From: Acidobacteriota bacterium
GTDB taxonomy: Bacteria > Acidobacteriota > Terriglobia > Acidiferrales > UBA7541
Assembly: GCA_003224525.1 (NCBI GenBank)
Contig: QHZB01000187.1
Coordinates: forward strand, 1 to 43,067
DNA: 43,067 bases
Direction of reading: 5' to 3'
Below are positions 1 through 43,067 of this stretch, one piece after another. The translations under genes were made by a program, and so were the position numbers. Under the pieces are notes generated by a model that was given only the letters and a program-made list of their open reading frames with translations, was not told where the DNA came from and did no database searches. Position 1 is the stretch's first letter, and each line of letters begins with the position of its first letter.

Positions 1-1409
1 GAACCGGGCGCCAGGCTGGTCTTGACCCAGGGCTTGACGTGCAAGCCGCGCTCGACAGCTTTCTTCGCCAGCAGGCCAGCCCCCAGCATGAGTGAGGGAT
101 TTGAAGTGTTGGTGCAGCTGGTGATGGCGGCGATGACCACCGCGCCGCTCGAAAGGTCAAAGGAATCGCCGTTGTTTCGGACGGCAACGTGCTTGGCCGG
201 CGTTCCTTCCACAACTTTCGTGAAAGACGCCTTGGCCTGGCGCAGCGCGACGCGATCCTGCGGACGCTTGGGACCAGCGACCGTGGCCTCAACGGTTCCC
301 AGATCCAACTCCAGCGTGTCGTTGAAGAGCGGAGGGGACGTCTTATCTGTTCGAAAGAGCATTTGCTCTTTGCAGTAGGCTTCGACGAGAGCGATCTGTT
401 CCGCCGAACGCGCGGTGAAATGCAGATAAGCGAGTGTTTCCGCATCAACGGGGAAGAAGCCCATGGTCGCGCCATACTCGGGGGCCATGTTGGCAATAGT
501 GGCACGGTCCGGAACGCTCAGGGTGGACAGACCCGAACCATAGAACTCCACGAATTTTCCGACAACGCCTTTCTTGCGCAGCATTTCCGTAACGGTCAAA
601 ACGAGATCCGTCGCCGTTGCGCCTTCGCTCAAGCGCCCGTGCAGACGGAAACCAACAACCTCCGGAATCAGCATCGAGGAGGGCTGACCCAGCATCGCCG
701 CTTCTGCTTCAATCCCGCCGACTCCCCAGCCGAAAACGCCCAGGGCATTCACCATAGTGGTATGCGAATCCGTGCCCACTACCGAATCGGGATAGGCTTC
801 AAACCTGTTGCCGTAAGGCATCGCACAGACGACCCGCGCGAGGTATTCCAGGTTCACTTGGTGGCAGATGCCCGTGTCCGGTGGAACGACTTTGAAATTC
901 TGAAAAGCCGTCTGCCCCCAGCGCAGGAACGCGTAGCGCTCGACGTTACGCTGAAACTCCAACTCCGCATTCAGGCCGAACGCGTTGACGTTGCCAAAAT
1001 TATCAACCTGCACGGAATGGTCGATGACCAGTTCGGCAGGGAAGAGCGGATTGATTCGTTTCGGATTGCCGCCCATGCGCCGCACGGCTTCACGCATGGT
1101 GGCGAGATCGACGATCGCGGGTACGCCTGTGAAGTCTTGCAAGAGGACGCGTGCAGGCATGAATGCGATCTCTTTTTCTGGAGCACCGGGCCGCCAGTTG
1201 GCAAGCGCGCGGATGTCCTCGGCATGGACGAAGCGGCCATCCTCGCAGCGCAGGAGATTCTCCAGGAGGACGCGCAGTGAAAAGGGAAGTCTTGCCAGGT
1301 CGGCGACGCCCTGCTTTTCAAGGAACTCAAGCCGGTGAATATCGAAGGTCTGAGCGCCGACGTTGAGTTTGTCGCGTGTGCGGAAAGAATTGCCCGCGTT
1401 AATAGCCAT
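1..1409 (-). CDS. acnA: Aconitate hydratase A (partial, C-terminus beyond window)
   Basis: Aconitase isomerises citrate to isocitrate through cis-aconitate in the TCA cycle, using a [4Fe-4S] cluster in the cytoplasm. The minus strand encodes about 469 codons of an AcnA/IRP-type enzyme (family about 890-910 aa), beginning [15 protein letters not shown]. Visible family motifs include DSHTTM and [10 protein letters not shown]; the cysteine of the latter (about C432) is the first cluster ligand, and the other two lie outside the window. The ATG at 1409 is preceded by an AAAGGA-type ribosome binding site about 9 nt upstream. The gene has no stop because it runs off the left edge. It diverges from the radical SAM gene with about 80 bp between them. 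The identification is secure. Confidence 0.96.
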
Positions 1410-1457
1410 CCTGACAGTCCTTTCACTGTGATGCGTAGGCTTCCATCATAACCGAAA

Positions 1458-1485
1458 TTGAATCCGAGCGCCGCGCAGCTATACT
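1458..1485 (+). promoter_or_regulatory. Candidate promoter of the radical SAM / ATP-grasp operon
   Basis: TTGAAT at 1458-1463, a 16-nt spacer and TATACT at 1480-1485 resemble sigma70 -35 and -10 boxes. Transcription would begin around 1491, at or just after the annotated ATG. That suggests a leaderless message or a slightly downstream start. It is called by consensus only. Confidence 0.35.
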
Positions 1486-1488
1486 GGT

Positions 1489-2949
1489 ATGGCCGTGAAC
1501 ATCGTTCTTATCTCGACCTACGAGTTGGGGAGGCAGCCCTTCGGGCTGGCGTCGCCTGCGGCATGGCTGCGCAAGCGCGGCCAGCGAGTCGTAGCGCTCG
1601 ACCTTGCCCGGCAGTCCCTGGACGAGGCTGCCATTGGCGATGCCGGGCTCATCGCGATTTATTTGCCCATGCATACGGCCACGCGGCTGGCGGCGCAACT
1701 CATCCCTCAGCTTCGGAAGCAGAATCCACGCGCGCATCTCTGTTGTTACGGCCTGTACGCCCCCATGAATGTTGACTATCTTCGCGCGCTCGGCGTATCC
1801 ACGATTCTCGGCGGCGAATTCGAAGAAGCTCTCGTGCAATTGGCGGAGCGCCTGGCGATGGATGGAGCGCGGGCAAGCGCGCAGCCCGCGGAGTCCCTGA
1901 TCTCCATGGCCCGGTTGCAGTTCGAAGTGCCAGATCGAACGGGAATGCCGGCAATGGAGAAGTATGCGCACCTCATCGTTCCCGGTGACGGCTACCGCAT
2001 CGTTGGTTCGACGGAAGCGAGCCGCGGCTGCAAGCATCTTTGCCGGCATTGCCCGATCGTGCCGGTTTACAAGGGAGTCTTTCGAATCGTCAGTCGCGAC
2101 GTGGTGATGGAAGATGTCCGCCGCCAGGTGGCCGCCGGCGCGCAACACATCACCTTCGGTGATCCCGATTTCTTTAATGGCATTCGTCGCGCAATGGAAC
2201 TCGCGGAGGTGTTTCATCGGGAATTTCCGGCCGTGACGTACGACGTGACCATCAAGATCGAGCACTTGCTGAAATATGAGAAGCACTTGCCCGCGCTTCG
2301 CGATACCGGCTGTCTCTTTGTGATCAGCGCGGTCGAATCCGTGGACGATGCCGTGCTGGGCTTCCTCGACAAGGGACACACGCGCGAAGATTTTCTCCGC
2401 GTCGCAAAGACGTTCCGCGAACTTGGCATGACGCTTCACCCGACATTCGTGCCGTTCACGCCCTGGACCACAGTGGATGGCTACCTGGATTTGCTGCGAG
2501 TGATCGAGCAACAGGGCGTGATCGAAAATGTCGCGACCATTCAGCTTGGTATTCGTTTGCTTATCCCGGCAGGCTCGCGAATGCTGGAATTGGAAGAAGT
2601 GCGTCGCCTGGTTGGACCGTTTGATCCACGGTCGCTGGCATACCCCTGGAAAAACGCCGACCCGCGCATGGATGCTCTCAGCGAAACCGTGCAGGAGATC
2701 GCAGCCGCGGCGGAGCGGCAAAAAGAATCGCGGCTGGCTGCATTCGAACGCGTCTCGAGGGCAGCCCACCTCGCAGCCGGATTGTCCGCTCGAAAGATCA
2801 ACCCACCCGCGCGATCCCAGGCTGGCGTTCCGTTTCTCAGCGAACCCTGGTACTGCTGTGCCGAGCCGACCCGGGACCAGTTGGTCTCCATCGGCACCCA
2901 GAAGCCGCTGGTGAAAAATGCCGTCGCAAGCGCCGATAGCTTTGTTTGA
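1489..2949 (+). CDS. B12-binding/radical SAM protein with CCAEP C-terminal tail
   Basis: This 486-aa protein has an N-terminal Rossmann-like region resembling B12-binding domains (about 1-125) and a radical SAM core with C181-x3-C185-x2-C188, which would ligate the [4Fe-4S] cluster that cleaves S-adenosylmethionine. Near the C-terminus it carries WYCCAEP (C456-C457-A-E-P460). This is the tail of the CUAEP/CCAEP radical SAM group, in which some members have selenocysteine at the second position; here both are Cys. The substrate is unknown. The ATP-grasp gene follows after 24 bp, so the two are probably co-transcribed and may act together on a peptide or amino acid substrate (inference). No Shine-Dalgarno precedes the ATG. 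A TATACT box at 1480-1485 lies so close that a leaderless mRNA, or a start at GTG 1495, is possible. Confidence 0.88.
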   Translation: MAVNIVLISTYELGRQPFGLASPAAWLRKRGQRVVALDLARQSLDEAAIGDAGLIAIYLPMHTATRLAAQLIPQLRKQNPRAHLCCYGLYAPMNVDYLRALGVSTILGGEFEEALVQLAERLAMDGARASAQPAESLISMARLQFEVPDRTGMPAMEKYAHLIVPGDGYRIVGSTEASRGCKHLCRHCPIVPVYKGVFRIVSRDVVMEDVRRQVAAGAQHITFGDPDFFNGIRRAMELAEVFHREFPAVTYDVTIKIEHLLKYEKHLPALRDTGCLFVISAVESVDDAVLGFLDKGHTREDFLRVAKTFRELGMTLHPTFVPFTPWTTVDGYLDLLRVIEQQGVIENVATIQLGIRLLIPAGSRMLELEEVRRLVGPFDPRSLAYPWKNADPRMDALSETVQEIAAAAERQKESRLAAFERVSRAAHLAAGLSARKINPPARSQAGVPFLSEPWYCCAEPTRDQLVSIGTQKPLVKNAVASADSFV

Positions 2950-2973
2950 TCCCGGCAACGAAAAGCGTCACAA

Positions 2974-4749
2974 ATGACGAATCCGCCCAAACGATTGCTG
3001 CTCTTTACGGCGAAACTGGGTTATCAAACCCGCAGTTTTGAAGATGCCGCGCACAAACTGGGCGTGCAGCTGGTTTACGTCACCGATCGATGCCACCAGT
3101 TGGAAGATCCGTGGGGCGATCAAGCCATCGCCGTGCATTTCGAAACGCCGGAGGTGGCTGCCTACACCGTGATGGAAGCGCTTCGCGGCCAGGATGTCAG
3201 CGGAATTCTTGCTCTCGGTGACCGGCCTGCTGCCGCTGCCGCTTATGCCGCGCGCTGTCTGGGAGTCCGTTACAACCATCCTGCAGCGGTGGAGGCTTGC
3301 CGGAGCAAGCTGCGCATGAAAGAAGTCTTTCAAGATGCCGGGCTGTCTGTCCCGTGGTTTCGAAGTCTTCCGGTCGATCCCCCGCCCGAACCTGTGCTGC
3401 TGGGTATCTCCTATCCCTGCGTGCTGAAACCGCTCTCGCTTTCGGCGAGCCAGGGCGTGGTGCGCGCGAACAATCCTGAGGAGTTTCTCGCGGCGGCGGC
3501 ACGTGTCCGGCGATTGCTCAAATCCCCGGAGATTCTTTCCACGCGCGAGGCGAATCTCGATCGGATGCTCGTGGAAGGGTACATCCCGGGAAGGGAACTA
3601 GCCGTCGAGGCACTTCTCACCGATGGTGTCTTGAGCATATTGGCGATCTTCGATAAGCCCGATCCGCTCGAGGGCCCGTACTTCGAAGAGACGATCTATG
3701 TCACACCGTCACGGCTTCCCGAATCCGTGCAGTACGCCATCGAGAAATGCGCGAGAGATGCGGCGCGAGCGCTGGGTCTGTCGCATGGACCGATCCACGC
3801 TGAGTTTCGGATCAACGACGAGGGGGTGTGGCCATTGGAAGTCGCGCCCCGGCCGATCGGCGGGCTCTGTGCTCGGGCCCTGCGATTTTCTCTTGATGGA
3901 GCAAATGAACTGATCGGGCTCGAAGAGCTGCTTGTTCGTCTCGCGCTGGAACTCCCCGGATGGAATTCGCCACGCGAACGAATTGCCTCCGGCGTCATGA
4001 TGCTTCCCGTTCCAAAGAGCGGGATTCTGGAAGGCGTTTCTGGACAAGATGCCGCCCGTTCAATTCCGGGGATCACCGAATTGTCGATCACCGCCCGGTT
4101 GCACGATGCCATCGCTGCCTGGCCGGAGGGCTCGAGCCATCTGGGATTTCTTTTTGCGCGGGGAAACACGCCGGAGAGAGTCGAGCTGGCGCTGCGCGCG
4201 GCCCATGAAAAGTTTGCGCCGAATGACGAACCAGGGGAACTAACCTTTTGCCTTGGGCGCAACGTATCCCTCGGGCAATTTAGCGCCTTCGCCGAAGAAA
4301 AACTGCTCCATCTGCTCTTCCATGATTTTCTGCGAGTTGGGATCGAGCGGATTCAGCCGGTACTCGTTCATGACCATTTTCGAGTGCTCCAGCCAGAGCT
4401 TCCAGGCGTCTTTCGAAACGCTCTCGAAGACGCGTTTGCCAATCTCCCCCCGCCACGGGACGCGATCCAGGCCTGGCAATTCTTTGTCAAATTTCACGCA
4501 GTGTACCATGCGCGTGCCGGGTTTCACCTCTTCGCTGGATGCCGGTGTTGGACCACAAGTCTCGTTGGCCATGCTCATCTCCTCGCGCGTGTTCTTTCTA
4601 CTCACCTTACTGCAACTTCGTGGAAATTCCTAGTTGCGTGCTGCTTTTCCATGCCGGTCCGCGCAACTCTCGTCGTCCCTGTGACCGGGCCGCGCACCCA
4701 ACGCAAGGAACACATTGAAATGGTTAACACCCCAACAGTAGGATCATGA
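2974..4749 (+). CDS. ATP-grasp family ligase with an anomalous C-terminal extension
   Basis: The first 420 or so residues form an ATP-grasp protein of the carbamoyl-phosphate synthase/carboxylate-amine ligase type, which activates a carboxylate as acyl phosphate and joins it to a nucleophile. A preATP-grasp domain covers about 1-105. A lysine-bearing strand reads PCVLKPLSLSASQG, and the metal-binding segment reads WPLEVAPRPIGG. The substrate is unknown. The family's natural end (LFARGNTPERVELALRAAHE) is reached near nt 4215. The reading frame then continues about 170 codons straight through yggX on the other strand, and that tail looks like antisense translation, not a domain. A TAA lies one frame away at about 4241, so a small indel may have removed the native stop. 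The frame finally ends at a TGA overlapping the next ATG (ATGA, 4746-4749). It is paired with the upstream radical SAM gene. Confidence 0.82.
   Translation: MTNPPKRLLLFTAKLGYQTRSFEDAAHKLGVQLVYVTDRCHQLEDPWGDQAIAVHFETPEVAAYTVMEALRGQDVSGILALGDRPAAAAAYAARCLGVRYNHPAAVEACRSKLRMKEVFQDAGLSVPWFRSLPVDPPPEPVLLGISYPCVLKPLSLSASQGVVRANNPEEFLAAAARVRRLLKSPEILSTREANLDRMLVEGYIPGRELAVEALLTDGVLSILAIFDKPDPLEGPYFEETIYVTPSRLPESVQYAIEKCARDAARALGLSHGPIHAEFRINDEGVWPLEVAPRPIGGLCARALRFSLDGANELIGLEELLVRLALELPGWNSPRERIASGVMMLPVPKSGILEGVSGQDAARSIPGITELSITARLHDAIAAWPEGSSHLGFLFARGNTPERVELALRAAHEKFAPNDEPGELTFCLGRNVSLGQFSAFAEEKLLHLLFHDFLRVGIERIQPVLVHDHFRVLQPELPGVFRNALEDAFANLPPPRDAIQAWQFFVKFHAVYHARAGFHLFAGCRCWTTSLVGHAHLLARVLSTHLTATSWKFLVACCFSMPVRATLVVPVTGPRTQRKEHIEMVNTPTVGS
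4240..4572 (-). CDS. yggX: Fe(2+)-trafficking protein YggX
   Basis: YggX-type proteins are small cytoplasmic proteins linked to iron handling and protection of Fe-S clusters from oxidation. This 110-aa product contains the family signature MVHCVKFDKELPGLDR with the conserved cysteine (C25), then a KLWLEHSKMVMNEYRL helix and LDPNSQKIMEEQMEQFFF. About 20 residues precede the usual start, making it longer than the 90-aa E. coli protein. The ATG at 4572 was chosen because AGGAG lies 6 nt upstream; an ATG two codons earlier would place that motif too close. The whole gene lies antisense to the 3' extension of the ATP-grasp frame. A link to aconitase, an Fe-S enzyme nearby, is plausible but unproven. 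Confidence 0.92.
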   Translation of the reverse strand: MANETCGPTPASSEEVKPGTRMVHCVKFDKELPGLDRVPWRGEIGKRVFESVSKDAWKLWLEHSKMVMNEYRLNPLDPNSQKIMEEQMEQFFFGEGAKLPEGYVAPKAKG

Positions 4750-5423
4750 TTAAAGAACTCCCAGGAGACACCTTACCACTGGCCACGCCAGCGATATTCC
4801 GAGATATTCTGGAAAGTGCCTATCGGCGGGAGCTGCAGAACCTCTTTTCCAAGAATGTGCTTGCTTGGCTCTGGGCGAAAGACACTTCGCTGTGGCCGGC
4901 GGAAGATTACCAAGCGGAATGCATGGAGAGCAATCTGGGTTGGCTCGATTTGCCCGGGCAGTTGGGGCCATTGCTCGCCCGCGTGGTCTCTCGTGCCACG
5001 AAGATTGAACCCGCGGGTTTTGAAGACGTGGTTTTTGTCATCATGGGAGTCTCCGGCCTGGCGGCCGAAAGCGTTTTGCGCCTGCCTGCTGCAAAGCTCG
5101 GAAAAAGAACTTTCCTGCTCGATACCATCGATCCCGATTCTCTCCGGGCCTTCGATGAAATGCTGCACTTCGACACGACTCTCTTTGTCTTTGCCAACAA
5201 GTCAGGCAAACCCATAGAGGCACACTCCTTGCTATTGTACTTTCTCGAAAGACTGAAAATGATGGGAATCCATTCTCCGGCGCATCATTTTATCACTCTG
5301 ACCGAAGAAAATTCCTATCTGGGACAGCTCGCCGGGGAATATGACTTCCTTGATAGTTTTCTTGATCCCCCGGGTATCCATGGCCGGTATTCATCGCTGG
5401 CTCTGGGGAGGCCCCCAAAATAG
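4746..5423 (+). pseudogene. Remnant of fused transaldolase/glucose-6-phosphate isomerase (tal-pgi)
   Basis: The 225-aa frame begins with a sequence like the C-terminal end of transaldolase (GDTLPLATPAIFRDI resembles the PDTVNTxPPATLxAFRD region). It continues into the first SIS domain of phosphoglucose isomerase (VVFVIMGVSGLAAESVL, then LFVFANKSGKPIEAHSLL) and stops right after HGRYSSL, where intact enzymes continue with the second SIS domain. The usual GGSS and SKSGST sugar-phosphate loops read GVSG and NKSGKP, so catalysis is unlikely. Just upstream, AAGGA precedes an ATG at 4720 (MVNTP, then a stop), which may be the original start left after an internal deletion. Neighbouring HAD, zwf and glk genes fit the usual context of tal-pgi. 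A divergent, re-purposed protein is the alternative. Confidence 0.66.
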
Positions 5424-5764
5424 TGTTCCGCCGGATTCGTGAGGGGCTCGAATCCACACTTGGGCCGCCCCGCCGGTGCTGGTGACTTCTGGTCCTTCTT
5501 ATCTTCATACCATCGGGCAAGTCTTACCAGGGCGGCCCCGCGAAAGGACTCTTCCTGTTGCTGACCGCGTCCCCAGCGAAGGACCTCTCCATTCCAGGCG
5601 CGGACTACTCCTTCTGGCAGTTGCAACTCGCGCTCGCACCGGGTGATTTCGAATCTCTTGGCCGCCGGCGAAGACCCGTAATACGATTGCATCTGTCGTG
5701 CGGGGCCGAACAAGGCCTGATACAGTTGGAAACCATCCTCAACAACGCGCTCAGGAAGAGGCAT
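5315..5764 (-). CDS. Hypothetical protein, antisense to the tal-pgi remnant at its 3' end
   Basis: A 149-codon minus-strand frame fills the space between the PGI remnant and the HAD gene. The residue mix (many Glu, Arg, Gln and Trp; segment LQLPEGVVRAWNGEVLRWGR) looks like a real soluble protein for about the first 110 residues. The remaining 37 are antisense to the PGI remnant and may be read-through. A stop codon lies about 20 codons upstream of the ATG, and no clear Shine-Dalgarno is visible. I do not recognise the family and assign no function. Confidence 0.4.
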   Translation of the reverse strand: MPLPERVVEDGFQLYQALFGPARQMQSYYGSSPAAKRFEITRCERELQLPEGVVRAWNGEVLRWGRGQQQEESFRGAALVRLARWYEDKKDQKSPAPAGRPKCGFEPLTNPAEHYFGGLPRASDEYRPWIPGGSRKLSRKSYSPASCPR

Positions 5765-5857
5765 TTCGCTGCGCCGTAGATTTTGGGCCCCTTCACGTGC
5801 TCGCTAATCGCGTAGTATGCCCGGAAGAGAAATGCAAAGACCGGAGGTGTTGCACCA

Positions 5858-6469
5858 TTGGCTGAGATCACCACATTATTCTGGGACATCGGAGGGGTCA
5901 TCCTCACAAATGGCTGGGACCGCGTATCGCGAAAAGAAGCAGCCAGCGCTTTTCACCTGGATTGGGAAGAATTTCAGGACCGCCACGATTTTTCTTTCCC
6001 GGCTTTTGACGCCGGACAGATCACCCTGAATGAATATCTCGACCGGACAGTGTTTTATCGCCAGCGCGGCTTCACGCGCGAGGAATTCGCCGCCTTCATG
6101 TTCGCTCAGTCAAAGGAATACTCGGAGACGCGCGCAGTCCTCGATAAGGTAGCGAGTTCTGGGAAATACCTTGTCGGCGCCATCAATAACGAGCCGCTGG
6201 AGCTCAACCAGTACCGCATTGAAGCCTTCCACCTTCGCAAAGATTTTCTCGTTTTCTTCAGCTCCTGTTACCTTCGATCCCGGAAGCCCGAGGAAATGAT
6301 TTTTCGCGTGGCGCTGCAAGTCACACAGCGCCAGCCGGAAGAGTGTATTTTCATCGATGACCGGCCGTTGAACCTGGAAAGCCCGCGGCGCCTGGGGATG
6401 AACACGATTCATCATCAGAATGCGGAGCAATTGCGTTCGGAGCTTGGAAAGTATGGGGTTGAGGTATAG
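5858..6469 (+). CDS. HAD-superfamily (subfamily IA) hydrolase
   Basis: This 203-aa protein has the haloacid dehalogenase layout: nucleophile motif FWDIGGVIL (D10), a four-helix cap region, motif II around GAINNEP, the lysine motif SRKPEEM and acidic motif IFIDDR. The DxGG form of motif I is typical of the YihX-type glucose-1-phosphatase branch, so a sugar-phosphate phosphatase is the best guess; the substrate is not determined. A TTG at 5858 is used because GGAGG sits 10 nt upstream and no in-frame ATG fits. It precedes zwf by about 60 bp, so it is probably part of the same sugar-phosphate operon. Confidence 0.85.
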   Translation: MAEITTLFWDIGGVILTNGWDRVSRKEAASAFHLDWEEFQDRHDFSFPAFDAGQITLNEYLDRTVFYRQRGFTREEFAAFMFAQSKEYSETRAVLDKVASSGKYLVGAINNEPLELNQYRIEAFHLRKDFLVFFSSCYLRSRKPEEMIFRVALQVTQRQPEECIFIDDRPLNLESPRRLGMNTIHHQNAEQLRSELGKYGVEV

Positions 6470-6528
6470 TTTGGGCGGACGCTGCATCCGATACCTGAAC
6501 GGGGCGCAACTTGGCGGAGGAAGAGACC

Positions 6529-8052
6529 ATGGCTGGCGATATGGGTGGTTCTGCTTCAGCGTTCGGTGGCGCGGTTGAGCCTTGCACGGTGGTTCTCTTT
6601 GGCGCCTCGGGAGACCTCGCTAAGCGCAAAGTCATTCCCGCCATGTACGACCTGGCCATTTACAATGCGCTGGGAACACGTTACGTCATCGTGGGCTTTG
6701 CGCGCACGCCCATGTCCGAAGACGCCTTTCGCACCACCCTGGCCGAAGCGGCCAAGAGCATCTCGGAAGTCGGCCCTATTGACCCCAAACGGTGGAACGA
6801 GTTTGCATCCAACCTCTATTACAGTCCGGGGGATTACGCCAACCCCGAAGCATACACGCAGCTTGCCAAGCGCCTCGCGGAACTGGATTCTTCAAAGAAC
6901 ATTGGCGGCAACCGTCTTTTCTACCTTTCCACGCCGCCTGAAGTTTATCCCGACATTGTCGAGCAGCTTGGCCGCGCCGGACTCGCTCGCCCCTCCTCGC
7001 CGAACTCCTGGGTGCGCATCATAATTGAGAAACCCTTCGGACGGGATCTGGCGTCAGCCAAGGCCTTGAATCAGATTGTCCTCAACGTTTTTGACGAGAA
7101 GCAGGTCTACCGCATCGATCATTACCTGGGCAAGGACACGGTGCAGAACCTGCTCGTGCTCCGCTTTGGCAACGGGATTTTCGAGCCTCTTTGGAACCGC
7201 AATTATGTCGATCAGGTTCAAATCACCGCCGCGGAGACGCTTGGCGTCGAGCGGCGCGGCGGTTTTTATGAAACGACGGGTGCGCTCCGCGACATGATTC
7301 AGAGCCACGTTCTGCAATTAACATCGCTTGTAGCGGTCGAACCCCCTGCTTCGTTTGATGCCACCGCGGTGCGCAATGAAAAACTGAAGGTGCTGCAGTC
7401 CATCCGCCCCTTCGATTTGGAAATGGTCGCGCAATCGGTCGTTCGCGGACAATATGCTCCCGGGAAAATTGGGGATAAGCCCGCCCCCGGCTACCGCCAA
7501 GAGCCTAACGTAAATCCTGCTTCCAAGACCGAAACCTTCGTTGCCGCCAAATTATTGATCGACAATTGGCGCTGGGCCGGCGTTCCGTTTTATCTTCGAA
7601 CCGGCAAGCGCCTCGCCAAGCGCACCACCGAGATCGTGATCCAATTCCGCCGCGCCCCGCACATCGTTTTCCGCGAGAAAGAGATTGAGCCCAACCGTCT
7701 GATCTTGAATATTCAGCCGGACGAAGGCATTTCCGTTTCCTTCGGCGCAAAGCGTCCCGGAACCGAAATGAGCATCGGCAACGTGACCATGAATTTCTGC
7801 TATCGCGAAGCTTTTGGAGACGCCTCTCGCAGCGCCTACTCCACGCTCTTGAACGACTGCGTGCGCGGCGACGCCACACTTTTTGATCGCGGCGACAGCG
7901 TCGAGGCTGCTTGGTCGCTGGTGGATCCCATCATCGATGTCTGGAGTGCCGCCAAGAGCGCCACCGTGCCACAATATCCAGCCGGGAACTGGGGACCGAA
8001 AGAATCCGATCTTCTGCTCGAACGTGACGGCAGACAGTGGTACAACCCGTAG
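6529..8052 (+). CDS. zwf: Glucose-6-phosphate 1-dehydrogenase
   Basis: Zwf oxidises glucose-6-phosphate to 6-phosphogluconolactone with NAD(P)+, the first step of the oxidative pentose phosphate and Entner-Doudoroff routes. The 507-aa product matches the family length. The nucleotide-binding motif GASGDLAKRK is at 25-34, EKPFG at 167-171 and the substrate/active-site motif RIDHYLGK at 195-202. The ATG at 6529 is preferred over the in-frame TTG at 6511 because GGAGGAAGAG immediately precedes it. It is followed closely by glk, which supplies the substrate from free glucose. Confidence 0.97.
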   Translation: MAGDMGGSASAFGGAVEPCTVVLFGASGDLAKRKVIPAMYDLAIYNALGTRYVIVGFARTPMSEDAFRTTLAEAAKSISEVGPIDPKRWNEFASNLYYSPGDYANPEAYTQLAKRLAELDSSKNIGGNRLFYLSTPPEVYPDIVEQLGRAGLARPSSPNSWVRIIIEKPFGRDLASAKALNQIVLNVFDEKQVYRIDHYLGKDTVQNLLVLRFGNGIFEPLWNRNYVDQVQITAAETLGVERRGGFYETTGALRDMIQSHVLQLTSLVAVEPPASFDATAVRNEKLKVLQSIRPFDLEMVAQSVVRGQYAPGKIGDKPAPGYRQEPNVNPASKTETFVAAKLLIDNWRWAGVPFYLRTGKRLAKRTTEIVIQFRRAPHIVFREKEIEPNRLILNIQPDEGISVSFGAKRPGTEMSIGNVTMNFCYREAFGDASRSAYSTLLNDCVRGDATLFDRGDSVEAAWSLVDPIIDVWSAAKSATVPQYPAGNWGPKESDLLLERDGRQWYNP

Positions 8053-8102
8053 TTGCAGCACCTGACGTAAAATTTGGATACAAGCCGGGTTAGGGGGAAC
8101 AG

Positions 8103-9086
8103 TTGATCCTTGCAGGGGATGTTGGCGGGACGAAGTGTAATCTGGCGCTCTTTTCGGAAAAACGCGGCACGCTCACGCCCGTCTTCAAGCAGCGCTTCGC
8201 AAGCAAGGAGTTCGCGCAATTCGAGCGCATCGTCAAGGAGTTCTCGCGGCAGGCGGCCGAACATCTCGGCAAGGAACGCATCGTAGCCGCCGGCTTCGGC
8301 ATCGCCGGGCCGGTGATCAATGGCAGCGTGCGAGCCACGAATCTTCCGTGGATCGTCGATACCGCCTCCCTCATCAAAGAGCTGAATGTCCCGCACGTCG
8401 TTCTCTTGAATGATCTTGGCGCCACGGGCCACAGTATCGAGCATCTTCCGCCGGAAGATTTCTGCGTCTTGAATCCAGGTAAACCCGAGCCGGGCGGAAC
8501 CCGGGCACTGCTCGCGGCCGGTACAGGTCTTGGCCAGTCGATTCTAGTGTGGGATGGCGGCCGCTACCGCGTTGTGCCTTCCGAAGGCGGGCATTCCGAC
8601 TTCGCCCCGCACACCGAGCAGCAGATCGAACTCCTCCGCTTCATGCGCCGCCGCTATCCTCAAGTAAGCTGGGAACTCATTCTGTCCGGCCGCGGCTTCC
8701 GTACCATTCATGAATTTCTCGCGCCCAAAGTTACCCATGCCACGTTTGAAGATCCCGATGCCGATCCCGCCCCGGAGATCACGCGGCGCGGGTTGGACAA
8801 GTCCTGCCGCGTCTGTTCCGACACCTTGGATCTTTGGACCGCCATCTATGGCGCGGAAGCGGGGAATCTCGCGCTGAAAGTTCTCGCGCTCGGCGGTGTC
8901 TACGTTGCCGGCGGCATCGCCGTCAAAATCCTCGAAAAAATGAAGGACGGCACCTTTTTTCACGCTTTCAAGGACAAGTGGAAATTCGAAGGCCTTCTCA
9001 GCGATATCCCCGTCTCCATCGTACTCAATGAATCTGCCCCGCTACTCGGAGCCGCCTATGAGGCGCTCGCCGCCATTGACAAGTAG
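8103..9086 (+). CDS. glk: Glucokinase
   Basis: This 327-aa ROK/Glk-type kinase phosphorylates glucose with ATP in the cytoplasm. Visible motifs are the phosphate-binding loop DVGGTK (6-11), catalytic aspartate in LLNDLGA (D104), AAGTGLG and the sugar-binding SEGGH (E161, H164). The start is a TTG at 8103 with AGGGGG about 5 nt upstream. It sits 50 bp after zwf on the same strand, so glucose phosphorylation and glucose-6-phosphate oxidation are probably co-expressed. A hairpin with a short T run follows the stop. Confidence 0.95.
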   Translation: MILAGDVGGTKCNLALFSEKRGTLTPVFKQRFASKEFAQFERIVKEFSRQAAEHLGKERIVAAGFGIAGPVINGSVRATNLPWIVDTASLIKELNVPHVVLLNDLGATGHSIEHLPPEDFCVLNPGKPEPGGTRALLAAGTGLGQSILVWDGGRYRVVPSEGGHSDFAPHTEQQIELLRFMRRRYPQVSWELILSGRGFRTIHEFLAPKVTHATFEDPDADPAPEITRRGLDKSCRVCSDTLDLWTAIYGAEAGNLALKVLALGGVYVAGGIAVKILEKMKDGTFFHAFKDKWKFEGLLSDIPVSIVLNESAPLLGAAYEALAAIDK

Positions 9087-9111
9087 CGCCGGCGTCCTTG
9101 CCGGCGGTTTT
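9087..9111 (+). terminator. Hairpin terminator after glk
   Basis: CGCCGGC (9087-9093), a six-base loop and GCCGGCG (9100-9106) form a perfect 7-bp GC stem followed by GTTTT. It begins at the glk stop codon. The same kind of GCCGGC hairpin is common between genes in acidobacterial genomes, so it may also be a dispersed repeat. Confidence 0.5.
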
Positions 9112-9202
9112 GCCTCCGCCAACACTTCACAAGCCCCTGCGCTGCGCTTCGCCTTGGAACTCGACTGCTGTTGCCTTTGGAATGTCCTGGAAATGCTTTG
9201 AA

Positions 9203-9262
9203 ATGGTGTACGCCGTCTCTTCTGCTCTGTGTACTCTGCGTTCTCTGCAAACTCTGTGTTAA
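9203..9262. repeat. CTCTGTG-rich low-complexity intergenic repeat
   Basis: The stretch contains repeated short units of the type CTCTGTGTACTCTGCG / TTCTCTGC / CTCTGTGTTAAT. Such pyrimidine-rich near-repeats occur as dispersed intergenic elements in many acidobacterial and proteobacterial genomes. An open frame crosses it but is not credible as protein. Confidence 0.4.
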
Positions 9263-9320
9263 TCCTTTTTCTGACTCTAAGAACGCCCACATTCCTAAAG
9301 GTGATCCCAGGGAAATCGCA

Positions 9321-9938
9321 ATGCAAAATCCACGCCATTTCTTCCTATTCCGAATCCAGCTTGCTACGCTTGATCAAGTGGCTTTCCTCGAAGACAAATT
9401 CGGAGAATGGAAGCCCGTTTCACGCGGCGCTGGAATTGCCTGGCCCTGCTTTTACTCACTCTTCCTCCTTTACGCCTTCACCAACCGCTCCGGATTTCTC
9501 TTCCTGGATTTCGTCAATCTGATCATCCACGAGGGCGGGCATTTCTTCTTCAGTTGGTTCGGCAACACCATCATGATTCTCGGCGGAACGCTGGGCGAAC
9601 TGCTCGTGCCCCTCTTATGCGCCATCTATTTTTTCTGGCAACGCGAAGCCACCGCCTTCGCTTTTTGCAGCTTCTGGTTCTTCGAGAATTTCCCCTACAT
9701 CGGCACTTACATGGCGGACGCGCGCACCGCAGCCTTGCCCCTGGTCGGCTCCGGCGACTCTGACTGGGAAATTCTCTTCAGCCAGTGGGGCCTCCTCGCC
9801 CAGGACCAGAAAATCGGCGGAATCATGCGCACCCTCGGCTGGCTCGGCATGCTCGCTACAGTGGCATGGCTGGCCTATCGCGTCCGTCATGACGCCGCAA
9901 TTGGAGCAGGGTTCTCGGATACCAGGCAAGCGCCATAG
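9321..9938 (+). CDS. Membrane protein with HExxH motif (putative membrane metallopeptidase-like)
   Basis: This 205-aa protein has about four hydrophobic segments (about 40-52, 58-70, 84-105 and 170-187) and an HEGGH motif (H70-E71-x2-H74) inside a membrane-proximal segment (LIIHEGGHFFFSWFGN). HExxH can coordinate zinc in M50-like intramembrane proteases, but no second ligand motif such as NxxPxxxLDGG is visible, so peptidase activity is uncertain. The ATG at 9321 was chosen because the upstream part of the frame runs through low-complexity repeat DNA; CAGGGA lies about 8 nt before it. It may be monocistronic. I do not recognise a named family. Confidence 0.6.
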   Translation: MQNPRHFFLFRIQLATLDQVAFLEDKFGEWKPVSRGAGIAWPCFYSLFLLYAFTNRSGFLFLDFVNLIIHEGGHFFFSWFGNTIMILGGTLGELLVPLLCAIYFFWQREATAFAFCSFWFFENFPYIGTYMADARTAALPLVGSGDSDWEILFSQWGLLAQDQKIGGIMRTLGWLGMLATVAWLAYRVRHDAAIGAGFSDTRQAP

Positions 9939-10533
9939 GCGCGCAAGAGGCTAACGCAGCCTGCGAGAGCTGAGAAGTCCTATAGCTGATAGATTGGCCG
10001 CGGCGGTATGCACAATCGGTCTGATGGATGACGGCGTCGGCTCCTTCGACCGCGTAGACTTGGTTGCTGTTACAGCCCCCCACCCACTAAGCCCTGTCGA
10101 ATCATATCGTTTCGAAAACACAGGGAGAGGGGCATCTTCAGCCTTCAATCCGCCAACCTGTGCTCTTCGTTCCGAGCTATCCCCTTTGTATTCACATTCT
10201 TCCGCACTCTTTTGCACTTTTTTGCGCCCAACAAAAACTCAACTCTTTTCTTTTCATACGATTCCACACTCTGCGTCAAAAAACCGCGCAGCGTGGGATA
10301 CCCCTCGCAATTTCGCCACCGGGATCAAATTGAACCAAGCCAGCGCTAAACTTGTTCCACCGATGACACCCTGTGTCATCTTCATCGACAACCGACCCGC
10401 TCCGGGGCTTCGCTTGGCCCGCGATTGGCCTCTCATCCTTGCCGTTTCTTGGTAAACTACAGTCATCCCCTGTTTCGAATGGCCGGTTTAGGGAGCTACA
10501 TCCCCCTTTCCGCACGCGGGCCAAGGAGCTAGT
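9939..10533. other. Gene-poor stretch before mmsA
   Basis: About 590 bp with no convincing coding sequence. An open frame at 9994-10455 has a composition unlike a protein (runs of Ser, Pro and Phe) and no ribosome binding site. A good AAGGAG site for mmsA lies at the right end. I see no riboswitch-like fold or clear promoter. Confidence 0.5.
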
Positions 10534-12027
10534 ATGAGCAGTGCCGTAACCACCCAGGTATCCGATCTTCAAAACTACGTGAATGGCGCCTGGCGGCGAG
10601 CCGCCGCAACCGAATTCGTGGACGTCACCAACCCAGCTACCGCTGAACTGCTGGCGCGCACGCCGCTTTCGACATCCGCCGAAGTCGACGCGGCGGTTCA
10701 AGCTGCCGCCGATGCCTTCCCGGCTTGGCGCCGCACTCCTCCCGGCGAGCGCGTCCAATATCTCTTCAGGCTGAAAAATCTCATCGAAGAGCATCTCGAC
10801 GAACTTGCCCGGCTCATCACCATCGAAAACGGAAAAACCTTGGGCGAAGCCAAAGCCGAGCTGCGCCGCGGCATCGAAAACGTCGAAGTCGCGTGCGGCA
10901 TCCCCATGATGATGCAGGGCCGCGTCCTCGAAGACGTGACGCCCGGCGTGGATGAAATGCAGATTCGCCAGCCGCTCGGAGTCGTCGCCGCCATCACGCC
11001 CTTCAATTTTCCCGCGATGATCGTCTACTGGTTCTTGCCCTACGCCATCGCTTGCGGAAATACCTTTATCCTGAAACCCTCCGAGCGCGTTCCCCTATCG
11101 ATGCGCCGCCTCTTTGAACTCTTCGAGAAGACCGGCCTGCCCAAAGGAGTCGTAAACCTCGTCAACGGTGGCCGGGACGTGGTCAACGCGCTCTGCGACC
11201 ATCCGCAAGTTCGCGCCATCAGTTTTGTCGGCTCCACCCCCGTCGCCAAGCACGTTTACACGCGTTCCGCAGCCAGCGGCAAACGCATGCAGTGCCAAGG
11301 CGGCGCGAAGAATCACGTCATCGTCCTTCCCGATGCGGACATGGAGCTTGCCACGCAGATCATCAGCGACAGCGCATTTGGTTGCGCGGGCCAGCGCTGC
11401 CTCGCGGTTTCCGTTGCCGTCACCATTGGCGAAGCGCAAAAAACATTCCGCGACTCCATCGCGCTCGCCGCCTCTTCAATTCGCGTCGGCAATGGCCTCG
11501 ACGCCGGCGTACAGATGGGACCGGTCATCACCAAGGAAAGCAAGCGGCGCATCGAATCGCTGATCTCCGCGGGCGTTGGCGAAGGCGCAAAACTCATTGT
11601 CGACGGGCGCAACACGAAAATCCCCAAATACGAATCAGGAAATTTTCTCACGCCGACGGTCCTTGACGGATTGCCGTCCACCAGCCAGCTTGCCAATACG
11701 GAAATCTTCGGCCCCGTGCTCAGCTTGGTTCACGCCAACTCCATTGATGAAGCCATGGAATTTCTTCGCCGCAGTCCCTACGGCAACCAGGCATCGCTCT
11801 TTACGACGAGTGGTTCCGCTGCGCGCAAATTCCGCTACGAAGCGCCCGCGGGAAATATCGGCATCAATATCGGCGTCGCCGCGCCGATGGCTTATTTCCC
11901 CTTCAGCGGATGGAAAGAAAGTTTCTTCGGCATCCTCCACGGCCAAGGACGCGACGCCGTGGACTTTTTCACCGAATCCAAGATCGTCATCGAGCGCTGG
12001 TCGCGCCAGGAAACGCGCAAGTTCTAG
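10534..12027 (+). CDS. mmsA: CoA-acylating methylmalonate-semialdehyde dehydrogenase
   Basis: MmsA oxidises (methyl)malonate semialdehyde to propionyl- or acetyl-CoA with NAD+ and CoA, in valine, beta-alanine and inositol breakdown. The 497-aa protein has the family length and motifs: [20 protein letters not shown] near 154-173, [12 protein letters not shown] near 231, and catalytic cysteine in [11 protein letters not shown] (C289). The classical ALDH glutamate motif is replaced by the MMSDH form (QCQGGAKNH). AAGGAG lies 6 nt before the ATG. The Rieske oxygenase gene starts 2 bp after the stop, indicating tight coupling. Confidence 0.94.
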
Positions 12028-12029
12028 CC

Positions 12030-13163
12030 ATGCTGATGAAACCTCTTCACTTGGACGTGCACGAACAAATCGAGTGCGCTCAGACACTCGCATCGCGTTT
12101 TTACACCGATCCCGCAATTCTTGATATCGAGAAGTCGCGCATTTTCCATCGCACCTGGCAACTCGTTGGAACTCTCAGCCAGGCGTGCGGAGAAGTGAAC
12201 GGGATGAAGCGCACCATCGCCGATCCCGAAAGTTTTTTCACCGCCGATGTTGCTGGTGAGCCAATCATCGTCGTTCGCGACAACCAGGGAACGCTGCGTG
12301 CCTTCAGTAACGTTTGCCGCCATCGCGCCGGGCCGATCGCGCTCGGCAGCGGCTGCAAAAATGTTTTGCGTTGCCAATATCACGGTTGGACCTACACGCT
12401 GGATGGACGCCTCATCGGTACGCCCGACGTCGAGGGCGTCGAGTTTTTCGACCGCAGCACCATGGGCATGGTGCCGCTTCGCTGCGAGACGTGGGAACAG
12501 TTCATCTTTGTAAATTTCGATCTGAAGTCTGAGCCGCTATCAACTTACCTAGGTCAGATTCCCCAGCAGGCACAAGGTTTCCAATTCGGTGGTTTGCAAT
12601 TTGCCGAGCGCCGTGATTACGTAATCGATTGCAATTGGAAAGTTTACGTCGACAACTATCTCGAGGGCTATCACATTCCCATCGCCCATCCCGGCTTGAT
12701 GAAGGAGATCGACTACGCGCAATACCGCACGGGCACGTTTCGTTACTACTCCCAGCAATTCGCACCGATTCGCGCGATGAATGCGGAAGACGCGGGCGAG
12801 CGCCTGTACGCTCCCGGCACGAGCCTGCAGCAGGCTCTCTACTTCTGGATTTTCCCGAGCCTGATGCTCAACATCTATCCGGATAACATCTCGACCAATC
12901 TCATCGTGCCCCTCTCCCACGAAAAGACGCTTACGATCTTCGAATGGTTTTTCCACGATGTCGCCTCGGAAAAAAATCGGGGGCGCATCAACCGCTCGGT
13001 GGCCTTCAGTGACGAAGTGCAGCAGGAAGATATTGGCCTCTGCGAAAATGTTCAGCGTGGTTTGCGCTCCTCGACCTATGACCGCGGACGCTACTCCGTC
13101 AAGCGCGAAAACGGCGTTCACCATTTCCACATGCTGCTCGGCGAGTTTCTGGGGCAGCCGTAA
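12030..13163 (+). CDS. Rieske ring-hydroxylating oxygenase alpha subunit family protein
   Basis: This 377-aa protein has an N-terminal Rieske [2Fe-2S] domain (C96-x-H98 and C115-x2-H118 in CRHRAG and CQYHGW) and a C-terminal catalytic domain whose mononuclear iron ligands lie in NWKVYVDNYLEGYHIPIAH (D208, H215, H220). Such enzymes hydroxylate or demethylate aromatics or quaternary amines. The sequence style is close to choline/carnitine/glycine-betaine monooxygenases, but the substrate cannot be fixed. A frame extends upstream into mmsA, but the ATG at 12030 is chosen because it sits just after the mmsA stop. No reductase is nearby, so electrons must come from a partner elsewhere. Gluconokinase follows after 17 bp. 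Confidence 0.9.
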   Translation: MLMKPLHLDVHEQIECAQTLASRFYTDPAILDIEKSRIFHRTWQLVGTLSQACGEVNGMKRTIADPESFFTADVAGEPIIVVRDNQGTLRAFSNVCRHRAGPIALGSGCKNVLRCQYHGWTYTLDGRLIGTPDVEGVEFFDRSTMGMVPLRCETWEQFIFVNFDLKSEPLSTYLGQIPQQAQGFQFGGLQFAERRDYVIDCNWKVYVDNYLEGYHIPIAHPGLMKEIDYAQYRTGTFRYYSQQFAPIRAMNAEDAGERLYAPGTSLQQALYFWIFPSLMLNIYPDNISTNLIVPLSHEKTLTIFEWFFHDVASEKNRGRINRSVAFSDEVQQEDIGLCENVQRGLRSSTYDRGRYSVKRENGVHHFHMLLGEFLGQP

Positions 13164-13180
13164 CCGGCGATGATGTTCCC

Positions 13181-13666
13181 GTGATCGTTCTCCTGATGGG
13201 CCCCGCCGGATCTGGAAAGACGACCGTCGGCAAACTGCTCGCCGCGCAGCTCAAGTGGGAATTTGTGGACGCCGACAATTTCCACTCGCCCGCAAACATT
13301 GAGAAAATGTCCCGCGGCATTCCACTCAGCGACGACGACCGCATCCCCTGGCTCAGTTCCATTCGCGAAGCGTTGTTGCAATGGGATGCGCAGCACCGCA
13401 ACGTTGTCCTGGCATGCTCCGCACTGAAGCGCAGCTACCGCGAGTTGCTCCAAATCAATTCCAATGTAAAGCTGGTTTACTTGAGAGCTTCCTACGAACT
13501 GCTTCGCGAACGGTTGCGTTTGCGAAAAGGCCACTACGCCGGCGAGCAAATCCTCGCCGGCCAATTCGCGGATCTCGAGGAACCCACCGATGCCATTACC
13601 ATCGACGCCGCGCAGTCCCCGGAACAAATCGTCGCGGAAATCCGCAAACGTCTCGCGCTATCTTAA
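13181..13666 (+). CDS. gntK: Gluconokinase
   Basis: GntK phosphorylates D-gluconate to 6-phosphogluconate, feeding the pentose phosphate or Entner-Doudoroff route. The 161-aa protein matches the small P-loop kinase family: Walker A GPAGSGKT (7-14), the gluconate-binding FVDADNFHSPANIEKM segment, ACSALKRSYRE and GHYAGEQILAGQFADLEEP. The start is GTG at 13181; nearby ATGs are in another frame. It ends the mmsA-Rieske-gntK run and converges on lemA. Confidence 0.93.
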   Translation: MIVLLMGPAGSGKTTVGKLLAAQLKWEFVDADNFHSPANIEKMSRGIPLSDDDRIPWLSSIREALLQWDAQHRNVVLACSALKRSYRELLQINSNVKLVYLRASYELLRERLRLRKGHYAGEQILAGQFADLEEPTDAITIDAAQSPEQIVAEIRKRLALS

Positions 13667-13692
13667 GATGCGCCGCTTGCTGGAGCAGAGCT

Positions 13693-14310
13693 CTAGGGTT
13701 TTGCAGGCGCTGGCTTGGGTGTTGTAGCCGGTGCGTTCGGCGTTCCGAAACTCACCTTGGGGGCCTGCCGCGCGCCTTCTTCGGTCTTGAAGTAGGCATC
13801 GTTCCGAGTAAATCCACTCATGCTCGCTACCAAACTGTTCGGGAAGAGTGCAATAAACGTGTTGTAATCCTGCACCGCCTCGTTGTAACGGCGGCGTTCC
13901 ACGGCGATGCGATTTTCCGTGCCCGCCAGCTCGTCCTGCAGACGCAAAAAATTCTCGTTGGATCTCAGTTGGGGATAGTTTTCAACTACTACGAGCAAGC
14001 GCCCCAAAGCAGAATCCAATTGTCCATTCGCCGCAATTTTTTCAGCCGGAGAATGCGCGCCAAGAAGGGCGGAACGCGCCTTTGCGATGTCGCCGAACAC
14101 GGTTTGCTCCTGCGCCGCAAAGCCCTTCACCGTCTCCACGAGATTGGGGATCAAGTCCGCTCGCCGTTGCAGGACAACGTCCACCTGCGCCCACGCGGCA
14201 TTCACCGCCTCGCGTTTCACAACCATCTGATTCCTGCGGCTGACAAACGAACTCCCCAGCATCAGCGCAACGACCACCAAAACAATTAGAACTATCAGAC
14301 TTTTCTTCAT
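13693..14310 (-). CDS. lemA: LemA family protein
   Basis: The 205-aa product begins with a short cytoplasmic N-terminus and one membrane segment (about 4-21). A helical LemA domain follows, with the family motifs AWAQVDVVLQRRADLIPNLV and ENYPQLRSNENFLRLQDELAGTENRI, plus a Pro/Ala/Thr-rich tail. The function of LemA is unresolved; it is often encoded with TPM-domain proteins, as here. GAGG lies 6 nt before the ATG. It is the last gene of a minus-strand operon (TPM, nucleotidyltransferase, lemA) with 22-27 bp gaps. Confidence 0.93.
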   Translation of the reverse strand: MKKSLIVLIVLVVVALMLGSSFVSRRNQMVVKREAVNAAWAQVDVVLQRRADLIPNLVETVKGFAAQEQTVFGDIAKARSALLGAHSPAEKIAANGQLDSALGRLLVVVENYPQLRSNENFLRLQDELAGTENRIAVERRRYNEAVQDYNTFIALFPNSLVASMSGFTRNDAYFKTEEGARQAPKVSFGTPNAPATTPKPAPAKP

Positions 14311-14332
14311 ATCTGCCTCGAATCAGTTGGAT

Positions 14333-15085
14333 TTACGAATGTGCATTCTTCACTCGCCGCCATTCCCGCTTGGGAAAGTGATGCTCCAGCGCATCCAGGG
14401 TTTTCTCCAATGCCTTTAGATACGCACCGTACACCGGAACAATTTCGCCGTGAAATTCGCCCGTCTCACGCAGTTTCAGCATGGGGCCGAATGCCGCCAT
14501 GCTTGAGCCCGTCAGCGCCGCCGCTCGCGCAACAATATCATGCGCGGCCGCCGGCGGCTCTTCTCCGAAAGCGATCACCAGATGGCGCAGCAGCGTCAGC
14601 ACTCCCGAAAACGATTTTCTCAGAATCGGCGCCAGTTCTTTTGCGCTCCCCGGCGCGCGCAGATAATGCTGCCTCAACTTCAGCAGGATCGTGCGCAAAG
14701 CATGCTCAATCTGCACGCGATGCAGGTTCATCGGCACTTCAATTTCCGTGACGACGTCCGCTCCGTAAAGTATTCGCCGCCTGTGTTTCATATCGAAAAT
14801 CTCGATAGCGAAGACATTCGCGGCATCCCTCAGCTCATCTTTCGTGAAGAAAAGAGGCGCAGGCTCTTTCTGCTCGACGCACCACCATTTCACTACGTGT
14901 GCGAGGCGTCCCAACTCCTCGACACTCAACGAATGAAGGATGCAAACCACATTGAGGTCCGAGTGTTCTTCGCGAAAGTCACCGCGCGCAGCCGATCCGA
15001 ACAAAATGATGCATTCGAGATTTGCCCCCGCGAATTCCTTTAGCCTGTTGACCAGCTCCGTCAGTTTTGTTTCTGTGGAGAGCAT
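14333..15085 (-). CDS. Nucleotidyltransferase-domain protein with altered catalytic motif
   Basis: The 250-aa protein carries a minimal nucleotidyltransferase (Pol beta-like) domain in its first 110 residues, with LFGSAARGDFREEHSDLNVV. In active enzymes the motif is GS...SDxD; here the second acidic residue is Asn (SDLNVV). A later carboxylate pair (EIFD) is present. The C-terminal half is helical and unassigned. The target is unknown, and activity may be altered or lost. The ATG at 15085 is chosen because upstream codons are antisense to nothing conserved and overlap the TPM gene's glycine-rich end in another frame. It lies between the TPM and lemA genes in one operon. Confidence 0.82.
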   Translation of the reverse strand: MLSTETKLTELVNRLKEFAGANLECIILFGSAARGDFREEHSDLNVVCILHSLSVEELGRLAHVVKWWCVEQKEPAPLFFTKDELRDAANVFAIEIFDMKHRRRILYGADVVTEIEVPMNLHRVQIEHALRTILLKLRQHYLRAPGSAKELAPILRKSFSGVLTLLRHLVIAFGEEPPAAAHDIVARAAALTGSSMAAFGPMLKLRETGEFHGEIVPVYGAYLKALEKTLDALEHHFPKREWRRVKNAHS

Positions 15086-15111
15086 TTCACATCCGTTCCT
15101 TTCATCCCGCG

Positions 15112-15945
15112 CTACCAGTCTCCTGAAGCGCCTCCGCCTCCGCTGCTGCCGCCGCCAAATCCCCCAAATCCGCCGCCATCGCCGCCTCCGCCGAAACCTC
15201 CTCCGCCCCAACCTCCCGAGCCGCCTCCCGAACGCCTTCCAGCGCTGTCCGCGAGCATTCCCAGCAGAAACCAGAGCAAGCCGCTTCCGTCCGATCTGCC
15301 TCCGCGCCGACCACCGCCGCGGGAAGACAGGCTGGCGATCACCAAAAAGAGCACGATCAAACCGAGCACGAACCAAAGTCCCAGATTCCCGGCGCGAGCC
15401 CCGGTGTTTCGAATCTGTCCCGCGGGAGGCTGACCGCTTAGCGTTACTCCCGAATCGTCCGCAATGTGCTTGGCCAACTGCCAGGCGGCGACCTCGGCCG
15501 CTTTGCCGTAGTCGCCCCGGCGCAAAAAGGGCACCATCGCGCGGCCCGCATCTCCGGCCCGCGCATCATTGATCACCGGCTCAAGCCCGTAGCCCACTTC
15601 GATGCGATATTTATGCTCGTGGGGAGCTACAAGCAATAACACTCCGCGATTGTCTTTCTTACTTCCGACTCCAAGCTGTTTGAAGAGGTCCACGGCATAA
15701 TTCTCGACGCCTTCTCCATCGAGCGACTGGACGGTCACAATTGCCATCTGCGCGCCGGTCTTTTGCTCAACCTCCGTGCACAACGCTTCGAGCCGTGTTC
15801 TGGCTTCCGGGGCAATAACCCCGGCCAGGTCACTTACATAACCGCTGGGATGAATCTTCTTGACGTCTTCCGCTGCGCAGAAGCTCGCGCTGAACAAAAG
15901 CAGGCAGTGAAGCATTGCGGTTCGAAAGCGGTGGGTTTTTCGCAT
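15112..15945 (-). CDS. TPM-domain (Psb32/YgcG-like) secreted membrane protein
   Basis: This 277-aa protein has an N-terminal signal peptide (hydrophobic stretch about 11-24, ending near CAAE) and a TPM domain (about 34-165) with VSDLAGVIAPEARTRLEAL and NRGVLLLVAPHEHKYRIEVG. A single transmembrane segment lies at about 189-205, and the tail is Gly/Ser-rich and very low in complexity. TPM proteins are thought to act at membranes in protein quality control and commonly pair with LemA. It is the first gene of the operon with the nucleotidyltransferase and lemA. No strong Shine-Dalgarno is seen. Confidence 0.9.
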   Translation of the reverse strand: MRKTHRFRTAMLHCLLLFSASFCAAEDVKKIHPSGYVSDLAGVIAPEARTRLEALCTEVEQKTGAQMAIVTVQSLDGEGVENYAVDLFKQLGVGSKKDNRGVLLLVAPHEHKYRIEVGYGLEPVINDARAGDAGRAMVPFLRRGDYGKAAEVAAWQLAKHIADDSGVTLSGQPPAGQIRNTGARAGNLGLWFVLGLIVLFLVIASLSSRGGGRRGGRSDGSGLLWFLLGMLADSAGRRSGGGSGGWGGGGFGGGGDGGGFGGFGGGSSGGGGASGDW

Positions 15946-16045
15946 GCAGGGTTCGAAGTCGTCGCCAAATGACTATAGGGCCAGCTTCGACCATCTGTAA
16001 AGCGGTGTCAGCCTTCTCCTTCCATCACCTTCCATCAAGCGAACC

Positions 16046-16075
16046 TTGCGAGGGTGCTGAGTTCGCACCTATAAT
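16046..16075 (+). promoter_or_regulatory. Promoter of the GcvT-like gene
   Basis: A perfect TATAAT at 16070-16075 is preceded by TTGCGA at 16046-16051 with an 18-nt spacer. The expected start site is near 16082, about 40 nt before the GTG start codon. Confidence 0.55.
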
Positions 16076-16122
16076 CCTGTGTCTTTGCGGCGGCGTCAGC
16101 CGCGTGCGCATTGGGAGGATCC

Positions 16123-17322
16123 GTGCCGGTAGGAACTGCGTTTCACGAAAGAACGCTGGCGCTGTGCGAGAGCTTGAATTACCGCGAATGGTCGGGCTAT
16201 TACACCGTCAGCGTTTACGAGATGCACCACGAGCACGAGTACAACGCCATCCGCAATTCGGCCGCGCTGATCGATATTTCACCGCTCTTCAAATATCGGG
16301 TGACGGGGCGGGACACCACGAAGTTCGTGAACCGCGTGATTTCGCGCGACATTAATAAGGTTGCAGTGGATCAGGTGATTTACTGCTGCTGGTGCGATCC
16401 GGAAGGAAAGGTGATCGATGACGGAACGATCACACGGCTGGGGGAGAACGAGTATCGCTGGACGGCGGCAGATCCGAGTCTGCGATGGTTTCAGCAGAAT
16501 GCGCTGGGGCTGGAGGTAGCTATTGAAGATATTTCGGAGCAGACCGCGGCGCTGGCGCTGCAGGGGCCGACGTCGGGAAAGCTGTTGCACGCGGCGGCGG
16601 ACGCGAACATCACGAACCTGAAATATTTTCGCGTGACGCGAGGGAAGATTGCGGGCGTGCCCGTGGACATTTCGCGTACGGGGTACACGGGCGATTTGGG
16701 ATTCGAAGTGTGGATGCCCTGGAAAGATGCGGTCAAAGTGTGGGACGCGCTGATCGCGAAGGGCAAGGCGTTTGATATTCATCCGGCGGGAATGATCGCG
16801 CTGGACATTGCGCGAATCGAGGCGGGGCTTATTCTGATCGAAGTGGATTACACCTCGAGCAAAAAGGCACTGATCGAATCGCAGAAGTTTTCTCCAGCGG
16901 AAATTGGCCTGGGGAAGCTGGTGGATTTGAAGAAGGAAACTTTTGTAGGGCGCGAGGCGCTGGCGCTGGAAGCGAAGAAAGGCGCGGAACGGGCACTCGT
17001 AGGACTGGAGATCAACTGGAACGAAGTCGAGGCGCTCTATGACAAGTTGAACATGGCACCGCAGGTGCCCAGCATGGCGTCGCGCACCGCAGTACCGGTG
17101 TATCGCGGCGGGCGGCAAGTGGGCAAGGCCACATCGACGACGTGGTCGCCGACGCTGAAAACAATGATCGCGCTGGCGTGCGTGAACCGCGAGCATTCTG
17201 CAATCGGGACCACGCTCAGCATGGAAATGACGGTGGAAGCGGCGCGCCACACGGTTTCCGCAAAGGTAGTAGCCATGCCGTTTTTCAATCCGCCTAGAAA
17301 AACGGCTGTGCCCGTGATTTGA
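16123..17322 (+). CDS. GcvT-family aminomethyltransferase-like protein
   Basis: This 399-aa protein is a folate-binding GcvT/DmdA-type enzyme. It has the N-terminal HEYNAIRNSAALIDISPLFKYRV region and the ISRDINKV segment, a central TGYTGDLGFEVW motif and a C-terminal barrel domain. Members transfer one-carbon units to tetrahydrofolate from glycine-cleavage protein H, dimethylglycine or DMSP. No gcvH, gcvP or dehydrogenase lies nearby, so it is probably not the housekeeping glycine-cleavage T protein; a demethylase role is possible. The GTG at 16123 is preferred over a TTG at 16111 because GGGAGG lies just before it. It is probably monocistronic. Confidence 0.85.
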   Translation: MPVGTAFHERTLALCESLNYREWSGYYTVSVYEMHHEHEYNAIRNSAALIDISPLFKYRVTGRDTTKFVNRVISRDINKVAVDQVIYCCWCDPEGKVIDDGTITRLGENEYRWTAADPSLRWFQQNALGLEVAIEDISEQTAALALQGPTSGKLLHAAADANITNLKYFRVTRGKIAGVPVDISRTGYTGDLGFEVWMPWKDAVKVWDALIAKGKAFDIHPAGMIALDIARIEAGLILIEVDYTSSKKALIESQKFSPAEIGLGKLVDLKKETFVGREALALEAKKGAERALVGLEINWNEVEALYDKLNMAPQVPSMASRTAVPVYRGGRQVGKATSTTWSPTLKTMIALACVNREHSAIGTTLSMEMTVEAARHTVSAKVVAMPFFNPPRKTAVPVI

Positions 17323-17341
17323 TGCGCACTCGACCGCGTTT

Positions 17342-18583
17342 TCATTGCAATTCAATCGCAATGCCATTCCGAACGGGCGTTGATCCTCGTTGGGCCAGGC
17401 GGTTGTATTTTTTTAGAACTTCGCGAAGGCGGTCGTGCGGTAGGGCGATGACTTTGTGATTTTCGATTCCGGTCATGGTTTCGGCGGCGACCATGGCGTT
17501 GATCACGGCCTCTTCGGTGGCCTGCACCGTTGCGGCAAAAACGGGGTCCAGAAGATCGTTCGGAAATATTTTCAAATCGACGACATGGTCGGCAGCGGCC
17601 GCGCCGAGATTGGCCGTGGAGAAGGCGATGAAAATGTCGCCGGAGCCGTTGCCGGAGATGCTGCCGTTTCGGCCGAGCCCGAGAGAAACGCGGCGGGCGA
17701 GGCGCTTGAGTTGATGCGCAACGAGCGGCGCGTCGGTGGCGACGACAACGATGATCGAGCCAGGGTCCAAATTGCTGAATGAAGTGGAGGCGTAGGCACG
17801 CTCGTCGGGAATCTCCTGGCCGACAGGGACCCCCGCGATGCGGAGATTTTTGCGCGAGCCATAGTTGCATTGCACCAGGACACCGACTGTGTAGGCGCCG
17901 ATTTTCGATTCGACTTTTCGCGAAGACGTGCCGATGCCGCCCTTGAATTCGTTGCATACCATTCCGGTACCGCCGCCGACGGCACCTTCTTCGACGGCGC
18001 CGCTGTGTGCGGAATCGATGGCGTGGAACGCGTGTTCAGGTTTGACGTGAAATCCATTGATGTCATTGAGCCAGCCATCCCATGTTTCCGCGACGACGGG
18101 CAGCGACCACCAATAACCGGTGGGATCGGGCTGGCCGTGCGCGACGCGCCATTGGATGACGGCATCGCGAACAACGCCCACGCTGTGCGTGTTGGTGATC
18201 ATCACGGGACCTTCGAGAAAGCCGGATTCTTCGACCCACGTGGTACCGGTCATTTCGCCATTGCCGTTCAGCGACCACCAGCCAGCGAAAACGGGATTGT
18301 TCATCGAATCTTTTCCGCGCGGAAGCACTGCCGTCACTCCCGTTCGAACCGGTCCCTTGCCTACTTGAAGTTTTCCTTCGCCGGAAATGAGTGTGGTATG
18401 GCCGACGGTGACGCCGGAAACGTCGGTGATGGCGTTGAGCGGGCCGGGCGTGCCGTCAAACGGGACACCCAGATCGCGCGCGCGGGGCTTGGCAGGCGGA
18501 GTTTCTTGAGCCGCAGCCGAAGAAATTGCCGAGAGCGAGCAAAGAAAAATGGCGAGAGCGCGAAAATAATTTGGACGAATCAT
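17342..18583 (-). CDS. P1 (S58, DmpA-type) aminopeptidase, secreted
   Basis: The 413-aa precursor has a signal peptide (about 1-26, cut near AAAQ). The DmpA/L-aminopeptidase-D-esterase fold follows, with ITDVSGVTVGHTT, GGGTGMVCNEFKGGIGTSSR and the self-processing site DPG275-S276IIVVVATDAPL. By analogy with DmpA, the chain cleaves itself there and Ser276 becomes the N-terminal nucleophile. Members release N-terminal residues or hydrolyse beta-peptides and D-esters. Its ATG overlaps the stop of the upstream M28 peptidase gene (ATGA), so the two are translationally coupled and probably act on the same peptides in the periplasm. Confidence 0.93.
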   Translation of the reverse strand: MIRPNYFRALAIFLCSLSAISSAAAQETPPAKPRARDLGVPFDGTPGPLNAITDVSGVTVGHTTLISGEGKLQVGKGPVRTGVTAVLPRGKDSMNNPVFAGWWSLNGNGEMTGTTWVEESGFLEGPVMITNTHSVGVVRDAVIQWRVAHGQPDPTGYWWSLPVVAETWDGWLNDINGFHVKPEHAFHAIDSAHSGAVEEGAVGGGTGMVCNEFKGGIGTSSRKVESKIGAYTVGVLVQCNYGSRKNLRIAGVPVGQEIPDERAYASTSFSNLDPGSIIVVVATDAPLVAHQLKRLARRVSLGLGRNGSISGNGSGDIFIAFSTANLGAAAADHVVDLKIFPNDLLDPVFAATVQATEEAVINAMVAAETMTGIENHKVIALPHDRLREVLKKYNRLAQRGSTPVRNGIAIELQ

Positions 18584-20778
18584 GGGTTGCTTTTCTCCCA
18601 GGAGGATTGCGCGGAGCGCAGCAATTTGGTGTTTTTCTCCACGGCCTTTTCAAGCAGTGCAGCTTGTTGGCGTGCCAATTTCCAATCGTGCTTTTCCACG
18701 GCTTCGGTGAGCCCGGGGAATTCCAAGTGCGCGTAGGTGTAGCGCGAAGAATAAAGAAGATGCTGAAACCACGGGCGGCCGGGAATGCCCGCGGGATCGA
18801 GCCAGTTGGATTCGACCTGCAGCATTTGTTCGTTGAGATGACGAATCTTCTCCGGTGAGGCTGAGCCTGACAGAAGATCGCGAGCGACGGCATCACGCAG
18901 GAGGTTGCCCGCTTTTTCGAATTGGGCGATTCGAACGTGAAGCCGTTTCAATTGAAGACGCCGTTGCCCGGCTTTGTTTTCTTGTTCGAGCTCATGGAGA
19001 AATTGCTTGAGAGCAGAGCCATTGAAGCCGAAGTCGAAAGGCAGAATGTCGGAATTGGCGAGACGCAGCGCCACAAGTCCCCAGATGTGAGTGAGGGCGA
19101 CGTGGTATTCGAACGCGGGATCGCCGATGTGCGACATCCAGTAATGATCGTCGTACATCGAGTGATAGACGCCGTAGTCGCCGTCAAATCCGAGATTGAT
19201 CACCGGCCGGCCGAGATGATTTAGAAACACGGTGTGATCGGAGCCGCTGCCAATGCGCGTTTCGACGAGAGCGCTGTCGAGCGGCGGAGTGCTCGCCTTC
19301 GAATCGCGCATCGTGGTGGCGCGCCAGGCTTCGTAGAGAGATTTTCCGGAAGGCGCGCGAACGTCTTTGGAGGCTTCCACGAGCATAGGGGCGAGAGAAG
19401 CTGCTGCGGAGGGCGAAAAGCTTAGACCCTCGGGGCCTGCCGTGGTGGCGGCTCCGGCGACGGATTCATCGACGTTGAGATAGGCGACGAGTTTTCTCTT
19501 GAGTTCATCGGCGAATTGCTCGCCCCATTCCGTCGAGCCGGTGAGCGCGTATTCTTCGCCATCCCAACTGCAGACCACGATGGTGCGGCGCGGGCGGATG
19601 CCACGCTGCTTGAGTTCGCCAAAAGAACGCGTGAGCTCCATCATGGAGGCTGTGCCGCTTGAAGGATCCACGCCGCCGAAGACCCAAGCGTCGCGATGAT
19701 TGCCGAGCAAAACCCATTCGTCGGGAAGTTCACTGCCGCGAATGCGCGCTTCGACGACGGTGTAAGGCTGCATGCTGGTGTCCATGTCCACTTTCACGTG
19801 AACACTTACAGCGCCGGTGAAGCGATAGGTGATGGGCAAAGCGCCCTGCCAATCCTTCGGCGCTTCAGGGCCGTTCATGTTTTCGAGAAGAGGCTTGGCG
19901 TCGCGCCACGAGAGAGGGAGCGCGGGAATTTTCGGGAGCGAACGCGCTTCTTCGGGCGCGATGTGTTTTGCCCCTGGGACCGAGGCCCAGCCGGGTGTGG
20001 TGGGATCGCCGGGAACGATGTAATCGTAAGTTATCGCGCCGCGCTGAATGTGACTTTCCGGACCCCACGGGCCATCGGGGAAAACCTTTCCTTTCGAGTA
20101 GCCATCTTCCGCTGGGTCGGAATAAATGAGCAGAGCGGCCGCGCCTTCACGCTCGGCGGTGAGCGCCTTGAAGCCGCGATAGCTGTAAGGATTCGAATAG
20201 CGGACGAGAACGATCTTGCCTTTCACGCTGATGTCATTTTTCCGCAGGAGATCGTAATCTTCAGGATTGCCGCTGTGTGCGTAGATCACTTCGGCGGTCA
20301 CGTCGCCGGAAGCTGAATAGCCAAAGTAGGAGCCGGAGACGGCGGGGACTTTCGTGTCCGGATCGGCGTCGTAAGCATCTTCGTGCAGAGACGCGGTGAA
20401 GTGGACCGGCCCCGTCATCTCAAGAGAGATGCTGCGCGGGCGCGAGTGCAAGACATCGTAGCGGCGAAGGGTGACGTCTTCCCAACCCTGCTTCCGCCAT
20501 TCGTCCGCGACGAAGTCCGCGAGCTGATTGTTGCGATCGGAAGCGGCGGGGTGAGGTTCGGCGGTGAAGGTACGGTGCCATTCGCGTGCTTGTTCGAGAG
20601 ACGGAATCGACTGAAACATGGATTCGAGTTGGTGCTCTGCGGCGGCGTGCGGCGGGGAAAAACCTAGAATCGGAGTGGCGAGCGGTTCGGACTGTTTCTG
20701 CTGAGCGAAAAGCGAGAAAGTAAAAACGAGAAAGTAACAGAAGCAGGCGTAAAGATTGCGGCGAGAACGAAGTGGCAT
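18580..20778 (-). CDS. M28 zinc peptidase, glutamate carboxypeptidase II-like
   Basis: The 732-aa exported protein has the transferrin-receptor-like layout: signal peptide (about 8-25), PA domain inserted in an M28 catalytic domain, and a C-terminal helical dimerisation domain. The zinc ligands and base are all visible: H361 (GNHRDAW), D371 (GGVDPSSG), E408/E409 (SWDGEEYALTGS), D437 (YLNVDES) and H539 (YHSMYDD). Relatives cleave C-terminal glutamate or other residues from peptides. The ATG at 20778 follows GGAGGG; a TTG six codons earlier overlaps that motif. It is coupled to the P1 peptidase downstream and lies 67 bp after the aminotransferase gene. Confidence 0.94.
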   Translation of the reverse strand: MPLRSRRNLYACFCYFLVFTFSLFAQQKQSEPLATPILGFSPPHAAAEHQLESMFQSIPSLEQAREWHRTFTAEPHPAASDRNNQLADFVADEWRKQGWEDVTLRRYDVLHSRPRSISLEMTGPVHFTASLHEDAYDADPDTKVPAVSGSYFGYSASGDVTAEVIYAHSGNPEDYDLLRKNDISVKGKIVLVRYSNPYSYRGFKALTAEREGAAALLIYSDPAEDGYSKGKVFPDGPWGPESHIQRGAITYDYIVPGDPTTPGWASVPGAKHIAPEEARSLPKIPALPLSWRDAKPLLENMNGPEAPKDWQGALPITYRFTGAVSVHVKVDMDTSMQPYTVVEARIRGSELPDEWVLLGNHRDAWVFGGVDPSSGTASMMELTRSFGELKQRGIRPRRTIVVCSWDGEEYALTGSTEWGEQFADELKRKLVAYLNVDESVAGAATTAGPEGLSFSPSAAASLAPMLVEASKDVRAPSGKSLYEAWRATTMRDSKASTPPLDSALVETRIGSGSDHTVFLNHLGRPVINLGFDGDYGVYHSMYDDHYWMSHIGDPAFEYHVALTHIWGLVALRLANSDILPFDFGFNGSALKQFLHELEQENKAGQRRLQLKRLHVRIAQFEKAGNLLRDAVARDLLSGSASPEKIRHLNEQMLQVESNWLDPAGIPGRPWFQHLLYSSRYTYAHLEFPGLTEAVEKHDWKLARQQAALLEKAVEKNTKLLRSAQSSWEKSNP

Positions 20779-20845
20779 CGCTATTTTGCCCTCCAAAACA
20801 AACGACCGCGCAGACAGCGACGAAACAGAACGGCCAGACAGCGTA

Positions 20846-22183
20846 TCAACATGGAAACGCTTTTGCCAAAGCGGACTGGAGCGCGCGAGCGATCAGCGCG
20901 GATTCTTCCGGGGAAACCGTGAAAGGCGGCGCGAGAAGGATGTGATCGCCGCGGAGGCCATCGACGCAGCCTTGCATCGGATAGGTAAGCACACGTTCGT
21001 CGAGACAAGCCTGGCGAATTCTCTCGGCGATGTTTCGTTCCCTCGGGAAAGGTTCGTGAGTAGTTTTGTCTTTGACGAATTCGACGCAGCAGAGAAGGCC
21101 CAGGCCGCGAACATCGCCGACGTTCGAGTGCGATTGAAGCAAAGAAAGAGCGTCGCGCAGATTGTTTCCTGCGGGCACGACGCGGTCAAACAGCTTGTGC
21201 GATTCGAGGTAGTCGAGAACGGCGTTGCCTGCGGCGGTGCAAACAGGATGGGCCTGATAAGTGAAGCCGTGCATGAAGGCGCCGGAGCCTCGCTCGAATG
21301 CCGCGACGACGCGGGCGGAAACGAGAACCGCGCCGAGCGGCGCGTAACCGCTGGCGATTCCTTTTCCCACGAGAATCATGTCCGGTTCGATGTTCCAGTG
21401 CTGCGCAGCAAAAGATTTTCCGGTACGGCCCATGCCGGTCATAACTTCGTCCACGATGAGTAGAATTCCGTTTTTGTGGCAGATTTCCGCGATGCGCGCG
21501 GCGTAGCCTTCGGGGGGCACAGCGGCGCCGAGAGTGGCACCGACGACCGGCTCAAAGATGAAGGCTGCTGCTTTCTCGGGTGCGTGCTCAAGAAGATAAA
21601 CTTCGAGATCGTCGGCGCACGCGAGTTCGCATTGCGGAAAAAGTTTTTCAAACGGACAGTGGTAGCAGAAACATGGAGCGATGTGCCCCCACTCCGCGAT
21701 GAGCGGTTCGTAGGGCGCGCGGCGCGCGACGTTTCCGCTAACGGACATCGCTCCGAGAGTGCTGCCGTGATAGCTCTGGCGGCGGGAGAGAACGCGGTAG
21801 CGATCCCTCTGGCTGCTTTCGAGATGAAACTGGCGCGCGAGTTTTATGGCGGTTTCGGTGGATTCAGAGCCACCGGAAGTGAAATAGACTCGGCCGCCGT
21901 TACGAAAATTCGGCGGCGCCATCGCGAGCAATCGCTCGGCAAGTTTTTCCGCTGGAGCGGTGTGAAATTGCGAGGTGTGTGCGAAGGCGATCTGCGATGA
22001 TTGCTCTGCCATGGCGCGGCCGATTTCCGGAACACCGTGACCGATGCTGACGACTGCGGCCTGCCCGGACGCGTCGAGAAATCGGCGGCCATCGGCAGCG
22101 ATGATCCAGCAACCTTCTCCGCGAGACGCAACAGGAAAGGTCTTCTTAAAATTGCGGGGAAAAAGTCTGCTGCTCGTCGGCAT
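20846..22183 (-). CDS. Class III PLP-dependent aminotransferase
   Basis: This 445-aa fold-type I enzyme moves amino groups from an omega-amine or amino acid to a keto acid. Visible residues are the YFTSGGSESTETAIKLAR cofactor-phosphate loop, the SYHGSTLGAMS aromatic stacking motif, aspartate in LIVDEVMTGMGRTG (D245) and the Schiff-base lysine in LVGKGIASGYAPLG (K274). A CFCYHCPFEKLFPQC cluster near 171-185 is unusual and could bind a metal. The substrate is unknown. The ATG at 22183 fits family length, although no strong ribosome site is seen; a longer TTG start at 22261 is possible. It leads the minus-strand peptidase cluster. Confidence 0.92.
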   Translation of the reverse strand: MPTSSRLFPRNFKKTFPVASRGEGCWIIAADGRRFLDASGQAAVVSIGHGVPEIGRAMAEQSSQIAFAHTSQFHTAPAEKLAERLLAMAPPNFRNGGRVYFTSGGSESTETAIKLARQFHLESSQRDRYRVLSRRQSYHGSTLGAMSVSGNVARRAPYEPLIAEWGHIAPCFCYHCPFEKLFPQCELACADDLEVYLLEHAPEKAAAFIFEPVVGATLGAAVPPEGYAARIAEICHKNGILLIVDEVMTGMGRTGKSFAAQHWNIEPDMILVGKGIASGYAPLGAVLVSARVVAAFERGSGAFMHGFTYQAHPVCTAAGNAVLDYLESHKLFDRVVPAGNNLRDALSLLQSHSNVGDVRGLGLLCCVEFVKDKTTHEPFPRERNIAERIRQACLDERVLTYPMQGCVDGLRGDHILLAPPFTVSPEESALIARALQSALAKAFPC

Positions 22184-22340
22184 GACATGCCCGGGAAAGG
22201 ATTGTAGCAGAGTCGCAACTGCGCGCAGCAAGGTGCGCGGAAGCGGGCAACCCCCACGCAAGCTGCGCGCTAAACCATCCGCGTGAGCGGCGAGCCGCGG
22301 GCCGGGCTATTGGATTCGGCAGGGAAACGTGACATCATTC

Positions 22341-22385
22341 GTGATTCTGCAAAGCGTGATTCTGCAAGACCTGATTCTGCAAGAA
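22341..22385. repeat. Three tandem 15-nt repeats upstream of the S9 peptidase gene
   Basis: Units at 22341-22355, 22356-22370 and 22371-22385 share the core TGATTCTGCAA followed by three variable bases. They lie 40-85 nt before the start codon, in frame (5 codons each), and could be binding sites or simple slippage products. Confidence 0.75.
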
Positions 22386-22424
22386 ACTTTGCGACTCACA
22401 GTGGTTCACAGGAGAAGAATCGAG

Positions 22425-24482
22425 ATGAAGGGCATCATTCTGCGGTGCGGTTTCTTGAGCGCGTTGCTGCTCGGAGCCGAGCTGGCCGTTTCCGCACAAG
22501 AAGCGTCAAAACATCCCATCACCTTTGAGGACATGATCAAGTTGCAGCGCATCGCGGAACCGCAGGTGTCGCCGGATGGAAAGTGGGTGGCGTACACGGT
22601 GGCGACGCCCGACATGGAAGCCAACCGCAATGCGAGCAACATCTGGATGGTGCCAACGACGGGCGGTTCCGCGATGCAATTGACGCAGAGCGGGCATGAT
22701 TCTTCGCCGGTGTGGTCGCCGGACGGGAAGACGGTCGCGTTTCTCTCCTCGCGCGGCGGCGAGTCGCAAGTGTACTTGCTTTCGATGGAAGGCGGCGAAG
22801 CGCACGCGCTGACGAAACTCTCAACCGGCGTGGACATGGTGAAGTGGTCGCCGGACGGAAAAATGATTGCGTTTACTTCTTCCGTGTATCCGGATTGCAA
22901 AGAAGACGATTGCAACAGCAAGCGCGACGCGGAAAAGGAAAAGAGCAAGGTGAAAGCGCACGTGGCGGAGCAACTTCTGTACCGGCACTGGACGCACTGG
23001 AATGACGGGAAGCGAAGCCATTTGTTTGTGGTTCCGGCGGATGGAAGCGCCGCGCCACGGGATCTGACGCCGGGCGCGAACTACGACGTTCCGCCGGATG
23101 AGCGCAGCTCACCCGGAGATATTAATTTTTCGCCCGACGGAAAAGAGATGTGCTTCACGGCGGTTACGGACAAGATGGAAGCGATTAGTACGAACGGTGA
23201 TTTGTTCATCGTTCCGGTTGCCGGCGGCGAGGCCAAGCGCATCACCACGCAACCGGGATTCGACGGGAATCCGGTGTATTCGCCAGATGGGAAATACATC
23301 GCGTATCACGCGCAGCTCATCGCCGAATATGAAGCTGACCGGTGGCGAGTGATGCTCTACGACCGGCAAACGGGGAAAATCGAAAACCTCTCCGAGACCT
23401 TTGACCGGAGCGCGGACGGGCTAGCGTGGTCGGCGGACAGCAAGACGATTTACTTCACAGCAGAGAACGAAACGCTGCAGCCAGTCTATTCGATTCCGGC
23501 GTGTAGCTGCGGCTTGCCGACAAAAGTAATCACAGAAGGATTCAACACGGCGATTTCACTCAGCGCTGATGGCAAGACGCTGATCTTCGAGCGGACGAGC
23601 CTGACAACGCCGGCCGAAATTTTCGCGTCATTGAGCGACGGCTCGACGGTGCGGCAACTGACGCATCAGAATGAAGCGATCCTGGCGGCGCTGGAGATGA
23701 ATGCGCCGGAGACATTCTGGTTCGACGGCGACGCAGGAACAAAGGTGCAGGCGATGCTGATCCGGCCGCCGAAATTTGCCGCGACGAAGAAATATCCACT
23801 GCTGGTGCTGCTGCACGGGGGGCCGCAGACGATGTGGTCGAATGCGTGGGGCTACCGGTGGAACGCGCAAGTTTTTTCCTCAGCAGGATATGTGACGCTG
23901 ATGATCAATCGGCGCGGGTCGACCGGCTATGGGCAAAAATTCACGGATGAAATCACGAATGACTGGGGTGGAAAAGCGTACACCGACGTGATGAATGGCG
24001 TGGACTACTCGCTGAAAAAATATCCTTTCATCGATGGGACACGCATGGCCGCGGCGGGCGGATCTTATGGCGGGTACATGGCGGACTGGATCGCGACGCA
24101 CACCGGACGGTTCAAGGCGATCGTGAGCCATGCAAGTGTGTACGACGGGACGGCGATGTGGGCGACCGAAGAACTGTGGTTTGAAGAGCACGACATGCAA
24201 GGCACGCCGTGGACAAATCCGGAAAGTTACAAGAAGTGGGCGCCAGTGACGTACGCGGGCGAGTTGGGAAAATTCAAGACGCCCACGCTGGTGATCGCGG
24301 GCGAAAGAGATTATCGCGTGCCGTACACGCAATCGCTGGAATTTTTCAGCGCGCTGCAGCGACAGGGGGTGCCATCGAAGCTGGTGGTTTTTCCGGACGA
24401 AGGGCATTGGGTGCTGAAACCGCAGAACAGCCAGTTTTGGTACAAGACGTTCTTGAATTGGCTGGCGGCCTATGTGAAATAG
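22425..24482 (+). CDS. S9 family (prolyl oligopeptidase/acylaminoacyl peptidase-like) secreted peptidase
   Basis: The 685-aa exported enzyme has a signal peptide (about 1-24, cut near VSAQ) and a beta-propeller built of PD40-type units (SPDGKWVAYT, WSPDGKTVAFLSS, WSPDGKMIAFTSS, FSPDGKEMCFT, YSPDGKYIAYH). A C-terminal alpha/beta hydrolase carries the triad S547 (GGSYGGYM), D629 (GERDYRVPY) and H661 (DEGHWVLKP). It should cleave short peptides in the periplasm. The ATG at 22425 follows an AGGAGAAG site; upstream codons of the same frame are the tandem repeats. With the neighbouring M28 and P1 enzymes it suggests peptide scavenging. Confidence 0.94.
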   Translation: MKGIILRCGFLSALLLGAELAVSAQEASKHPITFEDMIKLQRIAEPQVSPDGKWVAYTVATPDMEANRNASNIWMVPTTGGSAMQLTQSGHDSSPVWSPDGKTVAFLSSRGGESQVYLLSMEGGEAHALTKLSTGVDMVKWSPDGKMIAFTSSVYPDCKEDDCNSKRDAEKEKSKVKAHVAEQLLYRHWTHWNDGKRSHLFVVPADGSAAPRDLTPGANYDVPPDERSSPGDINFSPDGKEMCFTAVTDKMEAISTNGDLFIVPVAGGEAKRITTQPGFDGNPVYSPDGKYIAYHAQLIAEYEADRWRVMLYDRQTGKIENLSETFDRSADGLAWSADSKTIYFTAENETLQPVYSIPACSCGLPTKVITEGFNTAISLSADGKTLIFERTSLTTPAEIFASLSDGSTVRQLTHQNEAILAALEMNAPETFWFDGDAGTKVQAMLIRPPKFAATKKYPLLVLLHGGPQTMWSNAWGYRWNAQVFSSAGYVTLMINRRGSTGYGQKFTDEITNDWGGKAYTDVMNGVDYSLKKYPFIDGTRMAAAGGSYGGYMADWIATHTGRFKAIVSHASVYDGTAMWATEELWFEEHDMQGTPWTNPESYKKWAPVTYAGELGKFKTPTLVIAGERDYRVPYTQSLEFFSALQRQGVPSKLVVFPDEGHWVLKPQNSQFWYKTFLNWLAAYVK

Positions 24483-24499
24483 CGAGTCAGCTCTTGCCA

Positions 24500-24527
24500 G
24501 TAGGGGCGCAGCATGCTGCGCCCCTAC
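24500..24527. repeat. Perfect 28-bp palindrome between convergent genes
   Basis: The half-site GTAGGGGCGCAGCA is followed directly by its exact reverse complement. It lies between the stops of the S9 peptidase (plus) and the DUF4126 gene (minus) and could act as a bidirectional terminator, though no T-run follows. A degenerate relative is at 27875-27896, so it is probably a dispersed repeat family. Confidence 0.8.
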
Positions 24528-24534
24528 AAAGAGA

Positions 24535-25119
24535 TTAAGAAGCGAGCAGGCGCTGAAAGGCGCGGCGCGCAAAACGGAAAAGATGGTAGAGCAACAAAGC
24601 GGAAAGAGCGACGAGTGCGGCCACGATGATGGTTGTCGCGAGCGGATGGGCCGTCGCCATCCAGGTGAGCCAAACGGCGAGAACGTCTTCCCCAGAGCTT
24701 AATGCCCAATTACTGAGCGGTTCGGGACTGGCGTTAACGGCGGCGCGGGCGCTGGCTTTCGTGCCATGGGCGGTGAGGGCAATTCCGCCGGCCATTAAGG
24801 CGGCGCCCCAGCGCCATTCGGGTGCGGCTCCTCCCGCAGCGGCATAAGCAAGAAGCGCGGCGGCGGGCGGGCGAATGAAGGTGTGGATGGCGTCCCAGGC
24901 GGTGTCAAGGTACGGAATCTTGTCCGCGAAGAATTCCAGCAGGTAGAGCGCGAGGGCAATTCCGAGTACCCAGGGATGAGAAAGAACTTGCAATTTCGGC
25001 GGCAGATGGAGCACGCCGAAGCGCTGGAGAAGCCCCAGCGTGGCGATGGTGGCATAGAGATTCAACCCGGAGGAAAATCCGGCACCCAGGGCAAGGCCGA
25101 GCGTTTCGATGGGATTCAT
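24535..25119 (-). CDS. DUF4126 family membrane protein
   Basis: This 194-aa protein has about five hydrophobic segments. Its opening, PIETLGLALGAGFSSGLNLYATI, and the later segment PYLDTAWDAIHTFIRPPAAALLAYAA are typical of DUF4126. The function is unknown. Only weak Shine-Dalgarno-like bases precede the ATG. It converges on the S9 peptidase and diverges from the TPR gene. Confidence 0.85.
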   Translation of the reverse strand: MNPIETLGLALGAGFSSGLNLYATIATLGLLQRFGVLHLPPKLQVLSHPWVLGIALALYLLEFFADKIPYLDTAWDAIHTFIRPPAAALLAYAAAGGAAPEWRWGAALMAGGIALTAHGTKASARAAVNASPEPLSNWALSSGEDVLAVWLTWMATAHPLATTIIVAALVALSALLLYHLFRFARRAFQRLLAS

Positions 25120-25241
25120 GCAGGACCATCATAGCAGGCGGGAAATCGTCCAAACAGGCAGTAACTTCCCCCTGTAGTGAGCGGAGTTTTCGTTTGACCC
25201 GCCTGTAAAGGCAAGCGATTCTGTTGACGGGATGGTCGTCC

Positions 25242-25982
25242 ATGTTTGGGTTGAGCTACCTTTTCTATCCGTGGGGCTTCATCGTGCAAGGACTGGCGAT
25301 CGTGCACTTCGTGCGGCGACGGCCAGAGAACTATTGGTTCTACATTATTTTCTTCGGCGGGTTCCTGGGAGCGAGTGTGTATATCGTCGCGGAAGTGCTG
25401 CCGGATTTGGGGTTGTTGCGGGCCGTGTTTCAGGGGTTTGGACGAAGGTCGCGCATCCAGAAGGTGGAGACGGCGATTCTGGATAATCCGTCGCCGGCAA
25501 ATTACGAAGAACTGGGAGAGCTTTACAAAGATCAAGGGCAATTTGAAAAGGCGCGCGATGCGTTCAATCATGCGATCACCGGGCGAAGCGATTCGATCTA
25601 TACGTTCTATTCGCGGGCGCAATCATCGCTCGGAATGAAGGACGTAGCGGCGGCGATTCCGGACCTGGAGCGAGTGGTCGGGGGCGACCGCAAGTTCGAT
25701 TATTACCGAGCGGCGGGACTGCTAGCGAACGCGTATGCACAAACCGGTCAACTGGAACGCGCCGATCAGCTTTTTGCGGAGGTCACGCAGATTTCGACGA
25801 CTCCGGAGACGCTTTATAACTACGCGGGTTTTCTGAAAACGGCGAACCGACGGGAAGAGTCGCGCGAGTGGGCGCAGAAGTTGCTCGCAAAGAAGCGGAC
25901 ATTGCCGCGGTATATGCAGAGGCGCGAGCGGCCGTGGTTCCGCAAGGGCAAGGCGCTGCTGAAGGAACTGGCCGGCGCGTGA
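25242..25982 (+). CDS. Membrane-anchored tetratricopeptide-repeat protein
   Basis: This 246-aa protein has two N-terminal membrane segments (about 7-22 and 32-55, with a short positively charged VRRRPEN loop). A cytoplasmic region of about four TPR-like helical pairs follows (NYEELGELYKDQGQFEKARDAF, YRAAGLLANAYAQTGQLERADQLF). The layout resembles the PLD nuclease N-terminal-like membrane module joined to TPRs; the function is unknown. ATG 25242 is chosen over an in-frame TTG at 25224, where the frame opens. It may be an assembly scaffold. Confidence 0.78.
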   Translation: MFGLSYLFYPWGFIVQGLAIVHFVRRRPENYWFYIIFFGGFLGASVYIVAEVLPDLGLLRAVFQGFGRRSRIQKVETAILDNPSPANYEELGELYKDQGQFEKARDAFNHAITGRSDSIYTFYSRAQSSLGMKDVAAAIPDLERVVGGDRKFDYYRAAGLLANAYAQTGQLERADQLFAEVTQISTTPETLYNYAGFLKTANRREESREWAQKLLAKKRTLPRYMQRRERPWFRKGKALLKELAGA

Positions 25983-26412
25983 GGGGTCGCGGCTCACCGG
26001 GGAATGTAGAGAACAGAGATCGTTCGATGCCCTCAGGTCGCTCAGGATATGCAGCATCCTCATCGGCGTTGAAAAGAGATTCCTCACTCCGGATGCTCGC
26101 TCGGGGCCGACACCCTTCGTCGGACGTCTAGTTAACCATAACCTGCCCCTTATGTTTTTCATCAGTGTCTTTAAGGGCCTGCGGCCCGCGAAACCTCATG
26201 AAAATCACTTAGAGGTAAGATCGCAACGGCTCGGGCGCGGCGAGGTCGATACAACAATGGAGAAGTCGAAGCTGCGACCCTGTCTGATCCGGAGCGTGCG
26301 TGATTGAGCGAATAATTGGGCGTCGTTGTCTTCCCCTGGGGAAGCGGCGATAGCCCGTGAGCCTGGTTAAGGTATCCGCAGCACGCTCTCCGCTCCGGGC
26401 CAGGGGGAAGTG
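25983..26412. other. Intergenic DNA and probable non-coding left end of an IS110 element
   Basis: The first 200 bp hold no credible gene. From about 26220 the sequence is strongly structured: GGAGCGTGC at 26291-26299 can pair with GCACGCTCTCC at 26381-26391, enclosing a CTTCCCC/GGGGAAG hairpin at about 26330. IS110 elements carry a bridge RNA in a non-coding end of this size next to the transposase start, so this may be a relic of that RNA. Confidence 0.4.
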
Positions 26413-27425
26413 ATGTCCTACGGAATAGCTGGAACGGGAATCGATGTTCATAAAAGCGATGTATGTTTGGCAGCAACCCCGAACAACTACGATCGCTCGC
26501 GGCATGGTTGATCGGGCAAGAGGCCGAGGAAGTAGTCATGGAATCGACGGCACAATATTGGAAACCGGTGTGGGGAGTGCTGGGAAGGTATTGGAATCCG
26601 ATACGCGAGAAGCGAGAAGGCGCAAGACAGAGGTCCGGAACGTTGCATCTGGCGCAGGCGCAGTCCAATCGCGGACGACGGGGACGCAAGAGGGATTTCC
26701 CCGATGCCGAACGCCTGGTGAAGCGGCTGGTGGCCGGAACTTGACTCTGAGCTTTGTGCCCGATGCCGAGCAACGTCTGTGGCGTACGGTAACGCGCAAG
26801 AAGTACCAGTTGAGGTGCGATCGGGTGCGGCTCTGCAGAACCAATTGGAGTCTGTTCTGGAACAGGCCCATATCCAGTTGTCCAGCTTCGTCTCCGATCT
26901 GCTGGGCCTCAGTGCCCGGCGGATGCTGAAGGCGCTCGCCGGAGGTGAAACCAACCCAGCCGCTCTGGCCGCTTTGGCGGATGAGCGCTTGCGCGCCACT
27001 CCGGAACAGTTGTGCGACGCGCTCGGTGCCTGTACGGAGTTGAAGGCCTTCTACCGGCGGCTGCTGAAGATGGCGTTGGAGGAGTTGCGATTGATCGACG
27101 AGCAGATCGGCGAACTGGACAAGGAGATGGCCAATTTGCTCAGCCAGCACCAGGATGCAGTCGAGCGGCTGGCGGAGGTGCCCGGTCTGGGAGTGGACTC
27201 AGCGCAGCAGATCATTGCGTCGGCCCTACCGCAGCGACCTTTCCCTCCGAGAAATGTCTCTCCTCGTGGGTCGGTGCTTGCCCGGGCGACGACGAGAGCG
27301 CAGGTGTGAACTACAGCCACCGGTCTCCGAAGGGCAACCGCCACATGCGGCGATTACTCAATCAGGCGGCCAACGCCGCAGTTAGAACCGAAGGAAGCAT
27401 CTTCGAGATTGTCCACAGGAGTTAA
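26413..27425 (+). pseudogene. Degenerate IS110-family transposase
   Basis: Fragments in three frames together spell an IS110 DEDD transposase of about 335 residues. They are GTGIDVHKSDVCLA (first Asp), VVMESTAQYWKPVWGVL (Glu), KRDFPDAERLVKRLV (two Asp), LTLSFVPDAEQRLWRTVTRKK, a coiled helical middle region, VERLAEVPGLGVDSAQQII, and the C-terminal SWVGACPGDDESAG (catalytic Ser region) with SPKGNRHMRRLLNQAANAA. At least four frameshifts or stops separate these pieces, so the element cannot make its transposase. It lies about 130 bp from tRNA-Cys. Confidence 0.88.
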
Positions 27426-27555
27426 TGCAAAATCGGGCGTAGCTCGAATCACCAAACGAACTCGGGAACGTGCGGAGGACTCAGGACCAGGGGAACTACC
27501 CTGGTTTACCCGAATAAAACTGTATCACATAGCTATCGAAAGTCAAGAGGGATTT

Positions 27556-27629
27556 TGGAGGCGCGAGGCGGAATCGAACCGCCGATAATGGTTTTGCAGA
27601 CCATTGCCTTACCACTTGGCGACCGCGCC
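27556..27629 (-). tRNA. tRNA-Cys (GCA)
   Basis: The minus strand folds into a full cloverleaf: acceptor GGCGCGG paired with the 3' CGCGCC side (one G-U), D-arm, anticodon loop CTGCAAA (anticodon GCA), T-arm GGTTCGATTCC, discriminator U73 (the tRNA-Cys identity base) and an encoded CCA. It lies about 330 bp downstream of the sulfurtransferase on the same strand. Confidence 0.97.
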
Positions 27630-27639
27630 ACCGGACTGA

Positions 27640-27957
27640 AAAATTGTCAGTTCTCAGTAATCAGTTATCAGTCAGAAAAAGAATGCGCCGAAGCTTCCGT
27701 TCTGCGCTCGCAAACTCTTGGTTATGAACTCTCCTTTTTCATTCCGAATGGTTTTCGGTTGTCAGTTCTCTGTTGGCAGTCATAAAGAAGAATGCGTGAA
27801 TGCTTCTTTACTGCAACTGTCAACTCTGTCTTCCTTAGTGAAAAGTTCTCCTAATTAGATCTTTGAGCCGAGATGGGGCACAGCATGCTGCGCTCCGACA
27901 AATCTATGCCGCTCGCCTCGGTGGCGGGTCTAAAGACCCGCCACTACGAAGACAGGC
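27640..27957. repeat. Repeat-rich intergenic stretch between tRNA-Cys and the sulfurtransferase
   Basis: Two imperfect direct copies of a TTGTCAGTTCTC...CAGTCA...AAGAATGCG unit start near 27646 and 27757. A degenerate GGGGCACAGCATGCTGCGCTCC palindrome is at 27875-27896, and a 24-bp hairpin (GTGGCGGGTCT, AA, AGACCCGCCAC) is at 27921-27944. The last lies just after the sulfurtransferase stop and may help end transcription. No coding sequence is visible. Confidence 0.6.
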
Positions 27958-28842
27958 TTACTTGGCGGTGGCGGCTAGCTGAGGTTGGGCGGCACGGGCT
28001 TCGTTGACGATGGGGGCGCCGATCAGGTTGCCCCATTCGGTCCAGGAGCCGTCGTAGTTACGAACCTGGTTGAAGCCCAGCAGATACTTGAGGACGAACC
28101 AAGTGTGCGAGCTACGCTCGCCGATGCGGCAGTAGGCGATGACTTCATCTTTGCCGGTAATGCCCTTGGACTCGTAGAGTTTTTTCAAGTCGTCGAAGGA
28201 CTTGAAGGTGCCATCTTCGTTAGAGGCCTGAGCCCAAGGGATATTCGCGGCCTGGGGAATATGGCCGGCGCGCTGGGCGGTTTCGGTCATGCCCGGAGGG
28301 GCGATGATCTTGCCGGTGAATTCATCCACAGAGCGAACGTCAACGAGTTGACCGGGCTTGCGCCCATCGAGGATGGCGAAGACTTCTTCCTTGCGAGCGC
28401 GAAGGGAATCGTCGGTGCCGGAGACGTGATAGGACGCGGGCGTGACGTTTGCGGGATCCTTGGTGACCGGGCGCTTTTCTTCGAGCCATTTCTTGCGGCC
28501 GCCGTTGATGAGGCGGACGTCCCTGTGGCCGTTCAGCTTCAATTGCCAAAGGGCGTAGGCAGCAAACCAGTTGTTGTTGTCGCCATAGAGAAGAATCGTA
28601 ACGTTATTGGAAATGCCGGAGGCGCTGAGAAGTTTTTCGAGGGTGGACTTGTCGATCAGATCGCGGCGGATGTTGTCCTGGAGCTGAGTCTGCCAGTTCC
28701 AGCCGACGGCGCCGGGGATGTGTCCCTGGTCGTAGGCGGTGGTGTCCACGTCGACTTCAACGAAGCGGAGATTGGGGGAATTGAGATTTTGCGCGGCCCA
28801 ATCGGTTGAAACCAGAACTTCGGGATGTTTGTAGTCGGACAT
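27958..28842 (-). CDS. Sulfurtransferase (thiosulfate/3-mercaptopyruvate, rhodanese family)
   Basis: The 294-aa protein is a tandem-rhodanese sulfurtransferase that moves sulfane sulfur from thiosulfate or 3-mercaptopyruvate to an acceptor. The N-terminal inactive domain shows VEVDVDTTAYDQGHIPGAV. The C-terminal active domain has LVDVRSVDEFTG, AGHIPQAANIPW and the active-site cysteine C238 in AYCRIGERSSHTW (loop CRIGERS). AAAAGGAG lies 5 nt before the ATG. The 206-nt leader holds a Cys-rich small ORF, a terminator and an alternative pairing, so expression is probably set by cysteine supply through attenuation. Confidence 0.94.
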   Translation of the reverse strand: MSDYKHPEVLVSTDWAAQNLNSPNLRFVEVDVDTTAYDQGHIPGAVGWNWQTQLQDNIRRDLIDKSTLEKLLSASGISNNVTILLYGDNNNWFAAYALWQLKLNGHRDVRLINGGRKKWLEEKRPVTKDPANVTPASYHVSGTDDSLRARKEEVFAILDGRKPGQLVDVRSVDEFTGKIIAPPGMTETAQRAGHIPQAANIPWAQASNEDGTFKSFDDLKKLYESKGITGKDEVIAYCRIGERSSHTWFVLKYLLGFNQVRNYDGSWTEWGNLIGAPIVNEARAAQPQLAATAK

Positions 28843-28882
28843 TGCTTTCTCCTTTTGCGTTCAGCTTGGAAAATCGTTTGAT

Positions 28883-28928
28883 CCAAAAACAAAAAACCCA
28901 CCTGCCAGTTCGTTTCTGGCGGTGGGCT
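28883..28928 (-). terminator. Attenuator (intrinsic terminator) in the sulfurtransferase leader
   Basis: On the minus strand, CCCACCGCCAG (28926-28916), loop AAACGAA and CTGGCAGGTGGG (28908-28897) form an 11-bp GC-rich stem with one bulged A. A T6-G-T5 tract follows. It lies about 40 nt before the sulfurtransferase start. Its 5' arm, AGCCCACCGCCAGA (28928-28915), can pair instead with TCTGGCG-C-GGGGGGCT (28982-28967) at the end of the small ORF, giving an antiterminator. Confidence 0.85.
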
Positions 28929-28964
28929 GAAGAACTCTTGAGGCTAAATCAACTCTTTAGAAGC

Positions 28965-29048
28965 TTAGCCCCCCGCGCCAGAAGACACACGCATACAGCA
29001 CGTACAACAGATACAGAGCTGCGCGTTCTTCTGGGGGAAAAATGACAT
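28965..29048 (-). CDS. Cys-rich leader peptide (27 aa) of the sulfurtransferase attenuator
   Basis: The small ORF has 27 codons plus TAA. Its centre reads QLCICCTCCM: five cysteine codons within seven (TGT ATC TGT TGT ACG TGC TGT). A promoter places transcription start at or next to the A of ATG 29048, so the message is probably leaderless; an in-frame ATG at 29063 overlaps the promoter. The last codons form one arm of an antiterminator. In the inferred model, a ribosome stalled on Cys codons leaves that arm free and the gene is on; a ribosome that reaches the stop covers it and the terminator forms. Polycysteine leaderless attenuators are established in mycobacteria; this would be an independent or widespread example. 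Confidence 0.82.
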   Translation of the reverse strand: MSFFPQKNAQLCICCTCCMRVSSGAGG

Positions 29049-29054
29049 ACTTAA

Positions 29055-29083
29055 AGCATACATGAGAGTCGGAGAATTGGCAA
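29055..29083 (-). promoter_or_regulatory. Promoter of the sulfurtransferase leader
   Basis: On the minus strand, TTGCCA (29083-29078), a 17-nt spacer and TATGCT (29060-29055) match sigma70 boxes well. The predicted start site is at about 29048, the first base of the Cys-rich ORF. Confidence 0.65.
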
Positions 29084-29681
29084 TAGTACTTGGGTGAGAG
29101 GGTGAGAGGTGGCTGGCGGTGCTGCGGAGGGCTGCGGAGGGGGTTGGTCTTCTTCTATTTACCGTTGGACTGGCATTCGCGGTCCCCTTAGCGGTGGCGG
29201 AGGGACAGGATACTGAGTCAACAGTCTTATTACGACTCGCCGGCTCGGTGTGTGGGTGAATTGGGATCGGTCGCTAGGATTGCGCTCTCCGTGTTCGCTG
29301 AACTGTACTTCCTTGCACACGCGTGCATCAGCGAATTTCGTTCACCAGACTGAGGCAGGGCCGCAAACTGCTCGAGCTTTTCGGTTCGGTAGGGGGAATG
29401 AGATCCGCCATAGACTGCACAGAATTTTCCTTAGGGACAATCAGTTTTTGGTTTTACGATTTCGCCGCGACCGTCGGAAAGGCCCTGCACTCAAAACCCG
29501 ACTGGAGCATTGCATATTGGCGGGATTGCCTGTACGTTATCAGTCGACCGGGAAGTCAAAATGGAAATTCCGGTCAACCCAGCCTAGTGAGACGCCGTGG
29601 ATCCCCGGCAGGCTCGCAAGTTTAACAAAGACTGCGCCCTCGCCTACCTCTTTCTCACTCAAACAATCACAGGAGAATCGC
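29064..29681. other. Gene-poor stretch upstream of the DUF3011 gene
   Basis: It holds the minus-strand leader promoter at its left edge and a tandem GCTGCGGAGG duplication at 29121-29140. An open frame continuous with the DUF3011 gene runs through 29250-29681, but its composition is unlike protein and the true start has its own ribosome site. Confidence 0.45.
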
Positions 29682-30632
29682 ATGCGAATTTGCCGGATTA
29701 TTTTTGTTTTGGTGGCGGCCTTCTTCCCATTTGGCCGTGGGGCATTGGCTAGGCAGGCACCGCAGGAGCGCCAGGCCCAGATCATTCCGTGTTCTTCAAA
29801 TGACGGGGAGAAGCACTACTGCACGGCGGACACCAGGTACGGCGCGCGACTGGTGCGACAGCGCAGCCAAGCGCTGTGCAAAGAGGGCGAATCGTGGGGC
29901 TACGACGAAGAAGGAATCTGGGTGGACAAGGGATGCGGCGGTGAGTTTACTTTGGGGCGCGGCGACGACGGCGGCGATGCCCGCGGCGAGGGTGGTGGAG
30001 GGATGATAACGTGCGCGTCGGACAATGGCCGGCGAAGAGTTTGCCCGGCGGATACCAGCAACGGCGTGCAGCTCATGAGACAACGGAGCGACGCGAAGTG
30101 CAAGGAAGGCTCCTCTTGGGGACACGATACTCACGGAATTTGGGTGGATAAAGGATGCGAGGCGGATTTTGTGGTGGGCGTTCCGGGGCATCCGACCGGG
30201 TCCGGGAAAGCCGGGGGCAAGAGCCAGAGGATAAGCTGTGATTCGTTCGACGGGAGAAAGAATTATTGCGACGCGGATACGCAGGGGGCCAAGGTGCAGC
30301 TGACGAGACAGATAGGCACGGCGCAATGCATTGAAGGCGCGACCTGGGGATCCGATCGCAGGGGCGTTTGGGTGGATCGGGGTTGCAACGGGGAGTTCCT
30401 GGTTCAGCCGGGAAGCCAATTAGGCGCGGGGGATTCTTCGGGGAAGAGTTGCGCGAAGACGGTGGGCAAGCGGGTGGCGGATGAGTTGGAGAGGCAGTGC
30501 CTGCAAGTATCGCCGGCAACGCATTCACCGTGCAACACGCAAAACTCGTGTAAGCTGATGGAGGACGAAATTCAGCGAGGATGCGGATTGTTGGGCGCGA
30601 ATGCGCCGGCATTCTGTGGTGAGAAAAAATGA
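29682..30632 (+). CDS. Secreted protein with three DUF3011 repeats
   Basis: This 316-aa exported protein has a signal peptide (about 1-24) and three DUF3011 units of about 58 residues (34-92, 108-166 and 183-241). Each has four cysteines and the pattern CxSxDG...C.AD....QL.RQ....C.EG..WG.D..G.WVD.GC. Gly-rich linkers separate them. A C-terminal segment with several cysteines (about 262-316) follows. The even cysteines suggest disulfides in the periplasm or outside the cell. The function is unknown; such proteins may bind surface polymers. AGGAGA lies 6 nt before the ATG. Confidence 0.9.
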   Translation: MRICRIIFVLVAAFFPFGRGALARQAPQERQAQIIPCSSNDGEKHYCTADTRYGARLVRQRSQALCKEGESWGYDEEGIWVDKGCGGEFTLGRGDDGGDARGEGGGGMITCASDNGRRRVCPADTSNGVQLMRQRSDAKCKEGSSWGHDTHGIWVDKGCEADFVVGVPGHPTGSGKAGGKSQRISCDSFDGRKNYCDADTQGAKVQLTRQIGTAQCIEGATWGSDRRGVWVDRGCNGEFLVQPGSQLGAGDSSGKSCAKTVGKRVADELERQCLQVSPATHSPCNTQNSCKLMEDEIQRGCGLLGANAPAFCGEKK

Positions 30633-31103
30633 TAGGTCGGCGAGTCTCGGCAGCTCAAGTGGGACTTGAAGCTCGCGACTGAGTCTTTGGGGCGAGAGTT
30701 TCGAGCGCTAATCCCTCACGTGTACGGACGGCACGCGGGGAGCCCGGGTAATAGAAGACAAGGCCAAGAGCTGTTGATCGAGCCTGAGATGGGCTGTACC
30801 TGACCAAAATCCCAAATTGCTAAATAAATGAGTAAAATGCGAAGGTGCCGTAACAACGTCACGTTGGGTTGAAAACTGCTCAGTGCGGTTTTCGGTAAGC
30901 ACAGGCATCCACTTAACAGCCGAGCAGCCAACCTATCGAATCTTGATAGCTGGCGCTCATAGAGGGAGGTTAGCAGGTTGCGATGAACTCTGGCAAATCA
31001 CTTTCTCTCCCTCTTTTCATTTTTTGCTTCCGATTCGATACAATTTGCAGCAATTCGTATGACAATTTCATGAGAACCGGTTTCGCCCAATTACACTGAA
31101 AAA
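30633..31103. other. Intergenic DNA with a transposase-end fragment
   Basis: About 470 bp without a gene. At 30850-30910 the minus strand carries a fragment reading PVLTENRTEQFSTQ that matches the one at 32375-32440, including an exact 17-bp TTTTCGGTAAGCACAGG (30889-30905 and 32418-32434 on the plus strand). The remainder shows no clear signal. Confidence 0.5.
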
Positions 31104-31661
31104 TCAGCAGTCGACACTCGACTTGTCGAGGGGATACGTGATGCGACTAGCTCGGACACGTGCAAGAGAATTGATTGAATGAACCTGGAGACGTTTCCCG
31201 CTCAAGATGTGTTCAACGCGGACCCCGCGCACGGTAAGCGCGTCGGCGATGAGTGAACGGTGGCAGCGCCACGGAACCGCTTCCGCACACATGATTGCAC
31301 TCCGCCTCTGCCCGGCCAATTTCAACAATCGGTGTAACCCTGCTTCGAATTCCGGGGTCTGCATATAATCAGCAAAGCCGCGAAATGAGGTATTGCGCCA
31401 GCCCATATTCGGAGAATCGCGTTGCGCATGGCGCAAACCCCCGAGCTTTCGCAAATGCACGTAGCCGATCCTCGCGGCTCGCAGCTTTGTCGACAGGGTC
31501 TCCCGGTCGAACTGCGGGTTGTGTCTCGATCGAGGGATACTGCGTATGTCTATGACGCGCTTGACGCGGTGCGCCCGCAGAAGATCGAGGAAGTCTTTCC
31601 ATGAGCGATTCGAATGCCCAATCGTCAAGACACAGGGCTCTTCGATCTTGACCTTTCTCAC
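31104..31661 (-). CDS. DUF488 family protein
   Basis: The product of about 185 aa opens with the DUF488 signature LTIGHSNRSWKDFLDLLRAH, followed by VIDIRSIPRSRHNPQFD, LGGLR, the FADYM region and the conserved CAEAVPWRCHR motif near the C-terminus. The family has no settled function; the paired cysteine and histidine motif suggests a metal or nucleic-acid role. A GTG at 31661 after AGGAAAAGG is preferred; an ATG at 31715 lacks a ribosome site. It lies alone between mobile-element fragments. Confidence 0.83.
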   Translation of the reverse strand: MRKVKIEEPCVLTIGHSNRSWKDFLDLLRAHRVKRVIDIRSIPRSRHNPQFDRETLSTKLRAARIGYVHLRKLGGLRHAQRDSPNMGWRNTSFRGFADYMQTPEFEAGLHRLLKLAGQRRSAIMCAEAVPWRCHRSLIADALTVRGVRVEHILSGKRLQVHSINSLARVRASRITYPLDKSSVDC

Positions 31662-31740
31662 GACGATTACCCTTTTCCTACTGACCCGTGGCAGGCAACG
31701 ACCACAACATTTCAAATCATCGTCGCATGACCCGAACCGG

Positions 31741-32124
31741 CTACAACGACTTCAGGTATTCGACCAGATCATGGGCCTGCTTGTCATTCAGACCCAGCCC
31801 GAAAAAGCCGTTGTAGTGCTGGACCACATCATTGAGCGTTGCAAAGCGTCCGTCATGGAAGAAACCACCCTTCGTGTGGGCCCAGAGGCCCTTGAGGGGA
31901 GCGGTGCGGTAGCGCTTGTCCGGCGCACGGTTGGCCTGAAAATCGTCGATTCCGATCTCTTCTGGCGTGTGCATATTCCACCCAGGCTCGCTAAACAGCA
32001 ACGAAACATGGCACGTTGCACACTTCGCTTGGCCTTCGAAAAGCTCCTTGCCGCGAGCCGCCGCGTCTTCATCGAAGCTCCCCTTCGGCGGCTTCGGAGC
32101 AGGAATGCCAAGCTGATTTAACGA
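31741..32124 (-). pseudogene. C-terminal fragment of a di-heme cytochrome c peroxidase-like gene
   Basis: About 127 residues match the end of CcpA/MauG-type di-heme peroxidases: a heme site CATCH, then WNMHTPEEIGIDDFQANRAP, APLKGLWAHTKGGFFHDGRF and the final LNDKQAHDLVEYLKSL. The N-terminal heme domain and signal peptide are missing. The frame upstream of about 32124 is unrelated. It is a truncated remnant in the mobile-element-scarred segment. Confidence 0.75.
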
Positions 32125-32540
32125 GGCACCTCCCCGACTCCCTAACTGATCACGAGGATGGCAAACGCCAAGATCTCGAACCACTGCCAGGATCCGACGC
32201 GGGGCACTTCGCGTCGCTATGAGTTGTCGGTGAGGGCAGCCGTAGGTGCCACGCGGAATCGCATCCTCCGTCAATTGTTAACTGACTAGTTAATTATACC
32301 TATGTTGATACCATCCACGGCGAATACCTTGAAATAAATGATTTTCAGAAAGATGAAATTGGAGCAGGCTAACCAGGAGATCGGAATGTTACATTGGGCT
32401 GAAACGGCTGGATTGAATTTTCGGTAAGCACAGGTCATGCGGGGGCTGTTGTCGTAGTGAGAAGCCTCCCGGGAATAACATGGGCCGGTTTCGTGTCTAC
32501 AGTAATTGTTGTAGCCAACTCCGGATCAGGACGGGAAGCA
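32125..32540. other. Intergenic DNA upstream of the TlpA-like gene
   Basis: It contains an AT-rich inverted repeat TTAACTGACTAGTTAA near 32278-32293 (possible operator) and the second copy of the transposase-end fragment (32375-32440), whose minus strand reads VLTENSIQPFQPNVTFRSPG and then stops. No gene is visible. Confidence 0.5.
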
Positions 32541-33716
32541 ATGATGACGTGGCGATTTTCGACCGGTGCTTTCTTGCTCTTTCTTTTGATGGCTAGGGTT
32601 CCCGCGCAAGGTAAGCAAATCCGTGCAACTCTCCTCTACGACGGGCAAACAACCGAGATCAGCACAGCCGACGAGGATGCGGGGCAACTTTGGATAACCA
32701 CCGCCGACCTTAAGCGTGCCACTCGCTTTGAGTTAAAGCCTCAAGGCGTCTGCCGGGACGAGCTATGTTTTCCGCTCCCAAAATCCAGACAGTCTGAATT
32801 CGTGCGCAAGAGCGCCGGCAAGAGCTGGTTCAATCTCATGGCGTTCGCTCAACTTGTGCATCAGCCGGTAGCCCATGACGAAGCGCTCTCCACCTGGTAC
32901 TTCGGGTTGCGTTCCGACCAGCGACAAAATTTATCTTCGCTTGAGGCTCCCAATTTCACTCTCGCGGATATAGAGGGCACGCCACATTCACTCTCGGATT
33001 TCCGGGGAAAGAAGATTCTGCTCATAACCTGGGCTTCGTGGTGAGGCTGCCGTCTAGACTTGCCAGGCTGGCAAGTGATCTATCAGCAGCTCAAAGACAA
33101 GAATTTCGAAATTGTGTCCGTAGCCCAAGATACTAACGGCGTAAAGGATGCTGGTCCTTGGATTACCGCAGCCCATCCGACTTACACCATATTGATTGAT
33201 GAGCAGCATCTCGTTTCCAAGATATACAACATGGTTAATGTTCCCACCGGCGTGTGGATCGACGAACAGGGAAAAATTGTCCGGCCGAACGAAGTCGCGT
33301 TCGTCAATAACCAATTCAAAGACTTCAGCGGACTCGATTCGGCTCCGTACCTCAACGCCCTGAGAGACTGGATCGAAAGAGGTGACAAGAGCACCTATGT
33401 GATGAGCGAAGAGCGGCTACGGGAAAAACTGGCCGTGAATGATCCCAACGTCATTCTAGCAGCCGCAGAGTTTGGGCTTGGTGCGCACCTTTACAAGTCC
33501 GGGCATTTGTCCGAGGCGATCCCGCATTTCAAAGAGGCCCAGCGTCTAAATCCCAAGAGCTGGAATTACAAGCGCCAAGCCTACGCCCTGTCCGACGCCA
33601 AGCGCGACTATGGAACAACCTTTATGGACGAGGTTCAAAAGTCGGGCGGCAGCAAAGTGTATTACCAGCCTCCAGATCTGCCACCTGACGCTCATCCAAA
33701 AGATAAAAAACCGTAA
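32541..33716 (+). CDS. TlpA-like thioredoxin-fold selenoprotein (UGA = Sec168), with C-terminal TPR
   Basis: The frame 32541-33716 is open except for one TGA at 33042-33044. Reading across it gives LLITWASW-U168-GCRLDLPGW, so the TGA falls exactly where AhpC/TlpA-type proteins have the redox cysteine of a WCGC site. The same frame continues for over 220 codons with good thioredoxin-fold sequence (FEIVSVAQDTNG, cis-proline region NVPTGVWIDEQG) and one TPR near 310-345. The N-terminus has an export signal (about 1-22). Just after the TGA, ACTTGCCA/TGGCAAGT form a perfect 8-bp hairpin with a GGC loop 21 nt from the codon, within the range of bacterial SECIS elements. The product (391 aa) would be a periplasmic thiol/selenol oxidoreductase. 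The alternative is a nonsense-mutated pseudogene. Confidence 0.85.
33045..33076 (+). promoter_or_regulatory. Candidate bacterial SECIS element
   Basis: The stem ACTTGCCA (33058-33065) and TGGCAAGT (33069-33076) enclose loop GGC, whose first bases are G as SelB-binding loops require. The loop begins 21 nt after the TGA. It lies inside the coding sequence, as bacterial SECIS elements do. Confidence 0.7.
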
Positions 33717-33933
33717 CACAAGAACAAACCAACAAACTTTGGCGAAGAGACCGGGCGTGGCGAGGAGTAGCTGGTAAACGAATAGGGATTGTCTCTGAGT
33801 CACGGGAGCGGGTTCAAAAGTGCCACGAACAACCTTCGACCGTTTTGGGAAAGGCGACCACGTCGAACTAGTTCAATTGCTTATGCTTGACACGCATACG
33901 AGGTGGAAGGAGGACTATTCGCAGGAGCACGCG

Positions 33934-35388
33934 TTAGTGAAATCCCACCGCACCTTGAACTGATATGATGAGTTTGTTCGAGTCGTATCCGATCCCATCT
34001 TTGAAGACAAGCTCGACGTTTTCAATGTCCTCGATCTTCTCGCTTGGATCTCCCTTGATCACAACGAGATCTGCCGCTTTTCCGACGTTCAAGGTGCCGA
34101 GGCGATCCCCCTCTCCAAGGAACTCTGCACCATTTTGCGTCGCTATGTGAATGGCTTCCAACGGAGTAAATCCCGCTTCCACCAGCAATTCCACTTGCCT
34201 CTGATCCCCGAACCCCGCCAGAACCCCGCCGTATCCTGTTGGGTCTTCACCCGAGAGCAGCAATCCGCCTGCTTTGACAAAGTCGTGTTCGAACTGCATC
34301 TCTTTTTTCAGCAATTCGCCGCCCGGTCCCTTGCTTTCAGCGATCTTCGTGCGGACCGCTAGATAGTCCGCCCTCGACGGCATGGACATGGCAAGCAACA
34401 CGCGCTGTTGCAGCGGAGGACGGTTTGCGACGAACGTCTCGAAGATGACCAGGGTCGAAGTCACAGCGACGTGGTGTTGCACTAATTTGCGAATCACCGC
34501 TTGCACCGCTTCGCTCTCTACAGCCAGTTTTTCTAGAATCGGGTGATCGTCTGGATTCGGCGGGCACACATCCGGCTGTTTATTGGGATTGAACTCCTGG
34601 TCCACTACCAGCCCATGCTCCAGATCGTCGATTCCCAATTCTGCTGCCTCGCTGAATCCCACTGAACATAGATGGCCCGTGACCTTGATGCCACGAGCAT
34701 GGGCTGCCTTGATCGCCGCACTCAGCTCGGCACGCGAGATGTGCATATACGCTTTGAACGATGTGACGCCCTCGTCGATCCAGTAGTTCACCAGCCGCAC
34801 TGCGTCATCCGGCCCGCTGAGCTCGTGCAACTGAGGCGTGTAGGAGCCAACTCCCTCCAGGTAAGGACCCGTAATATGCATCTTCGGCCCCGGCATGCTG
34901 CCACTATCAATTAGCTTCTTGATCGCCAGGTCTGTGTAAGGTTCAAGGCTGCCGGTCGTCCGAATGGACGTCACGCCACCGGCAAGATACAGGCGCGGAA
35001 AGCTAAATCCCATTTCGCCATACAGCGCAGGCGCTCCTTCCATAGGGCCCTGCCCCGACGCCGTTGGGTAAAACAGATGATCGTGCATTCCGACTAAACC
35101 GGGGATTATGGAGCGCCCAGAGAGATCGAGAACCCGCGCTCCCGGCGGAATGGAAATAGAACCAGCTGCTCCGATGCTGCGAATCACTCCATTCTCTATC
35201 ACGACCGTTTGATCCGTGGTGGCCGGGCTCCCGGTGCCGTCAATGACGCGGACGTGCGTGAGCGCGACCAGAGGTGCGTCCACACTGACAAAGCTCTTCG
35301 TCACCGGCGAGAAAGTCGGCTTTTCCTGCGCGACCGAGGCCAAGCCCAGGGAGCAGAGAAGAGCCATTCCACACACAATCTTGCGCAT
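33934..35388 (-). CDS. Secreted amidohydrolase (imidazolonepropionase-like)
   Basis: The 484-aa exported enzyme has a signal peptide (about 1-21) and an amidohydrolase TIM barrel with composite beta-domain. Metal ligands are visible: H102-x-H104 (GMHDHLF), the bridging lysine K212 (SFKAYMH), H239 (GHLCS), H258 (LEHG) and a late aspartate in LSGEDPTGYGG. Such proteins hydrolyse dipeptides or cyclic amides; the substrate is unknown. GAAAGGAG lies 7 nt before the ATG. It follows the TonB receptor by 46 bp on the same strand, suggesting uptake and breakdown of one compound. Confidence 0.92.
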   Translation of the reverse strand: MRKIVCGMALLCSLGLASVAQEKPTFSPVTKSFVSVDAPLVALTHVRVIDGTGSPATTDQTVVIENGVIRSIGAAGSISIPPGARVLDLSGRSIIPGLVGMHDHLFYPTASGQGPMEGAPALYGEMGFSFPRLYLAGGVTSIRTTGSLEPYTDLAIKKLIDSGSMPGPKMHITGPYLEGVGSYTPQLHELSGPDDAVRLVNYWIDEGVTSFKAYMHISRAELSAAIKAAHARGIKVTGHLCSVGFSEAAELGIDDLEHGLVVDQEFNPNKQPDVCPPNPDDHPILEKLAVESEAVQAVIRKLVQHHVAVTSTLVIFETFVANRPPLQQRVLLAMSMPSRADYLAVRTKIAESKGPGGELLKKEMQFEHDFVKAGGLLLSGEDPTGYGGVLAGFGDQRQVELLVEAGFTPLEAIHIATQNGAEFLGEGDRLGTLNVGKAADLVVIKGDPSEKIEDIENVELVFKDGIGYDSNKLIISVQGAVGFH

Positions 35389-35434
35389 TCTGCTCTCCTT
35401 TCAAACATCCAACCACTTTGGACGAACGCCCGCA

Positions 35435-38400
35435 CTAGAAGATGTACTTAAGCCCGAATTGGATCAGGCGCGGCGATACCGTGGTTGCCGTGATCCTGCC
35501 AAAACTCGGCGCACCACGCTGCGTGATCGCCGTCGAAAATTGGGTTGTCGTCTGGCTCGCAAACTGGGGCGTGTTGAACGTGTTGAAGAACTCGGTGCGG
35601 AATTGCACGGTGCCAGCCTCGCTCAAGCCTCCAACCCTAATGTCCTTGAAGATGGACATGTCCATGTTGTGCTGGCCTGGACCATACACAACGCCGCGTC
35701 CAAGTGTGCCGAATCCAGTTCCGGTTACACCATCGCCCAGATGCGGTGGTGCGCAGAAGGCGCCCTGATTGAAGAAGTTGTTCAGGTTCGTTTGCACGGG
35801 GCCAGGCGTCAGGATGTTCGCTGCGGTCATTCCCGGGCAAAGTGTGGCCCCGAAGGTGCCGAACGCGCCTGCCAGCCCATAGATGCTGCCGGCCGACGGA
35901 TCGGTAAATGTCAAAGCGGGGCCAGACTGGACAACGACCACGCCGGAGGCTCCCCACCCGCTCAATACCTTCCCAGCGATACCCTCGTTTTTGTGAAAAT
36001 TCGGCAGATTCCACAGATAGTTCGCTACGAATCGGTGCCTGGTGTCAAAGTCCGCGGGACCGTAGCCGTTCTTCGGGTCGAATTGATTGTTGTAGACTCC
36101 CCCGCCCAGTGGGAAGGTGCCGACGCCGGTGATGTCCGTTAATGTCTTGCCGTAGGTGTATGAAGCGCCAAATTGTAGGCCGCGGCTCAGCCTTTTTTGG
36201 ATGGTCGCTTGGAGGCTATTGTAGTTTGAATATCCTGTCCACTGCGCTTGGTTGAGGCCACTGGGTGCGATGCCTAGAACCGGGACGCGGTTGACGGCGT
36301 TGGCCACCGTGTTCGTCGTCTCTCCGTTGATCGGTTTCGCGGCACTGGCGAGACCTGCTTGGTTGATCTGATTCGTCGTTTCAATCCGGCTGGATTTCGT
36401 CCCGACATAGCCGATCTGGAAAGAGGTTGTGGTGTTTATGGCGTACTGCATGCCCAGGTTCCACTGCTGCGTTACGGGGGGCTTCCAGTCCGGGCTAATT
36501 GAGTTGATCGTAAGCGCCGAGATCGGTGTGCGGGGAACGAAATTGGGGAATACCTCGTTCGATGGAGGATTAAACGGAACTTGAAGAGTGGCCAACGCGT
36601 TCAGGACTCCTACGTTGGTTTGTCTCGAAAAGAAGGGCGGATTAACAATCAACTGGAAAGCGTCGTTCACTGGTGGATGTGAGTAATAGATTCCATAACC
36701 TCCACGCAACACGAGCTTGTCGTTGAAGCGAGGAGGGGTCCACGCAAATCCCACCCGGGGGCCAAAGTTATTGAGCGCCCAGGCGTTCGCCGCAAACGTT
36801 CGATTGCCATTCTTGGCGATACCCGCCGGTAAGGCACCGGGGAAGTTTGAGGCGGCTATGAATCCCGAAAACGCATGGGCCGCAAGGTCATTCGAAGCCA
36901 GCGTCGGCCAGAAATCAACCAGCTTACCTTTGCCGTCGGACGTTTGTCCCAGACCCTCCCAGCGAAGTCCGATATTTACGGTCAGATGGGGTGTCACCTT
37001 GATGTCGTCTTGGCCAAAGCCATACATGCTGCTCACATGGAATTCCCTGGTCGTATCACCACACAGGTCATCCGAAACGTTTATGTTGCTTAACGTTCCG
37101 CCGTTCTGAGCCGCACTCATTCCCAGCATGAAATCCTCAAAGCTAAGGAACTGAAGATCCCCGCGTGTGACCTCCTGGTCCGCGGAATCAGCTATGTCTC
37201 TTTCCCATCCAATACCGGCGCGGAAGTTGTGCTTGCCATGAATCCACGAAATTTGATTTTGCGCAGCCCAGGCCGTCGGAGCGGTAAACTGCCCATCGTT
37301 AAAATTGCCGCTCAGCTCCAATGAGCCGATGATCATGATCGGCATGAACGGGCTCGAGCAGCCGGGAGTAAGCCCGATCGACTCGTTTGTGACCGCGTTT
37401 TGGCTCGCAACTCTCCCGAACGCCCGGTGATATGCAATACTAGCCTCATTAATGAACGTGGAGGTGGCAACGTAAGTGTCCTTGAGGTTTGCGTTCCAGT
37501 TCTTGAATAGGTCCGTAGTACCTGAGCCCGGCACATTAGATGACGTGAAGGCCAGAAATTCCGGTGCTTTTGCGTAAAAGACCTTTTCTGCAACCGTGTG
37601 CTTGCTCGTCGGCAAAAAGTCCACGTTGACAATGTACTGGTCCTCGTTGAACTTGGAAGGGAGACTGAACGATGACAGTCCCTGTGGACCACCTTGTGGA
37701 TCCGCGCCGGTGATATGTTGTGGAGTTGGGATGAGGAAGGTCCCGTTGGCCAATTTTAGATTCAGCAGCTTCAGTGCTACTGGATTGATATTCGAGCCAT
37801 CGCGAGCTATTACGCCGCCGTTTGCCCCCCTGACACCGCCAAACAAATTACCGAGAGCGGCAGCCGAGCGGTCGTCGGTCAGTGCGGGCAGGATGGCGGT
37901 TGCCACGGAATTCGCGCTCACCCCGTTTACCTGCCTTGTACCTTGATAGGAACCGAAGTAAAAAAGTTTGCGCTTCAGAATCGGCCCCCCAATCGTCCCG
38001 CCAAATTGGTTTTGCTTCAACGGGGGACGCTTCACACCATTCAGGTTCAGGAAGAAATCATTGGCATTAAAAATGTCGTTCCGAACAAACTCAAACAAGG
38101 CGCCGTGGAGTTGATCAGTCCCCGACTTGGTGACTACGTTGATGTTGGCTCCCGCACCCCGCCCATACGATGCATCATACAGGCTCGTCTGCACGTTAAA
38201 CTCCTGGATGGCATCCGGATTCGGAATTGAGATACCACCAATAGAAAGAATCGCTCCCGTCCCCTGCGTTTCCATGTTTCCAACATCCTGACCGTCCATC
38301 TGGTAGCTGTTGTCCATGATCCGGCCGCCATTGACGAATACGTCCACGGAATTCTTCCCCAGGTTCCCGGCGTTTGGTACCGAACCCGAAACTCCGGGTG

Positions 38401-38899
38401 AGAGGCTCAAGATTTGGGTGTAATTTCTGCTGCTTAATGGAAGCGCCGGAACCGTCTTGTCGTTGACGATGGCGCCGTTCGTAGCGTTTTCCGTATGAAG
38501 AATCTCCGCGGCCGCCTCAACGATCACCTTCTCACTCGCTTGTCCAAGCTGCAGCTTGATGTTTACCGTTACCGTGCTGCCTACTTGCACGTGGATATTC
38601 GAGCTAGTTTGTGTCTTGAACCCCGGGGCTAATACCGTGACCGAGTACGTTCCTGGCGGCAGCAGAGGAACGGTATAATCGCCCTCGTCGTTCGTCTTGA
38701 CCGTTCTGGCTAAACCCGTTGCCTCATTTGATACCGTAACCTCAACCTGCGGCATTGCCGCTCTCGAAGGATCAGTAACAGTCCCGACGATCTGGCCGGT
38801 GGCGGCTGTCTGTCCCGATGCCGTGCATACGCATAAAAGAGATGGAAAGAAAGCGAGAAGAAGCACGCTCAAAGAAATATTAATGTTTCGATTCTTCAA
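35435..38899 (-). CDS. TonB-dependent receptor (Oar-like) with carboxypeptidase-regulatory-like domain
   Basis: The 1154-aa outer-membrane protein has a signal peptide (about 1-29) and a CarboxypepD_reg-like beta-sandwich (about 35-115, GQIVGTVTDPSRAAMPQVEV). A plug domain (NGAIVNDKTVPALPLSSRNYTQ through GANINVVTKSGTDQLHG) and a long beta-barrel ending in SPRLIQFGLKYIF with a terminal Phe follow. The expansion of this family is typical of Acidobacteriota. The start is a TTG at 38899 with GGAGG about 7 nt upstream; the longer frame to 39013 has no ribosome site. It probably moves a carbohydrate or peptide across the outer membrane for the adjacent amidohydrolase. Confidence 0.94.
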   Translation of the reverse strand: MKNRNINISLSVLLLAFFPSLLCVCTASGQTAATGQIVGTVTDPSRAAMPQVEVTVSNEATGLARTVKTNDEGDYTVPLLPPGTYSVTVLAPGFKTQTSSNIHVQVGSTVTVNIKLQLGQASEKVIVEAAAEILHTENATNGAIVNDKTVPALPLSSRNYTQILSLSPGVSGSVPNAGNLGKNSVDVFVNGGRIMDNSYQMDGQDVGNMETQGTGAILSIGGISIPNPDAIQEFNVQTSLYDASYGRGAGANINVVTKSGTDQLHGALFEFVRNDIFNANDFFLNLNGVKRPPLKQNQFGGTIGGPILKRKLFYFGSYQGTRQVNGVSANSVATAILPALTDDRSAAALGNLFGGVRGANGGVIARDGSNINPVALKLLNLKLANGTFLIPTPQHITGADPQGGPQGLSSFSLPSKFNEDQYIVNVDFLPTSKHTVAEKVFYAKAPEFLAFTSSNVPGSGTTDLFKNWNANLKDTYVATSTFINEASIAYHRAFGRVASQNAVTNESIGLTPGCSSPFMPIMIIGSLELSGNFNDGQFTAPTAWAAQNQISWIHGKHNFRAGIGWERDIADSADQEVTRGDLQFLSFEDFMLGMSAAQNGGTLSNINVSDDLCGDTTREFHVSSMYGFGQDDIKVTPHLTVNIGLRWEGLGQTSDGKGKLVDFWPTLASNDLAAHAFSGFIAASNFPGALPAGIAKNGNRTFAANAWALNNFGPRVGFAWTPPRFNDKLVLRGGYGIYYSHPPVNDAFQLIVNPPFFSRQTNVGVLNALATLQVPFNPPSNEVFPNFVPRTPISALTINSISPDWKPPVTQQWNLGMQYAINTTTSFQIGYVGTKSSRIETTNQINQAGLASAAKPINGETTNTVANAVNRVPVLGIAPSGLNQAQWTGYSNYNSLQATIQKRLSRGLQFGASYTYGKTLTDITGVGTFPLGGGVYNNQFDPKNGYGPADFDTRHRFVANYLWNLPNFHKNEGIAGKVLSGWGASGVVVVQSGPALTFTDPSAGSIYGLAGAFGTFGATLCPGMTAANILTPGPVQTNLNNFFNQGAFCAPPHLGDGVTGTGFGTLGRGVVYGPGQHNMDMSIFKDIRVGGLSEAGTVQFRTEFFNTFNTPQFASQTTTQFSTAITQRGAPSFGRITATTVSPRLIQFGLKYIF

Positions 38900-39099
38900 A
38901 ATACACCTCCAGTGTAACCAACCGCTGTACTCCTGGCGGGCCTGCCCCTTCCTCGCCAAAACTTGATCATGGTAAATCGTGTTTCTGTAACACTCCGAAA
39001 CCAAAGCCGTCAAGATAATTTTTCGAAACTGTTGTACCTCGATGATAATGTCCCTCTTTGTCCCCGATAGAAATGACCCTTTAATACTTAAATCCGGCT

Positions 39100-39530
39100 G
39101 TGGCTACGGAAAACTCTGTCCGATCTGAAAACAAAGAGGTTCCGATCAATCGTGAGATCATGGCGGCTACCACGATGAGCTCTCTTTTCGTCACCCTTTT
39201 CGCTTTGGCGGCCTCCAGTTTTCGAACCCGTGCGGCCCTGCAGGCGGAGATCCTCGCGCTTCGTCACCAACTTGCGGTTTTCCAAAAGAACGCGCCGCGT
39301 CGCGTGCGCTACCACCGCTGCGACCGACTCTTGTGGGTTGTGTTGTCGCGATTCTGGCCCGGTTGGCGGCGATGTCTGCAGATGGTTCAGCCCGACACGG
39401 TCCTCCGTTGGCACCCCAGAGCTTTCGCCTGGCATTGGACTAGGAAATCGCGCCGTGTGCCTACCGAATACTCCATCCAACAATTTTCGAACCCAATGTA
39501 ACATTGCATTCCAATTGCCTGGTTAGCCGA
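39100..39530 (+). pseudogene. Internally deleted transposase (integrase-core type) fragment
   Basis: The N-terminal part reads SFRTRAALQAEILALRHQL, then DRLLWVVLSRFWPGWRRCLQ and VQPDTVLRWHPRAFAWHW. This is the opening of a common integrase-core (rve-type) transposase. At KSRR it jumps to TEYSIQQF and, after a frameshift, PNVT, which resembles the C-terminal pieces at 32375-32440 and 30850-30910. The DDE catalytic domain is missing, so the gene is inactive. Confidence 0.75.
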
Positions 39531-39978
39531 CCTCAGTTTCATCTTGTTGAATGTCGCTGATTTTAAAGGTATTCGCGCTGGATAGCATTTTCGATAGGGC
39601 GCAATCTCCTGCGCCGCGAGATGTGTCACCCTAGCAGAGCCCCCAAGAACAAAAGGAACGAAATGATGGGGCGTAGCACCTGATCCGAATCTCCTTTCGC
39701 TGATCTATCTTCCAAGGGGCGCGCCGGCTCTACTCATGCCCGCTCCTCGAAGATTGAGAATGAACGCGCCATTTTGTGTGAGCGCCAAAGTGAATGACTG
39801 TGATCTCGCTCAAGTATTTCACCCAGACTGTCTCAATGCGGACGGGACTGCGCATCACTACTCGCGTGAAGTTTTTCCGACGCCTCTCCTCATTACTCCG
39901 CTGCCCAACCGCAAAATCCTTCGGTACAACATTCTAAGTGCAGCTTGGAGGCCAGTGTCGCCCGTATGTTCCATCACT
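39531..39978. other. Gene-poor stretch before the glucuronoyl esterase gene
   Basis: About 450 bp. A plus-strand frame begins at 39736 but mostly lies antisense to the esterase gene and lacks protein-like composition. No RNA gene or repeat is recognised. Confidence 0.45.
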
Positions 39979-42141
39979 TCAGTGTCCCGCAGCGGGATCG
40001 CCCGTAGGCGGCGGGGCGTGATCCACAGCAGCGGGGGGGCCCAACAACTCCGTAAGGATCGGTTTCAGTGCATCTGCCCAGACTTGATACGCCTTCACGG
40101 TTGGATGGAGTTTGTCTTTCGAGTTCATCATCCCGTCGAGCACCCTTCCATCGCCATCGGCCAGTTTGTCGTTGATATTCAGATATCGAATCTTTTGGCC
40201 ATCAGCGAACTCCGACAGACCGCGGTTGATCCCGTCGATGAGGGGAATGAACGCCATATTATTGTCGTTCCTCGGGAAGATCCCCATTACTACGATTGTC
40301 GCCCCAGGCGCCTTCTTTTGAATCACATGCAAAATCGCCTGAAAGCCTCGCGTAAAGTCGTCTGCTTTCGCGTGGGCTCCACTTGAGGTCGTTAGATCGG
40401 CAAGGTTGTTTGTGCCGGCGAGCAGAATGACGACTTTGGGATTGACTCCGTCCAACTCGCCGTTCTCTAAACGCCAGAGGATGTTCTGCGTTCGATCACC
40501 GCCCCATCCAAAGTCAGCCGCGTTCCAGCCGAAGAAATTCTGTTTCCAATTGGCGAGCAGATCTGGGTAGTCGACGGCACCCCACCTTCTTGTGATCGAG
40601 TCACCTTCGAAGTAGACGTCGATCCCGGGTTGCTTCGCCTTCGCGACCAACTGGGAATGAGCAACCAGAGAGTTTGCGTCCGTCCGAAAAACCGGCTGAT
40701 CGGCCGGAAGTTCCCAGGGTGTCGGATGATGGTTGAAGAACTTGTCCGCCCAGGAAATGAAGTACTTCCAGTTCGGGGCATCGGTGTGGCCCGCCTCATG
40801 CTGCCGCCATGCGAGTTGGCCATCGAGAAGCCCCGTATTCACTGGCGGCATTTTCGCGTTGTGATAGTCCTCATTCACTCCCAGGTCCTTCGCACCCAAT
40901 AGCCGGAAGACAGCACCTGCGGCCACGGTCGCCATGAAGCTGCCCTGATGGTCCAGCCACCTTGCGTCCCCCATTTCGGGAACCCCATAGCTGATGAACG
41001 TCAGTCGCGGCGCGCACAGCGCAATCAGTTCGTTCGAGTCCACCGGCAAGTTGCTGGCATTCTTGCTTCCGAACGGAGCCTGGGCCGCGCCGTACTTCAA
41101 AAAATTACCTGCCATCCAGTGATACCCGCCGGACCCCGTGAGATTCTCCACCTCTTCTCCGAAATTGCGTCTATGTGGTTTGACGCCACCTTCCCCGGAG
41201 GAGCCCACCAGCACGGCAGCAAAGCGAGTATCGAAGGCCATGGTCACGAGCGCGGCCTTTCCATAACGAGACACGCCTTCGATGCCAACGCACTTCGCAT
41301 CAACGCTCTTGTCCGTCTGCAGATAGTCAAGACCGCGCGAGGCACCCCAGCCCCACGCCCGCAACGCACCCCAGTCCTCCGGCTTTCGAGCCTGACCCTT
41401 ATTTGTAAGGCCAATGATCCCCTTCGTCAGACCTGAACCGTTGTCCGCTTGTATGCTACTGGTGTCGAGAAGCGCGTAACCCCACCCGCCGGCAACGAGT
41501 TGTTCCGTCGAGGGCGGATCACTCCCCATCATCTTCTTAAATTCCGGATGACTTGCGATGAACTGTCGGATGGCCGCGCTGGTGAACATCATCATCACGG
41601 GCACAGGGCCTTTCGCATCCCGGGGCGTGACCAGCGTCATCTCGACATCTACGCTAATCGACGGGTATGCGGAGTTGTCCACGTGTCCGACCAACTGCTT
41701 CTCAACGACAGGGAAAACACCGGCCTTCGAATCGGTTGTACTCTTCACGGCCCAGGTCACTGTAGGTGCATTGGGCGGGATGCGGCCGACGACCTCTCGC
41801 TCGAAGTCTTCGACAATCTCTGGGCGTCGCCGATTCCACCACTGTTCCGCTGACGTGACCTTTTGCCCGCTCTTCAACGTGAGCGCATCGGGTAGATCAC
41901 CATATGGATTCGCCTTCGCCTCATCGTAGTTGGCGTGATTGGAGTCCTTTTCATTCCCGCTCGGCCCAGCACGGAGCGCTTTGATCCCCAGCTGATCCAT
42001 CATGTTTTGATGGTCCTGTTCTGCCGTCCAATTCGTCAGCGGCGATTGCTGTTCCGTGGTCATCTGACAAACGAGGACGGCTAAAGCAGTGAACGCGGCA
42101 ACTCTCGACAGTGCCTGCTTCGAGTGCGTGGCAAAAATCAT
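39979..42141 (-). CDS. Glucuronoyl esterase (CE15) fused to an SGNH/GDSL hydrolase
   Basis: The 720-aa exported protein joins two esterases. The first part (about 60-470) is CE15-like, with the nucleophile S291 in the hallmark GVSRYGKAA motif, a GSSGEGG segment and the late VNEDYHNAKMPPVN and WRQHEAGHTD regions that supply the histidine. CE15 enzymes cut the ester between lignin and glucuronoxylan. The second part (about 500-705) is SGNH: S515 in FEGDSITRRWG, Gly in GWGGDRTQNIL, Asn in LAGTNNL and the D-x2-H pair in DKLHPT; such domains often deacetylate xylan. The ATG at 42141 starts a signal peptide. The frame opens further upstream but with no homology. Together they suggest lignocellulose side-chain removal. 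Confidence 0.92.
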   Translation of the reverse strand: MIFATHSKQALSRVAAFTALAVLVCQMTTEQQSPLTNWTAEQDHQNMMDQLGIKALRAGPSGNEKDSNHANYDEAKANPYGDLPDALTLKSGQKVTSAEQWWNRRRPEIVEDFEREVVGRIPPNAPTVTWAVKSTTDSKAGVFPVVEKQLVGHVDNSAYPSISVDVEMTLVTPRDAKGPVPVMMMFTSAAIRQFIASHPEFKKMMGSDPPSTEQLVAGGWGYALLDTSSIQADNGSGLTKGIIGLTNKGQARKPEDWGALRAWGWGASRGLDYLQTDKSVDAKCVGIEGVSRYGKAALVTMAFDTRFAAVLVGSSGEGGVKPHRRNFGEEVENLTGSGGYHWMAGNFLKYGAAQAPFGSKNASNLPVDSNELIALCAPRLTFISYGVPEMGDARWLDHQGSFMATVAAGAVFRLLGAKDLGVNEDYHNAKMPPVNTGLLDGQLAWRQHEAGHTDAPNWKYFISWADKFFNHHPTPWELPADQPVFRTDANSLVAHSQLVAKAKQPGIDVYFEGDSITRRWGAVDYPDLLANWKQNFFGWNAADFGWGGDRTQNILWRLENGELDGVNPKVVILLAGTNNLADLTTSSGAHAKADDFTRGFQAILHVIQKKAPGATIVVMGIFPRNDNNMAFIPLIDGINRGLSEFADGQKIRYLNINDKLADGDGRVLDGMMNSKDKLHPTVKAYQVWADALKPILTELLGPPAAVDHAPPPTGDPAAGH

Positions 42142-42676
42142 GTTTGACGCTCGAACAGAGATGTTATCAGACCACGATCGGGGACGCTGATCCGTCGCTA
42201 TAGCCGATCCGACGTATTCAACGAGCGAGACGCAATGAATTTTCTCACCACTTCGAGTTGGCGCCTGATTCGTGGCGCTCCGACAAATGGGGGCAACGAT
42301 CGGAATGTGACTGACGCGCAAGTGGCCGGACGATGATAACTACCCGCTCCGAGCGAACTTACTATTGGCCGACACCCAGATGCGGCGCGCGAAGTTTTCC
42401 AGAACCCCGATCTGGAAAGTTGACCGGCAACGAACATCCTGGGTTCTATAGTCGAAAGTGACCAATCACTGGCTGCCCTGACACAAGCATCGAATTGCAC
42501 CGAATGCACCGAAACAAGCGGTTGGAAGGCCAGAGGAACCTCTCGCCTAAGTGCTTCTAGTTGTTCGAGATCATAGACCGAATGCTCATGGCTCCTCACG
42601 ACAGAGCATCTGCGCGCAGAGGGTCAATCCATCCAAAACAGGGTTCGTTCGGCGAATAATATAATCAATGAAGCTG
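42142..42676. other. Gene-poor stretch between the esterase and tRNA-Arg
   Basis: About 535 bp. A minus-strand frame at 42198-42599 has no recognisable domain, no ribosome site and an unlikely composition. The right end holds a TATAAT box (42660-42665), 14 nt before the tRNA-Arg 5' end. Confidence 0.45.
42660..42665 (+). promoter_or_regulatory. -10 box of the tRNA-Arg locus
   Basis: A perfect TATAAT lies 14 nt upstream of the first base of the tRNA-Arg sequence. No clear -35 box is seen. Confidence 0.45.
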
Positions 42677-42678
42677 GT

Positions 42679-42724
42679 GCGCCCGTAGCTCAGTTGGATA
42701 GAGCGTCCGCCTTCTAAGTGGACG
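42679..42724 (+). tRNA. tRNA-Arg (TCT), 5' half only
   Basis: The sequence from GCGCCCGTAGCTCAG through the D-arm and anticodon arm (TCCGC, loop CTTCTAA, GTGGA) matches a tRNA-Arg with anticodon TCT. After about base 46 the variable loop, T-arm and 3' acceptor strand are replaced by unrelated sequence. A break in the anticodon arm is a classic tRNA integration point, but deletion or assembly error is possible. Confidence 0.8.
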
Positions 42725-43067
42725 CAAACTCAATCTAAGTCGTTGCTCCGGTTGCGCTTACGAGTCCCGAGCCATCCTTGACCTGCTCCAAAATTGCAAA
42801 GAAACCTATATGGACGTTCCGTACAGCGGTTTGCTGAATCTCTTGACTCGAAATCCATCGCCTCAATCGCATTGTAGCTTCGTATGCGAAGCATTTGACG
42901 TAAGTTCAGGTCGGGAACGCTAGCGAAACCGCCGGCGGTGCTTACTTGTTTCTAGCGCTTCGGGCCGCGCCTCAGAACACACTGTATAACGGCCGCCCCA
43001 GTCCATGGGACGATCTGGGGAGCGTTTCGCGGACTGGATCGCCGGACGAAGAACACTCGACGTTGTC
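42725..43067. other. Unassigned sequence after the broken tRNA
   Basis: About 340 bp to the window edge. I find no T-arm-like GGTTCGA segment, no open frame with protein character and no recognisable group I intron core. It may be the start of an integrated element that continues beyond the window. Confidence 0.4.

Follow-up and report, generated by a model that had tools for sequence, protein, structure and literature searches.

The leader upstream of a sulfurtransferase gene in an Acidobacteriota bacterium is very probably a transcription attenuator in which the translating ribosome gauges how far tRNA-Cys is charged, as judged from the arrangement and conservation of its parts. It lies within a contiguous stretch of 43,067 nucleotides (contig QHZB01000187.1, hereafter the window). 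A preliminary description of this DNA had proposed a cysteine-responsive attenuator at this site, and the comparative data support that reading through conserved Cys codons, paired arms and promoter spacing. Beyond it, four Cys attenuators were found in the same genome, a further pairing strand (strand 1) was recognised, and tRNA-Cys emerged as a likely target. The parts of the leader are conserved, its strands pair in alternative ways, and leaders of this kind precede mostly sulfur-related genes across the class.

Leader, proposed switch and downstream genes in the window

The elements named in the preliminary description (promoter, ATG, 27 codons with five Cys, TAA, hairpin and T6-G-T5) are present base for base on the minus strand (Table 1). 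TATGCT is separated from the ATG by 6 nt, the Cys run of the leader peptide reads LCICCTCC, and the terminator hairpin consists of 11 bp with one bulged A. The Shine-Dalgarno (SD) sequence of the rhodanese gene stands outside the switch, 28 nt past the T-run. Compared with the 13 other genus leaders in alignment A2, the window ORF lacks one base and stops early; in relatives the ORF end reads, for example, GAGRLSS before the stop.

Table 1. Features of the leader and of the genes downstream of it.
Feature	Position	Strand	Details
Promoter	29055..29083	(-)	TTGCCA 29083-29078, 17-nt spacer, TATGCT 29060-29055; from sequence and scan
Leader ORF, MSFFPQKNAQLCICCTCCMRVSSGAGG and stop	28965..29048	(-)	27 codons, TAA 28967-28965; ATG at the predicted +1
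Strand 1, CCAGAAGA	29027..29034	(-)	near ORF start; partner of strand 2
Sensor run, TGT ATC TGT TGT ACG TGC TGT	28995..29015	(-)	five Cys in seven codons
Strand 2 core, TCTTCTGGCG	28976..28985	(-)	within the last ORF codons; pairs with strand 1 or strand 3
Strand 3, CCCACCGCCAGAA	28914..28926	(-)	terminator 5' arm; also pairs with strand 2
Strand 4, CTGGCAGGTGGG, with T-run	28885..28908	(-)	3' part of the terminator; strand 4 28908-28897, T-run TTTTTTGTTTTT 28896-28885 (T6GT5)
Shine-Dalgarno of rhodanese, AAAAGGAG	28849..28856	(-)	from sequence
Two-domain rhodanese / thiosulfate sulfurtransferase (CysA2-like)	27958..28842	(-)	294 aa, ATG 28842; Pfam PF00581 in two stretches
tRNA-Cys (GCA)	27556..27629	(-)	ARAGORN and Rfam; 328 nt past the rhodanese stop

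When the 301-nt upstream region was resampled 20000 times with an order-1 Markov model, five Cys in seven codons came up 10 times, and the fold of the leader was better than those of all 200 dinucleotide shuffles (z -2.9). The consensus promoter scan of the window was weak (2 found versus 1.0 expected), and the terminator part of the promoter/terminator scan missed the bulged hairpin. The weight of evidence therefore lies on conservation. When positions 27500-29700 were searched against Rfam, tRNA alone exceeded the gathering score and the leader had no match; a search of ten leader loci likewise gave no leader match (E up to 0.05).

As the preliminary description had stated, the last ORF codons are complementary to the 5' arm of the terminator, with strand 2 pairing through its core and the following Gs. 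Strand 2 also pairs with strand 1, a pairing absent from that description, which completes the 1:2, 2:3 and 3:4 set with computed energies of -16.2, -20.4 and -21.5 kcal/mol, respectively. The leader hence possesses an intrinsic terminator and a mutually exclusive antiterminator, the hallmark of trp/his-type attenuators. When the nascent transcript was folded up to strand 3 with the ribosomal A-site on Cys codon 1, 4 or 5, 2:3 formed with 11 pairs and 1:2 was missing. With the A-site on Cys codons 2 and 3, 1:2 stayed, together with six pairs scored as 2:3, and with the A-site on the stop codon neither 1:2 nor 2:3 was formed. In the equilibrium fold of the full leader, 3:4 was obtained at every ribosome position tried; switching would therefore have to be kinetic, as is accepted for the trp attenuator.

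The best solved-structure matches of the rhodanese are the thiosulfate sulfurtransferases 3aax and 3hwi, which we take to belong to the mycobacterial CysA group. Between the rhodanese and tRNA-Cys genes, positions 27944-27921 form a perfect inverted repeat without a T-run, so the two genes are probably co-transcribed and tRNA-Cys would be a further target of the attenuator. According to ARAGORN, tRNA-Cys lies downstream of rhodanese at 14 of 16 genus loci including the window (absent at L036 and L042; at L046 the rhodanese is a fragment), and at 0 of 16 loci of other genera, where 318-590 nt past the stop were examined in 15 and L230 is cut. Two polyCys leaders stand directly before tRNA-Cys, one ending 35 nt before it at L071 (genome G004, in which no rhodanese was found) and one ending 54 nt before it at L248 (G080, another genus). 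The window's own genome carries a second tRNA-Cys elsewhere (L185).

The tRNA region shows several further peculiarities. In genus g26 the order is reversed at L197, L199 and L203, where tRNA-Cys comes shortly before the polyCys leader. Beside the tRNA-Cys gene of the window, positions 26444-27309 hold fragmented reading frames in which Pfam gives a helix-hairpin-helix match alone; these are presumably transposase remains. A 40-nt 5' part of tRNA-Cys precedes the tRNA-Cys gene downstream of rhodanese at L041, L044 and L053, and an odd, long tRNA-like stretch follows rhodanese at L036. The tRNA-Cys(GCA) genes of L040 and L044 match the tRNA-Sec model with 39.4 and 42.7 bits (gathering score 47) and may be compared with the tRNA-Sec-like tRNA-Cys covered in the accessible text of a review (PMC7609411).

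Distribution, targets and sensor codons

When the genome that contains the window (6.47 Mb in 516 contigs) was searched at the DNA level, two further leaders were found, both upstream of cysD (L002 and L003), together with a terminator-side match before aspartokinase (L004). We then used a covariance model, R1, built from alignment A1 (ten rhodanese leaders and one cysD leader), which recovered the four places of the DNA search and added a leader before sulfite reductase (C10). In total, the genome has a Cys leader before rhodanese, another before sulfite reductase and two before cysD, making four, plus a single leader of the Thr/Ile type; in the C388 copy, the beginning of the leader is hidden by N.

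Counting both the Cys and the Thr/Ile versions, R1 matched 36 of 36 genus genomes at E<=0.01, 71 of 95 order genomes at E<=1e-5 and 101 of 299 genomes sampled from the class at E<=1e-4. A phylum sample of 247 genomes, for which the share from other classes is not listed, gave six matches at E<=1e-7, namely the own genome and five of its class. The order, class and phylum searches were run with stricter filters, by which weak matches are lost. Within the order, no R1 match was seen in any of the six genomes that represent its two other families, nor in the 16 genomes of genera g16-g19, g21, g22 and g27. Single-contig genomes with matches in family f11 suggest that cultured members of the class exist.

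We read 142 R1 or DNA matches from the own-genome, genus and order lists, in which 34 of the 36 genomes of the genus are represented. Of these matches, 107, from 60 genomes, contain an ORF with three or more Cys. Within the genus, such polyCys leaders were read in 27 of 36 genomes; nine had none by the ATG rule, among them G021, in whose leader a TGA takes the place of a Cys codon. A separate reading of 20 class-level matches, drawn from families f6, f8 and f11, gave 19 with at least three Cys and one that was Thr-rich.

By next gene, the 107 polyCys leaders are divided into rhodanese (31), cysD (21), sulfite/nitrite reductase (20), siroheme synthase (1) and other or unassigned (34); by clustering, some of the last group join the rhodanese, cysD, sulfite reductase or siroheme synthase leaders. 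Pfam identified PAPS_reduct (cysD-like), NIR_SIR, siroheme synthase, ATP-sulfurylase, TauE and DsrC among representative targets, as well as a solute-binding protein, an outer-membrane receptor, an NMT1-like binding protein and a Mur ligase. A short ORF with Cys codons thus stands upstream of genes of the pathway in question, as in trp/his-type attenuation. The Mur ligase domain gene, directly downstream of the polyCys leader L239 (G071), is an unexpected target. In f11, Cys leaders precede a small single-domain rhodanese (L261, L263, L265, L266, L271 and L280; Pfam for L261), and at L266, ordered like L261, the next gene encodes a SrpI-like type 2A encapsulin.

Other sensor codons were found as well. 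Fifteen matches have a similar stretch from strand 2 to the terminator; 13 precede aspartokinase by motif and L064 does so by cluster, with Pfam confirmation for L004, while L099 was assigned by cluster to aspartate-semialdehyde dehydrogenase. Fourteen of these 15 leaders contain 7-12 Thr, the own-genome example being MLSIATKRITAKSSMSTTSTTTKTTIFASGAWRNS; the ORF listed for L099 alongside the other 14 differs from its separate Thr-rich ORF. One match before hisI (PRA-CH), L101, reads MALQTQRQHHHHHGHNPRLLRCA and carries His codons. With the terminator excluded, the Thr and Cys stretches aligned with a mean Z of 3.7 (range 2.0-5.7) over 48 pairs, to which 8 of the 15 Thr sequences and 6 of the 10 Cys sequences contributed. 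This alignment is suggestive of homology, with convergence as a possible alternative. A class-wide leaderless chassis may have been copied many times with Cys, Thr/Ile or His sensors, one branch coming to control tRNA-Cys itself; on this proposal we are almost evenly divided, leaning slightly towards doubt.

Farther afield, the nearest named relatives with the leader are MAGs of Candidatus Acidiferrales (L106 and L108) and an Acidobacteria bacterium (L109). Among 80 rhodanese loci, named and for the most part distant, eight were flagged for at least three Cys in 7 codons of the upstream region; L106, L108 and L109 were of the same kind as the window leader, and L118, L129, L136 and L146 were weak. 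Upstream of rhodanese in the Chloroflexi bacterium CFX5 (L132), an ORF ending in MACMCCMCGYFCVDRRLGQ before its stop differs from the window type and is possibly another Cys leader in a different phylum. Other Cys-rich ORFs were noticed upstream of rhodanese at L022, L024 and L025 (family f3) and at L023 and L026, in families without R1 matches there. In f3 the last residues are CSGGR or CSGGPR and a GC hairpin extends over the stop codon; these ORFs are possibly an independent Cys device of another logic.

Sequence constraint, strand pairing and the predicted start site

Conservation of the Cys codons upstream of related sulfurtransferase genes was a check proposed with the preliminary description, and the leader passed it. 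Among genus rhodanese loci with at least 80% protein identity and available upstream sequence, 10 of 11 have the leader, one of them (L015) with a TGA at a Cys position. The eleventh, L032 (G011:C635), has lost the leader interior. Conversely, 0 of 8 loci of genus rhodanese paralogs with 65-71% identity carry a leader. The hairpin and T-run stand between leader and gene in all 14 genus leaders of A2, and the median number of T in the first 8 positions after the hairpin is 6 for the 31 rhodanese-class leaders. A nine-base (three-codon) deletion in L049 keeps the ORF in frame.

Two of these loci deserve separate mention. At L032 the promoter and SD remain, and the Cys codons, strand 2 and the terminator 5' arm are missing; it might be a natural deletion, which might be constitutive, or an assembly variant. 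In L048/L015 (G021, a MAG of 73% completeness), TGA replaces the Cys codon of L047, which may reflect an error, decay or a recoded codon.

The third positions of codons 21-26 (VSSGAG), which overlie strand 2, are identical in the 14 genus leaders (1.00), as against a mean pairwise identity of 0.61 for third positions in the first 80 rhodanese codons of 13 of those 14 loci. This points to a constraint on the RNA beyond that on the peptide.

In the same 14 leaders, 98.2% of the alignment cells were paired for 1:2, 99.1% for 2:3 and 92.9% for 3:4. Compensatory changes in the arms, the other comparative check proposed earlier, were borne out in part. L049 shows a double change, TCT to AGT (both Ser) in strand 2 with G to C in strand 1, and 2:3 pairing across leaders exceeded all shuffles as described below; formal covariation within target classes is thin, because pair cores and columns hardly vary. 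For the 14 genus leaders, shuffles gave modest support to 1:2 (33/500) and none to 2:3 or 3:4. For the 20 leaders of the sulfite reductase class, 2:3 was reached in 27 of 500 shuffles, and 1:2 gives no information.

A test across classes used the CTGGC strand core, recognisable in 87 of the 107 leaders (20 were dropped, the strand not being found). An earlier version on CTGG had picked wrong copies in some classes and was superseded. The mean 2:3 run of 6.02 bp was above 5000 of 5000 shuffles, a result inflated by kinship. It was reached in 0 of 5000 both with and without duplicates and is free of the selection bias that affects strand 1. The corresponding values for 1:2 (0/5000, and 1/5000 without duplicates) are biased, because the copy taken as strand 1 is the best-pairing candidate. 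At the second flanking position, 65 of 87 leaders were paired in 2:3 versus 53.4 expected from shuffles that ignore relatedness. A whole-strand swap test was weak: the share of foreign partners that paired as well as or better than the native one had a median of 0.29 for 1:2 and 0.33 for 2:3.

The leader ORF appears to be translated from a leaderless or almost leaderless RNA, given the position of its promoter. In 97 of 107 polyCys leaders, the -10 box and the ATG are 6-9 nt apart (rhodanese 30/31, cysD 17/21, sulfite reductase 20/20, siroheme 1/1, others 29/34), a spacing that the same scorer gave for 1100 of 2176 other ATGs of these loci. A promoter score of at least 12 was obtained for 77 of 107 leaders versus 4 of 2176 other ATGs; the leader ATG was picked by promoter score and Cys count jointly, and the spacing and score counts are not fully independent. 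The -35 boxes vary by class (TTGCCA, TTGCAG and TTGACA are common), with narrow spacing within each class. For three Acidobacteria, leaderless genes were predicted at 13.3% on average, according to the consulted part of PMC3160421.

Proposed mechanism, alternatives and known systems

In the proposed mechanism, transcription would start at or next to the ATG, and the leader ORF would be translated without, or almost without, a 5' leader. When Cys-tRNA is plentiful, the ribosome would reach the stop codon and cover strand 2, or 1:2 would re-form; 3:4 would then form and RNA polymerase would stop before the rhodanese gene. When Cys-tRNA is scarce, the ribosome would stall on the Cys run and leave strand 2 free to pair with strand 3. 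This pairing would block the terminator, and the sulfurtransferase and probably tRNA-Cys would be transcribed. On the latter branch, uncharged tRNA-Cys would drive the making of more tRNA-Cys as a feedback.

The leader might instead act on translation as in mycobacteria, a stalled ribosome opening a structure that hides the ribosome-binding site, with the hairpin being no terminator. Mycobacterial Cys leaders do precede the same enzyme, cysA2 (PMC4633059), and those of M. smegmatis are described as translation attenuation (PMC13236596), as far as the available portions of both papers go. Yet the 14 A2 leaders are separated from their gene by a GC hairpin and its T-run, the SD sequence falls beyond the switch by the 28 nt noted above, and the leaders L071 and L248 precede a tRNA gene, whose product is untranslated, so that we consider translational control quite improbable. 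We give still less credence to a role of the peptide itself, either as a Cys-rich microprotein binding metal or sulfur or as an arrest peptide whose C-terminal SSGAGR responds to a small molecule. SSGAGR or close variants do recur at the C-terminus of many leaders; against this, the sulfite reductase class typically ends in ISGQRSFRT and nonetheless keeps the CTGGC core, the N-terminal codons drift among relatives, and the invariant third positions under VSSGAG point to RNA pairing.

That the arrangement is a coincidence, the terminator of another gene beside a chance Cys-rich frame, is extremely unlikely. The promoter scan, barely above shuffles, would fit such a coincidence, but the upstream neighbour (29250-30632) is oriented opposite to the leader, and the leader terminator is therefore not the end of that gene. 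Moreover, 107 leaders show the same arrangement, and in 73 of these the gene behind it is a rhodanese, cysD, sulfite reductase or siroheme synthase gene; the rarity of the Cys run among the resamplings also speaks against chance, which conservation already contradicts.

If the attenuator reading is true, a class of soil bacteria steers sulfur uptake, reduction and transfer by one signal, the charging of tRNA-Cys, and leaderless translation can be coupled to transcription termination. Cys attenuation would then reach beyond the translation-level control of mycobacteria and the one gene cysS, taking in a set of several genes in a different phylum. A tRNA gene would join the targets of attenuation, with a leader-peptide feedback loop on tRNA-Cys.

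Like the enteric trp, his and thr attenuators, the present leader combines sensor codons, 1:2/2:3/3:4 pairing and an intrinsic terminator. The enteric leaders have a Shine-Dalgarno site and a 5' UTR, whereas here the -10 box is mostly 6-9 nt from the ATG and the sensor codons are located in the loop between strands 1 and 2. The preliminary description had also compared the device with the leaderless polycysteine attenuators of mycobacteria. The polycysteine sORFs before cysA2 and cys operons are reportedly leaderless, as stated in the title of a 2020 study by Canestrari. The likeness holds for the Cys-rich leader ORF, the enzyme family and the presence at more than one sulfur locus, and would include the leaderless start predicted here. 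It does not extend to the mechanism: no terminator was found in mycobacteria, while the leaders described here have a terminator conserved within the genus, a four-strand switch and tRNA-Cys among the likely targets. Cys leaders before Mycobacterium cys operons were proposed in 2005 with no conserved terminator hairpin in the accessible text (Seliverstov; PMC1262725), a 2015 paper reported ribosomes occupying the cysA2 leader (Shell; PMC4633059, in part), and the excerpt of PMC13236596 cites Canestrari 2020 for translation attenuation.

For phyla such as Acidobacteria, a 2010 screen could link hardly any of its predicted attenuators to a function, by the consulted text of PMC2965389. Among the papers listed by searches of an open-licence library, we saw neither a report of this leader in Acidobacteria nor a tRNA gene controlled by a leader peptide for its cognate amino acid. 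A further related design is uORFC-8-2, predicted in 2021 upstream of cysS in Rhodobacterales, which has Cys codons in a leader ORF, an intrinsic terminator and proposed read-through when charged tRNA-Cys is low (PMC8632094). In the available part of that paper, it carries two tandem Cys codons, is exclusively upstream of cysS, belongs to another bacterial class and is not described as leaderless; the window leader differs in its five Cys codons, its rhodanese as the next gene and the many targets of its kind. Cys attenuation as such is known, and it is the combination of an apparently leaderless start, a terminator, many sulfur targets and tRNA-Cys that looks new.
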